Shown piece by piece: positions 1-64,000 of a stretch of 64,000 nt of DNA. Below the pieces are notes generated by a model. That model was not told the origin of the DNA and ran no database searches. It worked only from the letters and a program-made list of their open reading frames with translations. The DNA lies in assembly GCF_030756675.1 (NCBI RefSeq), contig NZ_JAVBXD010000014.1:31392-95391 (forward strand), in the 5' to 3' direction. Within the stretch, counting starts at the first letter, position 1. The number at the start of each line of letters is the position of its first letter. The position numbers and the translations under genes were made by a program. This stretch comes from Bacillus multifaciens. Its GTDB lineage: Bacteria; Bacillota; Bacilli; Bacillales; Bacillaceae_G.

Positions 1-1100
1 ATGGAAGTGTAAAACAATTCCGTGTAACGAAATTATTTGGTTACATCGGATTAAAACGTCAAGAAATTGAAGAAGCGAAAGCTGGAGACCTAGTAGCTGT
101 TTCTGGTATGGAAGACATTAACGTTGGTGAAACGGTATGCCCAGTTGAACATCAAGAGGCATTGCCATTATTACGTATTGATGAACCAACACTACAAATG
201 ACATTCCTTGTAAATAACAGCCCATTTGCAGGTCGCGAAGGTAAATATATTACATCTCGTAAAATCGAAGAGCGTCTTCGTTCACAGCTAGAAACGGATG
301 TAAGTTTACGTGTAGACAATACAGAATCTCCGGATGCATGGATTGTATCTGGACGTGGAGAGTTACATTTATCAATCTTGATTGAGAATATGCGTCGTGA
401 AGGATATGAATTACAAGTATCTAAACCAGAAGTAATCATTAAAGAGGTTGACGGCGTAAGATGTGAGCCGGTAGAACGTGTACAAATTGATGTGCCAGAT
501 GAATATACTGGTTCTATTATGGAATCAATGGGGGCACGTAAAGGTGAAATGTTAGATATGGTGAATAACGGAAACGGTCAAGTTCGCCTTACTTTCATGG
601 TTCCAGCACGTGGTTTAATTGGTTACACGACAGAATTCCTAACATTAACTCGTGGTTATGGTATTTTAAACCATACATTCGATTGCTACCAACCAGTACA
701 TGCTGGACAAGTTGGTGGACGTCGCCAAGGTGTTCTTGTTTCACTTGAAGCAGGAAAAGCATCACAATACGGTATTATGCAAGTTGAAGATCGCGGTGTA
801 ATCTTCGTTGAACCAGGTACAGAAGTATATGCTGGTATGATTGTTGGAGAACATACACGTGAGAATGATTTAACAGTTAACGTTGTGAAAATGAAGCAAC
901 AAACTAACATTCGTTCTGCGACGAAAGATCAAACTTCAACGATGAAAAAACCACGTATTATGACTTTAGAAGAGTCATTAGAATACTTAAATGATGATGA
1001 ATACTGTGAAGTAACACCAGAATCAATTCGTCTTCGTAAAAAGATTCTTGATAAGAGCGAACGTGAAAGATCTGCAAAGAAAAAGAAATTCGCTGAGTGA
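1..1100 (+). CDS. typA: TypA/BipA ribosome-associated GTPase, C-terminal part (5' end outside window)
   Basis: The frame is open from the window edge (codon phase begins at base 3) and gives about 365 residues of a protein that is usually about 614 long, so the GTPase domain lies outside. What remains is the end of domain II, the EF-G-like domains (for example the SGRGELHLSILIE stretch) and the TypA-specific C-terminal domain ending in a lysine-rich tail. TypA is a translational GTPase that binds the 70S ribosome and supports ribosome assembly and growth at low temperature or under stress. It sits upstream of ylaH as in other Bacillus. A strong terminator follows directly. Identity is secure; only the N-terminal half cannot be inspected. 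Confidence 0.97.
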   Translation, partial: GSVKQFRVTKLFGYIGLKRQEIEEAKAGDLVAVSGMEDINVGETVCPVEHQEALPLLRIDEPTLQMTFLVNNSPFAGREGKYITSRKIEERLRSQLETDVSLRVDNTESPDAWIVSGRGELHLSILIENMRREGYELQVSKPEVIIKEVDGVRCEPVERVQIDVPDEYTGSIMESMGARKGEMLDMVNNGNGQVRLTFMVPARGLIGYTTEFLTLTRGYGILNHTFDCYQPVHAGQVGGRRQGVLVSLEAGKASQYGIMQVEDRGVIFVEPGTEVYAGMIVGEHTRENDLTVNVVKMKQQTNIRSATKDQTSTMKKPRIMTLEESLEYLNDDEYCEVTPESIRLRKKILDKSERERSAKKKKFAE

Positions 1101-1101
1101 T

Positions 1102-1147
1102 AACCAAAAAGGAAGCTACCTCATCTGAGGTAGCTTCCTTTTTGGTT
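1102..1147 (+). terminator. Rho-independent terminator of typA
   Basis: A perfect 22-bp inverted repeat with a 2-nt loop starts just after the typA stop codon. The arms begin AACCAAAAAGGAAGC and the right arm ends in TTTTTGGTT. The A/T-rich arms would let it work in both directions. Confidence 0.9.
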
Positions 1148-1259
1148 ATTGAGGTTTGAATTTTCGGAATTTTGTATAGACAATGTGTATATAGCACGCT
1201 ACTCTTATAGTAGAGCATAATAGAAAGTATAACTGGGGAAGAAGGGAAGTGGCAAAAAA

Positions 1260-1571
1260 ATGTCGGAAGTGCTAGAAAGAATGTCATTTTTTGCGAGGTT
1301 ATACAATGTAGATACGAACCCTGAAGTAGGAATGTGGCTTCTTTACGGTACAATTATTATATTCAGCATTATTGTTTATAATTTAGGGTTTTCTAGAAAG
1401 TTATCTTTGTTAAAGAATGTAGTAATTTATACTGTACTAGTACTTGGTTGCACTATTTTAACCTTTTTTGCTGTTTTTCTGCCTGTAGGAGAAGGGCTTG
1501 TTGTAGCGATTATTATACTTGGTATATATAAATTACGTTTACGGCAAGCGAAATATTCAAAGGTAGGCTAA
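1260..1571 (+). CDS. ylaH: YlaH-like small membrane protein
   Basis: The product has 103 residues and three hydrophobic segments (about residues 24-43, 52-71 and 75-93) and a short basic tail, so it is an integral membrane protein. Sequence and position directly after typA match YlaH of Bacillus, a protein of unknown function. A purine-rich site (GGGAAG) precedes the ATG. The following gene starts 15 nt after its stop, so the two are probably co-transcribed. No catalytic motif is visible. Confidence 0.85.
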
Positions 1572-1586
1572 AAGGGGGAATGAAAG

Positions 1587-1862
1587 ATGCGTTCTGTGCA
1601 AGATGTACTATATAATTGGTTAACCATTAAAATTATTGCAGAAGCCCGACCGTATGATGAAGCCGCTCAAGAAACATATATGCTTTTTCATAATATGTTA
1701 CATGAAGACCATCAGTTAAAACATGTTACGGTGGAAAAAAAGGAAGATATGTATTTTGTTACATATGAAAGAGAAGGGGAAAAGAAATCAGTTCGATTTC
1801 CGCTTGAGTTAATTGATTGTTTTTTAGAACAGATAAACCGAGATCCAGAGAAATATAAATAA
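1587..1862 (+). CDS. Conserved hypothetical protein (91 aa) downstream of ylaH
   Basis: A 91-residue soluble, acidic protein with no membrane segment and no motif I recognise. A GGGGG ribosome site lies 8-12 nt upstream of the ATG. It follows ylaH by 15 nt and is closed by its own hairpin terminator, so it probably forms a two-gene unit with ylaH. Family unknown to me. Confidence 0.75.
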   Translation: MRSVQDVLYNWLTIKIIAEARPYDEAAQETYMLFHNMLHEDHQLKHVTVEKKEDMYFVTYEREGEKKSVRFPLELIDCFLEQINRDPEKYK

Positions 1863-1890
1863 GCTCTTATCCTGTTCGATAAGAGCTTAT
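1860..1890 (+). terminator. Terminator after the 91-aa gene
   Basis: Eleven-base arms TAAGCTCTTAT / ATAAGAGCTTA separated by a short loop, overlapping the stop codon and followed by TTTAT. Confidence 0.85.
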
Positions 1891-1999
1891 TTATACGTTA
1901 CAATTATGTACACCATATTATATATGGTTGCATTAACCATATAGTGATGTTTATTTAATTGCTTTCAGCGTTCAAATAGACGATATTCCTATTAGCATA

Positions 2000-2200
2000 T
2001 TACCATTCATCTTCAACCGTTTTATCGCGATATAATCGGAAGTTACCTGTTGCATGTCTTTCTAAAGTACGTTCTGTAATTCGATCTGTACATTGTTTAC
2101 ACAGAAATGTATGAATAGGACGATTGCGAAGACGTTTTGCTACGGGATTTTCGTCATTTAAATCTTCTTTTTTATCACAAAGAACACATTTGACTCTCAT
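2000..2200 (-). CDS. ylaI: YlaI-like small zinc-ribbon protein (DUF2197)
   Basis: A 66-residue protein on the minus strand with two CxxC pairs, CVLC near residue 5 and CKQC near residue 35, spaced as in a zinc ribbon. The conserved block AKRLRNRPIHTF and the C-terminal RHATGNFRLY stretch match Bacillus YlaI. Function is unknown; the fold suggests nucleic acid or protein binding. A GGTGA ribosome site precedes the ATG. It is transcribed opposite to its neighbours, as in other Bacillus. Confidence 0.85.
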   Translation of the reverse strand: MRVKCVLCDKKEDLNDENPVAKRLRNRPIHTFLCKQCTDRITERTLERHATGNFRLYRDKTVEDEW

Positions 2201-2454
2201 TTTGTCACCTCAGCACAAATTCTATCTTACTTTAGTATATCATGTGCTTTAGATATTTTTGAACTATAGAAGAAAAAATAAATATTTTCGCAATTCGAAA
2301 AATAGGTTATTATATAAGTGAAACTACTATCAACGTAGAATTATAATTTTTGATGATGGTTAGTGGAAACATATAGGCAAGTTTCTTTTCTTAAGTTTTT
2401 CAGTTAAGTGCTTGGCAGAGCGAAAGCAATATAGTTGATTATGGAGGTGGAAAC

Positions 2455-2910
2455 ATGGCAAATATAGTAGAGCTAACATTAACAGATGCTTTAGTGAAAG
2501 CGCTACGTGAAGAGCGTATTGTAACAGTGGCAACGACTGATTTTGAGAAGGGTATTCCCAATGTAAGTGCGATTTCATGGGTATATGCAATGGATGAAAA
2601 AGTGATTCGTTTTGCAGTGGATCAACGCTCTCGCATTGTAGAAAATTTGCGTCATCATGCAGGGCTCGTTTTGACTGTTATGGCAGATGAGTCCGTATAT
2701 TCTATAAGTGGTAAAGCGATTATAAAAACTGAGCGCATAGAAGGTATTCCGCTGAAATTAACATTAATTGAAGTTTCTGTGCAAGAAGTGCGTGACGTAA
2801 TGTTTTATGGTGCGAAACTTGCTATTGAACCGAAATATGAAAAAACATATGATCTTCGCGCTGCGGCAAAGTTAGACAATCAAGTTTTATCAGCGATGAA
2901 GGATATTTGA
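2455..2910 (+). CDS. ylaL: YlaL-like pyridoxamine 5'-phosphate oxidase-fold protein
   Basis: A 151-residue protein with the split-barrel flavin-binding pattern of the PPOX class: an N-terminal helix, then TVATTDFEKGIPNVSAISW and FAVDQRSRIVENL. Members bind flavin or F420-like cofactors, and the substrate here is unknown. GGAGG lies 7 nt before the ATG. It stands alone between ylaI (opposite strand) and phoH and has its own terminator. The position matches ylaL; I have not verified that symbol against a database. Confidence 0.75.
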   Translation: MANIVELTLTDALVKALREERIVTVATTDFEKGIPNVSAISWVYAMDEKVIRFAVDQRSRIVENLRHHAGLVLTVMADESVYSISGKAIIKTERIEGIPLKLTLIEVSVQEVRDVMFYGAKLAIEPKYEKTYDLRAAAKLDNQVLSAMKDI

Positions 2911-2949
2911 AAAAGGATGGGCAGCAAAGAAAGTTGTTCATCCTTTTTC
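2910..2949 (+). terminator. Terminator of the ylaL-like gene
   Basis: Arms AAAAAGGATG / CATCCTTTTT starting within the stop codon, with a 19-nt loop and a T-rich tail. Confidence 0.85.
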
Positions 2950-3077
2950 TTTATATTTCAAGTAATTTCTATTCTACCTCGCTTGTACAGTACATATAAT
3001 TATAACAATGGTTCGTCCATAGTTATGGATGAAACCCTTGTTCTACAAATTTTATGGTGGAGTCAGGGGGTAACAGG

Positions 3078-4406
3078 TTGAATAAAATTTATGTGCTAGA
3101 TACGAATGTACTTTTGCAAGATCCGTTATCTATTTTTTCTTTTGAAAATAATGATGTAGTCATTCCGGCTGTTGTGTTAGAGGAAGTAGATTCAAAGAAA
3201 CGCTATATGGATGAAGTTGGCAGGAATGCGCGCTATGTATCAAAACTAATAGATAAATTTCGTGAACTTGGGAAATTACATGATAGCATTCCTCTTGAGA
3301 ATGGAGGGACATTTCGAATTGAGTTAAATCATCGTTCGTTTGTTCAATTACAAGATATTTTTGTAGAAAAAACAAATGACAATCGTATTTTAGCTGTGGC
3401 TAAAAATTTATCATTAGAAGAGCAAGAAAAAGAAAATGGAAAATCTGTCATCCTTGTGAGTAAGGATGTACTTGTACGAGTAAAAGCTGATGCTCTAGGT
3501 TTACAAGCTGAAGATTATTTGAGTGATCGTGTTACGGAAGTAGAAAACATATATACTGGCTTCTTAGAGTATTACATACAAAAAGAAATTTTAAACCGCT
3601 TTTATGAAAAAGGAGAGCTTCCTCTTTCTGAAATTGCTAATCATCCGTTTTATCCCAACCAATTTATTGTAATGAAAGATGCTTTAGGTGGATCAAGTTC
3701 GGCTCTTGGGATTGTGGATCATTCCGGGAAAAAGATAAAAAAGCTTATTTTTCCAAATGAACAGATTTGGGGGATTCGTCCTCGGAATGTACAACAAATT
3801 ATGGGGATGGAATTGTTGCTACGTGAAGATATTCCTCTTGTAACATTGACCGGGAAAGCTGGAACGGGGAAAACGTTAATAGCATTAGCTGCGGGACTAA
3901 TGCAAACAGAAGATTTGGGAATGTATAAAAAGTTGCTCGTGGCAAGGCCGATTGTTCCAGTTGGAAAAGACATCGGATATTTACCAGGAGAGAAGGAAGA
4001 AAAGTTAAGACCGTGGATGCAACCAATTTATGATAACTTGGAATATTTATTTAATACAAAAAAGCCTGGGGAACTAGATGCAATTTTAGCGGGAATGGGT
4101 TCTATTGAAGTAGAAGCTTTAACATATATTCGCGGACGCAGTATTCCAGAGCAGTTTATTATTATTGATGAAGCGCAAAATTTAACAAAACATGAAGTGA
4201 AGACAATATTAACTCGTGTCGGCGAGAGAAGTAAAATTGTTTTAATGGGAGATCCACAGCAAATTGATCATCCATATTTAGATGAATATAATAATGGTTT
4301 AACATATGTAGTAGAGAAGTTTAAAGAACAAAAAATTAGTGGACATGTGAAGTTTGTAAAAGGTGAACGCTCTAATTTAGCACAACTGGCAGCGGATTTA
4401 TTGTAG
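3078..4406 (+). CDS. phoH: PhoH-family ATPase with N-terminal PIN domain (YlaK)
   Basis: Two domains are visible. An N-terminal PIN-like RNase domain has acidic residues in VLDTNVLLQD and VVLEEVDSKK. A C-terminal PhoH ATPase has Walker A LTGKAGTGKT near residue 262 and Walker B FIIIDEAQN near residue 362. PIN-PhoH proteins are thought to couple ATP-driven unwinding to RNA cleavage. I chose the TTG at 3078 because GGGGG ends 7 nt upstream and the resulting 442-residue length fits the family. An ATG at 3054 is in frame but has no ribosome site. The gene is monocistronic. Confidence 0.93.
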   Translation: MNKIYVLDTNVLLQDPLSIFSFENNDVVIPAVVLEEVDSKKRYMDEVGRNARYVSKLIDKFRELGKLHDSIPLENGGTFRIELNHRSFVQLQDIFVEKTNDNRILAVAKNLSLEEQEKENGKSVILVSKDVLVRVKADALGLQAEDYLSDRVTEVENIYTGFLEYYIQKEILNRFYEKGELPLSEIANHPFYPNQFIVMKDALGGSSSALGIVDHSGKKIKKLIFPNEQIWGIRPRNVQQIMGMELLLREDIPLVTLTGKAGTGKTLIALAAGLMQTEDLGMYKKLLVARPIVPVGKDIGYLPGEKEEKLRPWMQPIYDNLEYLFNTKKPGELDAILAGMGSIEVEALTYIRGRSIPEQFIIIDEAQNLTKHEVKTILTRVGERSKIVLMGDPQQIDHPYLDEYNNGLTYVVEKFKEQKISGHVKFVKGERSNLAQLAADLL

Positions 4407-4408
4407 GA

Positions 4409-4431
4409 AAGAGTGGCGAAAAGCCACTCTT
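4409..4431 (+). terminator. Terminator of phoH
   Basis: AAGAGTGGC / GCCACTCTT arms with a short A-rich loop, followed by ATTTGTTTG. It begins 2 nt after the stop codon. Confidence 0.8.
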
Positions 4432-4465
4432 ATTTGTTTGTTTCCTATGAACGGAAAGGTTCACT

Positions 4466-4963
4466 TTACACAATAGTAAATTTTCGAATATATCGAACAG
4501 GATTATGGACATTAGAGCCATCACCGAAATAAAGATGAACAGGTCCATCTTCTTTTAGTGGCTTCCCTTTACTAGAAAATCCGAGAATAGCATCCTTGGC
4601 TTCTTTTATTGAAATCGTTGTAATACCAGATTCGGTATGAATTTCTACATGTGTTGCGTCATTAGAAATTTCTGCGTTTTCTAAAAAAGGTAAAAAAGGT
4701 ATACCGAATGTTCCTGTAATAATTTTCTCTTTTTCAAATCTTGCAACGCTTTTATTAATAGGTGGGAAAATAGCTCCTTCTCTAATTTCACGATCCCAAT
4801 GTTTGGATGCTTCTTTCGTATATTGTGCTAACTCACTTGTTTTTTCTTTTGGAGTTGTAAAGTATGTTGTTAAGTCGACTTTTCGATCATCAAAAATCCA
4901 GACACTTGGATCAATTGTAATTGGAAAGCGTACATTGCCGTTAATAAATAAGATTTCATTCAT
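4466..4963 (-). CDS. Hypothetical protein, 165 aa
   Basis: A leftward gene for a 165-residue soluble protein. The C-terminal half (TISIKEAKDAILGF, then DGPVHLYF and VRYIRKFTIV) faintly recalls the end of sulfite-oxidase/YedY-type molybdopterin domains, but no cofactor cysteine or arginine can be assigned, so I do not claim that function. An AT-rich spacer with a GGGGGAAC ribosome site precedes the ATG. It lies where B. subtilis has ylaM, but is not a glutaminase. Confidence 0.7.
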   Translation of the reverse strand: MNEILFINGNVRFPITIDPSVWIFDDRKVDLTTYFTTPKEKTSELAQYTKEASKHWDREIREGAIFPPINKSVARFEKEKIITGTFGIPFLPFLENAEISNDATHVEIHTESGITTISIKEAKDAILGFSSKGKPLKEDGPVHLYFGDGSNVHNPVRYIRKFTIV

Positions 4964-5116
4964 TGTTGTTCCCCCATTTGTCTTATACTCCCACTTTTCA
5001 GTATAATAGGACTAGGAACAATTGTCACAGAAAATGTTTCTATTGCAATTTATGAAAACTATCGCTAATATTAATAGATAGGATAGGAGAGTAGGACGGA
5101 AACGGAGGGAACCAAT

Positions 5117-5401
5117 TTGGCGTCTGAGACAGTAACAAATCATCAGGAAAAGGCACTTGCCCTTCTACAAGCTGATGCAGAGAAAATTTTAAAACTTATT
5201 AAGGTGCAAATGGACCACCTTACGATGCCACAGTGTCCATTATATGAAGAGGTACTCGATACACAAATGTTTGGCTTATCCCGTGAAGTTGATTTTGCGG
5301 TTCGTCTTGGTCTCATAGCAGAAGAGCAAGGTAAAGAAATTTTGGGAGAATTAGAACGCGAGCTATCAGCGCTGCATGATGCTTTTACAAACAAACAATA
5401 A
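5117..5401 (+). CDS. ylaN: YlaN, iron-linked essential small protein (DUF1507)
   Basis: A 94-residue all-helical protein with the YlaN signature ([36 protein letters not shown]). YlaN is essential in B. subtilis under low iron and has been linked to Fur and iron homeostasis. Translation starts at TTG, with GGAGGG ending 7 nt upstream and no in-frame ATG near. It is followed by a strong terminator and then ftsW, the usual Bacillus order. Confidence 0.93.
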
Positions 5402-5420
5402 TAGCTGGTTCAAATAAAGG

Positions 5421-5449
5421 GCTCAAACTGAATCAGTTTGAGCTTTTTT
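5421..5449 (+). terminator. Terminator of ylaN
   Basis: GCTCAAACTG / CAGTTTGAGC arms with a 3-nt loop followed by six T. Confidence 0.93.
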
Positions 5450-5541
5450 GGTGGAAAAAAACGATTTTTCTTGAAAAGCAGGAAGAATGTAAATACATAT
5501 GGAATACAACTGTAAAAAAGAAGAGAGAAAGAGGATTTGGG

Positions 5542-6741
5542 ATGAAAAGAGTCTGGAAGTCGATAGATTATTCTTTAGTGCTTCCTCTAGTTATCGTATG
5601 TGTGCTCGGGCTTATTATGGTTTATAGTGCTAGCTCTATTGTTGCGATTACAAAGTATTATCCGAAATACGGATGGACGAGCGATCACTTTTTTCTGTCG
5701 CAGTTAAAAGCGTTGATCGTCGGAACAATTGGATTGCTTATTATTATGTTTGTTCCCTTTCAAGTTTGGCGAAAGCGTATCATTACAGTTTTAATCGTCG
5801 TAGTTAGTATTGGAATGCTGCTAATTGTTTTAAAATGGGGAACTGTTGTGAATAATGCTAAATCGTGGGTGTTTGGTGTACAGCCGTCGGAATTTGTTAA
5901 ATTAGGGATCATCATTGTATTAGCGCGCTTTTATGCAAAAAAGCAAGCAACGGATGGACCGATTTGGCATGGTGCTGGCCGAGTGTTTATTTTTTTATTC
6001 ATTACAATTTGTTTAATTCTAAAACAGCCTGATTTAGGAACAACATTATTAATTCTATCAACTATTGGGATTATGACGTTCTGTTCAGGGGTACCCTTTC
6101 AAATTTGGCTAAAACGAATTGTTCTCACATCTATTATATGGATTCCGCTCGGATATTTTATAGGAAAAAGTGTTTTATCGCCTGTTCAAATTGCGCGGTT
6201 CACTACGTTTTGGAATCCATTTGGGGATGCGCAAGGGTCAGGATTTCAATTAGTCAATTCGTTTGTTGGAATTGCTTCTGGTGGTGTAGGTGGTAGAGGA
6301 CTAGGAAATAGTATTCAAAAGTATGGGTATTTACCAGAACCGCATACAGACTTCATTATGGCAATTATATCTGAGGAACTAGGATTTGTTGGAGTCGCGA
6401 TTATTTTAATAGGTTTATTACTCATTGTCGTTCGTGCTTTTCGAGTTGCACAAAAATGTAAAGATCCTTTCGGGAGTCTACTTGCAATTGGAATTGGCAG
6501 CATGATTGGAGTGCAATCTATTGTAAACTTAGGCGGAATTACGGGGATAATGCCACTTACTGGTGTACCATTACCATTTGTTAGTTATGGTGGTACATCT
6601 TTAGTGTCAACTTTAGCAGCTATGGGAATTTTATTAAATGTAGCTAGTTTTGTGAAACAGCAAGAAAAAAGAGAGCAGCAAGAGCGAGAACAACAACAAC
6701 AACAACCTAAACAAGAGAGACATCTTGTTGTTGTAAAATAA
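5542..6741 (+). CDS. ftsW: FtsW, peptidoglycan glycosyltransferase of the divisome
   Basis: A 399-residue SEDS-family membrane protein with about ten hydrophobic segments. It starts with the family pattern DYSLVLPLVIVCVLGLIMVY and contains QPDLGTT, SGFQLVNSFVGIASGG, the LPEPHTDFIMAI loop and the terminal PLPFVSYGGTS motif. FtsW polymerises lipid II at the division septum together with a class B PBP. The C-terminal tail is glutamine-rich (QQQQQ run) and probably cytoplasmic. The order ylaN-ftsW-pycA is standard for Bacillus. A terminator overlaps its stop codon. Confidence 0.96.
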   Translation: MKRVWKSIDYSLVLPLVIVCVLGLIMVYSASSIVAITKYYPKYGWTSDHFFLSQLKALIVGTIGLLIIMFVPFQVWRKRIITVLIVVVSIGMLLIVLKWGTVVNNAKSWVFGVQPSEFVKLGIIIVLARFYAKKQATDGPIWHGAGRVFIFLFITICLILKQPDLGTTLLILSTIGIMTFCSGVPFQIWLKRIVLTSIIWIPLGYFIGKSVLSPVQIARFTTFWNPFGDAQGSGFQLVNSFVGIASGGVGGRGLGNSIQKYGYLPEPHTDFIMAIISEELGFVGVAIILIGLLLIVVRAFRVAQKCKDPFGSLLAIGIGSMIGVQSIVNLGGITGIMPLTGVPLPFVSYGGTSLVSTLAAMGILLNVASFVKQQEKREQQEREQQQQQPKQERHLVVVK

Positions 6742-6776
6742 AAGAAGCTTTGTACATTTGTACAAAGCTTCTTTTA
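6739..6776 (+). terminator. Terminator of ftsW
   Basis: An 18-bp perfect inverted repeat (TAAAAGAAGCTTTGTACA and its complement) with a 2-nt loop, including the ftsW stop codon. Confidence 0.93.
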
Positions 6777-6923
6777 TTAGCATATTTTTAGGAAAAATGA
6801 TGATTATTTTATTGTTTTACAATAAAGGGTATGACACATTTGTTGAATGTGTTCTACAAAAAGGATGGTTGCTTCCGTCTTTTTATGCTATACTAATTTT
6901 GCGAGATAAATTGGACAGAGTGC

Positions 6924-6952
6924 TTATCATTTGTCAAAAAATAAGGTATGAT
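6924..6952 (+). promoter_or_regulatory. Probable sigma-A promoter of pyruvate carboxylase
   Basis: TTATCA, 17-nt spacer, TATGAT, about 120 nt upstream of the pyc start codon. This is the best -35/-10 match in the 300-nt ftsW-pyc gap. The transcribed leader (about 6959-7076) carries a degenerate copy of the interspersed repeat described at 18524 (positions 6999-7036). Confidence 0.5.
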
Positions 6953-7076
6953 GAATAAAAATAAGATGAAGCTTGCACGCAGTGAAAAAGTACTGTTGGA
7001 AGTGAAATACTTACTCCCACTAAAGCGGGACAAATTTGTGGTGTAATGAATGGTAGGAAAATTGAGGGGGAAAATC

Positions 7077-10000
7077 ATGAAAAAGCTGCAACGTATTCAG
7101 AAAGTATTAGTAGCTAACCGCGGTGAAATCGCAATTCGTGTGTTTCGTGCTTGTGCAGAATTAGGGCTACGCACAGTTGCGATTTACTCGAAAGAAGATA
7201 GCGGCTCATATCATCGCTATAAAGCAGATGAAGCGTATTTAGTTGGAGAAGGAAAGAAACCAATTGACGCATATCTTGATATTGAAGGTATTATTGAAAT
7301 TGCAAAAAGTAATCATGTTGATGCAATTCACCCTGGATACGGATTCTTGTCAGAAAATATCGAATTCGCAAAACGTTGCGAAGAAGAGGGGATTATTTTT
7401 ATCGGTCCAAAGAGTAAGCATTTAGACATGTTTGGAGATAAAGTAAAGGCAAGAACGCAAGCTCAATTGGCGAATATCCCTGTTATTCCTGGTAGTGATG
7501 GTCCTATAAATAATCTTGAAGAAGTAGCCGATTTTGCGAAAAAGTATAGTTACCCGATTATCATTAAAGCAGCTCTTGGCGGTGGCGGACGAGGGATGCG
7601 GATTGTACGCAGTGCAGAGGAATTAAAGGAAGCGTATGATCGTGCAAAATCCGAGGCGAAAGCTGCATTTGGGAACGATGAAGTATATGTAGAAAAATTT
7701 GTTGAAAATCCAAAACATATTGAAATACAAATATTAGCAGATGAGCAGGGAAATATTGTTCATCTATATGAACGTGATTGTTCTGTACAGCGCAGGCATC
7801 AAAAAGTTGTAGAAGTAGCACCAAGTGTGTCTCTTCCAGTTGAATTGCGCAATCGTATTTGTGAGGCGGCAGTTCAATTAACGAAAAAGGTTAATTATGT
7901 GAACGCGGGGACAGTTGAGTTTCTAGTAAAAGGAAACGAATTTTATTTCATTGAAGTGAATCCGCGTGTTCAAGTGGAACACACAATTACAGAAATGATT
8001 ACAGGGATTGATATCGTTCAATCACAAATCTTAATTGCTGACGGATATGCTTTACATGGTGAAAAAGTAAGTATTCCAAAACAAGAAGATATCATTACGC
8101 ATGGATTTGCAATTCAATCACGTGTGACAACAGAAGATCCCCTAAATAACTTCATGCCAGATACCGGAAAAATTATGGCGTATCGTTCTGGTGGCGGCTT
8201 TGGGGTGCGTTTAGATACAGGGAATAGCTTCCAAGGTGCAGTTATTACACCATATTATGACTCATTACTTGTAAAAGTAACAACTTGGGCATTAACGTTT
8301 GAACAAGCGGCATCTAAAATGGAACGTAACTTAAAAGAATTCCGCATTCGCGGTATTAAAACAAATATTCCGTTTTTGGAAAATGTTGTAAAGAATCAAA
8401 ACTTTTTATCGGGAGAGTATGATACATCATTTATCGATTCCTCACCGGAACTATTCGTATTTCCAAAACGAAAAGACCGTGGTACAAAAATGCTATCGTA
8501 TATTAGCACTGTAACGGTAAATGGATTCCCTGGAGTAGGAAAACAAGAAAAACCGATTTTTGCAGAAGCACGCATTCCAAACATAAAACATTCTGAACCA
8601 ATCAAAGCTGGTACGAAACAAATTTTAGATGAGCGCGGAGCCGAGGGATTAGTAAAATGGGTTCAAGAACAAAAACAGGTTCTATTAACCGATACTACAT
8701 TTCGTGATGCACATCAATCATTATTAGCAACTCGTATTCGTACACAAGAGTTGAGACACATTGCTGAACCAACAGCAAGAATGTTACCGAATTTATTTTC
8801 GGCAGAAATGTGGGGCGGAGCAACATTTGATGTCGCGTATCGTTTCTTAAAAGAAGATCCATGGGAACGTTTATTACATTTACGTGAGAGTATGCCAAAT
8901 GTATTATTCCAAATGCTTCTTCGTGCATCAAATGCAGTAGGGTATAAAAACTATCCAGATAACTTAATTCAAAAGTTTGTAGAATGTTCTTCGCAAGCGG
9001 GCATTGATGTATTCCGTATTTTTGATAGCTTAAACTGGGTAGAAGGTATGCGTGTTGCAATTGATGCTGTGCGTCAAAGCGGTAAAATTGCAGAGGCAAC
9101 AATGTGTTACACAGGTGATATCCATGATCCAATGCGTAGTAAATATGATTTAAATTACTATAAAAACTTAGCAAAAGAGTTAGAAGCATCAGGTGCTCAT
9201 ATTTTAGGGATTAAAGATATGGCAGGCTTATTGAAACCAAATGCAGCGTATGATTTAGTATCCGCATTAAAAGAGACGGTATCGATTCCAGTTCATCTTC
9301 ATACGCATGATACGAGTGGAAACGGTGTATTAACATATGCGAAAGCAATTGAAGCTGGTGTTGATATTGTAGACGTTGCGGTAAGTTCTATGGCCGGTTT
9401 AACATCTCAGCCGAGCGCTAATACATTGTTCTATGCATTAGAAGGAAATGAAAGACAACCGAATGTGGACGTGAATTCTTTAGAGAAACTCTCTCATTAT
9501 TGGGAAGATGTTCGTAAATATTATTCTTCTTTTGAAAGTGGAATGAATGCACCGCATACAGAAGTGTACATGCATGAAATGCCAGGCGGTCAATATAGTA
9601 ATCTACAGCAACAAGCAAAAGCTGTCGGGTTAGGCGATCGCTTTGATGAAGTGAAAGTGATGTATCGTCGTGTTAACGATATGTTCGGCGATATCGTTAA
9701 AGTAACTCCATCATCTAAGGTAGTCGGTGACATGGCTCTATTTATGGTACAAAATCATTTAACAGAAAAAGATATTTATGAGCGTGGTCATGCATTAGAT
9801 TTCCCAGGATCAGTTGTCGAAATGTTCTCTGGTGATCTTGGACAACCATATGGGGGGTTCCCTAAAGAGTTACAAGAGATTATTCTAAAAGGAAAAGAGC
9901 CCTTAACTGTAAGACCAGGTGAATTACTAGAACCAATCGACTTTGAAGCATTAAAAGAGGAATTATTCTATAAACTTGGTCGTGAAGTAACGATGTTTGA

Positions 10001-10523
10001 TATTGTAGCGTATGCGTTATATCCAAAAGTATTTCTGGATTATCAAAAGGTTGCAGAGCTATATGGAAATATTTCTGTTCTTGACACACCGACATTCTTC
10101 TATGGAATGAAACTTGGTGAGGAAATTGGTGTGGAAATCGAACGCGGTAAAACGTTAATTGTGAAATTAATTTCGATTGGAGAACCACAATTAGACGGTA
10201 CACGTGTTGTCTACTTTGAATTTAATGGACAGCCTCGTGAAGTTGTTGTAAAAGATGAAAGTGTTAAAGCGACGGTTTCACAACGAGTGAAAGGGAATCG
10301 TGAAAATCCAAGTCATATTAATGCAACAATGCCGGGAACGGTAATTAAAGTAGTAGTAAAAGAAGGGGAGCAAGTGAAAAAAGGTGATTCCATGGCAATT
10401 ACAGAAGCGATGAAAATGGAAACAACTGTACAAGCCCCATTTACTGGTACGGTGAAAAAAGTGTATGTGAAAGACGGAGAGGCAATTCAAACAGGTGATT
10501 TGTTGATTGAATTAGAGCAATAA
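7077..10523 (+). CDS. pyc: Pyruvate carboxylase
   Basis: The 1148-residue product carries out ATP- and biotin-dependent carboxylation of pyruvate to oxaloacetate, refilling the TCA cycle. Domain order: biotin carboxylase/ATP-grasp (about residues 1-450, with the glycine-rich KAALGGGGRGMR loop), carboxyltransferase (from LTDTTFRDAHQSLLATR near 535), allosteric/tetramer domain, and a C-terminal biotinyl domain with the acceptor lysine in ITEAMKMET. I chose ATG 7077 because GAGGGGG ends 6 nt upstream; an ATG at 7050 is in frame but lacks a ribosome site. It is monocistronic with a terminator after it. Full family length, no lesions. Confidence 0.98.
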   Translation: MKKLQRIQKVLVANRGEIAIRVFRACAELGLRTVAIYSKEDSGSYHRYKADEAYLVGEGKKPIDAYLDIEGIIEIAKSNHVDAIHPGYGFLSENIEFAKRCEEEGIIFIGPKSKHLDMFGDKVKARTQAQLANIPVIPGSDGPINNLEEVADFAKKYSYPIIIKAALGGGGRGMRIVRSAEELKEAYDRAKSEAKAAFGNDEVYVEKFVENPKHIEIQILADEQGNIVHLYERDCSVQRRHQKVVEVAPSVSLPVELRNRICEAAVQLTKKVNYVNAGTVEFLVKGNEFYFIEVNPRVQVEHTITEMITGIDIVQSQILIADGYALHGEKVSIPKQEDIITHGFAIQSRVTTEDPLNNFMPDTGKIMAYRSGGGFGVRLDTGNSFQGAVITPYYDSLLVKVTTWALTFEQAASKMERNLKEFRIRGIKTNIPFLENVVKNQNFLSGEYDTSFIDSSPELFVFPKRKDRGTKMLSYISTVTVNGFPGVGKQEKPIFAEARIPNIKHSEPIKAGTKQILDERGAEGLVKWVQEQKQVLLTDTTFRDAHQSLLATRIRTQELRHIAEPTARMLPNLFSAEMWGGATFDVAYRFLKEDPWERLLHLRESMPNVLFQMLLRASNAVGYKNYPDNLIQKFVECSSQAGIDVFRIFDSLNWVEGMRVAIDAVRQSGKIAEATMCYTGDIHDPMRSKYDLNYYKNLAKELEASGAHILGIKDMAGLLKPNAAYDLVSALKETVSIPVHLHTHDTSGNGVLTYAKAIEAGVDIVDVAVSSMAGLTSQPSANTLFYALEGNERQPNVDVNSLEKLSHYWEDVRKYYSSFESGMNAPHTEVYMHEMPGGQYSNLQQQAKAVGLGDRFDEVKVMYRRVNDMFGDIVKVTPSSKVVGDMALFMVQNHLTEKDIYERGHALDFPGSVVEMFSGDLGQPYGGFPKELQEIILKGKEPLTVRPGELLEPIDFEALKEELFYKLGREVTMFDIVAYALYPKVFLDYQKVAELYGNISVLDTPTFFYGMKLGEEIGVEIERGKTLIVKLISIGEPQLDGTRVVYFEFNGQPREVVVKDESVKATVSQRVKGNRENPSHINATMPGTVIKVVVKEGEQVKKGDSMAITEAMKMETTVQAPFTGTVKKVYVKDGEAIQTGDLLIELEQ

Positions 10524-10554
10524 AATAAGGTTATCACACGAATTTTGAAAATAA

Positions 10555-10587
10555 AAAAGAGCTGCTTATGTGCAGCTCTTTTGTTTT
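10555..10587 (+). terminator. Terminator of pyruvate carboxylase
   Basis: AAAAGAGCTGC / GCAGCTCTTTT arms with a 6-nt loop. The A and T tails on both sides suggest it also serves the convergent ctaA. Confidence 0.85.
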
Positions 10588-10621
10588 GAAAAAATAATAA
10601 CATGCCGGAAAAGACAAGTTA

Positions 10622-11569
10622 TTATGATAGTTTCGTTTGCTTAGTAGTACGGTTTATTTCTGTTTTTTTCATGTTTGTTTTACTGCGTGTTCCTAGCATC
10701 ACTAAATAGCATAATACAGCAAATAAGCATGATATAAAGAGTGAATGCAGAAGAGACATTGTTAAGCTTGCTTCTGTATATACAACTAAAATACCGGCGA
10801 TTGCTTGACATGTGACAAGAATGAAAGCTGCAATCCATCCATAACATATAACAGGTTGTTGCTTATAATGCCTGATAGCTATCAGCATTGCATATAAAAT
10901 CCAAGCGAAAATTAATAGTGCAGCAATTCGATGTCCCATCTGTACCCATTCATGAAACTGCATTGGGAGTGGGCTATTTTTACTGCATAATGGGAAACTC
11001 GGACATGCTAAACTTGCATGTTCATGACGCACTAACGCTCCCGTATAGACAACAAGGTAACTGTAAATTGTTACACCGTAAATGTGAAATTTCATTTTCT
11101 TATCAATAACAAGTGAATGGGCATCAAATTTCTTATCAATCTCAAAGATAAGAAGTGTTAATAAAATAACAGCAGCAAACGAAATAAGGGAAATACCGAA
11201 ATGAATTGCTAATACAGCCGGAACTTGCCCCCATACAACTGCAGCAGCACCCATAAGCGCTTGCGCTATTAAAAATACGAAAGATAAAATAGCAAGTGCT
11301 TTTGTTTCACGAACGTGTCCATAGTATTTCCAAGATAAGATACATAGTAGTGTAACGAGAATTCCTGCAGAACCTGAAGTAAGACGATGACTCAGTTCAA
11401 TAATTGTTTCCATTGATAAATTCGAAGGAACAAGTTCTCCGTTACACAGCGGCCAAGATTTACCACAGCCTTGTCCAGAGCCGGTTTTAGTAACTAATGC
11501 CCCGCCAAGTAGTACAAATAATAAATCAAGACTTGTAATGACTGCTAACCATTTTATAAAGCGTTGCAA
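10622..11569 (-). CDS. ctaA: Heme A synthase
   Basis: A 315-residue membrane protein with eight hydrophobic segments. It has the paired cysteines of the first outer loop (CGKSWPLC), a second pair (CPSFPLC) and heme-ligand histidines in [27 protein letters not shown] and LLHSLF. It oxidises heme O to heme A for cytochrome a-type oxidases. Translation starts at TTG; GGTG/AAAGG upstream is a weak ribosome site. It is divergent from ctaB across about 630 nt, the same arrangement as in B. subtilis, where ResD controls both. Confidence 0.95.
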
Positions 11570-12199
11570 TCCTTTTCACCAGCTTTCAATTTCAAAGTTA
11601 TTGTGCAATATTTTAATAAAATAAAGTAAAACTTCCCTCGTTTTTGTTTTCAAACCTTACTAAGGATTAGTTCAACTAATTTGGCACATACCAGCAGTTA
11701 CCCGACCGATATTCTTTGTGTCTTTAGAATCTTGAGGTGGAGGTCATACTACTTGTAAATAGCCAAATAAATGTTATAGAAACAGAAATGCACTACAGTC
11801 CTATGATATATAAAATCTGATAAAATAGCAAAGGGATGAGAAAGGGAGAAGGGAAGGAAAATAAAATGTTGATTTTAACAAAAAATAGTGAGTTTTATAA
11901 AGAAATGCACGGAAATGCATGCGGAATCTGACAAAATGGTTTATTATAAAAGATAATTACATTCTATACTTGATGAAGGAATCGAAAACTTTTTAAGTCA
12001 TAGACACAAAAAGTTCATGTTTTCTTCACAAATTCTTCGTGAAATATGTTTTAATATATTCTAGCGAGAAGTGTATATTAATAGCAAAACCACAAAACAA
12101 CATTTCCATTGTAATAATATTGCTATATAAAAGCACGCTGTTTTATTTTAAGTAAATGGGCAAAAGAAAGTATGGAAGTTTTAAGAGGGGGTTAAAGTG
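11570..12199. promoter_or_regulatory. Divergent ctaA/ctaB control region
   Basis: 630 nt with no convincing gene. At 12024-12044 there is CTTCACAAA facing left (TTTGTGAAG on the minus strand) and TTCGTGAAA facing right, close to the ResD consensus TTTGTGAAT as I recall it. The known ResDE control of these genes in B. subtilis makes this a reasonable operator candidate. A 21-codon frame (11866-11931) follows an AAGGGAAGG site but has no other support. The rest is AT-rich sequence. Confidence 0.5.
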
Positions 12200-13123
12200 A
12201 TGAGCCATGCAACAAGTGAACTGCATGATGAGTCAGCTGTAACAAATGTACCGGAAACAACACGTGTACAAGATTTATTAGCGCTCGTTAAGATGGGGAT
12301 TGTAAATTCGAATACACTTACTGTATTTACAGGATTATGGTTAGCTCTACATTTCAATGGATTGAATGTAATGGACCATTTAGATAAAATGTTTTTTACA
12401 ATCGTCGGCTCTGCATTAATTATGGCGGGGGCATGTAGCTTAAATAATTATATTGACCGCGATATTGATCATTTAATGGAACGAACAAAAAATCGTCCAA
12501 CAGTAACAGGAAAGTATAAACCTGGATTCGCATTAACTTTAGGGATTACAATTGCGCTTTTGGGCTTTGTATTTTTACTATTTACAACACCGATGGCAGC
12601 ATTTATTGGTTTTATTGGTTTCTTTACCTATGTTGTTCTATATTCATTATGGACAAAGAGAAAATATACGTTAAATACAGTAGTAGGGAGTGTATCAGGT
12701 GCAGTTCCACCTTTAATCGGTTGGGCAGCTATTGATCCTAGCTTGAATCATCCTATTGCTTGGATGCTATTCTTAATTATGTTTGTTTGGCAAATTCCAC
12801 ATTTCCTCGCACTTGCGATGAAACGTGTTGAAGAATATCGCAATGCAGGCATTCCCATGCTTCCTGTTGCGCATGGATTTGATATTACAAAACGTCAAAT
12901 TATGATTTGGACAGTATGCTTATTGCCACTGCCATTTTATATGAGTGCACTTGGAGTAACATTTATGGTGATTGCAACATTGCTTAACATCGGTTGGATC
13001 GTGTTAGGGTTTTATGGCTTCCGTAAGAAAGATGACATCAAATGGTCCGTGCAAATGTTTGTATACTCCTTAAATTACTTAACAATCTTATTTATTTCAA
13101 TGATTGTTGTAACTTTCTTCTAA
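12200..13123 (+). CDS. ctaB: Protoheme IX farnesyltransferase (heme O synthase)
   Basis: A 307-residue UbiA-family prenyltransferase that attaches a farnesyl group to heme B, giving heme O, the substrate of CtaA. It has seven to nine membrane segments and the magnesium-diphosphate motif [19 protein letters not shown] in the first cytoplasmic loop; the second conserved loop, [15 protein letters not shown], is also present. ATG 12200 lies 8 nt from GAGGGGG; an adjacent in-frame GTG at 12197 is possible. It leads the ctaBCDEF cluster. Confidence 0.95.
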
Positions 13124-13215
13124 GACAACGACATGAGGGGATTTCTTTACGTTGAGATTTACTTTACTTACTATAAAGTACAATCTAATTAACAAAGAAA
13201 GTGGGGGTTGTTTGC

Positions 13216-14265
13216 ATGAAGAAACAGTGGCGATTGCTTTCGCTCGTTTCACTAGTGGCTTTACTGTTAGGGGGATGCGGTAAAGCCTTTCAATCTACTT
13301 TGATTCCACAAGGTGAAGTAGCAAAAATGCAATATGATTTATTGTTATTAGCTAGTGCAATCATGATTGGTGTCGTTCTTGTTGTTACGATTATTTTCTT
13401 GTATGTAATTGTGCGTTTCCGTCAAAGGAAAGGCCAGGAAGATTATATTCCGAAGCAAGTAGAAGGAAATCACAAGCTAGAAATTATATGGACAGTCATT
13501 CCGATTTTACTTTTATTGGTATTGGCTGTCCCTACTGTTACATATACGTTTAAACTTGCTGACGTTAGTGGAATGGAGAAAAAGAATATTGATAAAGATA
13601 CAATCGTTGTTGATGTAACAGCGAATCTTTATTGGTGGGAATTTTCTTATAATAATGAAAAATTAGTAACTTCGCAAGATTTAGTCATCCCTACAGGTAA
13701 AAAAGTGTATTTAAATTTAAAAGGCGCTGATATCAAACACTCATTTTGGGTGCCATCTTTAGCTGGAAAAATGGATACAAATACAGATAATGTGAACAAG
13801 ATGTGGATTAAAGCAGATAAGGCAGGCACATATAATGGCTTTTGTACAGAATTTTGCGGACCTTCTCATTCTTTAATGCAGTTTAAAGTGAAAGCTGTTA
13901 ATGAAAGCGAGTACAAAAAATGGGTTGCTAGTATGAAAGAATTAGATGGTAAGAAAACTGTTGCTTCTACGCAAGAGCAAGAAGGAAAACAAATTTTTGA
14001 AAAGAGTTGTATCGGTTGTCATGCTGTTGGATCAAATGATAGCAGACCACCTTCCGCACGTATCGCACCTAATTTAGCAAATTTCGCAGACCGTGATATG
14101 GTTGCGGGAATTGCTGAAAATAATGAACAAAACGTAAAAAAATGGTTAAAAGACCCTGAAAGCATGAAACCAGGAAATAAAATGACTGGAAAATACGGTA
14201 ATCTTACTGACGATCAAGTAGAGTCATTAAATGCTTACTTGAAAACATTAAAAGTTGAAAAGTAA
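13216..14265 (+). CDS. ctaC: Cytochrome caa3 oxidase subunit II with fused cytochrome c domain
   Basis: A 349-residue lipoprotein: signal peptide with lipobox LLGGC (Cys near residue 24), two membrane helices, a CuA domain with ligands in IKHSFWVPSLAGKMDTN and CTEFCGPSHSLM, and a C-terminal cytochrome c domain with heme site CIGCH and a methionine ligand near the end. Electrons pass from cytochrome c to CuA and on to subunit I. ATG 13216 has GGGGG 8 nt upstream; the upstream in-frame GTG lies inside that site. Confidence 0.96.
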   Translation: MKKQWRLLSLVSLVALLLGGCGKAFQSTLIPQGEVAKMQYDLLLLASAIMIGVVLVVTIIFLYVIVRFRQRKGQEDYIPKQVEGNHKLEIIWTVIPILLLLVLAVPTVTYTFKLADVSGMEKKNIDKDTIVVDVTANLYWWEFSYNNEKLVTSQDLVIPTGKKVYLNLKGADIKHSFWVPSLAGKMDTNTDNVNKMWIKADKAGTYNGFCTEFCGPSHSLMQFKVKAVNESEYKKWVASMKELDGKKTVASTQEQEGKQIFEKSCIGCHAVGSNDSRPPSARIAPNLANFADRDMVAGIAENNEQNVKKWLKDPESMKPGNKMTGKYGNLTDDQVESLNAYLKTLKVEK

Positions 14266-14298
14266 TGAGAAACTATTTGCGAAGGGGAGGTTGAAAAC

Positions 14299-16161
14299 GT
14301 GAGTTCTGTAGCAAAAAAACAGGGAGTTGGCTCTGTTATTTGGGATTATTTAACAACAGTGGATCATAAAAAGATCGCCATTCTCTATTTAATTGCAGGT
14401 GGATTATTTTTTATCATCGGTGGATTAGAAGCTATATTTATTCGGTATCAGTTAGCGTTTCCAAACAATGATTTTCTTGTTGGAGATGCATATAATCAAG
14501 TTTTAACAATGCACGGAACAACAATGATTTTTTTAGCAGCAATGCCGCTTGTATTTGCAATGATGAACGCAGCTGTACCACTTCAAATCGGCGCACGCGA
14601 CGTTGCGTTTCCATTTATTAATGCGCTTGGATTTTGGTTATTTTTCTTTGGAGGCGTATTTTTAAATTTAAGTTGGTTTTTAGGCGGAGCGCCTGATGCA
14701 GGATGGACATCATATGCATCGTTATCACTTGCATCAAAGGGGCATGGCATTGATTTCTATGTTCTCGGTTTGCAAATTTCAGGTATTGGAACATTAATAG
14801 GTGGAATTAACTTCCTCGTTACCATTATTAATATGCGTGCACCTGGAATGACATATATGCGTATGCCGATGTTTACATGGACGACATTTGTAACATCTGC
14901 ACTTATTTTATTTGCATTTCCGCCACTTACAGTCGGTTTAGCTTTATTAATGTTAGATCGTTTATTTGGAACAAGCTTTTTTAACCCGGCCTTAGGAGGA
15001 AATACGATTATATGGGAGCATTTGTTTTGGATCTTCGGTCATCCAGAAGTATATATTCTTATACTCCCAGTTTTCGGAATATTCTCAGAAATATTCGCGA
15101 CATTCTCTAAAAAAAGATTATTTGGCTATTCATCTATGGTATTTGCAACGGTACTAATTGGATTTTTAGGATTCATGGTGTGGGCACATCATATGTTCAC
15201 AGTGGGTCTTGGACCAGTAGCAAATGCTATTTTTTCTGTAGCTACAATGGCAATTGCTGTTCCGACAGGGATTAAAATTTTCAACTGGCTCTTTACGATG
15301 TGGGGTGGCAGTATTCGCTTTACAACGCCAATGATTTGGGCTGTTGGCTTCATTCCATCATTCGTTATGGGTGGTGTAACAGGGGTTATGCTTGCCTCTG
15401 CTCCTGCTGATTATCAATTTCATGATAATTACTTCGTTGTCGCTCACTTCCATTACGTAATTGTGGGTGGAGTTGTGTTTGGATTATTTGCGGGGGCTCA
15501 TTATTACTGGCCGCTTATGTTTAATAAAATCTTAGATGAGACACTTGGTAAAATTACGTTTTGGTTGTTCTTTATTGGTTTCCATCTAACGTTCTTTATT
15601 CAGCACTTCCTTGGTTTAATCGGTATGCCGCGTCGATATTTTACGTATTTGCCAGGACAAGGATTAGAAACCGGAAACTTAGTTAGTTCAGTAGGCGCAG
15701 TATTTATGGCTCTTGGAACAATTGTACTTTTGGTTAATGTTATAAAAACATCTTTTTCAAAAAAACAGGCCGGCCGCGATCCTTGGGATGGCCGCACGCT
15801 AGAATGGGCAATTCCTGCACCGACACCTGAATATAATTTCAAACAATTACCGTTTGTGCGTGGATTAGATCCATTATGGATTGAAAAACGAGAAGGGAAA
15901 AATGAGATAACGCCAGCAGAGCCGATTGGTGATATTCATATGCCAAATTCATCTTTCTTACCGTTTGTTATCTCTTTAGGCCTGTTTATCGCAGCATTTG
16001 GAGCGATGTATATGCAAGGTGGGAAAGAGAAAATGTGGTTAGTGGTAGCAATCGTTGGTCTTATTATTACGTTTGGAGCAATGTTCTTCCGATCTGTAAT
16101 TGATGATCATGGATACCATATTCATAAGGAAGATTTAGATGATAAAGGGGGTAAGGCGTAA
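14299..16161 (+). CDS. ctaD: Cytochrome caa3 oxidase subunit I
   Basis: A 620-residue heme-copper oxidase core subunit. It has the low-spin heme histidine in TMHGTTM, the CuB/Tyr motif in IFGHPEVYILILP, the WAHHMF histidine pair and the heme a3 ligands in VAHFHYVIVGG. It reduces oxygen to water and pumps protons in the cytoplasmic membrane. GTG start with AAGGGGAGG upstream. The stop codon overlaps the ctaE start by one base, so translation is probably coupled. Confidence 0.97.
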   Translation: MSSVAKKQGVGSVIWDYLTTVDHKKIAILYLIAGGLFFIIGGLEAIFIRYQLAFPNNDFLVGDAYNQVLTMHGTTMIFLAAMPLVFAMMNAAVPLQIGARDVAFPFINALGFWLFFFGGVFLNLSWFLGGAPDAGWTSYASLSLASKGHGIDFYVLGLQISGIGTLIGGINFLVTIINMRAPGMTYMRMPMFTWTTFVTSALILFAFPPLTVGLALLMLDRLFGTSFFNPALGGNTIIWEHLFWIFGHPEVYILILPVFGIFSEIFATFSKKRLFGYSSMVFATVLIGFLGFMVWAHHMFTVGLGPVANAIFSVATMAIAVPTGIKIFNWLFTMWGGSIRFTTPMIWAVGFIPSFVMGGVTGVMLASAPADYQFHDNYFVVAHFHYVIVGGVVFGLFAGAHYYWPLMFNKILDETLGKITFWLFFIGFHLTFFIQHFLGLIGMPRRYFTYLPGQGLETGNLVSSVGAVFMALGTIVLLVNVIKTSFSKKQAGRDPWDGRTLEWAIPAPTPEYNFKQLPFVRGLDPLWIEKREGKNEITPAEPIGDIHMPNSSFLPFVISLGLFIAAFGAMYMQGGKEKMWLVVAIVGLIITFGAMFFRSVIDDHGYHIHKEDLDDKGGKA

Positions 16162-16784
16162 TGCATGCAGAGGAAAAATTAACGAATGAAACCTTTCCAG
16201 CAGAGCCTGAAAAAGCAACCCTCGAAGGAAAGAATAAATTTATTGGATTTTGGTTGTTTCTAGGAGGCGAAACGGTACTGTTTGCTTCCTTGTTTGGAAC
16301 ATATTTAGCACTGAAAAATTCAACAAATGGTGGACCGACGTCACAAGAAATGTTTCAAATGCCGCTCGTGTTCATTATGACAATGCTTCTTTTAACGAGT
16401 AGTTTAACAAGTGTATATGCAATGTATCATATGAAGAATTTTAATTTTAAACAAATGCAGCTTTGGCTAATTATTACAGTATTGCTTGGAGTTGGGTTTT
16501 TAGGTTTTGAGATTTATGAGTTTAATCACTATACCCATGAATTTAAGCATACGATGAAAAGTAGTGCATTTGGTTCTGCATTTTATGCATTAGTTGGTAC
16601 GCATGGGTTACACGTTTTATTTGGATTACTTTGGATTTTAACTCTAGTAGTGCGTAATGCGAAGCGTGGTTTAAATTTATATAATGCTCCAAAGTTTTAC
16701 GTCGCATCAATATACTGGCATTTTATCGACGTAGTTTGGGTGTTTATTTTCACTGTAGTATATTTAATGGGAATGGTGGGATAA
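16161..16784 (+). CDS. ctaE: Cytochrome caa3 oxidase subunit III
   Basis: A 207-residue protein with five membrane helices of the COX3 family. It has the conserved GFWLFLGGETVLFASLF start, GTHGLHVLFG and the terminal YWHFIDVVWVFIF motif. It stabilises the oxidase core and supports proton uptake. The ATG overlaps the ctaD stop, and GGGGG lies 8 nt upstream inside ctaD. Confidence 0.96.
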   Translation: MHAEEKLTNETFPAEPEKATLEGKNKFIGFWLFLGGETVLFASLFGTYLALKNSTNGGPTSQEMFQMPLVFIMTMLLLTSSLTSVYAMYHMKNFNFKQMQLWLIITVLLGVGFLGFEIYEFNHYTHEFKHTMKSSAFGSAFYALVGTHGLHVLFGLLWILTLVVRNAKRGLNLYNAPKFYVASIYWHFIDVVWVFIFTVVYLMGMVG

Positions 16785-16787
16785 ACA

Positions 16788-17126
16788 ATGGCGATAAAAC
16801 AAACAAATATAACTAACCCTAAAGTGGATCTTGCTTATCGTAGAAAAAAAAGTGCAGAAGAAATGAAGCATCAAGTCGTTACTTTCGGGTTAATGATTTT
16901 TTTGACAATCATCGCATTTGTAGCAGTAGCATATCCAAAAACATTTAGTCCACTTTTTTCTGTACCATTTATTTTACTGTTAGCTGCCGTACAAGTTATT
17001 TTTCAATTGTATTATTTTATGCATATGAGCCATAAGGGGCATGAAGCTCCGACATTTTTCTTGTATGCTGGTTTACTAGTCGGATTATTAACGATTTTAG
17101 CATTTATGACAATTGTTTGGGTTTAA
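16788..17126 (+). CDS. ctaF: Cytochrome caa3 oxidase subunit IV
   Basis: A 112-residue protein with three membrane helices of the COX4_pro family. It has a charged N-terminus and the conserved FQLYYFMHMSHKGHE loop. It assists assembly of the caa3 complex. It starts 3 nt after the ctaE stop and is the last gene before the operon terminator. Confidence 0.94.
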   Translation: MAIKQTNITNPKVDLAYRRKKSAEEMKHQVVTFGLMIFLTIIAFVAVAYPKTFSPLFSVPFILLLAAVQVIFQLYYFMHMSHKGHEAPTFFLYAGLLVGLLTILAFMTIVWV

Positions 17127-17132
17127 AAAAAG

Positions 17133-17166
17133 AAAGGAGATTGGGTTTCATCAATCTCCTTTTATT
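17133..17166 (+). terminator. Terminator of the ctaBCDEF cluster
   Basis: AAAGGAGATTG / CAATCTCCTTT arms with an 8-nt loop and a T-rich tail. It separates ctaF from the repeat upstream of ctaG. Confidence 0.88.
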
Positions 17167-17566
17167 TATCCCGCTATTTGTGGGCAGTAATACTCTCATC
17201 TCAAAATTCGGCGAAAGCATTGTCTAGCTTCAGTGGCTAGAATGTTCGGTGGCTTCGCTTCTTCCTACGAGGTAAAAAAACACCTCTACGTCAGAAGCTC
17301 CATCCCCCTCACATTCTGAACGAGCCACTTCCGCATTTCTTTGTTGTCCAGCTCTAGCGGCTAGAATCGCAGGCCGTTTCGCCCCCTCGGACGAGGCAAA
17401 AAGTACCTCTCCGCCCTGTGCGTGGGCGTCCTGCGATTCTGAGCGAGCCGCTTCCGCTTTTCTGAAGAAGTTAGGTGGGAGATAAACTGCCCGTAAAAGC
17501 CCGATTGGCGAGGGCTAATAATCAGTGGGGGATGAAAAACCCCCCACTGATTAAAGTTTCACTTTA
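17167..17566 (+). repeat. Interspersed repeat, long form, copy L1 (upstream of ctaG)
   Basis: About 400 nt starting TATCCCGCTATT..GGCAGTAATACT and ending AAAGTTTCACTTTA; copy L2 at 22938 shares both ends and most of the interior. L1 holds two diverged tandem versions of an inner GC-rich module (each starting TGTCTAGCT/TGTCCAGCT..AGCGGCTAGAAT and ending GAGCGAGCC-like), whereas L2 has one. Near the right end lie hairpins AGCCC/GGGCT and a 12-bp stem AATCAGTGGGGG / CCCCCACTGATT (17520-17552). There are no coding frames. It may belong to the bcr repeat families of the B. cereus group; I cannot assign which. Confidence 0.85.
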
Positions 17567-17587
17567 TGAAAGGGAGGGTGTCAAAAA

Positions 17588-18526
17588 ATGGACAACTTAT
17601 GGATATTTGGTTTTGAAGCACTGTGGAGCCCAATCTTTTTTCTTTTTATACTAGCTATCGTAATTTGTTATTTTTTAATTATTGGAAAGTATCGACATCG
17701 TTTTCCGTACGGAGAGGAAGTGAGTAAACGGAAAATCTTTTATTTTACAAGTGGTATGTTCCTATTATATTTGGTTAAGGGTGGCCCAATTGATTTACTT
17801 GGACATATTGTGTTTAGTGCACATATGTTAGAAATGGCAATCATGTATATTGCTGTACCTCCATTATTATTACTGGGGTTACCAATCTGGTTGTTTGAGT
17901 ATATAACATCATTTCGATTTATTCGTATAACGTTACGTATATGGGCAAATCCTATTATCGCATTAATTGTTTTTAACGGGTTGTTTTCGATGTATCATTT
18001 ACCAATTGTGTTTGATACGGTAAAGCAGAGTCAAATTGGACATCCAATTGTTCTTGCTGTATTGTTTTTTATGGCAATTATGTTGTGGTGGCCGATATTT
18101 AATCCGTTACCACAATATCAAACATTAAGTGATATTAAAAAGATTGGTTATATGTTTGCTAATGGGATGCTATTAACACCGGCCTGTGCACTTATCATTT
18201 TTGCTAATGAGCCGTTGTTTGTGACATATACAGATCCAAATGCATGGATGAAGGCGATGGAGCTTTGCGTGCCAGCTGGAACATTATCTAATTTAAATAT
18301 TACAGGTCCTGATTTCTTACATTGGATTCCTATTTTAGAGGATCAGAAAACAGGAGGGATTGTAATGAAGATTATACAAGAAATTGTATATGGCACAGTT
18401 ATTGGGTATGTTTTCTTCTCGTGGGCGCGTAAAGAACGGAAAAAAGATGCTGAACAGATACATGCATTACCTCCGTATTTGCAATCTCAATCATCCACGT
18501 CTGATGGAAAACTCTCATCTAGATAA
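17588..18526 (+). CDS. ctaG: Cytochrome caa3 oxidase assembly factor CtaG
   Basis: A 312-residue protein with seven predicted membrane helices of the Caa3_CtaG family. It has conserved GGPIDLLGHIVFSAHMLEMA and FNGLFSMYHLPIVFD with metal-binding-type histidines. In B. subtilis CtaG is needed for an active caa3 oxidase, probably for CuA/CuB assembly. The ATG follows GGGAGGG. Repeat L1 ends 21 nt upstream, and the stop codon lies inside repeat R1, so the gene is bracketed by inverted copies of one repeat family. Confidence 0.93.
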   Translation: MDNLWIFGFEALWSPIFFLFILAIVICYFLIIGKYRHRFPYGEEVSKRKIFYFTSGMFLLYLVKGGPIDLLGHIVFSAHMLEMAIMYIAVPPLLLLGLPIWLFEYITSFRFIRITLRIWANPIIALIVFNGLFSMYHLPIVFDTVKQSQIGHPIVLAVLFFMAIMLWWPIFNPLPQYQTLSDIKKIGYMFANGMLLTPACALIIFANEPLFVTYTDPNAWMKAMELCVPAGTLSNLNITGPDFLHWIPILEDQKTGGIVMKIIQEIVYGTVIGYVFFSWARKERKKDAEQIHALPPYLQSQSSTSDGKLSSR

Positions 18527-18790
18527 AGTGAAACTTTTCTCAGTAGGAAGGCTTACTGCCCTAAAGTAGCGGGATAAATTTAGTAAACCAAAAGAAGGTG
18601 TACACGATGGTACACCTTCTTTTGGTTTATATAAATCCATTTTAATTTTTCGACATATAAATCGCTGCTATGCAGAATACAATCTGATCGCTACTAGCTT
18701 GCTCATTTTGTTTTAAATCTCGCATGCGGCAGGAAAAGGCCCTGACCGCTTCTATGCACGGCCAGATGCTCTCGTCCTCTCCTAAAAAGA
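18524..18790 (-). repeat. Interspersed repeat, short form plus flank, copy R1 (downstream of ctaG)
   Basis: Positions 18524-18576 read on the minus strand as TATCCCGCTA..GGGCAGTAA..AAAGTTTCACTTTA, a 53-nt element with the same two ends as L1 but inverted. To its right, about 18633-18780 matches the flank of R2: AATCCATTTT, TTCGACATATA, GCTGCTATGCAGAA, then CTGACCGCTTCTATGCA and GCCAGATGCTCTCG. The rest of this 376-nt gap up to the YugN-like gene shows nothing else. Confidence 0.8.
18585..18630 (+). terminator. Terminator of ctaG
   Basis: A 19-bp perfect stem (AAACCAAAAGAAGGTGTAC and complement) with a 6-nt loop. It lies between the two conserved parts of repeat R1 and is absent from R2. Confidence 0.85.
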
Positions 18791-18902
18791 AAGGGGTTTT
18801 TAAGTAGGTTTTTCAATTTGCATTTATATATCTTTCTTTTGAGAAGTGCAGTGTTCATAAAAGTATAGTAGGTTGTGTTAGTAAAATTTATAGAAGTTTT
18901 CT

Positions 18903-19268
18903 TTATTCTATAATTGCTAAATCTTGTAACTCTTTTTCAATGTTTTGAAGTAACTGTTCACTTTTTTGGAGAACATTTTTGGGGAAACCCTCGTTCTCTC
19001 CATACTCCACGCCGTGTGGATAATAATGTTTGCCAAGAAGAGGTTTTAATAACTTAATATGGGCATGTCGTCTGCCAATATCTCCTTCTATCGCAAAACC
19101 TTGTATACGTAAATAATATACATCTTTCAGCATTTCAAATTTATAGTCGTATGTAACTCGCTCGTAATCCCATTGCCCAGCTAGTACAAAGTGATGATTG
19201 TCCATTACCTCTGAAAGAAGTGTGAAATCAACAACTACGCCTTCAAGTTTCGTATTTGTAAATTGCAT
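18903..19268 (-). CDS. YugN-like family protein
   Basis: A 121-residue soluble protein whose pattern (two-part N-terminus, VLAGQWDYERVTYDYKF, then YYLRIQGFAIEGDI) matches the YugN-like family as I recall it. Function is unknown. AGGAGG lies upstream of the ATG on the minus strand. It is transcribed toward ctaG and separated from it by the repeat. No cofactor motif is visible. Confidence 0.75.
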   Translation of the reverse strand: MQFTNTKLEGVVVDFTLLSEVMDNHHFVLAGQWDYERVTYDYKFEMLKDVYYLRIQGFAIEGDIGRRHAHIKLLKPLLGKHYYPHGVEYGENEGFPKNVLQKSEQLLQNIEKELQDLAIIE

Positions 19269-19479
19269 GAAATAGCCTCCTTATTATAAACGTAGAACCA
19301 CTTAAATTTATAATAGTACGAATAGTAAGAAAACGCAATTCGTATAGAGAGAAAAGGGAGAATGTCTGATTTTATAAAAGAAATATGATATAGTGAACAT
19401 AGTGTGGTACACACAAAATGGAGAAAACAGTTTTGTTTGTGTATACCTCAATTTCATGGTTATTCAGGAGGTATATAAT

Positions 19480-20517
19480 TTGAAAAAATTGTTTCGTATT
19501 ATAGTAATTACTATTCTTATTTTAGCAATTGATCTATACGGGAAATTACTCGTTTCTCAATATATATTTCAATCTCCTCAGTTAAAAAAAGAGCATAAAA
19601 TTGTGAAAACAAAAAAAGAAAAAGAGATTAAGGGAGTACCAGAAACAATTCCAGAGTTACTTGGTAGTGATTCTGAAATTTTATTAGCGAACTGGGGCGA
19701 ACCAGCACGAATTGAATCATCTGCATATGGTTATGAATGGTGGGTATATAATCAAGACTTATCGAAATATGTGCAGTTTGGGGTTAAAGAGCACAAAATT
19801 GTTACGATTTATGTTGGCGGAGAGAAAGTGAGTGTTTCACCATTTCATATTGGTGAAAAGTATGAAGATATTTATAAAAAAAATCCGTTTTCATATGAAA
19901 TTTCACTCAAAATGGGAAAAAATAGCTATCAATTCGAATTATCTGATGTTGAGCTAACAGAACAACCACTCGCATCGATAGAAGAGGGATGGGCGCAATT
20001 ATATTTTGATCATTTCACACATAAACTTGTCGGTGTTCGTTATATGGATGATGAAACGTTAATCAAACAAAGACCGTATCAACTTGTTTCTTCTGGAGAA
20101 TTAACGAATCCACAGCCGTTATCACCAGAGCAAATAAAGCAAGTTGAACAAGGGAATGCACAACAAATTTTAGATTTGACAAATGTTATTCGAAGCCGTT
20201 ATCATCTCCCGTTATTAGTATGGGACCAGCAAACGGCGGCAGTAGCATATGAACATAGTAAAGACATGAAAGATAACAACTATTTTTCTCATGATTCACC
20301 TTCGTTTGGTACATTAGGAGATCGTTTGCAAAAAGGAAATGTATCATTTCAATTAGCTGGGGAAAACATTGCGGCGCAGCATAGTGATGCAATTGCAGCG
20401 GTTCAAGGATGGTTAAATAGTGAGGGACATCGAAAGAATTTACTAAACGAACAATTCACTGGTTTAGGAATTGGTGTGTATGATAAATTTTATACACAAA
20501 ATTTTATTCAGAAGTAG
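19480..20517 (+). CDS. ylbC: YlbC-like CAP-domain (SCP/PR1) exported protein
   Basis: A 345-residue protein with one N-terminal membrane/signal segment (residues 4-22), a middle CAP-associated domain (about 55-200) and a C-terminal CAP domain (from about 225) with HSKDMKDNNYFSHDSP, AGENIAA and GHRKNLLN. The clustered histidine and glutamate residues fit the CAP cavity. The true start is TTG 19480, with GGAGG 8 nt upstream; the longer frame to 19393 has no ribosome site. It opens the ylb cluster. Confidence 0.88.
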   Translation: MKKLFRIIVITILILAIDLYGKLLVSQYIFQSPQLKKEHKIVKTKKEKEIKGVPETIPELLGSDSEILLANWGEPARIESSAYGYEWWVYNQDLSKYVQFGVKEHKIVTIYVGGEKVSVSPFHIGEKYEDIYKKNPFSYEISLKMGKNSYQFELSDVELTEQPLASIEEGWAQLYFDHFTHKLVGVRYMDDETLIKQRPYQLVSSGELTNPQPLSPEQIKQVEQGNAQQILDLTNVIRSRYHLPLLVWDQQTAAVAYEHSKDMKDNNYFSHDSPSFGTLGDRLQKGNVSFQLAGENIAAQHSDAIAAVQGWLNSEGHRKNLLNEQFTGLGIGVYDKFYTQNFIQK

Positions 20518-20540
20518 GGTGTATGGATTGCCTAAAAATA

Positions 20541-20566
20541 GGCGAACCATGCGCCCCTTTTTTTCT
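20541..20566 (+). terminator. Probable terminator of ylbC
   Basis: GGCG / CGCC short stem with a 7-nt loop followed by CCTTTTTTT; weak stem but a good T tract. Confidence 0.55.
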
Positions 20567-20605
20567 TACAATATAGTAAAAGATACATCTGATGGGGTGA
20601 TTGTA

Positions 20606-21019
20606 ATGACAATAGTGAAAGGAGATTTACATCCTTCTATTCAAAAGTTCAAGGAGTTTGTACGTCAGCATCCAAAGATGGTTCATGATGTTCGAAATGG
20701 AACGAAATCATGGCAACAGTTTTACGAAGAATGGTATTTACTTGGAGAAGAAGATGGTGTATGGAATCGCTACAAAGTAAATGGGGAGATAGTCCCTCCT
20801 TCTGTACAAGAAGAGAGCGGAGAAAAGTCAGAGGATTTTATGGGACAAATGGTATCGTTTTTTAAAAAAATAGATGTGGAACAGGTGCAGCAACATTTAG
20901 TGAATATGACGACAGCTATTGGAAGCGTGCAGCAGGTTATTCAACAGTTTCAAGGGAACCAGACAACAAAGCAACAGCGTAATTCCGAAAATAATCCGTT
21001 TTTCTTTCAAAAAGACTAG
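20606..21019 (+). CDS. ylbD: YlbD-like putative spore coat protein
   Basis: A 137-residue protein: N-terminal half with HPSIQKFKEFVRQHPKMVHDVR and a tryptophan-rich WQQFYEEWYLLGEED block, then a glutamine-rich helical region. It matches the YlbD family, annotated as a putative coat protein. I chose ATG 20606 (GGGGTGA 5 nt upstream); the longer frame overlaps ylbC and lacks a site. ylbE follows within 12 nt, so the two are co-transcribed. Confidence 0.85.
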   Translation: MTIVKGDLHPSIQKFKEFVRQHPKMVHDVRNGTKSWQQFYEEWYLLGEEDGVWNRYKVNGEIVPPSVQEESGEKSEDFMGQMVSFFKKIDVEQVQQHLVNMTTAIGSVQQVIQQFQGNQTTKQQRNSENNPFFFQKD

Positions 21020-21030
21020 GAGGAAGAGTG

Positions 21031-21276
21031 ATGAGAGCAGAACTCATCGAATTTATAAAGTCAAATGAAGATTTACAGAAATATATTCGCGAGCAGCCGT
21101 ATTGGTATCGGAAACTTTCTAGGAATCCAAGTGAAAAAGAAGCATTTGAATTAGCAGCCATGCAATATTTTAAAAAGACAATCCCAGATAAGGTAGCTAA
21201 GTTTCAAAATCAATTATCCGTTGCTTCTCTTATGATAGACATGTTTCAATATATGAAACAGCAAAACGTTAATTAA
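21031..21276 (+). CDS. ylbE: YlbE-like protein
   Basis: An 81-residue helical protein with the family block KYIREQPYWYRKLSRNP. Function unknown. ATG 21031 has AGGAGGA 6 nt upstream; that site overlaps the ylbD stop codon, which suggests translational coupling. No signal peptide or membrane segment. Confidence 0.85.
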   Translation: MRAELIEFIKSNEDLQKYIREQPYWYRKLSRNPSEKEAFELAAMQYFKKTIPDKVAKFQNQLSVASLMIDMFQYMKQQNVN

Positions 21277-21352
21277 TTGGTAGTAAAAATTGTGTCCGTC
21301 ATGCGAAACTTTTGTTACAATAATAATGGATTATAGAAAAAGGAGTTACAAC

Positions 21353-21925
21353 ATGACGGAAATTTGTTTAGTACGACATGGACAAACTGATTGGAATTTT
21401 CAAGAAATTATTCAAGGAAGAGAAGATATTCCTTTAAATGAAATTGGAAAAAAACAAGCAAGTCAAAGTGCCGCAGCGTTAAAAGCCGGATCATGGGATA
21501 TCATTGTTAGTAGTCCGCTAGTAAGAGCACACGAAACAGCACAAGCTATTGCTAATGCGGTGAAAATGGATACAATTCATCTTGATGAACGTTTTATGGA
21601 ACGAAATTTTGGTGTAGCATCAGGAAAGCCAGTTGCTGAAGTTAGACAGTCTATTGCAGATGGTAACGTGGAAGGAATGGAAACAGATCAAGAAATTGTT
21701 GAGCGGTGCTTTACAGCATTAAAAGATGTTGCCCAAAAATATATGGGGAAACGTATTATTATTGTTGCGCATTCCCACGCAATTAAAGCTATGTTACATG
21801 GTATTTCTCCAGAAGAAATTACATTTCAAACACCATTACAAAATGCTTGTATCAGTTATGTGAGAGAAATAGAAGGAACATGGGAAGTTGTGAAGTACAA
21901 TATTGCTGAACATATTTGTTTGTAA
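21353..21925 (+). CDS. Histidine phosphatase (phosphoglycerate mutase-like) family protein
   Basis: A 190-residue member of the branch-1 histidine phosphatase superfamily. It has the catalytic LVRHGQTDWN near the start, GREDIPLNEIG, SSPLVRAHETA with the second arginine, and the second histidine in VAHSHAIKAML. It removes phosphate from small molecules through a phosphohistidine; the substrate is unknown. ATG 21353 has AGGAG 7 nt upstream. I do not recall this gene in the ylb cluster of B. subtilis, so it looks like an insertion particular to this lineage. Confidence 0.9.
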   Translation: MTEICLVRHGQTDWNFQEIIQGREDIPLNEIGKKQASQSAAALKAGSWDIIVSSPLVRAHETAQAIANAVKMDTIHLDERFMERNFGVASGKPVAEVRQSIADGNVEGMETDQEIVERCFTALKDVAQKYMGKRIIIVAHSHAIKAMLHGISPEEITFQTPLQNACISYVREIEGTWEVVKYNIAEHICL

Positions 21926-22001
21926 TTTATATCTGAATAAAGTCATAGAGTTAGTAGTTCTGCTATAAATGTGATATGATTAATATTCGGAGGTGTCTCT
22001 A

Positions 22002-22454
22002 ATGATTGTAGCGACGCTAGAGAGCGTAATGATTTTAGATAAGGCTGAACAATTTGCAAAGGCAGTTGTTCGTTCAGATATAGCAGAGCAGTACCGCAAG
22101 TGCTACCATACATTGCAGCAAGATCCGGAAGTACAAATGCTGATTCAACAATTTACAGCAATGAAAGAGCGTTATGAAGAAGTGCAGCGTTTTGGAAAAT
22201 ATCATCCTGACTATACAACTGTATCGAAACAAATGCGAGAGTTAAAACGAGAAGTAGATTTGCATGAAAAAATTTCTGCTTTTAAAAAAGCAGAAAATGA
22301 TTTGCAAAAGTTATTGGATGAGATTAGTGTAATTATGGGAGCCGAAATCTCACCTGCTATTAAAGTTCCGACAGGCAATCCGTTTTTTGATGCAGGTGGT
22401 TGTGGAGGCGGTTGTGGCTCTGGTGGTAGTTGTGGGTGTAAAAAAACGGGGTAA
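22002..22454 (+). CDS. ylbF: YlbF/RicF, subunit of the RicAFT (Y) complex
   Basis: A 150-residue helical protein with a cysteine-rich tail, CGGGCGSGGSCGCKK, fitting the iron-sulfur ligands reported for RicF. With RicA (YmcA) and RicT (YaaT) it promotes RNase Y-dependent mRNA processing, and so competence, sporulation and biofilm formation. ATG 22002 has GGAGG 8 nt upstream. The stop codon sits inside the terminator stem. Confidence 0.93.
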   Translation: MIVATLESVMILDKAEQFAKAVVRSDIAEQYRKCYHTLQQDPEVQMLIQQFTAMKERYEEVQRFGKYHPDYTTVSKQMRELKREVDLHEKISAFKKAENDLQKLLDEISVIMGAEISPAIKVPTGNPFFDAGGCGGGCGSGGSCGCKKTG

Positions 22455-22470
22455 TTTGCCCCGTTTTTTA
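22441..22470 (+). terminator. Terminator of ylbF
   Basis: AAAAAACGGGG / CCCCGTTTTTT around a 7-nt loop, including the ylbF stop codon. Confidence 0.9.
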
Positions 22471-22618
22471 GAATATAAGAAATGGCTTCCGTTTTTTAAA
22501 TATTTGAAAATCGATGATGAAATTTTCAGCGGTGGGGGCTTAATACCTGTTAATACGGAGGGAAATTCTGAAGCTTATTGTGAAATAAATGAATGATATT
22601 AAATAAAAGGAGAACATT

Positions 22619-22894
22619 ATGTTTGGGCAACGACAAAGTATGATTGTCTATCTACATTCCTTAAAACATGCTAAAATTTTAAGGAAATATGGAAACATTC
22701 ATTACATATCAAAACGGTTTAAATATGCTGTTGTGTATTGTGATATGGAGCAATTAGAACATATGATGCGAAAATTAAATAAGCTTCCGTTTGTAAAGAA
22801 AATCGAGCCATCTTATCGGCCGTTTTTAAAAACGGAGTTCGAAAATTCCAGACCAGATCGTGCAAAAGAATATGATTATAATAAGATGGATTAA
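22619..22894 (+). CDS. ylbG: YlbG-like protein (DUF2129)
   Basis: A 91-residue basic protein with the DUF2129 pattern ([49 protein letters not shown]). Function unknown. AAGGAG lies 7 nt before the ATG. It stands between ylbF and rsmD as in other Bacillus, but here repeat L2, a leftward gene and repeat R2 separate it from rsmD. Confidence 0.88.
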
Positions 22895-22926
22895 AACCCC
22901 ACCAAAATTTTGGTGGGGTTTTTTGT
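22894..22926 (+). terminator. Terminator of ylbG
   Basis: AAAACCCCACCAAAA / TTTTGGTGGGGTTTT perfect 15-bp palindrome starting at the stop codon. Confidence 0.93.
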
Positions 22927-22937
22927 ATTATTCATCT

Positions 22938-23212
22938 TATCCCGCTATTTTGGGGCAGTAATACTCCTGCCTCAAAATTCAGCGAAAGCATTGTCTAGCT
23001 CCAGCGGCTAGAATGTTCGGTGGCTTCGCTTCTTCCTACGAGGTAAAAAACGCCTCTACGTCAGAAGCTCCATCCCCCTCACATTCTGAGCGAGCCACTT
23101 CTGCTTTTCTTAAAGGTAGGCAGGAGATAAACTGCCCGTAAAAGCCCGATTGGTGAGGGCTAATAATCAGTAGGGGATGAAGAAAACCCCCACTGATTAA
23201 AGTTTCACTTTA
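22938..23212 (+). repeat. Interspersed repeat, long form, copy L2
   Basis: 275 nt with the same ends as L1 (TATCCCGCTATT..GGCAGTAATACT and AAAGTTTCACTTTA) and a near-identical interior with a single copy of the GC-rich module. The right end carries hairpin CAGTAGGGG..CCCCCACTG. Its last three bases form the stop codon of the leftward gene at 23210. Confidence 0.85.
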
Positions 23213-23599
23213 TTGCAGCGGTGGAATAAAATGATTCATTCGTAAAATACTGATAAGATGATTAAAGTATAGTTCATTTTCTGGAAATACAGTAGATGGT
23301 TTTACAGTAAAAGAAACTATTTTTTTTCCGATTTGTTCGGCGGTTTCTTCAAATAAAGTAATTCGTTTGCTTTTTTTATCTGTTAATACAGGGATCCCTT
23401 CTCGACATATGTATAAAGGTTGGAAATCGCCTACTGTCGTGGGGTGAAGAACAACGACGAGAGAGCATACAGCTTTGTCGTTTTTCGAAGTATTAAATTG
23501 TAGCATATGCGATACTCGATGTTTGTTTGCTTTTGCAATTTCGAGTAATTCGTATAAATCGGAGTATCCTTCTCCTAGTTCAATAAAACGTTGAATCAT
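23210..23599 (-). CDS. Hypothetical protein, 129 aa
   Basis: A leftward 129-residue soluble protein (MIQRFIELGEGYSDLYELL.. to a FIPPLQ end). A YICREGIPVL segment and a helical N-terminus are visible, but I recognise no family. AGGAGG is present upstream. It lies in the ylbG-rsmD gap, flanked by repeats L2 and R2; its stop codon is the end of L2. In the other repeat pair the bracketed gene is ctaG on the plus strand, so gene direction differs between pairs. Confidence 0.75.
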   Translation of the reverse strand: MIQRFIELGEGYSDLYELLEIAKANKHRVSHMLQFNTSKNDKAVCSLVVVLHPTTVGDFQPLYICREGIPVLTDKKSKRITLFEETAEQIGKKIVSFTVKPSTVFPENELYFNHLISILRMNHFIPPLQ

Positions 23600-23660
23600 G
23601 TCTTTTCCTCCTCTTTCTTTTACTGTATCATTTCATTTTCAAAATGAAAAGGTGACAAAG

Positions 23661-23682
23661 AAAAAACCCTGCCGAAGCAGGG
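23661..23682 (-). terminator. Leftward rho-independent terminator
   Basis: CCCTGC-CGAA-GCAGGG hairpin; on the minus strand it is followed by six T. It lies 7 nt after the stop of a small minus-strand open frame (23689-23820). Confidence 0.7.
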
Positions 23683-23688
23683 CCCTTC

Positions 23689-23893
23689 TTATACTAGCAT
23701 GACTAGCAAGAAGGCAAAGGGAGAGGAGAAACCGGAGGAAGAACTTATGGGGAAACGTAAGTCTTCTCCGCGGTTGGCAACAACATCGAAGGTGATGTTG
23801 TTATATTTATTTATCTCCAAACTGTATAAAGATATACATTGTAAAATTAAATTTTCTCTTTTCCTTTTTATTTTTCTTTCGTATGTTTTATGA
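23689..23893. other. Ambiguous small-ORF region (both strands open)
   Basis: Minus strand: a 43-codon frame (TTG at 23820, stop at 23689) ending in SSPFAFLLVMLV with the terminator just after it, but no ribosome site. Plus strand: a 48-codon frame from ATG 23747 with GGAGGA 7 nt upstream, beginning MGKRKSSPRLATTSKV. Only one is likely to be real and I cannot decide which. The rest of the 23600-24230 gap is repeat R2. Confidence 0.3.
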
Positions 23894-23917
23894 TAGGATA
23901 AAAAAGGTGAATATACA

Positions 23918-24160
23918 TAAAGTGAAACTTTCGTTCGTGGAGGTATTACTGCCTACGAATAGCGGGATAAAGTTGAGCTTATACAAGAATGATTTATATA
24001 AACATTTGTTATATGAATCCATTTTGATTATTCGACATATAGATTGCTGCTATGCAGAAAAAAGAAGCCTGCACTTGCTTTCTTCCTTTGTTTGAACTTT
24101 GCATGTGGCAGAAAAAGGATCTGACCGCTTCTATGCATGGCCAGATGCTCTCGCCCGCCT
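23918..24160 (-). repeat. Interspersed repeat, short form plus flank, copy R2
   Basis: Positions 23918-23969 are, on the minus strand, a 52-nt element with the L ends (TATCCCGCTATTCGTAGGCAGTAATAC..AAAGTTTCACTTTA). The right flank to 24160 matches R1 (TTCGACATATAGATTGCTGCTATGCAGAA; GCATGTGGCAGAAAAAGG; CTGACCGCTTCTATGCATGGCCAGATGCTCTCG in pieces). No gene. Confidence 0.8.
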
Positions 24161-24230
24161 AATAAGAATGGTTTTATGTCGTTTTTTTAATTTGGATTGA
24201 TATAGAAAGAGATAAAGGTAGTGAAAAATT

Positions 24231-26509
<2,279 letters not shown>

Positions 26510-26616
26510 TTTATATCCCCCTTTGTCCAAAATGTTCATTTCAGTATACGAGGATACATAGTGAAATTAGACCATAAGTATAAAAAGAGAGTGAAAAATT
26601 TTTGAGGGTGAAGAAG

Positions 26617-27408
26617 ATGAAAGAACCGAAAATTGGGTTAGCGCTTGGGTCAGGTGGTGCGAAAGGATTTGCACATGTTGGTGTTATTAAAGTTCTGCGA
26701 GAAGCTGGTATACCTATTCATATGATTGCGGGAAGCAGCATGGGGGCACTAATAGGTACGTTTTATGCAGCAGGATGTAATGTGGACCGTTTGTATCGTT
26801 TAGCAACAGTATTTAAGCGGAAGTACTATTTGGACTTTACTGTACCCAAAATGGGATTTATTACTGGAAAACGTGTAAAAGATATGATTAAAATGTTTAC
26901 ATATAATAAAAAATTAGAAGAGCTAGATATTCCAACAGCGGTTGTAGCAACTGATATTTTAAATGGTGAAAAGGTTGTCTTTACAAAAGGTTCTATTGCA
27001 GATGCTGTTAGGGCAAGTATTTCTGTGCCCGGCATATTTGTTCCAGAGAAAATAAATGGAAGACTGCTCGTGGATGGAGGAGTAATTGATCGTATTCCAG
27101 TATCCGTAGTAAGAACGTTAGGGGCTGATATTGTGATTGCTGTTGATGTATCCCCTATTAAGGTCAATGGAGAAGTTACATCCATTTATGATGTCATTAT
27201 GCAAAGTATCGAAATTATGCAACATGAGCTTGTAGTTAATAGACAAATTGCATCAGATCTTATGATGCATCCAGCTGTAGAACAATTTAGTTCGCGAGCC
27301 TTTACGAATATAGAAGATATTATTCGTGTCGGTGAAGAAGAAGCAAAGCAACACATTCAAACAATTTACACATTGATTGAGCAGTGGAAGGAGAAAAAAG
27401 ATGTTTAA
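26617..27408 (+). CDS. ylbK: YlbK, patatin-like phospholipase (RssA family)
   Basis: A 263-residue patatin-fold hydrolase: oxyanion GSGGAKGFAHVGV, nucleophile in GSSMG (Ser near residue 39) and the catalytic aspartate in VDGGVIDRIPV. It is a putative lipid acyl hydrolase of unknown substrate. ATG 26617 has GAGGGTG 6 nt upstream. It overlaps ylbL by 8 nt, and the pair is conserved in Bacillus. Confidence 0.93.
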   Translation: MKEPKIGLALGSGGAKGFAHVGVIKVLREAGIPIHMIAGSSMGALIGTFYAAGCNVDRLYRLATVFKRKYYLDFTVPKMGFITGKRVKDMIKMFTYNKKLEELDIPTAVVATDILNGEKVVFTKGSIADAVRASISVPGIFVPEKINGRLLVDGGVIDRIPVSVVRTLGADIVIAVDVSPIKVNGEVTSIYDVIMQSIEIMQHELVVNRQIASDLMMHPAVEQFSSRAFTNIEDIIRVGEEEAKQHIQTIYTLIEQWKEKKDV

Positions 27409-28426
27409 AAAGTTTCGGTATTTATATGCACTACTAATTGGAGTAATCATTGCAATGTTAATCGTGTTTGTCCCTTTGCCATACTATATTACAAAACCAG
27501 GTATGGCAGAGAAATTAGAGCCGTATGTAAAGGTTGAGGGAGGGAATAAAGAGAAAGGGGATTTTATGCTCGTTACAGTTTCGATGGGGCGAGCGAATGT
27601 TGTGAATTATCTTTCTGCTAAATTTAACAAATATGAAGAAATTTTTAAGAAGGAAGAAATTTTAAGAAAAGGTGAAAGTGATGAAGAGTATCAATTTCGC
27701 CAAGTATATGCAATGAAAGAGTCACAAGATGCAGCTATTTATAATGCATATAAACGAGCAAATGCCTCTGTTACGTTTGAAAATCAAGGTGTGCTTGTTG
27801 TTGGTGTTGCAGATGATATGCCAGCTGCTGAAAAATTAAAGCTTGGGGATCATATTCTTGCTGTTGATGGTCAATCATTGCAAACGGCAGAGCAGTTTAT
27901 TGCCTATATGAAAACAAAAAAACAAAATGATGAAGTAAGCGTTAAATATGTCCGTGAAAATAAAGAAAAGGAAGACAAATTTGCACTGAAGCCAATTCCA
28001 GAAGATAAAAGCCGCGCTGGTATTGGGGTTTCTATTATTACAGATAAGAAGCTAACAGTAAGTCCTGATGTGAAAATTGATGCGCATAAGATTGGGGGAC
28101 CTTCTGCTGGACTTATGTTTACGTTAGAAATTTATAATCAGCTTGTGAAAGAAGATATAACGAAAGGTCACGAAATAGCTGGAACTGGAACGATAAATGA
28201 AAAAGGAGAAGTTGGTCCAATTGGAGGTATTTCTCAAAAAGTAGTTGCAGCTCATAATGCAGGTGCAGAAGTATTCTTTGCTCCAAATGAAAATGGAAAA
28301 GAGAATTCGAATTATAAAGAGGCATTGAAAACAGCTAAAGATATAAACACCAAAATGAAGATTATACCTGTAGATACGTTAGATGACGCCTTAGCGTATT
28401 TGGATAAAATGTCAGAAAAAAAGTAA
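27401..28426 (+). CDS. ylbL: YlbL/DdcP, PDZ and Lon-type membrane protease
   Basis: A 341-residue protein with an N-terminal membrane anchor (residues 7-28), a PDZ domain (VVGVADDMPAAEKLKLGDHI, about 130-190) and a Lon S16 domain with the Ser in GGPSAGLMF and the Lys in GGISQKVVAA (Ser-Lys dyad). In B. subtilis it degrades the SOS cell-division inhibitor YneA with CtpA. AAGGAG 7 nt before the ATG lies in ylbK. Confidence 0.94.
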   Translation: MFKKFRYLYALLIGVIIAMLIVFVPLPYYITKPGMAEKLEPYVKVEGGNKEKGDFMLVTVSMGRANVVNYLSAKFNKYEEIFKKEEILRKGESDEEYQFRQVYAMKESQDAAIYNAYKRANASVTFENQGVLVVGVADDMPAAEKLKLGDHILAVDGQSLQTAEQFIAYMKTKKQNDEVSVKYVRENKEKEDKFALKPIPEDKSRAGIGVSIITDKKLTVSPDVKIDAHKIGGPSAGLMFTLEIYNQLVKEDITKGHEIAGTGTINEKGEVGPIGGISQKVVAAHNAGAEVFFAPNENGKENSNYKEALKTAKDINTKMKIIPVDTLDDALAYLDKMSEKK

Positions 28427-28455
28427 ATCCTCTCGTTTAAGAGAGGATTTTTTCT
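28425..28455 (+). terminator. Terminator of ylbL
   Basis: AAATCCTCTC / GAGAGGATTT stem with a 6-nt loop and a long T tract. It separates the gene from the convergent ylbM. Confidence 0.92.
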
Positions 28456-29695
28456 ATAAAAATATATGTTGGATTTCATTAAATCGAACAGGATGCTGCG
28501 TTATATCTCGCTTTATCATTTCACTGCAAAGAGATCCCTGTAAAATAGAGCAATAAGCAGCGCTTGCTTTTCGGTCTATATCTAGAAGAGGATGTTGGAA
28601 CGTTTTTGCATGAGAAAGCAATGGAAGTGTTATTTGCTTTTTTATTGCTGATATATATGCTTGTCCTTTTTGAGACATGCCGAGTAAACGAATATATTGT
28701 GCGTGTTGTTCAACATGCGCTTTGTACATTTCTTCTTTTGTAGTGTTCGTTAAAATGTGTGTGCAAATGCGCTGTAGTCGTGTCCACGTGTAACGTTTTG
28801 TTTTTAATACTTCCATAAATTTTGTGAATGAAGTTGCTTCTTGGATAGAAGATAAAATTCGATGTTCCAACCCTTCTTCCACTTCATATATATTTTGTAA
28901 TTGCGATGGTGACATTGTTAGGAGTTTATATTTTAGAAAGTGAAAATAATGCTCCCAATTATGTAATAGGTGATAGGAATGTTTATATTGCTCTAAAAAT
29001 AGTTTTGTAATTTTTGGAACAAAAGGAATAATTGTTGAAAAATTTTCCTGATTATTAAATAATTGTTTGCGAATGCTCGTTGCACTGGCAATTCGTTCAT
29101 CTTGAAATGTTTCGTCATGATAGTGCGAAGCGAAACGCGTAATTGTACTTGCTTTCATTAAACTTTTTTGTTTGATAATTGCCTCTATGTAATGCATTCC
29201 TAAAATATTATTAGGCTCTGAAATGTCGATAGTAGTTATGTTTTTTTGTAAGGATGAAAACGCTTCAGAAGTTGCTTTCGCATAACTCATTCCTGTTTTT
29301 GAGTATTGTTGTATGAGGGAATGGAATGTGTTTTGCTCAGTTTGACGCAAAGTAACTGTATTGTAGAAGTGCTCGATATTACCACTTTCACTCCCAAAGC
29401 AAACCTCAGAGACACGAAGAGCATCTAATATTGAAATAGCACCGTTTGCAAAAGTTTCGGCTTTTTGTGTCGCGAAAGCATATGGCAGTTCGACGACAAT
29501 GTCCACGCCATTTGCTAATGCCATTTGAGTTCGCGCCCATTTTGAAACGAGAGCCGGTTCCCCTCGTTGTAAAAAGGGTCCGCTCATAACAGCAATGATG
29601 ATATCCGCATTTGTTAACTTTTTCGTTTGTTGCATATGATAAGCATGACCATTGTGAAATGGATTATATTCAACAACAATTCCGCTAGCCTTTAT
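28454..29695 (-). CDS. tmcAL: tRNA(Met) cytidine acetate ligase TmcAL (YlbM), ATA start
   Basis: A 413-residue nucleotidyltransferase that makes N4-acetylcytidine at the elongator tRNA-Met wobble base from acetate and ATP. The first ATG (29635) gives a 393-residue product missing the HxGH motif. The frame continues upstream through [19 protein letters not shown], the conserved family N-terminus, with no ATG/GTG/TTG. The likely initiator is ATA 29695 with GGGGAG 6 nt upstream; ATT at 29698 is the alternative. Also visible: [17 protein letters not shown] and SATSIRKQL. It is the last chromosomal gene before the prophage. Confidence 0.9.
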
Positions 29696-29829
29696 AATAA
29701 TCTCCCCTTTCAGTGTAGCATCTTTTTCTAAAACATGATAATCTATATATTATTTCCTATAATGACTTCATTATAGTGTAAAGAAAAAACTTACACTATA
29801 AATGCATTATATCATTTGTACCACGGGAT

Positions 29830-30960
29830 TTAATCCTCTTGATTTTCATCAACGACCACTTTTTGACCACTTCGACCACTTTTTAGTACATTTCCGAGCT
29901 TTTCAGTAGCTTCAATTTGACGTTCCTCATACGTATCAGTATAAATATTTAAGGTTGTGGAAACATTTGTATGACCAAGTAATTTTGCGACAACCTTTGC
30001 ATTTGCGCCAGAATCGATTAAAATAGTTGTAAACGTTCTTCGGATATCGTGGAATCTAATATACGGTACGTCTATTGCTTCGCACAAAGCTTTCATTTGA
30101 TAACGTATTGTATATGGATGCACGATTTTTTTATTTCTTGTGCAAATTAATAAATCAAAAGAATTCTCTTTTTTATGTTTTTGATATTCCAGCAATTCTT
30201 CCATTAATTCTTCCGTCATTGGGATCACACGATTAGATGCTTCTGTTTTCGTCTCACCTAATTCATATTTACCATCCACGAGCGTTAATGTCCTTTGTAC
30301 ATGAATAGCTTTATTTTCAAAATTAATATCATTCCACTGTAGAGCCAATACTTCACCAATACGCATGCCTGTATGCAGTGCTAAAATAAATGCAATATAG
30401 TAGCTGCCTTTCATTTTGGCGTACTCCATAAACTTCATTGCTTGTTCAATTGTCCAACTAGCTTGCGCTTTCTTTTTCACTTTTGGCCGCTTTGCTTTCT
30501 TAGCAGGATTAGAGCTAATCATTTCTAACTCTACGCCTTTATCAAGGATTTGCTTTAACATAACATCGACTGATGAAATGTATTTTGTAGTCAGACCCTC
30601 TTTAAGTAGCTTCTGATGAAAATTATGCACGGTCAGAGGTTTTATATCTGATAACCTCTTATCGGCAAATTCAGGCATAACACGTGAGCGTAGAATGCGT
30701 TTGTATTGATACAATGTTGATGGCCTACATGATGATTCTTTCTCTTGCATCCAGATTTCTACGAGTTGAGAAAAGCGAATATCACTATTCTCATAATCCC
30801 CACTTGCTAAATTATTCGTTATTTTAGCTACTTCTTCCTGGGCAGCTTTCTTTGTTTTAAAACCGCCTTTAGTGATTTGTTTCCGTTTACCTGTGAGTGG
30901 GTCTTTGCCAACATCCATAGTGAAGGACCACTTCTCACCACGTTTACGAAAGTATGCCAT
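29830..30960 (-). CDS. int: Phage integrase, tyrosine recombinase
   Basis: A 376-residue recombinase: N-terminal arm-binding domain (KRKQITKGGFKTKKAAQEEV), SAM-like core-binding domain (from about 60) and catalytic domain with Arg in TGMRIGEVLAL, HxxR in HDIRRTF, LGHTN and the nucleophile Tyr in TTLNIYTD. It catalyses phage integration at the tmcAL intergenic site. ATG 30960 has GAGGTG 7 nt upstream; a longer frame exists without a site. It is transcribed leftward, with its 3' end next to the chromosome junction. Confidence 0.96.
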   Translation of the reverse strand: MAYFRKRGEKWSFTMDVGKDPLTGKRKQITKGGFKTKKAAQEEVAKITNNLASGDYENSDIRFSQLVEIWMQEKESSCRPSTLYQYKRILRSRVMPEFADKRLSDIKPLTVHNFHQKLLKEGLTTKYISSVDVMLKQILDKGVELEMISSNPAKKAKRPKVKKKAQASWTIEQAMKFMEYAKMKGSYYIAFILALHTGMRIGEVLALQWNDINFENKAIHVQRTLTLVDGKYELGETKTEASNRVIPMTEELMEELLEYQKHKKENSFDLLICTRNKKIVHPYTIRYQMKALCEAIDVPYIRFHDIRRTFTTILIDSGANAKVVAKLLGHTNVSTTLNIYTDTYEERQIEATEKLGNVLKSGRSGQKVVVDENQED

Positions 30961-31293
30961 GATTTTCACCTCGTCATAATCATTTTCTAGATACAAGCTG
31001 TGATATGTGGTACAAGAAATGATAGCATAGAAAATGAATTTTTGTAAAAATATAGCTGAATTTGAATAAAAGTTCTCTACATATTGGTACGAAATGGATA
31101 TAATGGACTATATATATAAATGCAGATAATACCTAAATGGAAACCAAAGTTAATTAGATAATATAAACGAAAATTTTGTAAAACTCCCATTACTATACGA
31201 TTTTGAGTGGAAACTAATTAGCATTATATATAAAAAGGAGAATACAGAATGAGAAAATAATTATGATTCACATGTAAAAGGGGACATCGGTAA
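30961..31293. other. Non-coding gap between integrase and HipA-like gene
   Basis: 333 nt of very AT-rich sequence separating divergent genes, expected to hold both promoters. I see several TATAAT-like words (for example GGATATAATGG near 31095) but no -35/-10 pair I would call. AAGGGGA before 31294 is the ribosome site of the next gene. Nothing else recognisable. Confidence 0.4.
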
Positions 31294-32103
31294 ATGGAAA
31301 TCGTGACAGCAAAAATAGCACATAAAGAAATCACAAATGGCGTTACAAAACCATATATTATTACATGCGATGATAGTGAACAATATGTTGTGAAATTTAA
31401 AGAAAACCCAGAAGGAAAAAGGGTATTAGCAAATGAATATGTATGTGCAAAGATAGCCGAAATTCTTGAATTGCCCCTTGCTTCTCCATCTTTGGTACAA
31501 GTTAATGACACTTTTATTGGGGATTTTGGAAAGCAAGTTTCAGAACATACAGAGGATACTGTTACTACAGGTCTCCATTTTGGAACTAAAAGAATAAAAA
31601 AGGCGTTCCAAATTACTGGAGCAGGTATGTTGAAATTAGCGAAGAATATTGAATGTATACCGGATATAATTTTATTCGATCAACTAGTTTGTAATTGCGA
31701 TAGAGAGTGTAATGGTGGTAATCTATTGTTTGACCAATCTAAAATGGAAATTGTAGTTCTGGATCATACACACGCATTTGATATAGGTCCATTGTGGGAT
31801 GAACATAATTTAAATTTCAAAATTGGGGAAGCTTTCAAACCCCTTCAACCAGATGGATATGTATATAGAAAATTAATCCCCTATGTAAATGGTCATAATC
31901 CGTTTAACTCAATTTTAGAGAAAATGGCAAGACTAGATGATAATTCTTTGTGGGACATTATAAATAATATTCCTGAAGAATGGGGCGTTACTGGTGCCCA
32001 AAAAGAAAAATTACTTGAATACCTAGGAGATAGGCTGAATAGAATTGAAAAAGCTTTACCTGTATTAAAACCAGGATTACCTTATTGGAAAGGAGGGTCA
32101 TAG
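31294..32103 (+). CDS. HipA-like kinase-fold protein (HipA_2 type)
   Basis: A 269-residue protein resembling the small HipA-like family. It has a nucleotide-binding lysine in YVVKFKENPEG, a following glutamate in LANEYVCAKIAEIL, a catalytic loop NCDRECNGGNLLF with Asp and Asn, and a metal-binding VLDHTHAFD. Classical HipA kinases phosphorylate glutamyl-tRNA synthetase; the target of this shorter family is not known to me. Its stop codon lies in the 3-nt gap before a DUF3037 gene, a recurrent partner of this family. It sits between integrase and the lysogeny module, a typical place for accessory genes. Confidence 0.8.
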   Translation: MEIVTAKIAHKEITNGVTKPYIITCDDSEQYVVKFKENPEGKRVLANEYVCAKIAEILELPLASPSLVQVNDTFIGDFGKQVSEHTEDTVTTGLHFGTKRIKKAFQITGAGMLKLAKNIECIPDIILFDQLVCNCDRECNGGNLLFDQSKMEIVVLDHTHAFDIGPLWDEHNLNFKIGEAFKPLQPDGYVYRKLIPYVNGHNPFNSILEKMARLDDNSLWDIINNIPEEWGVTGAQKEKLLEYLGDRLNRIEKALPVLKPGLPYWKGGS

Positions 32104-32973
32104 ATGGAACGTTTGTGTAAATATGCTGTTCTTAGATATGTGCCAGATGATATTAGAGAAGAGTTTATAAATATTGGTTTAGTTTTTCATTCACCTGAGG
32201 ATGCTTATGTGAATTTGCAGTTGACTGCCAATTTTAGTCGTGTTAGTCAATTTGATGATGAATCGGATGTTAAGTTTTTAAAATTGGTACTAGAAGGAGT
32301 CAAAGACGATTTTACACAGTCCATTACCGACGGTCCTTCTCTTCAACAGGCAAAAGATCCTAAATTTCTAGAAAAGGCAACATCCATATATGTAAATCAG
32401 CTTCAATTTTCTCCAATTAGAACTATTAGAAGTCGTGATTATTTAAAAGATGAAATAGACCTTTTTAGAACATATGTATATTTTGATCCTAATAAATCAA
32501 AACGTATAACAGACACAGAAGTTAAAAGCATTATGAGTCGCGTATTTAGAAATCATGAAAAGAATATATCTGGGAATTTAGAGCGGAATGTTGAAGTGGA
32601 TATTGGGGCTGAAGACATAAAGTTAGATTTTGCCTTTAAAAAGGATCATAAGGCTAAATTTATAAAAACACTATCTTTTGACTATGCTTTAAGAAATAGC
32701 AAAAAAGCGACACAATTAGCAAAAGAATGGGCATGGAATTATGAGAAAATGCTAAAGGATAAATATAAAATAAATAGTAATTTAATAACTGCAGATGAAC
32801 TTGATATCGTGACAGTAATTTATTTTAAATCTACGAATAAGAATATTAAAACAGCTTTAAATATTTTAAGTGAAGTTTCTCATATTGTAGAAGCAACAAA
32901 CGAAGAAAAAATTATTGCTTTTGCTGATGAAATTATAGGTGATATTTCAAAACAGGTTGGTACTCATTCATAA
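32104..32973 (+). CDS. DUF3037-like partner of the HipA-like kinase
   Basis: A 289-residue protein whose N-terminus (KYAVLRYVPDDIREEFINIGLVFHSPE) has the DUF3037 pattern: a YxxLRYVPD start and a F(V/I)NIGL(V)F motif. The C-terminal half is helical and unassigned. The ATG follows the kinase stop codon directly, with AGGAGGG upstream, so the two are translationally coupled and probably act together. Function unknown; the linkage suggests a two-component regulatory, toxin-antitoxin or defence module, which is inference. Confidence 0.75.
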   Translation: MERLCKYAVLRYVPDDIREEFINIGLVFHSPEDAYVNLQLTANFSRVSQFDDESDVKFLKLVLEGVKDDFTQSITDGPSLQQAKDPKFLEKATSIYVNQLQFSPIRTIRSRDYLKDEIDLFRTYVYFDPNKSKRITDTEVKSIMSRVFRNHEKNISGNLERNVEVDIGAEDIKLDFAFKKDHKAKFIKTLSFDYALRNSKKATQLAKEWAWNYEKMLKDKYKINSNLITADELDIVTVIYFKSTNKNIKTALNILSEVSHIVEATNEEKIIAFADEIIGDISKQVGTHS

Positions 32974-32996
32974 AAAGAGCCATTTAGCTCTTTTTG
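32972..32996 (+). terminator. Terminator after the DUF3037 gene (first of twin terminators)
   Basis: AAAAAGAGC-CATTTA-GCTCTTTTT starting at the stop codon. Nearly the same sequence recurs at 33364 after the peptide genes. Confidence 0.9.
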
Positions 32997-33066
32997 TTTC
33001 ATTTACAGATACAGAACGTGTGAGCTACAATATTTACATAGTTAAAAATAGGAGGTGGATATTAGA

Positions 33067-33261
33067 ATGGGCATTTTCACAAAAGAACCAGGTGGACATT
33101 ATGTATCTGATCCTGGTGGCGGATGGGGACCTATGAAAGACCCAGGTGGATTGAAGAGTGTAACTGATCCTGGTGGTGGAGTGGGATTTAAAGACAGTGA
33201 TCCTAATCCAGGAGGCGGCCGTATGAAAGACCCAGGCGGTGGAGGCTGGAAATTATGCTAA
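33067..33261 (+). CDS. Small proline-glycine repeat peptide 1 (64 aa)
   Basis: 64 residues built from six degenerate units of the type (D/E/N)PGG(G) separated by 4-10 residues: EPGG, DPGGG, DPGG, DPGGG, NPGGG, DPGGGG, ending WKLC. GGAGG lies 11 nt before ATG 33067; an in-frame GTG at 33055 overlaps that site. No signal peptide or membrane segment; the single cysteine is the last residue. I know no family with this pattern. It has its own terminator and sits directly after the HipA-like/DUF3037 pair. Confidence 0.6.
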   Translation: MGIFTKEPGGHYVSDPGGGWGPMKDPGGLKSVTDPGGGVGFKDSDPNPGGGRMKDPGGGGWKLC

Positions 33262-33365
33262 TGCATAAAAGAAGTTGTGACCCAGGAGTTGGATGGTCAT
33301 ATGCAAAAGATCCTGGTGGAACAGGTGGCAAAATGTTAGATTTTGACCATGGTACAGGAATTTAA
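33261..33365 (+). CDS. Small proline-glycine repeat peptide 2 (34 aa)
   Basis: A 34-residue frame whose ATG overlaps the stop of peptide 1 (TAATG), so it can be translated by reinitiation. It contains two more units (CDPGVGW and KDPGGTGGK) and ends FDHGTGI. The shared motif with peptide 1 supports it being coding despite its size. It is too short for routine gene finders. Function unknown. Confidence 0.55.
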   Translation: MHKRSCDPGVGWSYAKDPGGTGGKMLDFDHGTGI

Positions 33366-33390
33366 AAAGAGCCATTTGGCTCTTTTTTTA
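33364..33390 (+). terminator. Terminator after the PGG peptides (second of twin terminators)
   Basis: AAAAAGAGCC-ATTT-GGCTC followed by seven T; nearly the same as the terminator at 32972. Confidence 0.9.
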
Positions 33391-33545
33391 TTTGTTTGAA
33401 AAATTATATGATATTTTCTGTATCAAACCCTTTGATTTTTGTAGAATAAATTGTTGTTATTTTGTGAAATTATGTCGGAATAAAAATCTAAATATTTATA
33501 TATAGTGTAATATAAATTAAATAAAAAAGAGTGGTTGATATCTTT

Positions 33546-33740
33546 TTATTTAAAAGTGTTCTTATTACTCTTTTGGTCCAAATGTTCAATAAAAATTTTT
33601 TGTTTACTTCCTGCTAGTTCTCCTACTAACTTATTGTTTTCAATAAAAATACGATCGAAAACAGGTATTTTAGTCATTTGAATAGATTTTGCGGCATTTC
33701 GTTTTTTTGTTTTTCTGAAATCATCTAAGTTTATAAGCAT
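33546..33740 (-). CDS. Hypothetical 64-aa protein at the end of the lysogeny operon
   Basis: A 64-residue basic protein (MLINLDDFRKTKKRNAAKS.., then IPVFDRIFIENNKLVGEL). AAGGA lies 8 nt before ATG 33740; the longer frame has no site. It follows immA in the same direction after 68 nt, so it is probably the distal gene of the repressor operon. No recognisable domain. Confidence 0.6.
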   Translation of the reverse strand: MLINLDDFRKTKKRNAAKSIQMTKIPVFDRIFIENNKLVGELAGSKQKIFIEHLDQKSNKNTFK

Positions 33741-33808
33741 TATACTAATCCTTCTTTCTTTGAGAATATACGTTCGTTTGTTGTTTAAAAATAAAAGTCC
33801 ATGGCGGA

Positions 33809-34276
33809 CTAAACTAAGCAACCTATTAATTTTTGATGTTTTAATAATAATAACTCTTTTGGGACCCCTGTATGATTAGACATTGCATTTATAGTTTTAA
33901 ATTCTTTTGCATATGCATGCCAATTCTCATCTGGCATTAATAATTCTACTGCAAATAAATTGGCCTGTCTCTCATATTTATCTACAGATAAGAATGTATT
34001 AGCGCGTAAAAACGGAGTATTGACATGCTTATGCATTCTGCAATGTCCTAGTTCATGTGAACAAGTAACAATTTGCTCATTGAAACTTAAATTTTCGTTA
34101 ATACAAATATACTGGTTTTTCTTATTGTACTTATAAAAACCCATAATACTTGGGGGCAAGTTTTTATAAAAAACATGCACGTTTAAATTCTCAGCTATTT
34201 CAAAAGGGTCTGTTGTATTAAACTTTTTTGCTAGATCTAATGCTGCGTCTTTTTCATAGTAGCCCAATTGAATCAC
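33809..34276 (-). CDS. immA: ImmA/IrrE-type metallopeptidase
   Basis: A 155-residue protein with zinc-binding HELGH (in VTCSHELGHCRMH) and a downstream acidic residue in YERQANLFAVELLMP, the ImmA/IrrE family pattern. In ICEBs1 and related phages ImmA cleaves the repressor ImmR when the host signals DNA damage or low cell-cell competition, inducing excision. It starts 2 nt after the repressor stop codon, the normal immR-immA order. Confidence 0.9.
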   Translation of the reverse strand: MIQLGYYEKDAALDLAKKFNTTDPFEIAENLNVHVFYKNLPPSIMGFYKYNKKNQYICINENLSFNEQIVTCSHELGHCRMHKHVNTPFLRANTFLSVDKYERQANLFAVELLMPDENWHAYAKEFKTINAMSNHTGVPKELLLLKHQKLIGCLV

Positions 34277-34278
34277 TC

Positions 34279-34710
34279 CTACTTGTCTTCTTTTCTGTAT
34301 TTTTTAGGGATGTATTTTTTATTTACTTTTTGTGTATGTTTAACGATGTATTCCATTGCATCCATCAACGAGTCTAAAGCTTCTTCAGAAAGAGGTTCAC
34401 CAGAAAACATTAATCCATCAGTATCTGTCAGATCTTTGCGTATCTCTTCCATTCTTTTTCCAATGTCTTTTCTATCCTTTTCGGTAAAACCTTCTGCATC
34501 TTTAATAGTATCTTTATTTGAAGTTCTTCCTAATAGATAATCAATTGAAACGTCGAAGTAGTCTGCTACCTTTTGTACACGTTCAACAGAAGGTGTCCTT
34601 TTTTTCCACTGGTAAATAGTATTTTGACCAAATTCTAATTCTTCTTCTAATTTAGATACTGATATTCCTTTATTTTGACAAAGTTCTTTAATTATCTCAG
34701 TAATACCCAC
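34279..34710 (-). CDS. Phage repressor, XRE family (ImmR/CI-like)
   Basis: A 143-residue protein: N-terminal helix-turn-helix (ISVSKLEEELEFGQNTIYQWKKRTPS, then VADYFDVSIDYLLGR) and an acidic helical C-terminal part. I favour GTG 34710, preceded by AAAGG; an upstream in-frame ATG overlaps the operator side without a ribosome site. It should repress the rightward early promoter and be inactivated through the adjacent ImmA. Confidence 0.88.
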   Translation of the reverse strand: MGITEIIKELCQNKGISVSKLEEELEFGQNTIYQWKKRTPSVERVQKVADYFDVSIDYLLGRTSNKDTIKDAEGFTEKDRKDIGKRMEEIRKDLTDTDGLMFSGEPLSEEALDSLMDAMEYIVKHTQKVNKKYIPKKYRKEDK

Positions 34711-34740
34711 ATAAACCAACCTTTCAAGCCAGCACAAAAA

Positions 34741-34986
34741 AAGTTTTATTCAATCAGTTAGTTAAAAGGTTTGACAACTAACTGATTGAATAATATACTT
34801 ATGTGCATAAGCTACTTATTTAGCTTTCAAAATACTACTAACAAAAAGCTATAATTTACGTTCCCCAACGTACAAAAGCCATAATTGTAGGTTTATTTAG
34901 CTATGAGTACATTTTAATCAATAAGTTAGTTATTGTCAATGATAAGCTAAACAATTAGCTTATTTTCTAAAAATGAGGTGGACAGA
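34741..34986. promoter_or_regulatory. Lysogeny operator region with divergent promoters
   Basis: A strong rightward promoter is TTGACA (34771) - 17 nt - TATACT (34794). It lies across a perfect 15-bp inverted repeat, TTCAATCAGTTAGTT at 34749-34763 and AACTAACTGATTGAA at 34776-34790. A second palindrome ATAAGCTAA-ACAA-TTAGCTTAT (34942-34963) lies just before the cro ribosome site, and CAATAA-GTTAG-TTATTG at 34919-34935 is a related site. These are the likely repressor/Cro binding sites. Confidence 0.8.
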
Positions 34987-35172
34987 ATGAAAAATGAATT
35001 TGGCATGAGAGTTCGAGCGAAGCTCTTCGCTAACAATATGCAGCAAAAAGAATTAGCGGAATTACTTGGAATCTCTGGTCCATATTTATCGGATATCCTT
35101 CGAAACAAACGAAATGGAAAGAAAGTCAGAGAAAAAATCATAAAGATTTTAGATATGAAGGAGGTTTCATAA
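34987..35172 (+). CDS. Cro-like XRE-family regulator
   Basis: A 61-residue single helix-turn-helix protein (MQQKELAELLGISGPYLSDIL). ATG 34987 has GAGGTGG 5 nt upstream. It is the first gene of the rightward early operon, opposite the repressor, so a Cro role is expected. The ant gene follows at once. Confidence 0.85.
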   Translation: MKNEFGMRVRAKLFANNMQQKELAELLGISGPYLSDILRNKRNGKKVREKIIKILDMKEVS

Positions 35173-35173
35173 A

Positions 35174-35983
35174 ATGAATCAACTACAAAATTTCTCACAC
35201 AACATGTTTGGCAACTTAGAAATTCTTATCAAAGAAGGAAAAGAATACTTTCCAGCAACAGATGTTGCGACTTCATTGGGATATAAAAGACCACAAGATG
35301 CAGTTCGACAACATTGCAAGGAAGATGGGTCGGTAAATCACCGAGTCACCGATTCTCTTGGTAGGATGCAAGAAAAGAAATTCATCAACGAACCAAACTT
35401 ATACCGCTTAATCGTAAAATCAAAACTTCCACAAGCGGAACAGTTTGAAAAATGGGTGTTTGAAGAAGTTCTACCATCAATCCGAAAACATGGAGCGTAC
35501 ATGACGCCACAAACAATAAACGCATTGCTTCAAGATCCAGATTTAATTATCGGATTAGCTTCGCAACTCAAACATGAACAACAAGCAAGACATGTTGCAG
35601 AACAGAAAAACTTAATGTTAGAACAACAAGTTGCTGAAAACGCATCAAAGATTACATACCTAGACCAAATACTTCAATCGAAAGATACTGTCACAGTTTC
35701 ACAAATAGCTGCTGACTACGGTATTTCAGCCCAGGGCCTTAACAAAGTATTAAAAGAAGAAAAGGTGCAATACAAGGTCAACGAACAGTGGCTGCTGTAC
35801 TCAAACTATCGTAATCAAGGATATACAAAATCAAAAACAGTCGATGTAACTCATACAGATGGAACACGCTCTGTGAAGATGAATACTCGTTGGACACAAA
35901 AAGGAAGGCTCTTTATACATGAGATTCTTGCTAAACGCGGCATCATCCCAGAGATGGACAAAGAAATCAATCAAGCAATCTAG
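35174..35983 (+). CDS. ant: Phage antirepressor Ant (BRO-N plus KilAC domains)
   Basis: A 269-residue protein: N-terminal BRO-N domain (LEILIKEGKEYFPATDVATSLGYKRPQDAVR.. in the first 110 residues), a glutamine-rich linker helix, and a C-terminal ANT/KilAC domain (TVTVSQIAADYGISAQGLNKVL, WTQKGRLFIHEIL). Such proteins counter phage repressors or regulate early genes by DNA binding. AAGGAGG lies 9 nt upstream. Confidence 0.9.
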   Translation: MNQLQNFSHNMFGNLEILIKEGKEYFPATDVATSLGYKRPQDAVRQHCKEDGSVNHRVTDSLGRMQEKKFINEPNLYRLIVKSKLPQAEQFEKWVFEEVLPSIRKHGAYMTPQTINALLQDPDLIIGLASQLKHEQQARHVAEQKNLMLEQQVAENASKITYLDQILQSKDTVTVSQIAADYGISAQGLNKVLKEEKVQYKVNEQWLLYSNYRNQGYTKSKTVDVTHTDGTRSVKMNTRWTQKGRLFIHEILAKRGIIPEMDKEINQAI

Positions 35984-36034
35984 CACCTACGAATATCAGA
36001 ATAGTACAAAATCGATATTTTAGGAGGTTTTCAG

Positions 36035-36139
36035 ATGGGGGATGTAATTGCAATGTTGAGCTTTTGCGGTGTGGGTTTGTTAGTTTATCTCTTTGACAAG
36101 CCTATAAAACAATGGACAAGCGATGTTGATGATAAATGA
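36035..36139 (+). CDS. Small membrane peptide, 34 aa
   Basis: GGAGG 7 nt before an ATG opens a 34-residue frame with one hydrophobic segment (VIAMLSFCGVGLLVYLF) and a charged tail. Good ribosome site and phage early context support it; function unknown. Confidence 0.5.
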   Translation: MGDVIAMLSFCGVGLLVYLFDKPIKQWTSDVDDK

Positions 36140-36173
36140 GCCTAAACGTTCGTATCAGAAAGGAGTATTAAAG

Positions 36174-36380
36174 ATGAATAATCAAACAACAAGCATTAAA
36201 GAACTTCCGTTTGCATTGAAAGCAAGTGATATTTCAGAAGTATTGAACATTTCTCGTTCAGCGGCATATGCATTGATGAAACGGAAGGATTTTCCGACGA
36301 TTTCAATTGGTAAAAGTAAACGTGTGAAGTCATCAGACTTTTTAAACTGGCTAGAAAATCAAAAAGAAGCAGTCTCATGA
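36174..36380 (+). CDS. Excisionase-like helix-turn-helix protein
   Basis: A 68-residue winged-helix (HTH_17/MerR-like excisionase) protein: LKASDISEVLNISRSAAYALM and the wing FPTISIGKSKRVKSSDFLNWL. Either an excisionase or a small regulator of early genes. ATG 36174 has AGGAG 8 nt upstream; a longer frame upstream has no site. Confidence 0.8.
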   Translation: MNNQTTSIKELPFALKASDISEVLNISRSAAYALMKRKDFPTISIGKSKRVKSSDFLNWLENQKEAVS

Positions 36381-36468
36381 AAAAAATTAAAAGACCCCTG
36401 TTACAGCAGGAGTCCATAAGAAAACAAACTTTATTTTAAGTATATCACGGAAAGCGATGCAATAGTAC

Positions 36469-36651
36469 ATGCATATAAATCAAGTTCCCTTTCAGGTCCT
36501 GTTACCTCAGAAATTTTGGAAGGAATCAAATAGTGAAGCTGAATTGAAACAAAAGATTGAACAATATTTTGGCATTTGCTATCCGAATTATGACATTAAA
36601 AAAATTGTTCAAACTGGAGAATCATACATCGCGATTTGCGAAAAGGAGTGA
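36469..36651 (+). CDS. Hypothetical early phage protein, 60 aa
   Basis: A 60-residue frame ending in the ribosome site of the next gene; no clear Shine-Dalgarno of its own. Contains EAELKQKIEQYFGICYPNY. No family recognised. Kept because it fills the gap between the excisionase-like gene and dnaD. Confidence 0.5.
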   Translation: MHINQVPFQVLLPQKFWKESNSEAELKQKIEQYFGICYPNYDIKKIVQTGESYIAICEKE

Positions 36652-36656
36652 GTTCG

Positions 36657-37541
36657 TTGAACAGCAAGGTAATGCAAATAGGACAAATGAACTTCCGAGG
36701 AAATGTAATCGATCACGGTTGGTTTAAAACACTTACATTAGACAACGGAAAACCAAACATGGTAGCCATTACTATCTTAGGAGAAGTTGTTTATTGGTAC
36801 AAACCAACTGAGGTAAGAGATGAACAAAGTAATCAGGTTCGTTATAAACAAAAGTTTAAAGCAGATATGCTTCAAAAAAGCTATCAACAACTAGCTGATT
36901 CATTTGGTTTCACAAAAAGACAAGTGAAAGATGCCTGTGATTATTTAAAAGATTTAGGACTAGTACGAATCAATTTTAGAACCATTTTTGTAAGTGGAAC
37001 TCGTTGTAATAATGTGATGTTTATTGAACCTATACCAGAAAAAATACAAAAAATTTCAATTTTATATTGGAAAGACGAAACCCCTCCTACGTTAGAACGT
37101 AACAGCCTATCTCTTTCTAACGGAACACCCTCTTACGTTAAACCGGAGGAGGCTCATACGCTAGAACGTAAGACAAATACAAAGATTATTACAAAGATTA
37201 CTACAAAGAATGTAAGTAATAGTAATATCTTTTCGTTCTATGAAAATAATTTTGGGATTTTAAATCCATTCGTAGCCGATAGTATTATCCAATGGGTAAA
37301 CGATACAAGCGAAGAACTTGTACAAGCAGCTATGGAACGTACTTTGAAACAGCAGAAGAAATGGAATTATGCTGAGGGCATTTTAAAACAGTGGGTTAAT
37401 AAAAACATTCGTACTTTGGCTGATGTTAATGCAGCAGAAATAGAGTTTAAAAACAAAGGTAAAAAAGGAGCGAATAGAAATGGCAACACCAATGAAAAAA
37501 CTAGCAGAATCCCTGGAATCGAAGGTGAACTACCATTCTGA
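36657..37541 (+). CDS. DnaD-domain phage replication protein
   Basis: A 294-residue protein: N-terminal winged-helix region (SYQQLADSFGFTKRQVKDACDYLKDLG) and a C-terminal DnaD/DnaB_2 domain (FSFYENNFGILNPFVADSIIQWV.. WNYAEGILKQWVNKNI). It probably binds the phage origin and recruits the helicase loader. Start TTG 36657 with AGGAG 8 nt upstream. It overlaps the DnaC-like gene by 62 nt, a common arrangement for this pair. Confidence 0.9.
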   Translation: MNSKVMQIGQMNFRGNVIDHGWFKTLTLDNGKPNMVAITILGEVVYWYKPTEVRDEQSNQVRYKQKFKADMLQKSYQQLADSFGFTKRQVKDACDYLKDLGLVRINFRTIFVSGTRCNNVMFIEPIPEKIQKISILYWKDETPPTLERNSLSLSNGTPSYVKPEEAHTLERKTNTKIITKITTKNVSNSNIFSFYENNFGILNPFVADSIIQWVNDTSEELVQAAMERTLKQQKKWNYAEGILKQWVNKNIRTLADVNAAEIEFKNKGKKGANRNGNTNEKTSRIPGIEGELPF

Positions 37542-38355
37542 TCAATGCATGAAGCATTCATATGAAATAGGTGGTCAAAAGATAACGAAACCTGTCCAAA
37601 TGATTATTTATCAAGGACAACCTGTTTGCCCTAGATGTGTAGTTGAACAAAACAACAAAGTTTTAGAGGAACAGGCTAATGCTCACTACAAAAAGATTAA
37701 TCGATTGCAGAAATTTAACATGCTGGAAAAGGCAAGTGTTATTACAAATAAGAAAATTCCACTTTCAAGATTATCGGATTACAGGGTTGGTTGTGATGAA
37801 ACGAACAGTCACAAGAAAGCTGTAGAAGAAACTTTGGAGGATTTAAAGAACGGAGAAATTAGAAAAGTTGTATTTACAGGAAATCAAGGGACGGCAAAAA
37901 GTTTCCTAGCATACAGCATGCTTCATGAATTAAATCAATATTTCTGGGATATCAGTCAAGAAGAAGAAAACTATCATTTGATGAAAAGTTGTTTATATGT
38001 GGAATTAGAAGCAATAACAAGAATGATTATGGATTCTTTCGATGATAAGAGCAGTAAATATACACTTCAATATTTCGTTCAACTAATTGGACAAGCTGAT
38101 TTTGTTGTATTAGATGATCTTGGTGCAGAAAGCGGCTCGACAGATTCAAATAGACAAGCTTCAGATTTCATACAGCGTCTTTTATATGCGGTATCAAATG
38201 CTAGACAAGGAATGAGTACATTTACTACAACAAACTTTACTGGAAAACAACTTTTTAATAAATATGATGCTAAAACAGTTAGTCGTTTATTAGGAGATTC
38301 ACGAGTATTGAAGTTTACTACAGCAGATCAAAGGCTTGCAAACTTAGGATTCTAA
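37480..38355 (+). CDS. DnaC/DnaI-like helicase loader ATPase
   Basis: A 291-residue AAA+ protein: N-terminal zinc-type cysteines (CMKHS..CPRCVV) and an ATPase with Walker A GNQGTAKS near residue 132 and Walker B FVVLDDLGAE near 207. It loads the replicative helicase at the phage origin. It starts inside dnaD. Confidence 0.9.
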   Translation: MATPMKKLAESLESKVNYHSDQCMKHSYEIGGQKITKPVQMIIYQGQPVCPRCVVEQNNKVLEEQANAHYKKINRLQKFNMLEKASVITNKKIPLSRLSDYRVGCDETNSHKKAVEETLEDLKNGEIRKVVFTGNQGTAKSFLAYSMLHELNQYFWDISQEEENYHLMKSCLYVELEAITRMIMDSFDDKSSKYTLQYFVQLIGQADFVVLDDLGAESGSTDSNRQASDFIQRLLYAVSNARQGMSTFTTTNFTGKQLFNKYDAKTVSRLLGDSRVLKFTTADQRLANLGF

Positions 38356-38370
38356 TAAGGGGGAGTAAGA

Positions 38371-38562
38371 ATGTGCGTATGTAATGGTACTGGAATCATT
38401 CGTAAGGAAATCTATCCAGGTGTAATCGCAACTGATGGATGCACGTGTGAGGTAGCAAAAAAGCAAGAATCTACTTATAAGGAACGTCGGGAAGCTCGGT
38501 TACATCTTTTTGAAGAAATGGTGCAAAAAGTTGAATTAGAAAAACAGCAAAAAGCTAGTTAA
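38371..38562 (+). CDS. Small cysteine-rich phage protein, 63 aa
   Basis: 63 residues with four N-terminal cysteines (CVCNGTG.., CTCEVA) resembling half of a DnaJ-type zinc finger, then a basic helix. GGGGGAG before the ATG. It commonly follows the helicase loader in Bacillus phages; function unknown. Confidence 0.7.
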   Translation: MCVCNGTGIIRKEIYPGVIATDGCTCEVAKKQESTYKERREARLHLFEEMVQKVELEKQQKAS

Positions 38563-38578
38563 TAAGGGAGGATTACTA

Positions 38579-38869
38579 ATGAAAAATACAGGTATTGTAA
38601 GAAAAATGGACGAGCTTGGTCGTGTGGTGATTCCAGTTGAATTGCGTAGAACTTTAGGGATTGCTGTAGGTACGCCGTTAGAAATACATGTTAATAACCA
38701 AGACATTGTTTTAAGAAAACATGAGAAAGCTTGCTTTGTAACTGGTGAAGTCTCAGATGATAACGTTGAGTTGCTTGATGGAAGAATGTTCATAAGCAGA
38801 AAAGGTGCAGATGAATTAATAAATGCCATTATGGCTCAAGGTGAATCGAAGGGATGGCTTGGTAAATAA
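38579..38869 (+). CDS. AbrB/SpoVT-like transition-state regulator
   Basis: A 96-residue protein whose first 50 residues (GIVRKMDELGRVVIPVELRR) form the AbrB swapped-hairpin DNA-binding domain. The C-terminal part is close in layout to AbrB/Abh proteins. It could regulate phage genes or interfere with host AbrB-controlled genes. GGAGG upstream of the ATG. Confidence 0.9.
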   Translation: MKNTGIVRKMDELGRVVIPVELRRTLGIAVGTPLEIHVNNQDIVLRKHEKACFVTGEVSDDNVELLDGRMFISRKGADELINAIMAQGESKGWLGK

Positions 38870-38907
38870 ATTCCATAATATCAGCTTAATAAGGAGTGAA
38901 GTAAACA

Positions 38908-39270
38908 ATGGCAAAGCAGTTAAATATTTTTGAAGTTGAGCCAAATATCATGGAGTTTGATGTAACAAAAGCAAAAGTAAAAAGAAGAACAGGAAACATT
39001 ACATATACAGATGTGTGCGTAGTAGTTCCTCGGAATGCGCGAAGCACTGATGAGCTTCCGAAGACAACAAAAGCTGATGATCGTTACGAAGTTTTCGAAG
39101 AGCATGCAGTTGCAATATGGCGGTTTAATCGTGAAAAGGACAATGCGTTTAGTTGGGAAGCAGCTGAAGAATTATGTAAAGCAGCACGGGACCATAAAGA
39201 AGCTATTCCGGCACGGATATATTTAGGAAGCGGATTTTGTCCTAACAATGTTGTGGAGTATTTGAAATAA
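38908..39270 (+). CDS. Hypothetical phage protein, 120 aa
   Basis: A 120-residue soluble protein (MAKQLNIFEVEPNIMEFDV.., WEAAEELCKAARDHKEAIP). AAGGAG upstream. Not recognised. Followed by a short GACCAGA/TCTGGTC hairpin without a T tract. Confidence 0.7.
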   Translation: MAKQLNIFEVEPNIMEFDVTKAKVKRRTGNITYTDVCVVVPRNARSTDELPKTTKADDRYEVFEEHAVAIWRFNREKDNAFSWEAAEELCKAARDHKEAIPARIYLGSGFCPNNVVEYLK

Positions 39271-39359
39271 AAAGGACCAGAAGTAATCTGGTCATAACAT
39301 AGGGTATTCATCGATAGATGATTACGTTGATTATAACTTAATAGATTGGTGGGACATAT

Positions 39360-39566
39360 ATGTCTAAAGAAATCTTTACAAAATCTCAACAAATTAAAAG
39401 ATTAACAGCTGAAATAGATGTTACAACGGACAAGATTATTGTAATTAAAGACGGGAAAGTTACTCCATACGAAAGGCCACAAACTGGATTCGGTGAACAA
39501 GTTGTAGTTTGGGTAAATGGTAAAGCTATTCGTGTAGATACAAAGTACACAGAAAAGATTGAATAG
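39360..39566 (+). CDS. Small phage protein, possibly XtrA/YqaO-like (68 aa)
   Basis: A 68-residue beta-rich protein (DKIIVIKDGKVTPYERP.., EQVVVWVNGKAIRVDTK). The pattern resembles the XtrA/YqaO family of skin/PBSX-like elements, but the match is from memory and weak. No clear function. Confidence 0.55.
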   Translation: MSKEIFTKSQQIKRLTAEIDVTTDKIIVIKDGKVTPYERPQTGFGEQVVVWVNGKAIRVDTKYTEKIE

Positions 39567-39619
39567 TAAAATTTCATAAATTTAAATATGATTCAATTGG
39601 TTACTGAGGAGAGATGAAG

Positions 39620-39751
39620 ATGGCTAAGTTAAAGAAAAGGAAGATCAGGAAAGCTATTTTACGTCGTGCAAAGTCAGTAGAAAACTATCAAGTTGCAACA
39701 GCATGGCGAAACATATTTGTGAAATCTGGAGTATTGAAGTCGAAACAATAA
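39620..39751 (+). CDS. Small basic phage peptide, 43 aa
   Basis: GAGGAG 8 nt before ATG 39620; 43 residues, strongly basic (MAKLKKRKIRKAILRRAKSV). Possibly a nucleic acid-binding peptide. Good ribosome site and spacing to the neighbours. Confidence 0.6.
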   Translation: MAKLKKRKIRKAILRRAKSVENYQVATAWRNIFVKSGVLKSKQ

Positions 39752-39782
39752 AAGAGAAGTTATTTATAAGGAGCGGATGAAA

Positions 39783-40406
39783 ATGAACTTAACTAAATTA
39801 TTTTTAATGCAATCTGATTTTGATAATCGTGTATTAACAACTAAAGGACTTACCAGAGAAGAAACGTTTGAATTTCGTATTTTAGCATTCTTAGACGAGC
39901 TAGGAGAATGTATGAAAGAATGGCGTGTTTTCAAGTTTTGGAGTAATAACCGTAATCCAATTACTAAAAGCCCTATTGAATGTTCTGTATGCTGTGGTTC
40001 TGGCGATATGAATTTTGAATCGATTACTGATGATGCTTATAGCAATACAAAACATGAATATATTCAGTGCTCAGAATGCGAAGGTCATGGGCATTTAGGT
40101 TATAAAAATCCACTTCTTGAGGAATATGTTGACGGATTACACTTTGCGATTAGCCTTTGTATCGATTTGGAAGTAACGATGGAATTTCCAGCATCAATTA
40201 AGTGCAGCGATGCAACGGAACAATACTTTGAACTATATTCACTTGCTGTTGAATTGAAGAAAGATCCAATGCAGGATAAAGCGGATTATCTATTGGCCCA
40301 TTATTTAGGATTAGGTGAATTGCTTGGGTTCACATTAGAAGAAATTGAGAAAGCATACATTGAAAAAAATGACGTAAACCATCAACGCCAGGACAACGGA
40401 TATTAA
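39783..40406 (+). CDS. Dimeric dUTPase-family protein with zinc-finger insertion
   Basis: A 207-residue protein of the dimeric dUTPase/MazG-like superfamily. It has the LTKLFLMQSDFDNR start, the metal-binding DELGECMKEWRVFKFW helix and EEYVDGLHFAISLCID. Between these two catalytic helices sits about 45 residues with CSVCCGSGDM and CSECEGHGHLGY, a DnaJ-like CxxC pair. It hydrolyses dUTP to keep uracil out of phage DNA. ATG 39783 has AAGGAG 9 nt upstream. Confidence 0.8.
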   Translation: MNLTKLFLMQSDFDNRVLTTKGLTREETFEFRILAFLDELGECMKEWRVFKFWSNNRNPITKSPIECSVCCGSGDMNFESITDDAYSNTKHEYIQCSECEGHGHLGYKNPLLEEYVDGLHFAISLCIDLEVTMEFPASIKCSDATEQYFELYSLAVELKKDPMQDKADYLLAHYLGLGELLGFTLEEIEKAYIEKNDVNHQRQDNGY

Positions 40407-40479
40407 GACCAATTGCTACTTTTTATAGAAAACTAAAGGAATATGAAAAAGAGAAAATAAGTTAAGGGGATGGATTGAT

Positions 40480-40629
40480 ATGGATATTCTTGTATCTAAA
40501 GAGGAATTTGAGAAATCTGTTGAGGACTTAAAACTGAAAGTTAATAAGTTAAAAGAACCAGTAGAGAAATTTGAGGCAGAATTACAAGAGTTTGAGGAAA
40601 AAACGAAAAAACAATGTAATACAATTTGA
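40480..40629 (+). CDS. Small coiled-coil phage protein, 49 aa
   Basis: A 49-residue charged heptad-like helix (FEKSVEDLKLKVNKLKEPVE). AAGGGGA upstream of ATG 40480. Spacing to both neighbours is gene-like. Function unknown. Confidence 0.55.
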   Translation: MDILVSKEEFEKSVEDLKLKVNKLKEPVEKFEAELQEFEEKTKKQCNTI

Positions 40630-40656
40630 ATTTTATTAAGAAATGGAGAGATTGAG

Positions 40657-41004
40657 ATGATTAAAGAAAAAACACTTATGGGTAGTAGATATAAGTTTCA
40701 GCATATGGAAATTGAAGTTTTAGAAAGAGAGGGCGATAGTGTTTGTGCATTTAGTGCATCTTTTGTACATGTTGGATTAAATGGAAAAATTAGCCCTGGA
40801 ATGATGGAAGTTAATAGAACACTTTGGGACCAACAATCAAATAAACGTCCAAAAGGATTTCTTGTATTGAGAACAGTTCGTAAGGATGATGGTACAACAA
40901 CGACTGTAATGGTATCGGAAAAATGGTTCTTTGAAACGTTATCTAAGGAAGAAAGGAAAGTATTCGAACAAAGACTAGATAAAGAGATTGGTAAGCAATC
41001 GTAA
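40657..41004 (+). CDS. Hypothetical phage protein, 115 aa
   Basis: A 115-residue soluble protein with alternating beta strands and a C-terminal helix (SEKWFFETLSKEERKVFEQ). GGAGAG before the ATG. No family recognised. Confidence 0.7.
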   Translation: MIKEKTLMGSRYKFQHMEIEVLEREGDSVCAFSASFVHVGLNGKISPGMMEVNRTLWDQQSNKRPKGFLVLRTVRKDDGTTTTVMVSEKWFFETLSKEERKVFEQRLDKEIGKQS

Positions 41005-41040
41005 TCAAAGCGTTATTTTGCACGGGAATGAGGGAACGTA

Positions 41041-41244
41041 ATGAAAATGGTTCGTAGACGGGCTGTTATTAAATTAGAGAAGCAAAGGAAAAGTGGAGGT
41101 AGATTTAAAGCGGTTAGATGGAATGTGCATATGTATTTATCTATACGCAATCTTAAGACAAAAGATATGTTAGGTGCATATCAAGACATGCAAGCTATAA
41201 ATAACGAAGTAAAAAACATCATAGAAAAAGGTGATGAAGAATGA
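41041..41244 (+). CDS. Hypothetical phage protein, 67 aa
   Basis: A 67-residue basic protein (RRRAVIKLEKQRKSGGRFKA) with GAGGGAA upstream. Its stop overlaps the next start by 4 nt (ATGA), so the two are coupled. Confidence 0.65.
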   Translation: MKMVRRRAVIKLEKQRKSGGRFKAVRWNVHMYLSIRNLKTKDMLGAYQDMQAINNEVKNIIEKGDEE

Positions 41245-41459
41245 GAACAATGAAACCACGTAGATTTGAGTATTTGATTTCTTACACAAATCATCTCGTA
41301 AATGGATTTTCAGAAGGTACGTATTTGTTTGTTAGTCGTTCGAAACTAAATAGTAAAAAAGACGTTTTAGACTTAATGGAAATATTGAAAGAAGCAAATG
41401 GCGCTCATACGGTTACTATAAATAACATTCAATTGTTAAGAGAAAAACGAGCGTTATAA
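41241..41459 (+). CDS. Hypothetical phage protein, 72 aa
   Basis: A 72-residue protein translated from an overlapping ATGA. Its ribosome site (AAAAGGTGATG) lies in the upstream gene. No recognised domain. Confidence 0.65.
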   Translation: MRTMKPRRFEYLISYTNHLVNGFSEGTYLFVSRSKLNSKKDVLDLMEILKEANGAHTVTINNIQLLREKRAL

Positions 41460-41500
41460 AACTAGACAAAATAGTTATCTTGTAGAAAAGGGGAATGGAT

Positions 41501-41728
41501 ATGGCATCTGGTTGCATTTTAGGTGAATGTCCGATATGCGAAGAATTAATTTTTGAAGATGAGATTGATTTTGATCAGTACGACAACATGGTGCATAGAA
41601 GGTGCCTTAATTTACGAAATAACAACAATAAAACGATTCATCTCTTAAAACAAGAAATACAAAGGCTTGAGAAGAGAATAAAGGAATTGGAAGAGCAGAA
41701 TAAGAGCGGCCAGATGACGTTGTTTTAA
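41501..41728 (+). CDS. Zinc-ribbon and coiled-coil small protein, 75 aa
   Basis: A 75-residue protein with N-terminal cysteines (CILGECPICEE, then HRRC) that could bind one zinc, then a coiled coil (LLKQEIQRLEKRIKELEEQ). ATG 41501 has AAGGGGA 6 nt upstream. Confidence 0.65.
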   Translation: MASGCILGECPICEELIFEDEIDFDQYDNMVHRRCLNLRNNNNKTIHLLKQEIQRLEKRIKELEEQNKSGQMTLF

Positions 41729-41765
41729 TAAAATCCTTATTTGGGAGTAAAGGAGAATGATAGAT

Positions 41766-42371
41766 ATGAAAACAAAAGGAATAACGCGTGGAGAGATTCT
41801 TTTAGGGATGGAGCAGGGGCATTTCAAAGAAGGAGATGTTTTCAAACGCCGATCCGATGGAAAAGAAATCAAGATTACTAAAAGGAACAGATTACGTTAT
41901 TCGGGTGGTAATCATGTTGAAATATATGTTGTTAAAAATGAATTATGGGATTATCAAGAAACATTTAAAGTTGGCGATTGGATTGTTGCGTGGTCGTGGG
42001 AAAATGTTTGTAAAATAATTGAAGTTGACTATTTAAAGCGCGAAGGGCATATGAAAACGGATCATGTAGTGGATGGTTCTAATCAAATAGCTACAACATA
42101 TAGGAAAGCCACAGTAAAAGAAATTGCAAATGAAATACGTCGTAGAATGTTTGGGAGCGCAGGTCGTGAATTGAATGAATTTAAAATTGGAGACTGTGTA
42201 AAAGATGGCGAGGCGTCTTATATGAAAGTAGAAGATGTTAGTGACGACTCTAAAATTGTTCTTTGTTCTTATTACGATTCTAATGCAGGTGGGATTGTGC
42301 GTGGTAGGTTCAGAGTCGTTGAGTTAATGCCAGTTTACTTTGTTGAAAATATTGTACAAACGGAAATTTAA
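41766..42371 (+). CDS. Hypothetical phage protein, 201 aa
   Basis: A 201-residue protein with two similar beta-rich halves (GDVFKRRSDGKEIKI; GDWIVAWSWENVCKII; GDCVKDGEASYMKVEDV) reminiscent of SH3-like repeats. ATG 41766 is 10 nt from AAAGGAG; an ATG at 41757 is too close. The first group II intron starts 21 nt after its stop, outside the coding region. Confidence 0.65.
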   Translation: MKTKGITRGEILLGMEQGHFKEGDVFKRRSDGKEIKITKRNRLRYSGGNHVEIYVVKNELWDYQETFKVGDWIVAWSWENVCKIIEVDYLKREGHMKTDHVVDGSNQIATTYRKATVKEIANEIRRRMFGSAGRELNEFKIGDCVKDGEASYMKVEDVSDDSKIVLCSYYDSNAGGIVRGRFRVVELMPVYFVENIVQTEI

Positions 42372-42392
42372 ATATTAATAAAATCGTTATTT

Positions 42393-44985
42393 GCGCGACA
42401 CGTTTCCTTATAAATGTGTAAGCATGAAGTAGGAGGGTTATCAACTTGATAACAACAACTGATTGACTGAAAGTAGGAATGAAAGCCGTCAAGTTGAGCT
42501 GAAACTACTTATCTAATACTCCTACATGCAAGGCGTGATAGTAGTCACAAATTGTATGAAGCTAGGTGAAGTCGGCTGAACAAAACCTAAGTGAGAAATC
42601 ATATGGTAATGGATAGGTCGGGATGCTACAAAATATCTACGGTGAGAATGTCCGATAGGACTGACGAACTTGTGAATGTACGGGTCTAAACGCTTGATAC
42701 ATCAGAAATGTGTATGTCGTCTATGACGACGTTATCTACCGAAAAGTAAGAGTAAATAATATGAAATTCGGGACATCTAACGATGAGGATGTAAAGATAA
42801 CAGGCTTACAGCAAGCACCTAAAGATATATGCACAGCTAGGTCAATCGGAACGTGGTAAGCAAGAAGCTGTCATCAACGCCTACTAGCGGACAGATGCAT
42901 ATAAGGTTCTAACGAACCGAAATTGCTTCATTCTTGTGAAGGTGGGGACACAGTACCGATGAAACATGTAACGAATGTGGAGGGATAGTCCCTAGTCTTG
43001 CTCTTTGAAAACTAAATTAACTAGATGTAACTCACAGGATCGAGTAAGATGATGGGACTTTTCGTAAGAAAGGGGAAATAATACATCGGTGAGTACAACA
43101 TTACGACATGCAGAATATTACGATATGCAAAAAGTGTTCGATGATTTATATCAACGTAGTGAAAACAACGCCACCAAAGGTGTAAATCTATATAAACATA
43201 TCATATCAAAAGAAAATATTCTATTGGCATATAGAAGCATAAAGGCTAACAATGGTTCTAAAACCGAAGGTACAGATGGTATTACAATTGACCACTATAA
43301 AATGAAAGATGTGGATTCTTTTGTTGATAATATAAGAAAAGCTCTCGTAGACTACAAACCTAATACAGTACGTAGGGTAGAGATATCGAAACCAAATGGA
43401 AAGAAACGCCCATTAGGAATACCTTCTATGAGAGATAGATTGATACAACAAATGTTCAAGCAGGTTCTAGAGCCAATATGTGAAGCGAAATTCTACAAAC
43501 ACTCATATGGATTCAGACCTAACAGGTCAACACATCATGCAATGGCTAGGTGTCAATTCTTGATGAATCGAGGAGGATACAGTCACGTAGTAGATATTGA
43601 TATACAAGGTTTCTTTGATAACATAAACCATTCTAAATTACTGAAACAACTATATAACATAGGTATAACTGATAGAAGAGTACTAACAATCATCTCGAAA
43701 ATGTTAAAAGCACCAATTAAAGGAGAAGGCATCCCTACAAAAGGGACTCCGCAAGGAGGAATCCTAAGTCCATTACTCAGCAACGTCGTATTAAATGATT
43801 TGGATTGGTGGATATCTAGTCAGTGGGATACTATCAAAACAAGAAAACCACATACAATCCAAACTAAAAACTATCGTTTAGCAAAAGCAAAACTAAAGAG
43901 AATGTATATAGTCAGGTATGCGGATGATTTTAAAATATTTACAAACAATCATCAATCTGCAACAAAAATATTCTATGCGGTAGAAGGTTACCTTAAAAAT
44001 CAATTACACCTTAATATATCTAATGAAAAATCAACTATAACTAACCTAAAAAGAAAATCTTCAGATTTTCTAGGGTTCTCCATTAAATCGGTCAAAAAGA
44101 ACAAAAGACATGTAGCGAACACACATGTAAGCAAGAAAAAGATAAAGGATATCCTTGAAAAAGCAAGGATACTGATTAAAGCAATTCAAAAGAGTCCATC
44201 AGGAAAAACAGTACAGGACTATAATTCCTATGTGCTTGGCATTAAAAATTATTACAAAATCGCAACACATGTAACTATAGACTTTACTGAAATAGCCTTT
44301 CGTCTCTCGAAAACCCTGTTTAATCGTCTGAAATCGATAGGGAAATATAAGATTCCTACCAATGCAAACGCATTATACAAAAGAACTCATAGGAACAATT
44401 ATAGAACTTTTGAAATAGCAGGTAATCATGTATATCCACTAGCGGATATACAAACACGATTCCCTCAAAGTTTCAGTCAAGACATTTGCAACTACACTAG
44501 AAAAGGAAGACAAAAACTCATCAAAAGCCTAAAAGGTAACATTGCCAATGAAATGCAAAAAATGTTGTTATCCTCCAATAAAAGACAGAGCCTGGAGTAC
44601 GCAGATAACAGAATATCGAGATATTCCATGCAAAATGGTAAATGCGCTGTCACCGGAATCTTCCTAACAGCCGAAGATGTGCACTGCCACCATAAAATAC
44701 CGAGAGGTATGGGAGGTACTGACGAGTTTAATAACCTAATTATTGTACATGAATTTGTCCATAGACTGATACACGCCACAAATGAAGAAACGATTAAAAC
44801 ATATATGAGAATACTTCAATTGAGCGATAATCAACTGAAGAAAATAAACAAACTTCGTAAAGTTTGTAATCTAGTTACTTTAGTATAAAAGAATAAGATG
44901 GGGCGCTGTATGCGGTGAAAGTCGCACGTACAGTGCTAAGCGGGGGAAAAGATGGAGATAACTTCAAAGTATTACCTATCGCAAC
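42393..44985 (+). mobile_element. Group II intron 1, with reverse transcriptase ORF
   Basis: 2593 nt. The 5' end is GCGCGAC (GUGYG-like), 696 nt precede the ORF, and domain V reads GCTGTATGCGGTGAAAGTCGCACGTACAGT at 44906-44935 in pieces. Domain VI leads to a 3' end near ATCGCAAC. The boundaries are set by comparison with copy 2 at 45230, which shares both ends. The 5' exon (ATCGTTATTT) resembles that of copy 2 (AACGCTATTT), as expected for IBS recognition. It is inserted between genes, so splicing is not needed for any protein. Confidence 0.9.
43089..44888 (+). CDS. ltrA: Group II intron reverse transcriptase/maturase (LtrA-like)
   Basis: A 599-residue protein. RT domain with KPNGKKRPLGIPSMRDR, GFRPNRSTHHA, GTPQGGILSPLLSN and the catalytic YADD box; then a maturase (X) domain and a C-terminal HNH endonuclease (CAVTG, CHHKIPRGMGG, HEFVHRLIH). 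It aids splicing and retrohoming of its intron, possibly also of the ORF-less copy. GTG start inside the intron at the expected domain IV position; AAAGGGG upstream. All motifs look intact. Confidence 0.96.
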   Translation: MSTTLRHAEYYDMQKVFDDLYQRSENNATKGVNLYKHIISKENILLAYRSIKANNGSKTEGTDGITIDHYKMKDVDSFVDNIRKALVDYKPNTVRRVEISKPNGKKRPLGIPSMRDRLIQQMFKQVLEPICEAKFYKHSYGFRPNRSTHHAMARCQFLMNRGGYSHVVDIDIQGFFDNINHSKLLKQLYNIGITDRRVLTIISKMLKAPIKGEGIPTKGTPQGGILSPLLSNVVLNDLDWWISSQWDTIKTRKPHTIQTKNYRLAKAKLKRMYIVRYADDFKIFTNNHQSATKIFYAVEGYLKNQLHLNISNEKSTITNLKRKSSDFLGFSIKSVKKNKRHVANTHVSKKKIKDILEKARILIKAIQKSPSGKTVQDYNSYVLGIKNYYKIATHVTIDFTEIAFRLSKTLFNRLKSIGKYKIPTNANALYKRTHRNNYRTFEIAGNHVYPLADIQTRFPQSFSQDICNYTRKGRQKLIKSLKGNIANEMQKMLLSSNKRQSLEYADNRISRYSMQNGKCAVTGIFLTAEDVHCHHKIPRGMGGTDEFNNLIIVHEFVHRLIHATNEETIKTYMRILQLSDNQLKKINKLRKVCNLVTLV

Positions 44986-45032
44986 GAAAAAATACCAGCT
45001 TAAATATTGCGTACATATATTTAAGCTGGAAC
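44986..45032 (-). terminator. Leftward terminator of the 27-aa peptide gene
   Basis: 12-bp arms CCAGCTTAAATA (44995-45006) and TATTTAAGCTGG (45018-45029). On the minus strand the stem is followed by TATTTTTTC, which runs exactly to the 3' end of intron 1. Confidence 0.85.
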
Positions 45033-45044
45033 AGAGAAATAAAG

Positions 45045-45128
45045 TTATTGTTTGTGTTTTTCCTCTTTATCAAGGAAAAATACGACGAATATTGCTAGGA
45101 GCATAGGAAGCCAAACTTCGTGTGGCAT
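45045..45128 (-). CDS. Hidden 27-aa membrane peptide (toxin-like)
   Basis: On the minus strand GGAGG lies 7 nt before an ATG. The peptide has a hydrophobic stretch (VWLPMLLAIFVVFFL) and a charged tail (DKEEKHKQ). A plausible promoter (TTACAT, 18 nt, TAAAAT) lies upstream and a strong terminator 13 nt after the stop, so the whole 180-nt gap between the introns is a complete mini-gene. Its build resembles short type I toxin or other membrane peptides. No homologue recognised. Confidence 0.6.
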   Translation of the reverse strand: MPHEVWLPMLLAIFVVFFLDKEEKHKQ

Positions 45129-45229
45129 ATTAAAACCTCCTTAAAATGTATATTCACTATATTTTACCATATATAAGAGTTTAAATGTAAGGCAACGAAA
45201 AAGATGAATTTATAACAAAAACGCTATTT

Positions 45230-46063
45230 GTGCGACACGTTTCCTTATAAGTGTGTAAACACGAAATAGGAGGGTTATCAATTTGATGACAACAACTGAT
45301 TGACTGAAAGTAGGAATGAAAGCCGTCAGGTTGAGCTGAAACTACTTGTCTGATACTCCTACATGCAAGGCGTGATAGTAGTCACAAATTGTATGAAGCT
45401 AGGTGAAGTCGGCTGAACAAAACCTAAGTGAGAAATCATATGGTAATGGATAGGTCGGGATGCTACAAAATATCTATGGTGAGAATGTCCAAATGGACTG
45501 GCGAACTTGCGAATGTACGGGTCTAAACGTTTAATACATTAGAAATGTGTATGTCGTTAATGACGACGTTATCTACCGAAAAGTAATAGTAAATAGTATA
45601 AAATTCGGAACATCTAACAATGAGGATGTAAAGATAACAGGCTTAAAGCAAGCACCTAAGGATATATGTATAGCTAAGTCAATCGGAACGTGGTAAGCAA
45701 GAAACTGTCACCAACGCCTACTAGCGGACAGATGCATATAAGGTTCTAACGAACCGAAATTGCTTCATTCTTGTGAAGGTGGGGACACAGTACCGACGAA
45801 GCACATAACAAATGTGGAGGGATAGTCCCTAGTCTTGTTCGTTGAAAACTAAGTCAACTGGATGTAACTCACAGGATCGAGTAAGATGATGTGACTTTTC
45901 GTAAGAAAAGGGAATTAATACGTTGGTGAGTACAACATTGTTTGTAATCTAGTTGCTTTAGGATAAAAGGATAAGATGGGGCGCTGTATGCGATGAAAGT
46001 CGCACGTACAGTGCTAAGCGGGGGAAAAGATGGAGATAACTTCAAAGTCTTACCTATCGCAAC
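45230..46063 (+). mobile_element. Group II intron 2, ORF-less derivative
   Basis: 834 nt. The first 696 nt, from GTGCGAC up to the ORF start codon, align base for base in length with intron 1, with scattered substitutions. Then the ORF is replaced by a deletion joining AGTACAACATT to GTTTGTAATCTAG (equivalent to 43103-44861 of intron 1). Domain V and VI and the 3' end ATCGCAAC are intact, so splicing could work with a maturase in trans. It lies in the leader of the 65-aa gene at 46087. Confidence 0.9.
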
Positions 46064-46086
46064 TAGTAGCAAGGTGGGTAAAATTA

Positions 46087-46284
46087 ATGAACCTATGGAA
46101 TGATACTTTTCGAATTGAACTATTTTTCAAGAGTACAGATAAAGAAGAAAAGAGAAAAACGATAACTCACAAAGGCTCTTTGAAATCAGCAATCCGGAAC
46201 ATATTTAAAGAGTACGGAAACGTACATATGACAGCTAATTTTTATAACAGTAAAGGTACATGGTTAAAGGAAATCGGATTCTAA
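46087..46284 (+). CDS. Hypothetical phage protein, 65 aa
   Basis: A 65-residue soluble protein (MNLWNDTFRIELFFKSTDKEE..). ATG 46087 has AAGGTGGG 8 nt upstream, within the 3' exon just outside intron 2. A longer frame would start inside the intron and is not credible. Confidence 0.65.
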   Translation: MNLWNDTFRIELFFKSTDKEEKRKTITHKGSLKSAIRNIFKEYGNVHMTANFYNSKGTWLKEIGF

Positions 46285-46368
46285 TTTCTAAGCTGAAAAT
46301 TTAATCCGGAGCAAAGGAGAGCAAACAAGAAAATACTTAACTGTTACGGTACTTGAGGAGGATGAGGA

Positions 46369-46563
46369 ATGAAAATTTTTGTAGTAAAAGAAATCATTAA
46401 AGACAAAGAGGTGTATTCGATAGTCAAATTTAGTTGTTCTGAAGAAGAACATGTTGTAGAGACGTATTCTACTTATAAAGAAGCTGAAGACAGAGCAAAG
46501 ATATTAAATGATGAAGTAAAAGGACAAGGAATCTTATTTTATATAGAAAGAAATGAAAACTAA
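46369..46563 (+). CDS. Hypothetical phage protein, 64 aa
   Basis: A 64-residue alpha/beta protein (MKIFVVKEIIKDKEVYSIV.., YKEAEDRAKILNDEV). GAGGAGG upstream. Not recognised. Confidence 0.7.
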   Translation: MKIFVVKEIIKDKEVYSIVKFSCSEEEHVVETYSTYKEAEDRAKILNDEVKGQGILFYIERNEN

Positions 46564-46599
46564 ACAAAAATTTCATTTTGTAGAAAAGGGGAATTGAAG

Positions 46600-46791
46600 G
46601 TGGTCAAGATAGACTTCGATAAGGTCATGATTGTATTCGGTATGGGTTGGCAATTGTGGACAAATGGCGATCTAATATTTCCGGAACGACTTACACTGCG
46701 CCATATGTATCAGCAACTAAATTGTGATGAAAAAGAATGCCTGAACAATGAATACAAGGACTTTATTTCGTACTTATCCGCAACGGAATGA
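46600..46791 (+). CDS. Hypothetical phage protein, 63 aa
   Basis: A 63-residue acidic protein (VKIDFDKVMIVFGMGWQLW). GTG 46600 lies 7 nt from AAGGGGA; TTG 46594 is in frame but only 2 nt from that site. Not recognised. Confidence 0.6.
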   Translation: MVKIDFDKVMIVFGMGWQLWTNGDLIFPERLTLRHMYQQLNCDEKECLNNEYKDFISYLSATE

Positions 46792-46825
46792 ATAAAAACG
46801 TTTTTAAGAGAAAAGGGGAATAGAT

Positions 46826-46915
46826 ATGGATATAAGAACGTTAGATGATGTATTGATTAGTTTGAAGAGAATGGAAAGAGACGAGGAAATGAAAAGAGCA
46901 GCTAGCAAAAGCTAA
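46826..46915 (+). CDS. Small phage peptide, 29 aa
   Basis: AAGGGGA before ATG 46826; a 29-residue charged helix (TLDDVLISLKRMERDEEMKR). Its last codons form the first hairpin of the tandem repeat array that follows. Confidence 0.45.
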   Translation: MDIRTLDDVLISLKRMERDEEMKRAASKS

Positions 46916-47381
46916 CTGCTCATCAGAAGAGAGGATTCAAGAATAGCTAAGGGGTAGCCTAAATGTAGTATGTGCAGATGAAGAAATATTATACGGAAAA
47001 GAGAAAAACGTTGAGATAGAAAAGAGCAGCTAGCAAAAACTAACTGCTCTCTAAAAAGGGTTAAGAGAAAGAAAACTGGACTAAGCTGCTAAAACAGCTT
47101 ATCTGTAGTATGTGCAAATGGTGAAATATTATACGAAAAAAGCAGTCAGCAAAAGCTAACTGCTCCTCCTCGAGGGAGAGGAAAATAAAACTACAAATGG
47201 AGTACAGCTATGAGTAGCCAGTTATAGTATCTGCAGATGGTAAAATATTATACAAAAAAAGCAGCTAGCAAAAGCTAACTGCTCGGTCCCAAAAAAGAAA
47301 GAATGTAGAATATACTACAAAATGGATTACGGCTGTTTACCAGCCTGTTTGTAGTATGTGCAGAATTGAAAATATTATGCG
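46891..47381 (+). repeat. Four-unit tandem array of double hairpins
   Basis: Four imperfect units of 116-128 nt, starting near 46891, 47020, 47136 and 47255. Each unit has hairpin 1 (AGCAGCTAGC-AAAA-GCTAACTGCT), a variable part, hairpin 2, then GTAGTATGTGCAGATG..AAATATTATACG. Hairpin 2 shows covariation: GCTA/TAGC in units 1 and 3, GCTG/CAGC in units 2 and 4. In unit 4 it is extended by a perfect ATACTACAAA / TTTGTAGTAT stem (47312-47321 with 47348-47357). No reading frame runs through the units. The last unit merges into the ribosome site of the gene at 47394. Confidence 0.85.
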
Positions 47382-47393
47382 GAGGGATGAAGA

Positions 47394-47774
47394 ATGAAAA
47401 GATTTGAACTGAAACTAATTGATAATAAGCTAGTTATCGATTTAAACAAAACGACAGATGATTATATGGAATGTTATGGATATGACGGTATGCCGAATAA
47501 GTATGATATATGTGATATTGGCCCAGCTGAAGTGATTGGCATGGTGGATATTTCAGATCATCAAATTAATATGATTATGGCGGAGTATGAGAACGGTGGA
47601 GAATGTGGATGGTGTGACAATGTTAGCAAAGAATTACGAGATCCACATTTATTTGACTTTGCACCTGGTAAAAAGATGTGTCGGAATTGTTGGGAGCATG
47701 ATAGAGAAATGTACTTAGGTTCATATGGTGAAGATATTGGTCCATTTGATAAAGAACAAAACTCAACAAAATAA
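47394..47774 (+). CDS. Hypothetical phage protein with zinc-ribbon cysteines, 126 aa
   Basis: A 126-residue acidic protein with CGWC near residue 73 and CRNC near residue 98, a likely zinc ribbon, in its C-terminal half. GGAGGG before the ATG is the end of the tandem array. Family unknown. Confidence 0.7.
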   Translation: MKRFELKLIDNKLVIDLNKTTDDYMECYGYDGMPNKYDICDIGPAEVIGMVDISDHQINMIMAEYENGGECGWCDNVSKELRDPHLFDFAPGKKMCRNCWEHDREMYLGSYGEDIGPFDKEQNSTK

Positions 47775-47802
47775 TCCTTTGAATGGAAAGGAGAGAAGAA
47801 GA

Positions 47803-48006
47803 ATGAGACATAGAAGATCTAGACAATGTATTACTTACAAATATGGAAATAACAAAAAAGCGAAGGATATTTGTAAAGCTAAAAAGAATGCAGCGATTCA
47901 TTTTGCTAAATTGCTTGGTAGTTCAATTTCAACGATTGAGCTTGGACGGATGTTTTATACGTCACAAGGAGTACTTGATCCAACATTTAAATGGGTGAGA
48001 GAGTAA
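47803..48006 (+). CDS. Hypothetical basic phage protein, 67 aa
   Basis: A 67-residue basic protein (MRHRRSRQCITYKYGNNKK.., AKLLGSSISTIELGRMF) with a possible short helix-turn-helix. ATG 47803 has AAGGAGAG upstream; an earlier frame overlapping the previous gene is not supported. Confidence 0.6.
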   Translation: MRHRRSRQCITYKYGNNKKAKDICKAKKNAAIHFAKLLGSSISTIELGRMFYTSQGVLDPTFKWVRE

Positions 48007-48035
48007 TTTTTAATATAGTCCGGCTGGAAAACCAG

Positions 48036-48098
48036 AGGACACCAGATTACTAGAGCAGTTGCTTATTTGCTGCATAGTGATTGGTGTCCTTTTTATTT
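48036..48098 (+). terminator. Terminator of the phage early operon
   Basis: AGGACACC / GGTGTCCT outer stem (48036-48043, 48083-48090) enclosing further pairing, followed by TTTTTATTTT. It separates the early genes from the ArpU unit. Confidence 0.8.
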
Positions 48099-48119
48099 TA
48101 TAAAAGGGAGATGTGGAGA

Positions 48120-48290
48120 ATGAAAGCGTTGAAAGACCAATTACGTGAGTGGAAAAAACAATCACAGCAGATGAAAAAGCAAAAGAAGAAAAAACGTAAG
48201 GAACAGCTGAGTAAACGAGATATCGAGGATTTGATGGGGATTCGTGGTCCGCGATATGAGCGTAGACGCGGTGCATTAAGACAAAAGTAA
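48120..48290 (+). CDS. Small lysine-rich coiled-coil protein, 56 aa
   Basis: A 56-residue very basic helix (QSQQMKKQKKKKRKEQLSKR) ending RGPRYERRRGALRQK. ATG 48120 has AAGGGAG 9 nt upstream. It precedes arpU; function unknown. Confidence 0.65.
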   Translation: MKALKDQLREWKKQSQQMKKQKKKKRKEQLSKRDIEDLMGIRGPRYERRRGALRQK

Positions 48291-48316
48291 TCAAAAATAA
48301 AAAGGAGTGGTCTTAC

Positions 48317-48799
48317 ATGACTAAACAATTATCTTTCTTACCAAAAATCGATAGAGCAGCAACACAGGAGGAATTAGAAGGTGTGTTGGAAAGCGTGCGT
48401 ATACATAGGCAATTTGGGATGATGCGTAAAGAAATGAAAGTCACTCCTTCTTATGAAATGCGTGAGCACGGTCCTACACATGCAGTTGGTAAGCCGTTAG
48501 AAGATGTTGCTATAACGAATATTCAACAAAGCAAACGAGAAGAGTGGCTTGAAAGAATGTCATTACGTATTGATCAGTTTCTAAATCGATTAGGAAACGG
48601 ACGTGCAGGAAGTGTCCAAAGAGATATTATTTATAAACGTTATTTAGAAGAAGAGGATGTATGTGATTACATGGTTTATAACGAAATAGGAATGTCAGAG
48701 CGTACTTATCGACGTTGGAAGTCTAAAGCGTTTTATAAACTTGCTTTTGCACTTGGATTAGAAGTTTATGAGACAGAAGAAACTGGAGGTAATGAATAA
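48317..48799 (+). CDS. ArpU-family phage transcriptional regulator
   Basis: A 160-residue protein of the ArpU family (control of late genes in Gram-positive phages), with a C-terminal sigma-like helix-turn-helix (RDIIYKRYLEEEDVCDYMVYNEIGMSERTYRRWKSKAF). It should switch on the packaging and structural genes. The stop codon overlaps the next start (TAATG). Confidence 0.88.
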   Translation: MTKQLSFLPKIDRAATQEELEGVLESVRIHRQFGMMRKEMKVTPSYEMREHGPTHAVGKPLEDVAITNIQQSKREEWLERMSLRIDQFLNRLGNGRAGSVQRDIIYKRYLEEEDVCDYMVYNEIGMSERTYRRWKSKAFYKLAFALGLEVYETEETGGNE

Positions 48800-49341
48800 T
48801 GAATTTTGTTCAACCGATACGTGATCCAGAGCAGATACAGCAGTTAAAAGAGTATTTTAAGGAAAAGAGTGTACGTAATTATATTTTATTCATTATGGGA
48901 ATCAATACAGGCCTGAGAATCTCTGATATTCTGAAATTGAAGGTAGGAGATGTTAAAGGTAGTCATATCTCTATGAGGGAAAAGAAAACAGGAAAACAAA
49001 AACGTATTCAAATTACTGCAGCATTAAAAAGAGAACTTAAATGGTTTATTGAAGAAAGAGAAGACAATGAGTATCTATTACAAAGTAGACAGGGTAAGAA
49101 TCGCCCAATTGGTCGTAGCATGGCATATAAGATATTAAGTGGAGCAGCGGCAGAATTCGGATTAGATGAAATAGGAACACATACCTTAAGAAAGACGTAC
49201 GGGTATCATATGTACACTCAAACGAAAAACATAGCATTACTTATGGAGATATTCAATCACTCGTCAGAGAAGGTCACGTTACGTTATATAGGTGTAAATC
49301 AAGATGCAATGGATAAAGCAATGACTAGATTTAAAATCTAA
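48799..49341 (+). CDS. Second tyrosine recombinase (short, XerC/D-like)
   Basis: A 180-residue protein containing only the catalytic domain: Arg in NTGLRISDILKLKVGD, HTLRKTYGYH, an NHSS motif in place of GHSS, and the Tyr in VTLRYIGVNQ. It is coupled to arpU by TAATG. It cannot be the main integrase (that is at 29830). Short recombinases at this position recur in Bacillus phages, and their role is unclear. Confidence 0.88.
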   Translation: MNFVQPIRDPEQIQQLKEYFKEKSVRNYILFIMGINTGLRISDILKLKVGDVKGSHISMREKKTGKQKRIQITAALKRELKWFIEEREDNEYLLQSRQGKNRPIGRSMAYKILSGAAAEFGLDEIGTHTLRKTYGYHMYTQTKNIALLMEIFNHSSEKVTLRYIGVNQDAMDKAMTRFKI

Positions 49342-49555
49342 GCATTGCTTTTTCTTTTTAAATCTATACAGTTACTCATAAATTTCGTACTGTGTAACTC
49401 AAAAGAGAAAGTTTAATTAAATCAATGATATCAAGGGATTCAGCTATTAGGTCAGTTACACACAATATAAGATATGGGTAAGTGAGGAGGATGATATTAT
49501 AAAGAACTCTATTTTTAATGTTAAAATACTAAGTAAAGAGATAGGGGGGATTCGA

Positions 49556-50632
49556 GTGGGAAATGAAAACTTTTTTGAAAAGAAGAGGATAGAAAATGAA
49601 GATAAAAGTGATAAGGCTTATACTTGGACATTTGATACTAATAAGGAATGTAATTTGATTGAACATAGTGAATGCAAAGTAATGTCTGAGGATCTTCAAG
49701 CAATCACAAAAACGCAAGAAAACATTGAAAAGATAGCAGGAGCATTTAATAATTATCCATTAATACAAGTTCAAAAAAATGCTCAAACAATGGTGGAAAT
49801 GTCAAAAAGACTGCAACCATTTATGGACATGCAAGAAAATGTTGAAAAGCTAACAGAAGCATTTACTAAGCATCCGCTAATACAAGTTCAAAAAAATGCT
49901 CAAACAATGGTGGAAATGTCAAAAAGACTGCAATCATTTATGGACATGCAGGAGAACATTAAGAAAATAGTAGAGACTTTTAATAATATTGATTTGAGCT
50001 CTATCCGTGATAAAGTAGCGGAAGAAATAACAGAAACGAGTGAATTGTTAATAAAACAAGAGGAAGGTTTTTGGTGTTTAGATATTGATATACTCAATGT
50101 GATGGGGGATAAAGAGTTAACTGAAGAGGGTTTATCAGATTATATTGAACGTAACCTCGAGACATACATTGCAGAGATAGTTCAAGATTCCATGTATGAA
50201 CTTCATATAACCTTAATTCAAGAAACTTACGAGGCATACAAAGGTGGTTTCTATAAATTATGTGTGATGCCGTTGTTTGCCGCATTTGAACATGTTTTCA
50301 CATCTTGGTACGCAGGAACTATCAATAAAGATGCAGTATTGGTTAAACAAAAGCCAAGAGTATTTAAACTTTATAATGAGATTAAAAATAAAGAATATAG
50401 TGAAGTAGAACAAGAGCATTTAATTAACGTTTTTGTCTTATCTATAATTCGGACATATAAGAATACATTTATAAAGATACCTGATGAATTATGTCAAAAA
50501 CTTAATCGGAATTCTATAGCACATGGTTTTCATGATTATGATTCTATTACTAAAGTAGATATCCTTAAATTGTTCCAGTTACTTAAAGCTACTTTAATTT
50601 TAAGATCGGTGAGCTCTCATAAATTTAAATGA
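49556..50632 (+). CDS. Accessory protein with coiled coil and HEPN-like C-terminus, 358 aa
   Basis: GTG start with AGGGGGGA 5 nt upstream. The N-terminal half is helical and holds a 39-residue tandem duplication (QVQKNAQTMVEMSKRLQ twice; 74 nt differing at one base), so it is recent. The C-terminal half has YKGGFYKLCVMPLFAAFEHVF and ends with NRNSIAHG, an R-x4-H motif (about R318/H323) followed by a helix, as in HEPN ribonucleases of abortive-infection systems. It stands alone between the late regulator and the packaging genes. Function is inferred only. Confidence 0.7.
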   Translation: MGNENFFEKKRIENEDKSDKAYTWTFDTNKECNLIEHSECKVMSEDLQAITKTQENIEKIAGAFNNYPLIQVQKNAQTMVEMSKRLQPFMDMQENVEKLTEAFTKHPLIQVQKNAQTMVEMSKRLQSFMDMQENIKKIVETFNNIDLSSIRDKVAEEITETSELLIKQEEGFWCLDIDILNVMGDKELTEEGLSDYIERNLETYIAEIVQDSMYELHITLIQETYEAYKGGFYKLCVMPLFAAFEHVFTSWYAGTINKDAVLVKQKPRVFKLYNEIKNKEYSEVEQEHLINVFVLSIIRTYKNTFIKIPDELCQKLNRNSIAHGFHDYDSITKVDILKLFQLLKATLILRSVSSHKFK

Positions 50633-50827
50633 AAATAAGTGGCAGAGTCGTGACCGTTTTTTGACCGCAAATGTGCCGGTTGTTTTGGATTCAACGTGAT
50701 ATATTTGTATTGTGAGAAGTGGCGGAAATAACACGACTCACAAGGTTACTTTTATAATTTAAACGGTTCCATATTAGCGGCGAAATTACAAATCCGAATC
50801 CAGCTGCAATGGTGCAGATTGAATGAT

Positions 50828-50924
50828 CACGCTAATAGGAGAGCTTTTGTTCTTCTCTCAGTCACTTGATGTCAGATCGTCTAGCGTGCAGCAGTATAAA
50901 TCGATATCAAATGATTGAGAGAAG
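50828..50924 (+). ncRNA. Candidate structured RNA, long hairpin with pseudoknot potential
   Basis: CTTCTCTCA (50852-50860) pairs with TGAGAGAAG (50916-50924). The stem continues through a G-U pair, TCA/TGA, one C-A mismatch, TTGAT/ATCAA, a 5-nt bulge and ATCG/CGAT (50876/50902). The 22-nt loop contains TAGCGTG (50882-50888), an exact complement of CACGCTA at 50828-50834 upstream, so a pseudoknot can form. No T tract follows, so it is not a simple terminator. No Rfam family recognised. Confidence 0.45.
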
Positions 50925-51132
50925 GATAAAACTTCACATACCGTATGTGTATTAAATAAGAGAATAGCAGAAGTTAGAGCATCCATTTAGATGCTCTTTT
51001 CACATTTTGCGAAGGACAAGCATATACTACTTGTACACCGTTTAACTTTTGTTAAAAGGAATATCGTAATCCCAATTCTTGCCCAAGGAAGAGCGCTTGC
51101 GGAAACAGGTGCTCTTCTTTTATTTTGCATAA

Positions 51133-51251
51133 AAAAAAGAACCTAAGGAAGCTAGGTTCTGAAAAAAGGTAAGAAAATGGTTTGATAATAACTTGAATAG
51201 TTTAATAAATGTCCGCATCTAGATAATACAATATAGTTGAGATATATTCAA
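51133..51251 (-). ncRNA. Candidate leftward small RNA
   Basis: On the minus strand TTGAAT (51251-51246), 17 nt, TATTAT (51228-51223) is a good promoter. About 60 nt later AGAACCTA / TAGGTTCT plus eight T forms a terminator (51161-51133). The transcript would be about 80-90 nt with no start codon plus ribosome site. It could be an antisense or regulatory RNA; only sequence pattern supports it. Confidence 0.35.
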
Positions 51252-51279
51252 GAGTCTATTTTGAGGAGAGTGAGTGTAA

Positions 51280-51447
51280 ATGAAGACTGAAACATTAATA
51301 TTAAAACCTTCACATTTACATAAGATTGACCCAAATAAAATTCAGTCGGTTCAAGACATGTTTGAAATTTTAAAAAGGATTCCGATGTATGTCGATGATG
51401 AAAGAGTAAAAGGGATTGAGCATTTGATTGAAAAGGATGATGAATGA
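51280..51447 (+). CDS. Small phage protein, 55 aa
   Basis: A 55-residue protein (KTETLILKPSHLHKIDPNK.., DDERVKGIEHLIEKDDE) with GAGGAG upstream. It overlaps the next gene by 4 nt (ATGA). Function unknown. Confidence 0.6.
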   Translation: MKTETLILKPSHLHKIDPNKIQSVQDMFEILKRIPMYVDDERVKGIEHLIEKDDE

Positions 51448-51647
51448 TGGATAATACAATTATTGAATTTAAAATTAATAATTTAGAAAAGAAAGTTGAT
51501 AATTTGCAAAATGAAAATCATGTGTTGAAAGAATCACTGGACTCGTTAGCATGTAGAACGGAAGAATTGGAACGATCAGTTACTAAGCTACAACACAAAT
51601 TAATTATAGACCGTATTAACGCTGCTGAATCAGGTATCAAAATTTAA
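51444..51647 (+). CDS. Small coiled-coil phage protein, 67 aa
   Basis: 67 residues forming one long heptad pattern (IEFKINNLEKKVDNLQNENH..). It starts within the stop of the previous gene, so it is coupled. Function unknown. Confidence 0.6.
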   Translation: MMDNTIIEFKINNLEKKVDNLQNENHVLKESLDSLACRTEELERSVTKLQHKLIIDRINAAESGIKI

Positions 51648-51700
51648 TAATAGTAACTATCTTTGGCACTACTGTTAAGGAAAGATAAGGAGTGAAGGTA

Positions 51701-52408
51701 ATGTGTGGAGGAGAAACGCGTAGCATTTCTAGATGTTGTTTAGTTTGTAACTATCAAATTAAAGTGCATCATTCGCCAGATGTTAAATATCAAGAAGTAA
51801 CGGTTTGTCCGAAATGTAACGGTGCTTTTGTAGATATGTGGATGATTAATAAATATAAACAATCAGACGATACAAAAGGGAAAGAAGAACCTTTAGTACA
51901 AATTGTGCAATCAGATATTGATACTGTTCCTGTTGTGCTCTACAAAGGTGAAGAGATTAAAGGGAAAGTAAGGGTTAGCTTTGATTGGAAGACAGATGGC
52001 TATTATCATAAGTCAGGTCCTTATATTCATATTGAACACGTAGAAGATAGCACTAAGTGTGTAAACACAAAGATCATACAGCACAATCATCCTATTGTGA
52101 AAGAAGTAAAGTTGTTTGTGGATGGAATTGAGATTGCTGAATGTCAATGTACAGATTGCAAGAATAAAGATGAATCAGAATTATTGTCTACCTTCTCGAC
52201 GGAGGAATTAGTTGAAGCATTAAAGCTAAAGGAAGATGTACAGATTTGTAATACAACTGAAGATACACATACAGTACGGATGGATTTGCTACAAGTTAAG
52301 AAACATATATTAGTAATCAATAACTGTGATCCTCATTTAGTTGAATATCATAGAAGACTTATGGAAGCTGAAAGACTATTTTATGCTGGTAGTTGTAGCG
52401 ATCGATGA
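51701..52408 (+). CDS. Zinc-ribbon phage protein, 235 aa
   Basis: A 235-residue protein: an N-terminal zinc ribbon with CCLVC near residue 11 and CPKC near residue 34, a middle beta domain, and more cysteines (CQCTDC near residue 150). ATG 51701 has GGAG 8 nt upstream. It overlaps the HNH gene by 4 nt. Not recognised. Confidence 0.65.
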   Translation: MCGGETRSISRCCLVCNYQIKVHHSPDVKYQEVTVCPKCNGAFVDMWMINKYKQSDDTKGKEEPLVQIVQSDIDTVPVVLYKGEEIKGKVRVSFDWKTDGYYHKSGPYIHIEHVEDSTKCVNTKIIQHNHPIVKEVKLFVDGIEIAECQCTDCKNKDESELLSTFSTEELVEALKLKEDVQICNTTEDTHTVRMDLLQVKKHILVINNCDPHLVEYHRRLMEAERLFYAGSCSDR

Positions 52409-52740
52409 AAGAGTACAAAACCAAACAACAGAAGCGTAAGTTCTATGATAGTCCTGAGTGGAAGAGTACAAGAGAACGAGTAAAGAAGCGTGACAACTAT
52501 GAGTGCCAGGAATGTAAACGAAATGGTCGAGTACAAACAGACACCAACGAATACAGTGAGAGTGCAAAGCGTAAGAAGATTCAACTCGTTGTCCATCATA
52601 AAAAAGAGCTTGAAGATTATCCTGAACTTGCACTTGATGAAGATAATCTTGAAACATCCTGTGTGAATTGCCATAACAAAGAACACGGAAGAACGTTTGA
52701 AAAGAAACAGAATAAATGGGAACACGATGAAAAATGGTAG
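52405..52740 (+). CDS. HNH endonuclease of the packaging module
   Basis: A 111-residue HNH nuclease. It has zinc cysteines CQECKRNG and CVNCHNKEHG, the catalytic VVHHKKEL, and an N-terminal FYDSPEWKSTRERV helix. In HK97-like cos phages this gene lies beside the small terminase and is required for cos cleavage. The gap to terS may be cos itself. Confidence 0.92.
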   Translation: MKEYKTKQQKRKFYDSPEWKSTRERVKKRDNYECQECKRNGRVQTDTNEYSESAKRKKIQLVVHHKKELEDYPELALDEDNLETSCVNCHNKEHGRTFEKKQNKWEHDEKW

Positions 52741-52863
52741 AAAAATAGTTTTTAATACTCCCCCCCTCTTTTATTTCAGTTTCTTTGGGGAACTGGGGCA
52801 CCGGAGGAGGGGGTTAACTGTCAGGTTTTTTTCGAAATTACGCACGTAAGGGGGGGTGGGTAG
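52741..52863. other. Candidate cos site region
   Basis: 123 nt without a gene between the HNH and terS genes. It contains unusual G/C tracts for this AT-rich phage: CTCCCCCCCTC (52759-52769), GGGGAACTGGGGCACCGGAGGAGGGGG (52787-52813, in pieces) and AAGGGGGGG before the terS ATG. In cos phages with an HNH gene next to terS, cos lies in this interval. The exact cut site cannot be read from one prophage end. Confidence 0.4.
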
Positions 52864-53175
52864 ATGGCTGTTAGCATTACAAAATTAAAAGAACAGCTCA
52901 TGAACAGTATTGAAATTACAGATTTAGTCGAGGTTGAAAAAGTAGAACGATACATTGATCTAGTTAAAGCATTTAGAAAAATAAACAGAACTGTCAATAA
53001 AGAAGGCGAATCGGTGACAGTCAAAAACGGATCTCAAGTTTTTGTTAAAGCCCATCCTCTTATAAGTGAAAGGAATAAAATTAACAGTTCTTTAATTGCG
53101 CTAGGAAGAGATATAAAGTTTGTTCGTAAACCTAATATCCCTAAGGCTGGTTATAGTAAAAGTGATTTAACATGA
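52864..53175 (+). CDS. terS: Terminase small subunit, P27 family
   Basis: A 103-residue helical protein of the P27 small-terminase family (IEITDLVEVEKVERYIDLV, NGSQVFVKAHPLISERNKI). It recognises phage DNA for packaging. GGGGGGG before the ATG. It overlaps terL by 4 nt. Confidence 0.9.
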   Translation: MAVSITKLKEQLMNSIEITDLVEVEKVERYIDLVKAFRKINRTVNKEGESVTVKNGSQVFVKAHPLISERNKINSSLIALGRDIKFVRKPNIPKAGYSKSDLT

Positions 53176-54839
53176 TTAGGAAAAAGTACATTGATGAATA
53201 CATTGAACTTCATCGAACTGGAAAAATAAAGTTCAACAAAGAAAGAGAACTGTTAATTGAATATCTAGAAAAATACGTTTTAAATAGGGACGATTTGTAT
53301 TTTGACGATGAAATGATTGAGGATTGTATCAACTTCGGTGAGAAGTGGTATTTTCCGTTGCAGCCATTTCAAAAATTCTTAATAGCATTCGTCTTTTTAT
53401 TTTATAAGAAAAATGGACGTGTATTTTATCGTAAATTCCTGTGGATGTTAGGACGTGGTGGCGGTAAAAACGGTCTAATTTCTGTTATTATTCACTTTTT
53501 AATTAGTGAATTACATGGCATTCCAGAGTATAACATTTCAGTTGTTGCGAATAGTGAAGAGCAAGCAAAAACGAGCCCTGACGAAGTTCATAAATGTGTG
53601 AAGAAAAATGAAGTCTTACAAAGAGCCTTTAAAACAACGTTAACTCAAACAGTTTCAAAGGCTACTGAAAGTGTACTGAAGTTTAGAACTTCAAATGGAG
53701 ATACAAAAGATGGCTTGCGTGATGGTGCGGTTGTATTTGATGAAATACATCAATACGAAAGTAATAAAGATGTTCGCGTCCACATCAGCGGATTAGGTAA
53801 AAAGAAAAACCCACGTGAGTTTTATATTGGTACAGATGGATATGTACGTGATGGTTTCTTAGATAAGCAAAAAGAAAAAGCAATGAAGGTTTTAAACGGT
53901 GAAGCACGTCCGAATGCTATCTTTCCTTTCATTTGTAAATTGAATGACGAAACAGAAGTAGATGATCTTGATAATTGGGAGCTTGCGAATCCTATGTTAT
54001 CAAAGCCATTAAGTGAGTATGCCGAAGGGCTACTTGAAACGATAAAGGAAGAATACGAAGATTTAGAAGACGATCCAAGCAACCGAGAAGAGTTCATGAC
54101 AAAGCGTATGAACTTACCTGTTACAAACTTAGAACGTTCTGTTGCAAAATGGTCAGAAATTCTTGCTACAGATCGACCGTTTCCAGATTTACATGGCCAA
54201 GAATGTATTGGATCGTTAGACTTTGCAAGTATTCGAGATTTCGCGGCATGCGGTCTTTTATTTAGACAAACTGGTGAGTATATTTTTAAAACTCATTCCT
54301 TTGTGCGGAAAGAATTTGTTGATATCTATTATGGATATTCCAAAAAAGCAGGTGAGTTTAAAAAACAGAAGTTTGCGCCAATAAAAGAATGGGAAGAACA
54401 AGGCTTATTAACTGTTGTGGACGAGCCAACTATCAATCCTCAACACATTGTCGATTGGTTTGTAAAAATGCGTGAACAATATGGCGTTAAGAAAATTATA
54501 GCTGATAATTTCCGAATGGAAGCAATCAGACCTTTATTAGTCGCGGAAGGGTTTGAAATAGAAGTTATACGAAATCCAAAAGCAATCCATAGTTTACTAG
54601 CTCCACGTATTGAAATGGCGTTTGCCAATAAGCAAATTATCTTTGATGATAACCCTCTTATGCGTTGGTATACACAAAACGTACTGGTTGTTATCAAGGG
54701 TGATGGAAATAAAATATATGAAAAGAAGGAACCTGTGCGAAGGAAAACTGACGGATTCCAATGTTTTGTACATGCCCTTTATAGAGCGGATGAAATACAA
54801 GAATCAACAGACTTTGTAATAGGTGATATCAAATTCTAG
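53172..54839 (+). CDS. terL: Terminase large subunit
   Basis: A 555-residue HK97-type large terminase: ATPase with Walker A GRGGGKNG near residue 96 and Walker B VVFDEIHQY near 194, then an RNase H-like nuclease domain with GSLDFAS near 352 and IIADNFRM. It drives DNA into the prohead and cuts it. Full length, no lesions. Confidence 0.96.
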   Translation: MIRKKYIDEYIELHRTGKIKFNKERELLIEYLEKYVLNRDDLYFDDEMIEDCINFGEKWYFPLQPFQKFLIAFVFLFYKKNGRVFYRKFLWMLGRGGGKNGLISVIIHFLISELHGIPEYNISVVANSEEQAKTSPDEVHKCVKKNEVLQRAFKTTLTQTVSKATESVLKFRTSNGDTKDGLRDGAVVFDEIHQYESNKDVRVHISGLGKKKNPREFYIGTDGYVRDGFLDKQKEKAMKVLNGEARPNAIFPFICKLNDETEVDDLDNWELANPMLSKPLSEYAEGLLETIKEEYEDLEDDPSNREEFMTKRMNLPVTNLERSVAKWSEILATDRPFPDLHGQECIGSLDFASIRDFAACGLLFRQTGEYIFKTHSFVRKEFVDIYYGYSKKAGEFKKQKFAPIKEWEEQGLLTVVDEPTINPQHIVDWFVKMREQYGVKKIIADNFRMEAIRPLLVAEGFEIEVIRNPKAIHSLLAPRIEMAFANKQIIFDDNPLMRWYTQNVLVVIKGDGNKIYEKKEPVRRKTDGFQCFVHALYRADEIQESTDFVIGDIKF

Positions 54840-56011
54840 TGAAGGGGGTGAGAACAATTGGATGGCTGGATGGAGTGTTAAACAGAAATAAAGAAATAGC
54901 ATTTATGTTTGATGTAGACATGTTTGTTGATGCGGCAAATAGAGCTCATATGAAACGATTGGCAATTGATACTTGTATATCTTTTTTAGGAAGAACAATT
55001 AGTCAATCGGAATTCAGAGTAAAGAATAAAAAAGAATTTGTACAGGATGAGCTTTACTATCGTTTGAATGTTAGACCAAACAAGAATATGACAGCCAGCA
55101 CTTTTTGGGAAAAGTTCGTTCGTAAGCTTATTTATGATAATGAATGTTTAGTCATACAAGCTGATGATGGTGATCTACTCATTGCAGATGACTTTCAGCA
55201 TAATGAATATGCTGTTTTTGAAGATATATTTACGAATGTGACGGTAAAAGACTATCTTTTCAAAAGAAGTTTTAAACAAAGTGAAGTTATCCATTTGAAA
55301 TATCGAAATGATAAGTTATCAACGCTTATAGATGGGCTTTTTGCTGACTATGGCGACTTATTCGGTAGAATATTAAACTCCCAAAAACGTAAAAACCAAG
55401 TTCGCGGCACAGTTGATATGGATATGATTGGTGCTAAAACGCAAGAACAGGTAACAAAGTTACAAGAGTTTATAGACAATATGTATAAGGCAATTGGTGA
55501 TAAAGATATTGCTATTGTTCCGCAACAAAAAGGGATTGAGTACAAGGAAGTATATAATGGTTCCGCTAATGGTCCAAGTGTGGAAGAAATAAACAAAGTA
55601 ACGAATGGTTTTCTCAATCAAGTAGCAATGGCTATCGGTATTCCAACATCTTTGTTATATGGGGATATGGCGGATGTAGAAAAGCAAACGAAAAATTACA
55701 TGCTTTTCACGGCAAAACCTTTGTTAAAAAAGATATCAGATGAAGCAAACGTGAAATTCTTTGAAATGAATGAGTATCTTGAAGGACAAAAGATTGAGGT
55801 TAAAGCTGTTTCTTATCAAAGTATATTTGATCTTGCGACAAGCATTGATAAGCTCATTTCTTCTAGTGCATTTACTGCTAATGAAATTAGGATGGAAGTA
55901 GGATATGAAATTTCGGATGATCCGAACTTAAATGTCCATCATATTACGAAAAACTATACTAAATTGAATGAAGATGAAGGAGGTGAGGGAGAAAATGACG
56001 GTGAAACTTGA
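54839..56011 (+). CDS. Portal protein (HK97 family)
   Basis: A 390-residue portal (RLAIDTCISFLGRTISQSEFRV, FWEKFVRKLIYDNECLVI, AIGIPTSLLYGD). It forms the DNA entry ring of the head. The start is uncertain: GTG 54839 overlaps the terL stop by one base with no ribosome site, whereas GAAGGGGGTG sits 6 nt before an ATT at 54857 that would give GWLDGVLNRN, a typical portal N-terminus. It overlaps the protease gene by 17 nt. Confidence 0.93.
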   Translation: MKGVRTIGWLDGVLNRNKEIAFMFDVDMFVDAANRAHMKRLAIDTCISFLGRTISQSEFRVKNKKEFVQDELYYRLNVRPNKNMTASTFWEKFVRKLIYDNECLVIQADDGDLLIADDFQHNEYAVFEDIFTNVTVKDYLFKRSFKQSEVIHLKYRNDKLSTLIDGLFADYGDLFGRILNSQKRKNQVRGTVDMDMIGAKTQEQVTKLQEFIDNMYKAIGDKDIAIVPQQKGIEYKEVYNGSANGPSVEEINKVTNGFLNQVAMAIGIPTSLLYGDMADVEKQTKNYMLFTAKPLLKKISDEANVKFFEMNEYLEGQKIEVKAVSYQSIFDLATSIDKLISSSAFTANEIRMEVGYEISDDPNLNVHHITKNYTKLNEDEGGEGENDGET

Positions 56012-56627
56012 TATTAAAGGTCCAATTATTTCTAGTGATGAAGCTTGGATTTATGAATGGTTCGAAATGGATGCGACAAGCCCAGGAATGGTTGCAAAAG
56101 AACTTGTTAATGCTAATGGCGAAGATTTGATTGTATCAATTAATAGTCCTGGCGGTTATGTACATGAAGGTTCTGAGATTTATACAGAATTAAAAAATTA
56201 TCCAGGTAATGTGGAAGTTCAAATTGTTGGTTTAGCTGCAAGTGCGGCTTCTGTTATTGCGATGGCTGGTGATAAAGTTCGGATTTCTCCAACAGCACAA
56301 ATCATGATTCATAATGCTTCTATGTGGAATGGCGGAGATCATCGTGATATGGAAAAAGCTGCTGAGATGTTGAAAACGACAGATCGAGCAATTGTAAACG
56401 CATATGTTATTAAAAGTGGTAAATCCGAAGAAGAATTACTTAATATGATGGCAGAAGAAACATGGATGGGACCACAACAAGCATTAGAGCATAATTTTGT
56501 GGATGAAATCATGTTTATGGAGAATCCAGTTAAAATGACGGCTTCAGGTGCCGTTTCTTCTATGATTCCACAGAAAGTAATTGATGGTTTTAGAAATGGA
56601 ACACTCAATAAAGGGAAAGCTGAATGA
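55995..56627 (+). CDS. ClpP-like prohead protease, C-terminus frameshifted
   Basis: A 210-residue ClpP-fold protease: LIVSINSPGGYVHEGSEIY, catalytic serine in GLAASAASVIAMAG and histidine in IMIHNAS. It trims the capsid protein N-terminus during maturation. ATG 55995 has GGAGG and GGGAG upstream. After the stop, the +1 frame continues for 31 codons (56623-56718: NELQTNTEPKPKEPNPKPV to GIKGLFLKL), which looks like the usual charged/proline tail of this family, so a one-base insertion near AATAAAGGGAAAG is likely. The catalytic core is intact. Confidence 0.92.
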   Translation: MTVKLDIKGPIISSDEAWIYEWFEMDATSPGMVAKELVNANGEDLIVSINSPGGYVHEGSEIYTELKNYPGNVEVQIVGLAASAASVIAMAGDKVRISPTAQIMIHNASMWNGGDHRDMEKAAEMLKTTDRAIVNAYVIKSGKSEEELLNMMAEETWMGPQQALEHNFVDEIMFMENPVKMTASGAVSSMIPQKVIDGFRNGTLNKGKAE

Positions 56628-56737
56628 ATTACAAACTAATACAGAACCAAAACCAAAAGAGCCAAATCCGAAACCTGTTAAGAACAGTGGGATTAAAGGG
56701 CTCTTTTTAAAATTGTAAAAATTGGGGGAAACACATA

Positions 56738-57892
56738 ATGACGATTAAATTTAATAAATCTGAAGCGCTTAGTAAAGCAAAAGCAAAATTAACGGATGCT
56801 TTAACAAATGCTGAAAGCACAGAAAAAGAACAAACGGCAGCCTTTGAAAATTTCTTTGATGCAATGCAAACGGACATAATTAATACAGTTCGTAATCAAG
56901 TAAATGATGAAATGTTAGATCGTTCTATTCTTCAACAACGTGGTCAAAACGTATTAACAGCAGCAGAAACAAAATTCTTCAATGCAGTTGTTCAAGAAGG
57001 TGGATTTAAAGACGGTTCAATCCTTCCAGTAACTACACAAGAACGTGTATTTGAAGATTTGGTTAAAGAACATCCATTACTTGATGCTTTAGGGCTACAA
57101 GATTTAGGCGCAGTTACAAAGTTCATTTACTCTGATGCAACAAAAGCGTATGCATGGGGCGAGTTATTCGGTGAAATTCGAGGACAAGTAAATGCAGCAT
57201 TCCGAGAAGAAAAAATTGGTCAGCTTAAATTAACAGCATTTGCGGCTATTCCAAATGATATGTTAGAACTTGGTCCAGAATGGGTTGAACGTTACGTTCG
57301 AACTTTATTAGTAGAAACATATTCAGTAGGTTTAGAGTTTGGATTTGTAAATGGTGGTGGATCAGTAGCGCATCAACCTGTAGGTTTAATGAAGGATGTA
57401 AATGCAACTACAGGAGCTGTTACTGATAAAAAATCGTCAGGCACATTAACTTTTGCTCCTTCAGAACATGGTGAAGTCATTGCTGGTGAGCTTTATGAGG
57501 TAGTAAAAGCATTATCTGTGGACGGAAAAGGAAAATCTCGCAAGGTATTAAATAAAATTGTAATGGTAGTGAATCCGATTGATGCAATTGGCGTACAAGC
57601 GCGTAACACAATTCAAACAGCTAATGGCCAATGGGTAATGGCATTACCTTATAACATTCAAACTGTTGAATCTGAAGAAGTTCCAGTAGGAAAGGCGCTA
57701 TTTTTTGTACAAGGTCAATACCTTGCAGCAATCGCTGGTGGATACAAGCTTAAATCATTTGACCAAACATTAGCGATTGAAGATGCTACGCTTTATACAA
57801 TTAAACAGTTTGCTAATGGTAAACCAAAAGATAATAAAGCGGCACTTGTTTATGATTTAAAGATTTCATTTACACCACCAGTAACTAAATAA
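56738..57892 (+). CDS. Major capsid protein, HK97 fold
   Basis: A 384-residue HK97-type capsid protein. The first about 100 residues are a helical delta domain expected to be removed by the upstream protease, followed by ILPVTTQERVFEDLVKEHPLL, the E-loop/P-domain region and a hydrophobic VGKALFFVQGQYLAAIAGG segment. GGGGG 8-12 nt before the ATG. Confidence 0.93.
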   Translation: MTIKFNKSEALSKAKAKLTDALTNAESTEKEQTAAFENFFDAMQTDIINTVRNQVNDEMLDRSILQQRGQNVLTAAETKFFNAVVQEGGFKDGSILPVTTQERVFEDLVKEHPLLDALGLQDLGAVTKFIYSDATKAYAWGELFGEIRGQVNAAFREEKIGQLKLTAFAAIPNDMLELGPEWVERYVRTLLVETYSVGLEFGFVNGGGSVAHQPVGLMKDVNATTGAVTDKKSSGTLTFAPSEHGEVIAGELYEVVKALSVDGKGKSRKVLNKIVMVVNPIDAIGVQARNTIQTANGQWVMALPYNIQTVESEEVPVGKALFFVQGQYLAAIAGGYKLKSFDQTLAIEDATLYTIKQFANGKPKDNKAALVYDLKISFTPPVTK

Positions 57893-57904
57893 GGAATGAT
57901 GTGA

Positions 57905-58201
57905 ATGGACAATCCAACAATTTCAGATGAAATATTAAAGCAATTCAAAGAAAGGATGCGCTTAGGTGACGATGAAGACGATAACCTAAGACGTATCCTT
58001 TTTGCATCCAATAAAGATTTAGTGAGAGTTTGTGGTAATTATGATCTTAACGATGACGAGGTGTTTAAGGAGTTAGTCTTTGAACGTTCTCGTTATGTTT
58101 ATAATGATGCACTAGAGTATTTTGACAAGAATTTTTTAAGTCAGATTAATAGTCTTAGCATTGAAAAAGCGTTAGAAGAAATTAAAGTGGACGGTGAATG
58201 A
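57905..58201 (+). CDS. Head-tail connector, gp6-like
   Basis: A 98-residue helical protein of the phage gp6/DNA-packaging adaptor type (LLRRILFASNKDL-like helix, SRYVYNDALEYFDKNFL). It sits directly after the capsid gene and forms a ring on the portal. Slight overlap with the next coding unit's leader. Confidence 0.82.
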   Translation: MDNPTISDEILKQFKERMRLGDDEDDNLRRILFASNKDLVRVCGNYDLNDDEVFKELVFERSRYVYNDALEYFDKNFLSQINSLSIEKALEEIKVDGE

Positions 58202-58202
58202 T

Positions 58203-58556
58203 ATGCGTCCTTTTCAGTATAAACAGCCATTAAACACAGGAGATTTTAGAAATAAAATCATTATTGAACAGCCAGTAACAATAAAAGATGATCTTGACCA
58301 GGTTATTGAAATAGATTGGAAAGAATTTAAAAAAGCTTGGGCTATGATAAAAACATTAAAAGGATCAGAATATATTGCCGCTTCGGCTTCACAAGCAACA
58401 CTAATTTATCGGTTCGTTATCCCCTGCACTTTTGGAATTACAGAAGAAATGCGGATTAATTTAAAGGGGCGTATCTTCGATATTATTGAACCACCAATAA
58501 ATGATAATGAAGAGAATAAAACATTAACCATCATAGCTATGGAAAAGATTGGGTGA
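58203..58556 (+). CDS. Head closure protein (phage head-tail adaptor)
   Basis: A 117-residue SPP1 gp16-like head closure protein: TGDFRNKIIIEQPVTIKDD, WAMIKTLKGSEYIAA, FDIIEPPINDNEENKTLTI. ATG 58203 is 5 nt from GGTGA; GTG 58194 overlaps the previous gene. Confidence 0.88.
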   Translation: MRPFQYKQPLNTGDFRNKIIIEQPVTIKDDLDQVIEIDWKEFKKAWAMIKTLKGSEYIAASASQATLIYRFVIPCTFGITEEMRINLKGRIFDIIEPPINDNEENKTLTIIAMEKIG

Positions 58557-58562
58557 AAGCTG

Positions 58563-58925
58563 GTGACTAGTGTTAACGATTTAGCGAATGAGATTGTTAG
58601 ACAAGTAGCAGCATATACAAGAGAAGTAGAAGAAAAGGTAGAACAGGCGGCTGATGATGTAACGAAAGAATCTGTAAATAATTTAAAAACAGCAGGTGGA
58701 TTTGACGATCAATCTGGTGATTACCGCAAGGGATGGAAACGTAAGAAAGTAAATGGTGTATGGGTTATTTACAATAAGAAATATCAACTTACTCATTTAC
58801 TAGAGCGTGGACATGTAATTGCTGGTGGTACTGGCCGATCGCGGACATTTCTGCATATTGGACCAGAAGAACAGAAAGCCATCTCTGAATTCACAGATCG
58901 CGTTGAAAGGGCGATACGGAAATGA
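58563..58925 (+). CDS. HK97 gp10-family neck/tail protein
   Basis: A 120-residue protein of the gp10 family (NLKTAGGFDDQSGDYRKGW, YQLTHLLERGHVIAGG, FLHIGPEEQKAI). It acts in tail completion or head-tail joining. GTG start; overlaps the next gene by 4 nt. Confidence 0.9.
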   Translation: MTSVNDLANEIVRQVAAYTREVEEKVEQAADDVTKESVNNLKTAGGFDDQSGDYRKGWKRKKVNGVWVIYNKKYQLTHLLERGHVIAGGTGRSRTFLHIGPEEQKAISEFTDRVERAIRK

Positions 58926-59239
58926 CATTAGCAGAACTATTAAACATTTTGAAGGCTACAGGTTATCCTGTGGCTTATTCGCATTTCACAACAGTACAAA
59001 TGCCACCGTATATTTGTATCCTTGTGGACGGCTCATCTAACATGATGGCTGACAATAAGGTCTATCACGAAATAAATGATATCAATATTGAGCTTTACAC
59101 AATAAAAAAAGATTTGGTTGCAGAAGCCAAGCTTAAAAACGTTCTAGATGAACATGAGATGCCTTATGATTCTCCATTTGAAACGTTTATTGAATCTGAG
59201 AAGCTATATCAAAAATTTTATGAAGTGAGGTTGATTTAA
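58922..59239 (+). CDS. Tail completion protein (gp11-like)
   Basis: A 105-residue protein (LAELLNILKATGYPVAYSHF, IELYTIKKDLVAEAKL, YQKFYEVRLI) between gp10 and the major tail protein, the position of the tail terminator/joining protein. Translated from an ATGA overlap. Confidence 0.85.
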   Translation: MTLAELLNILKATGYPVAYSHFTTVQMPPYICILVDGSSNMMADNKVYHEINDINIELYTIKKDLVAEAKLKNVLDEHEMPYDSPFETFIESEKLYQKFYEVRLI

Positions 59240-59830
59240 ATGCCTGAAAATAAAGTTTCGTTCGGTTTGAAAAATGTTCATTATGTACCATATGACGTGA
59301 AAGATTTTGTAGTTACGTTTGGAACGCCAATTCCGTTGCCTGGTGGAGTTGAGTTAACTTTTGATCCGCGTGGCGATTTAATTGAATTCTATGCAGACGA
59401 CATGCTTTATTACGCTGCAAGTAATAACCAAGGTTATGACGGAACATTAAATATCGCTACTATTCCAGAGCAATTCGCTATTGATGCGCTTGGTGAGCAA
59501 TTAGATGCAGAAGATGGAGTATTAAATGAGCTAGCTGATGCGAAAGGAAAACCGTTCGCGTTATTATTCGAATTTGATGGCGATGTGAATGCAACTCGAC
59601 ATGTTATGTATAACTGTTCAGCGAGTCGTCCGACACTTGCATCTAAAACAAAAACAAACTCGGCTGAACCGAACACAAATGAACTGAAGTTCGTCTCTAG
59701 TCCAATTGTTTTAGCTCCTGGCGGTAGACCAATGGTTAAAACAAAAACAACTTCTAAAACAACAAAAGCAATTTATGATAATTGGTACAAAAAAGTATAC
59801 GTAAAATCAGCAGCACCAAAAGGAGCGTAA
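59240..59830 (+). CDS. Major tail protein, phi13 family
   Basis: A 196-residue tail tube protein: VSFGLKNVHYVPYDV, LPGGVELTFDPRGDLIEFYAD, NQGYDGTLNIATIPEQF and a lysine-rich C-terminus match the phi13 family. It polymerises into the long non-contractile tail. Confidence 0.93.
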   Translation: MPENKVSFGLKNVHYVPYDVKDFVVTFGTPIPLPGGVELTFDPRGDLIEFYADDMLYYAASNNQGYDGTLNIATIPEQFAIDALGEQLDAEDGVLNELADAKGKPFALLFEFDGDVNATRHVMYNCSASRPTLASKTKTNSAEPNTNELKFVSSPIVLAPGGRPMVKTKTTSKTTKAIYDNWYKKVYVKSAAPKGA

Positions 59831-59834
59831 TTAG

Positions 59835-60179
59835 ATGGAAAAAACAATTGTAGTAGACGGTAAGCAAGTCCGATTAAAAAGTACAGGTGGAACTCCTAAG
59901 CGATATAAAGCACAATTTGGAAAAGATTACTTTTCAGATTTAATGAAACTGTATCCATTGATAAAATCAGATGTAAATGATTTAGATAATATGGATTTTA
60001 GTTTATTAGATATGGACGTTTTCTATAACTTTACTTATGTATTAGCGAAAACAGCAGATCCAACTATCCCTGATCCAATTACTTGGCTAGATACATTTGA
60101 TGAGTTTCCGATTTATGAAATCATTCCAGAAATTCAAGATATGTTAATGGCTTCTATGCAATCTAAAAAAAAGATGTAA
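59835..60179 (+). CDS. Tail assembly chaperone gpG-type
   Basis: A 114-residue first chaperone frame, ending SKKKM just after eight consecutive A. It binds the tape measure during tail assembly. The canonical slippery heptamer A AAA AAG (60167-60173) in frame, followed by a stop 3 codons later, marks a programmed -1 frameshift that makes the longer form. Confidence 0.9.
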   Translation: MEKTIVVDGKQVRLKSTGGTPKRYKAQFGKDYFSDLMKLYPLIKSDVNDLDNMDFSLLDMDVFYNFTYVLAKTADPTIPDPITWLDTFDEFPIYEIIPEIQDMLMASMQSKKKM

Positions 60180-60385
60180 GTGACGAGCAAGGAGCTGACG
60201 ATGGAGAAGGATTTACAACCGAGACGTTCCTTGCCTTGTGTTATAAATGTAAGCTTACAAGTTTAGATTTAGAGGAAATGACAATCGGTATGTGCCTTGA
60301 TTACATTAGTGAATATATCGACTTGCAGAATCCGCAAAAAGAAACGGTGAGAAAAGCTACTCAAAAAGATTACGATGCATTCTAA
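59835..60385 (+). CDS. Tail assembly chaperone gpGT-type (programmed -1 frameshift product)
   Basis: After slippage at 60167-60173 the ribosome reads GAT from 60173 and continues for 70 codons (DVSDEQGADDGEGFTTETF.., MCLDYISEYIDLQNPQKE) to the TAA at 60385, giving a product of about 183 residues. The second frame has no start codon of its own and the tail matches the gpT part of other siphophages, so expression by frameshift is the only sensible route. Confidence 0.85.
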
Positions 60386-60446
60386 AAATGACTGCCTATT
60401 ATACAACGGGTGGTCATTTTTATTTTTGTAAAAAGGTGGTGAATGT

Positions 60447-63400
60447 GTGGATAAATCAATAAAAGGGATTACGATACAGCTTGGTGCGGACACTTCTAAG
60501 TTGGGAAATGCACTTAAAGATGTTACAAAGCAATCTGTAGCTTTATCTCAAGAATTGAAGCAAGTTGAGAGAGGATTGAAGTTCAATCCTGGAAACACGG
60601 AATTACTCGCACAGAAACAGCAGTTATTAGCTGAACAAGTATCAGTAACAACCGAAAAGCTAAATAAGCTGAAAGAAGCGCAAACACAGATCAATCAGAA
60701 GTTCGCGGAAGGCAAGATATCACCAGAACAATATAGGGCGTTCAACCGTGAAGTAATCGCAACTGAAAACCATTTAAAAAGCTTACAAAATTCTATGAGA
60801 GAGATGGAAGCTGAAGAAGGTCGTATAGCTAATTCAACAAGACAGCTAGAAGCATTATTTCAAGCCACAGGAACGAGTGTAGATAACTTCTCTAGCGCTT
60901 TAGGTGGTAGACTAGTCAACGCAATTAAAAGCGGCACAGCATCATCTAAACAACTTGACGAAGCGATTAACAAAATTGGTGTCGAAGCATTAGGCACAAG
61001 AACTGATCTTGAAAAGATGAAACAAATTCTTGCAACGATTGATGATGGAAACTCAATAGAAAATGTTAAAAAAGATTTAGCTAAACTCTCGCAAGAAGCT
61101 GAACATGCAGGAAAGAAATTCAAAGAACTTGATATTGATTTAGAAAATATGTTGGGTGCAGCAATTGCTGGCGGAGGTTTAGACAAAGCTATTGAGACCG
61201 CACTAGATACATCTAAATTAAAAACAAAAATCGATATATCATTTAATGTTCCTGAGGAGTCTAAGAAATCAGTAGAAGCGGCTGTGAGAGGTATCGAAGC
61301 GTATGGTGTCGATGGAGAAGAGGCGCTAGAAGGTGTTAGGCGACAATGGGCATTAAATAAAACAGCCTCTGATGAAGCAAACACGGCTATCGCTAAACAA
61401 GCAGCAACTATTTCTCAAACATATGCTGGAATTGATTTTAGTGAGTTAATTCAAGAAACGAACGAGATTGCCAGTGAATTAGGTATCTCTCAAGAAGGAG
61501 CGATGGGGTTAACGGATGCCCTCTTGAGAGTTGGTTTTCCACCGGAGCAAATAGACATTATCGCTGAATATGGTGGTCAGCTAACTCGTGCTGGGTTCAA
61601 AGCTGAAGAAGTTCAAGCGATTATGGAAGCTGGGATTGAAACAGGTACTTGGAATATAGATAACCTTTTGGACGGTCTAAAAGAAGGACGGATTCAATTA
61701 ACTGAGTTTGCTCAAGGAGCAGACAAAGCTTTAAAAGAAGCGCTTGATGGTTCAGGGATTGCAACTGAACAAATAGAACAATGGGGAGCAGCTGTCGCTA
61801 AGGGCGGAAGAGAAGGTGCGGCAGCTATGGTGGAAGTGGCTAAAGCAATCGATGGAATAGAAGACCCCGTTAAAAAGAATCAAGTGGGGGTTAAAGTTCT
61901 AGCCACTATGTTTGAAGACCAAGGGCAGAATATAACTAACACTTTAATAAATGCTTCACAAAAAACAGTAGATTTCAAGAAAAACCAAGATCAACTTAAT
62001 GATTCAGTTAAAAAGCTAGATGCTTCGCCGGCTGTTAAATTTCAGAAAGCGATGGCTGATTTAAAGATAGCCCTTGAACCGGTTTTAGAGGTAATCACGA
62101 ATGTAATTAGTAAGTTAGCTGAATGGATCTCAAATAATCCTAAGTTAGCAGCAACATTAGCAACTATTGCTACAGTAATTGGTATCATATCTGGGGTTAT
62201 ATTAGCATTAGCGCCTATATTTATAACTTTGTCTAGTATAGTTGGTGTGTTAGCTGGATTCTTTGGTATTGCTGTCAGTGCAATGTGGGGGATTGTAGCG
62301 ATTGTCCCTATAATTATTGCCGCAGTCGTTGCATTAATTGTTGCAATCGTTAAAAACTGGGATTCTATTAAACAGAAGACAATCGACATATGGAATTCAA
62401 TTATCGAATTTCTTTCTAACTTGTGGAATGGCGTTGTAGATATAGCCTCAGAGGTTTGGAGCAAAGTTGTTGAAGTGACGACAAGTGTTTGGAATGGAAT
62501 CAAGGATTTCTTTTCTGAACTTTGGACCGGTATAGTAGAGTTATTTACAACCACTGTGAATGGCATTCGTGATTTCTTTATTCAAGCATGGACAACCGTA
62601 TCGGAATTTTTTATGAGCATATGGAATGGTATTGTCGCATTTATAACACCAATTCTTCAAGGTATAGCGGATTTCTTTTCGATGATCTGGAACGGAATTT
62701 CAGCTGTTATACAATCTGTTTGGAATTTCATCACGCAGTATTTACAAGCAATTTGGACAGCTATTTTGTATTTTGCTACTCCAATTTTTGAAAGTGTAAA
62801 ACAATTTATTGTTGATACTTGGAATACAATCAGTTCAACAACAAGTGCCGTATGGCAAGCAATAACAGACTTTCTATCATCTTGTTGGAATGGGCTTGTT
62901 AGTTTTGTTACCCCAATCTTTGAATCTATAAAGAATTTTATCATATCAGTATGGGATACGGTAAGTTCAACAACAAGTTCAGTTTGGAATGGTATTAAAT
63001 CAACAGCATCATCCATTTGGGAAGGCCTAAAAGAAACAATTATGGGTCCTGTCCGATGGGTTACTGGTGCAGTTACAAGCGCGTTTGATGGAATGAAGTC
63101 AGGAATTTTGAGCGCATGGGATGGTATAAAGTCTGGTATCAAAACAACAATAAATTTCATCATTAAAATGATTAATAAATTCATAGATGGATTTAACGCA
63201 CCGGCGGATGCCTTAAATAAAATACCTGGTGTTGATGCACCGAAAATCCCACATGTTCCAATGCTGGCCACAGGTGGCCATGTTCTTGGAGATGGTCAGT
63301 TCATAGCTGGTGAAGCTGGTCCAGAGTTATTCACTAAAAAGGGAAATAAGGTATCTGTTACGCCGCTGTCATCAAGAGAGAAATCGCTTGGTATCACAGG

Positions 63401-63656
63401 TACAATTAAAGAATTAGTTGCGAATATGAATCGTACGATGGCTGATAATATACAATCACTTAATGAAAGTGCAATGCGCGGAATGAGTGTTTCATATGCT
63501 AATGCAGGAATGTATGGCATGGATTCAACTCCCAAAGAGGTAGTTGTACAACTTACTGTAGATCAACCCGTAATTGTGGATGGTCGTATGGTACAACGCT
63601 CTGTGCGAAAAGAGAATTTGAGAGAAGATAACATTAATGCTTTGAAAAGGGGGTAA
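60447..63656 (+). CDS. Tape measure protein
   Basis: A 1069-residue protein that sets tail length. A long coiled-coil N-terminal part (residues 1-250), a helical region with alanine- and glycine-rich stretches, hydrophobic segments near 560-640, then a region of 11-residue-type tryptophan repeats (WNGIVDIASEVW, WNGIKDFFSELW, IWNGIVAFITPIL) and a C-terminal domain with GGHVLGDGQFIAGEAGPEL. GTG 60447 has AAGGTGGTGA upstream. Confidence 0.95.
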   Translation: MDKSIKGITIQLGADTSKLGNALKDVTKQSVALSQELKQVERGLKFNPGNTELLAQKQQLLAEQVSVTTEKLNKLKEAQTQINQKFAEGKISPEQYRAFNREVIATENHLKSLQNSMREMEAEEGRIANSTRQLEALFQATGTSVDNFSSALGGRLVNAIKSGTASSKQLDEAINKIGVEALGTRTDLEKMKQILATIDDGNSIENVKKDLAKLSQEAEHAGKKFKELDIDLENMLGAAIAGGGLDKAIETALDTSKLKTKIDISFNVPEESKKSVEAAVRGIEAYGVDGEEALEGVRRQWALNKTASDEANTAIAKQAATISQTYAGIDFSELIQETNEIASELGISQEGAMGLTDALLRVGFPPEQIDIIAEYGGQLTRAGFKAEEVQAIMEAGIETGTWNIDNLLDGLKEGRIQLTEFAQGADKALKEALDGSGIATEQIEQWGAAVAKGGREGAAAMVEVAKAIDGIEDPVKKNQVGVKVLATMFEDQGQNITNTLINASQKTVDFKKNQDQLNDSVKKLDASPAVKFQKAMADLKIALEPVLEVITNVISKLAEWISNNPKLAATLATIATVIGIISGVILALAPIFITLSSIVGVLAGFFGIAVSAMWGIVAIVPIIIAAVVALIVAIVKNWDSIKQKTIDIWNSIIEFLSNLWNGVVDIASEVWSKVVEVTTSVWNGIKDFFSELWTGIVELFTTTVNGIRDFFIQAWTTVSEFFMSIWNGIVAFITPILQGIADFFSMIWNGISAVIQSVWNFITQYLQAIWTAILYFATPIFESVKQFIVDTWNTISSTTSAVWQAITDFLSSCWNGLVSFVTPIFESIKNFIISVWDTVSSTTSSVWNGIKSTASSIWEGLKETIMGPVRWVTGAVTSAFDGMKSGILSAWDGIKSGIKTTINFIIKMINKFIDGFNAPADALNKIPGVDAPKIPHVPMLATGGHVLGDGQFIAGEAGPELFTKKGNKVSVTPLSSREKSLGITGTIKELVANMNRTMADNIQSLNESAMRGMSVSYANAGMYGMDSTPKEVVVQLTVDQPVIVDGRMVQRSVRKENLREDNINALKRG

Positions 63657-63661
63657 CAAGG

Positions 63662-64000
63662 ATGCCGGATACAATTCTCTTATTTAAAAATGGACAAACT
63701 TGCTCTCTTAAGAAAGACCACAATGTTGAAACGTTAGAATTAACAGTTGACCCTCCACAAAAAGAAGCACAGAAAACAAAATTAACCGGTAAGTTTGGCG
63801 TTCACTATTACAACAAGAGTTATACGGAAAGAGGATGCCAACTCAGAGTTCTTGTGGATACGATGGACATAGAGGGTGTTTATGAGAAAAGGAATGAGTT
63901 GTACGCCTTATTCGGAAGGCTAGAAGACTTTTATATCATATATTCAAGAGAACCAGGTATACGGAGACGTGTTGAGTATCAAGACATGAAAATCAATCGT
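63662..64000 (+). CDS. Distal tail protein (Dit), N-terminal part
   Basis: The 113 residues visible (MPDTILLFKNGQTCSLKKD.., YNKSYTERGCQLRVLVD, NELYALFGRLEDFYIIYSREP) match the Sipho_tail/Dit N-terminal domain and the position after the tape measure. AAGGGGGTAACAAGG precedes the ATG. The gene runs off the window. Confidence 0.88.
   Translation, partial: MPDTILLFKNGQTCSLKKDHNVETLELTVDPPQKEAQKTKLTGKFGVHYYNKSYTERGCQLRVLVDTMDIEGVYEKRNELYALFGRLEDFYIIYSREPGIRRRVEYQDMKINR

Follow-up and report, generated by a model that had tools for sequence, protein, structure and literature searches.

A cassette of two coupled small genes in a prophage

The window, by which we mean the whole 64,000-nucleotide stretch of DNA analyzed here, contains a prophage, and a small cassette lies in it next to the integrase side, behind a gene pair for a HipA_2 kinase and a DUF3037 protein (Table 1). 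Two small coupled genes, together encoding eight (D/E/N)PG[GV] units, occupy the region from 33001 to 33390. This confirms, in coordinates and content, a reading made from the sequence alone, which had described two tiny overlapping genes with TAATG coupling and eight (D/E/N)PGG-type units (one of them proved to be DPGV). The two ORF2 units are CDPGVGW and KDPGGTGG, and an alternative ORF2 start, the ATG at 33255, is possible. Six units stand in one frame, compared with a maximum of one in 2,000 dinucleotide shuffles of the region. The sequence-only reading had also placed the cassette between two near-identical terminators and behind a HipA-like/DUF3037 pair, and both statements held: the 25-nt terminator cores are 96% identical, the scan found 2 terminator-like sites compared with 0.4 in shuffles, and the pair matches the models listed in Table 1. 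Promoter-like sites in the region showed no excess over chance (3 found, 3.0 expected in shuffles).

Table 1. Positions of the cassette and of its neighbors in the window
Feature	Position	Strand	Evidence and remarks
Tyrosine integrase	29830..30996	-	PF00589; usual neighbor of the cassette
HipA_2 kinase, PDC-M66A	31294..32103	+	PF20613; PADLOC 4.8e-28; between integrase and array
DUF3037 protein, PDC-M66B	32104..32973	+	PF11236; PADLOC 9.8e-20
Upstream terminator	32970..32997	+	Overlaps the end of the DUF3037 gene and parts that gene from the cassette
Promoter-like site TTTACA-18-TACAAT	33002..33031	+	Consensus scan, 10/12 matches
Ribosome-binding site AGGAGGTGG before ORF1	33050..33058	+	Direct sequence reading
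Array ORF1	33067..33261	+	64 aa; six [DEN]PGG units; C-terminal end KLC
Array ORF2	33261..33365	+	34 aa; TAATG coupling to ORF1
Downstream terminator of the cassette	33364..33387	+	
ImmA-type peptidase (Peptidase_M78)	33809..34276	-	PF06114
cI-like repressor (HTH_3)	34279..34737	-	PF01381

Neither ORF1 nor ORF2 matched a family at E values up to 1 in Pfam, NCBIfam, PADLOC, or PHROGs, which agrees with the earlier remark that no described family resembles them; profile searches handle low complexity poorly, which bears on this absence of matches. By eye, no basic and hydrophobic N-terminal export start was found in either ORF or in the relatives described below.

Farther into the prophage, the window encodes a 599-aa protein at 43089-44888, which we take to resemble reverse transcriptases of group II introns that end in HNH. 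A 358-aa prophage protein at 49556-50632 has a 117-bp tandem repeat at 49714-49960, and it shows weak similarity to HEPN (E value of 0.005, below the cut-off) and to PADLOC HEC-01A (E value of 0.001).

Passages of two papers describe a HipA-like kinase with DUF3037 (PDC-M66, DS-6, or HipAD) as a validated defense pair (PMC12548924, PMC13092281). A retron link of DUF3037 is also reported in part of the former (PMC12548924); the ORF lists showed us no reverse transcriptase next to the pair, and we set this link aside. A protein search with HipA_2 found no relative in viral or genome contigs, a DUF3037 search of 19 genomes gave no match, and the DUF3037 protein had no phage match, while its matches to five Vibrio plasmids covered 20% of its length.

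Related arrays in other prophages

Translated BLAST with the peptide against phage and plasmid records, and searches of viral contigs with back-translated peptides, gave no matches, a failure that BLAST's masking of low-complexity sequence probably explains in part. When named phages and plasmids were searched at the DNA level, neither the window nor one relative, used as queries, revealed an array; two short plasmid pieces matching approximately 33364-33407, behind ORF2, were taken as chance. Relatives were found by degenerate DNA patterns in viral contigs and genome contigs. These patterns fixed array residues (FTKxPGGH, YIKDPGG, KDPGTGI, and PGTGWK) and thus biased the start alignment, the core test, and the pN/pS values. 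A fair, pattern-independent sample came from a search with the replication protein of the window, which gave 80 loci (the best 80 of 120 confirmed); the 12 of these that bear an array form the sample. Of the genome stretches with the first DNA pattern (best 60 of 105), L043 and L064 were kept by eye, the others being chance-like. From the 17 viral stretches of one pattern, L107, L109, L110, L112, L115, and L117 were dropped by eye and L121 was kept, but it lies outside the count of 33 records used for AimR.

Arrays of the integrase class have a start like that of the window, usually an end of the form [DG]PGTG[IV], and one to three overlapping or closely spaced ORFs, with unit numbers per array from two or three (L120 and L133) up to about a dozen (L118). 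The start is shared in an alignment of nine arrays, in which FTK, PGG, and H were fixed beforehand by the pattern that fetched most of the nine; for example, ORF1 begins MGIFTKEPGGH, similar to MGEFTKEPGGH and MRKFTNDPGGH of prophage relatives. The start FT(K/N)(D/E)PGGH is present in 8 of the 12 pattern-independent loci, among which L147 and L148 carry the same array and some of those lacking the start begin inside the array at a contig edge, and 11 of the 12 have an ORF ending in [DG]PGTG[IV]. ORF2 of the window ends in HGTGI and the relatives in (D/G)PGTGI/V. At the DNA level, a block from approximately 32972 to 33126 is 67 to 77% identical in L123, L126, L131, L132, and L277, and 33275-33403 is 71% identical to the second array ORF of L277 and the DNA that follows it. 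A terminator behind the array was read by eye in L119, L120, and L122. The terminal cysteine of the first peptide, to which the sequence-only reading had drawn attention, is absent from all relatives listed.

A second class of arrays (L106, L108, L111, L113/L064, L114, L116/L121, L043, and L226) has a different location, which in several cases is close to lysis or terminase genes, and does not have the integrase-class start. KDPGGG peptides of this class are encoded at L106:8799-8939, L108:3684-3857, L111:2588-2931, L113:1740-1841, and L114:1305-1553. At L226:1345-1557, a DPGG array of a genome of the same order stands behind two genes that have no Pfam or PADLOC match, and at L121:1200-1560, where the array is the same as in L116, the DPGG frame is preceded by a short ATG frame and a stop codon in frame. 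An HMM of the integrase-side start (A1) matched a single genome among 397 of the order, which is also the one matched among 19 of the family, and neither of the two genomes known to hold second-class arrays, so this search is blind to the second class, and cellular genomes yielded little.

The usual gene order in the relatives is integrase (leftward), array (rightward), in some cases a repressor, and then AimR (rightward) and AimP. In 14 distinct records with integrase-side DNA (L120, L122, L123, L127, L128, L129, L132, L133/L229, L134, L135, L136, L138, L189, and L196), the integrase is transcribed away from the array with no or one cargo gene between them; the contigs of the other relatives start with the array itself or slightly upstream of it. 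In 21 of 30 records (one blastp query), the array is followed by an HTH repressor encoded on the opposite strand, with AimR and AimP beyond, and the distance from array to AimR ranges from a few hundred bases to about 2 kb. The integrase region of the window is 92.7% identical in DNA to that of L123 and 89.7% identical to that of L132. The window also shares with L132, at 72.6% DNA identity, a chromosomal gene beside the integrase (28539-29859), presumably that for tRNA(Met) cytidine acetate ligase, and the two thus seem to use the same attachment region. Gene content and the prophage relatives suggest that the host is a Bacillus, probably of the cereus group.

At the place of the HipA_2/DUF3037 pair, L123 has a DUF3800 gene, L120 has an Mrr-type endonuclease gene, and L132 has nothing. 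A DPGG pattern next to DUF3037, which the sequence-only reading had proposed looking for, did not recur: DUF3037 is found in 0 of 35 array-bearing viral records. DNA homology with L123, L131, and L277 begins at the first terminator, at 32972-32973. Because DUF3037 was found in none of the array-bearing viral records, the relatives have other cargo or none, and homology restarts at the first terminator, we conclude that the cassette stands alone as a unit and that the kinase pair is separate, inserted cargo.

The sequence-only reading had turned on conservation of the frame at synonymous sites, and the result differs between the relatives and the window. Among six distinct pattern-independent relatives, pN/pS over the first 16 codons is 0.35, and values of 0.13 to 0.24 were obtained over longer stretches in four sets of mostly pattern-fetched relatives. 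The window compared with the six pattern-independent relatives gives only 0.64 over 16 codons; its value of 0.41 with another set of relatives is biased low, since the pattern fixed eight of those codons in most of them. Judged by their sequences, the array relatives are kept as proteins, and the frame of the window itself appears modestly conserved.

Arbitrium signal cores within the arrays

The phage group to which these prophages belong decides between lysis and lysogeny by arbitrium signals, which are C-terminal (D/E)PGxx peptides. Published signals of the same form as the array units include MMSEPGGGGW and EIKPGG (in a portion of PMC11945551), and a propeptide of this form ends in YYMADPGGSVG (in a portion of PMC6669507).

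We found AimR (PF22871) in 27 of 33 array-bearing viral records, which are all 27 of the integrase class; the six array records without AimR belong to the second class, and several of these are fragments. The AimR gene in the record of L127 has 15 internal stops. Among the replication-protein records (best 80 of 120), AimR is present in 61 of 80, in 12 of 12 loci with an array versus 49 of 68 without one (one-sided P = 0.029), and we rejected the association of arrays with AimR as a main argument because it is mostly base rate. In the window, no AimR was found among ORFs of at least 120 aa up to position 64000 with a local HMM, the same HMM that found AimR in 86 loci; among the integrase-class array prophages analyzed that have DNA on both sides, it is the only one in which no AimR was found. 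The ImmA-type peptidase and the cI-like repressor of the window form a switch that stands where AimR and AimP stand in relatives.

In 83 of the 86 loci, a finder that used length, an early lysine, and a hydrophobic stretch and required no PG motif detected an AimP-like ORF behind AimR (63 distinct ORFs; some records are present twice). All 83 have [DEG]P[GS] within the 16 residues at the C terminus; applied to 860 stretches taken at random from the same loci, the finder returned 165 ORFs, 14 of which have such an end. Some AimP precursors have two signal units, MDPGGL and then QVDPGGL or QADPGGL (L122:9355-9540, L190-L192, and L228).

We defined AimP cores as the residues from P to the C terminus and obtained 20 distinct cores from 26 hand-picked representatives of the 83 ORFs and two published peptides; EIKPGG was excluded, since nearly all arrays contain its core, PGG. 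A match had to be exact and at the start of a unit, and the null model shuffled each column among units; since this null treats related units as independent, the P values that follow are rough. The 51 distinct units of the 12 pattern-independent loci include 12 of the 20 cores, compared with 6.7 under the null (P = 0.0006). The excess was also seen for cores of length 5 or more (9 of 15, null 3.3, P = 0.0002) and when PGGH and PGGS, the cores favored by the patterns, were removed (10 of 18, null 4.9, P = 0.0008), both in the pattern-independent loci. All integrase-class arrays except the window (95 units) contain 13 of 20 cores (null 8.1, P = 0.0012), and the window alone contains 5, namely PGGGW, PGGL, PGGH, PGVGW, and PGGGGW (null 2.5, P = 0.011). 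In contrast, second-class arrays contain 3 of 20 (null 2.5), fewer than the 8.8 in size-matched samples of the first class (P = 0.0005). The core result thus stands in the pattern-independent repeat, while the pN/pS of the window itself weakens in that sample from 0.41 to 0.64. Most array units are internal, and the cores are mostly not C-terminal.

The core of a record's own AimP occurs in its own array in 0 of 27 records with an array and a readable AimP (P = 0.011 with types permuted and 0.078 with records permuted; an earlier, smaller set gave 0.033 and 0.12, respectively). This set was obtained from 29 records by dropping the duplicates L123 and L136; the record of L127, which has no readable AimP, was left out, and L228, L229, and L277 are in this test only and not in the core test. 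The AimP types PGTH and PGTLG, own to 17 of the 27 records, occur in no array of the set and therefore say little on self-avoidance. These data are suggestive of self-avoidance, in which a prophage's own signal is left out of its own array.

Possible roles of the arrays and comparison with known systems

We propose that the cassettes encode leaderless arrays of arbitrium-signal look-alikes that act inside the cell on the AimR of other phages, a reading in which our belief and our doubt are evenly matched. It is based on sequence features, namely coding, conservation in relatives, place in prophages, identity of units with AimP cores, and a lack of signal sequences judged by eye, and from these we infer expression, processing, AimR binding, and a direction of effect. 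The cassette would be a small, independent prophage transcription unit producing leaderless polypeptides of strung look-alikes, which, having no export signal, would remain inside the cell. These products, or fragments cut from them, may occupy the AimR of arbitrium phages that enter the lysogen and push the newcomers to dormancy, protecting the cell and the resident prophage. In the window, the target would be foreign, since the covered part of the prophage yielded no AimR. AimP acts with a free C terminus, which weighs against the array reading because most units are internal.

The push would likely be toward dormancy because, in the phages studied, aimX falls and lysogeny is promoted once AimP has bound AimR (parts of PMC8612738 and PMC6458997); in the opposite direction, a section of a review has two tested peptides of this group inducing lytic activity (PMC11945551). 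Part of PMC8612738 also proposes that AimP made by a lysogen drives an infecting phage to lysogeny, preserving the cell and the resident prophage, and the array would extend this effect to many signals simultaneously.

An unlikely reading, but one deserving of some weight, is that convergent low complexity accounts for the (D/E)PGG resemblance and that the array does something else, such as an anti-defense or structural function. Gly/Pro-rich repeats match each other easily, and the second-class DPGG peptides, some of them near lysis or terminase genes, have no excess of AimP cores. The integrase class, however, has more exact cores than the second class and than a null that keeps composition, the latter excess being present in the pattern-independent sample as well, and it has a consistent place beside the arbitrium module. 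That place, in the same prophages as AimR and at short distance from it, would also suit an array that acts on its own switch, as an internal store of signal that keeps the carrier's AimR signal-bound and stabilizes lysogeny. With the prophage's own core in none of the 27 arrays, and no AimR among the window ORFs of at least 120 aa scanned with the local HMM, we consider such a store improbable.

We give a similarly small chance to the array being a multi-signal pheromone that is exported by a non-Sec route and forms a further communication system. Passages of PMC10075063 report that a non-Sec exporter, PptAB, serves some RRNPP signals and that intragenic propeptide duplications occur, and the AimP of L122 has two units; yet the arrays, by eye, do not have the basic-hydrophobic N terminus by which the AimP-like ORFs were picked, and no receptor gene was found beside the array in the window. 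The sequence-only reading had offered an inhibitor, a substrate, or a signal for the kinase pair. It had also suggested a modified peptide, which the product may be. "Signal" comes close to our best reading, but a role for the array with the adjacent HipA_2/DUF3037 pair, as inhibitor, substrate, or signal, is highly improbable: the array does adjoin the pair on the same strand, but a terminator lies between them, none of the array-bearing viral records has DUF3037, the cargo at this place is different in L123 and absent in L132, and DUF3037 itself is the kinase neutralizer in published work (a portion of PMC12548924).

The preferred reading, that the look-alikes act on the AimR of other phages, has a broader form that we advance tentatively and are somewhat inclined to doubt. 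Prophages may possess libraries of counterfeit arbitrium signals that evolve; every unit would imitate the signal of a different rival phage lineage, and the carrier's own would be omitted. Expressed in the lysogen, such a library would turn incoming AimR from inside, and the window would represent a portable form, beside an integrase and defense cargo, with no arbitrium system of its own found. If this is true, phages also counterfeit each other's lysis-lysogeny signals, besides sending and reading them, and conflict between phages would have a new form, signal mimicry within the host. It would also offer a possible reason for the diversity of arbitrium signals in this phage group and an added kind of prophage-encoded protection (neither ORF matched the PADLOC defense library), and it would make cross-talk between arbitrium systems, a question raised in part of PMC8612738, directly testable.

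Our full-text literature searches, the reach of which excluded the main signal survey (Stokar-Avihail 2019), found no description of leaderless arbitrium arrays, and the string "PGG" does not occur in PMC10075063 or PMC13389391. The closest known counterpart of the array units, the AimP of Bacillus phages, shares with them the (D/E)PGxx core and the prophage group, and two-unit AimP precursors exist (L122). However, AimP has a basic-hydrophobic N terminus, its gene stands directly behind AimR, and it ends in one or two signals, whereas the arrays, by eye, have no such N terminus, stand before AimR beside the integrase, and string their units over one to three ORFs. Because they have neither the export signal, by eye, nor the place behind AimR, the arrays are not AimP. 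RRNPP propeptides likewise come from short genes with short signal peptides, with intragenic duplications reported (in passages of PMC10075063), but have export sequences and a place beside their receptor. The genes at 31294-32973 fit the kinase and DUF3037 pair of PDC-M66/HipAD, and the array is only a neighbor of this pair and, as the viral records without DUF3037 indicate, not its third component. Like superinfection exclusion and lysogenic-conversion genes, the array would protect the lysogen from an accessory place beside the integrase, but it would do so by signal mimicry and not by an entry block or a repressor.
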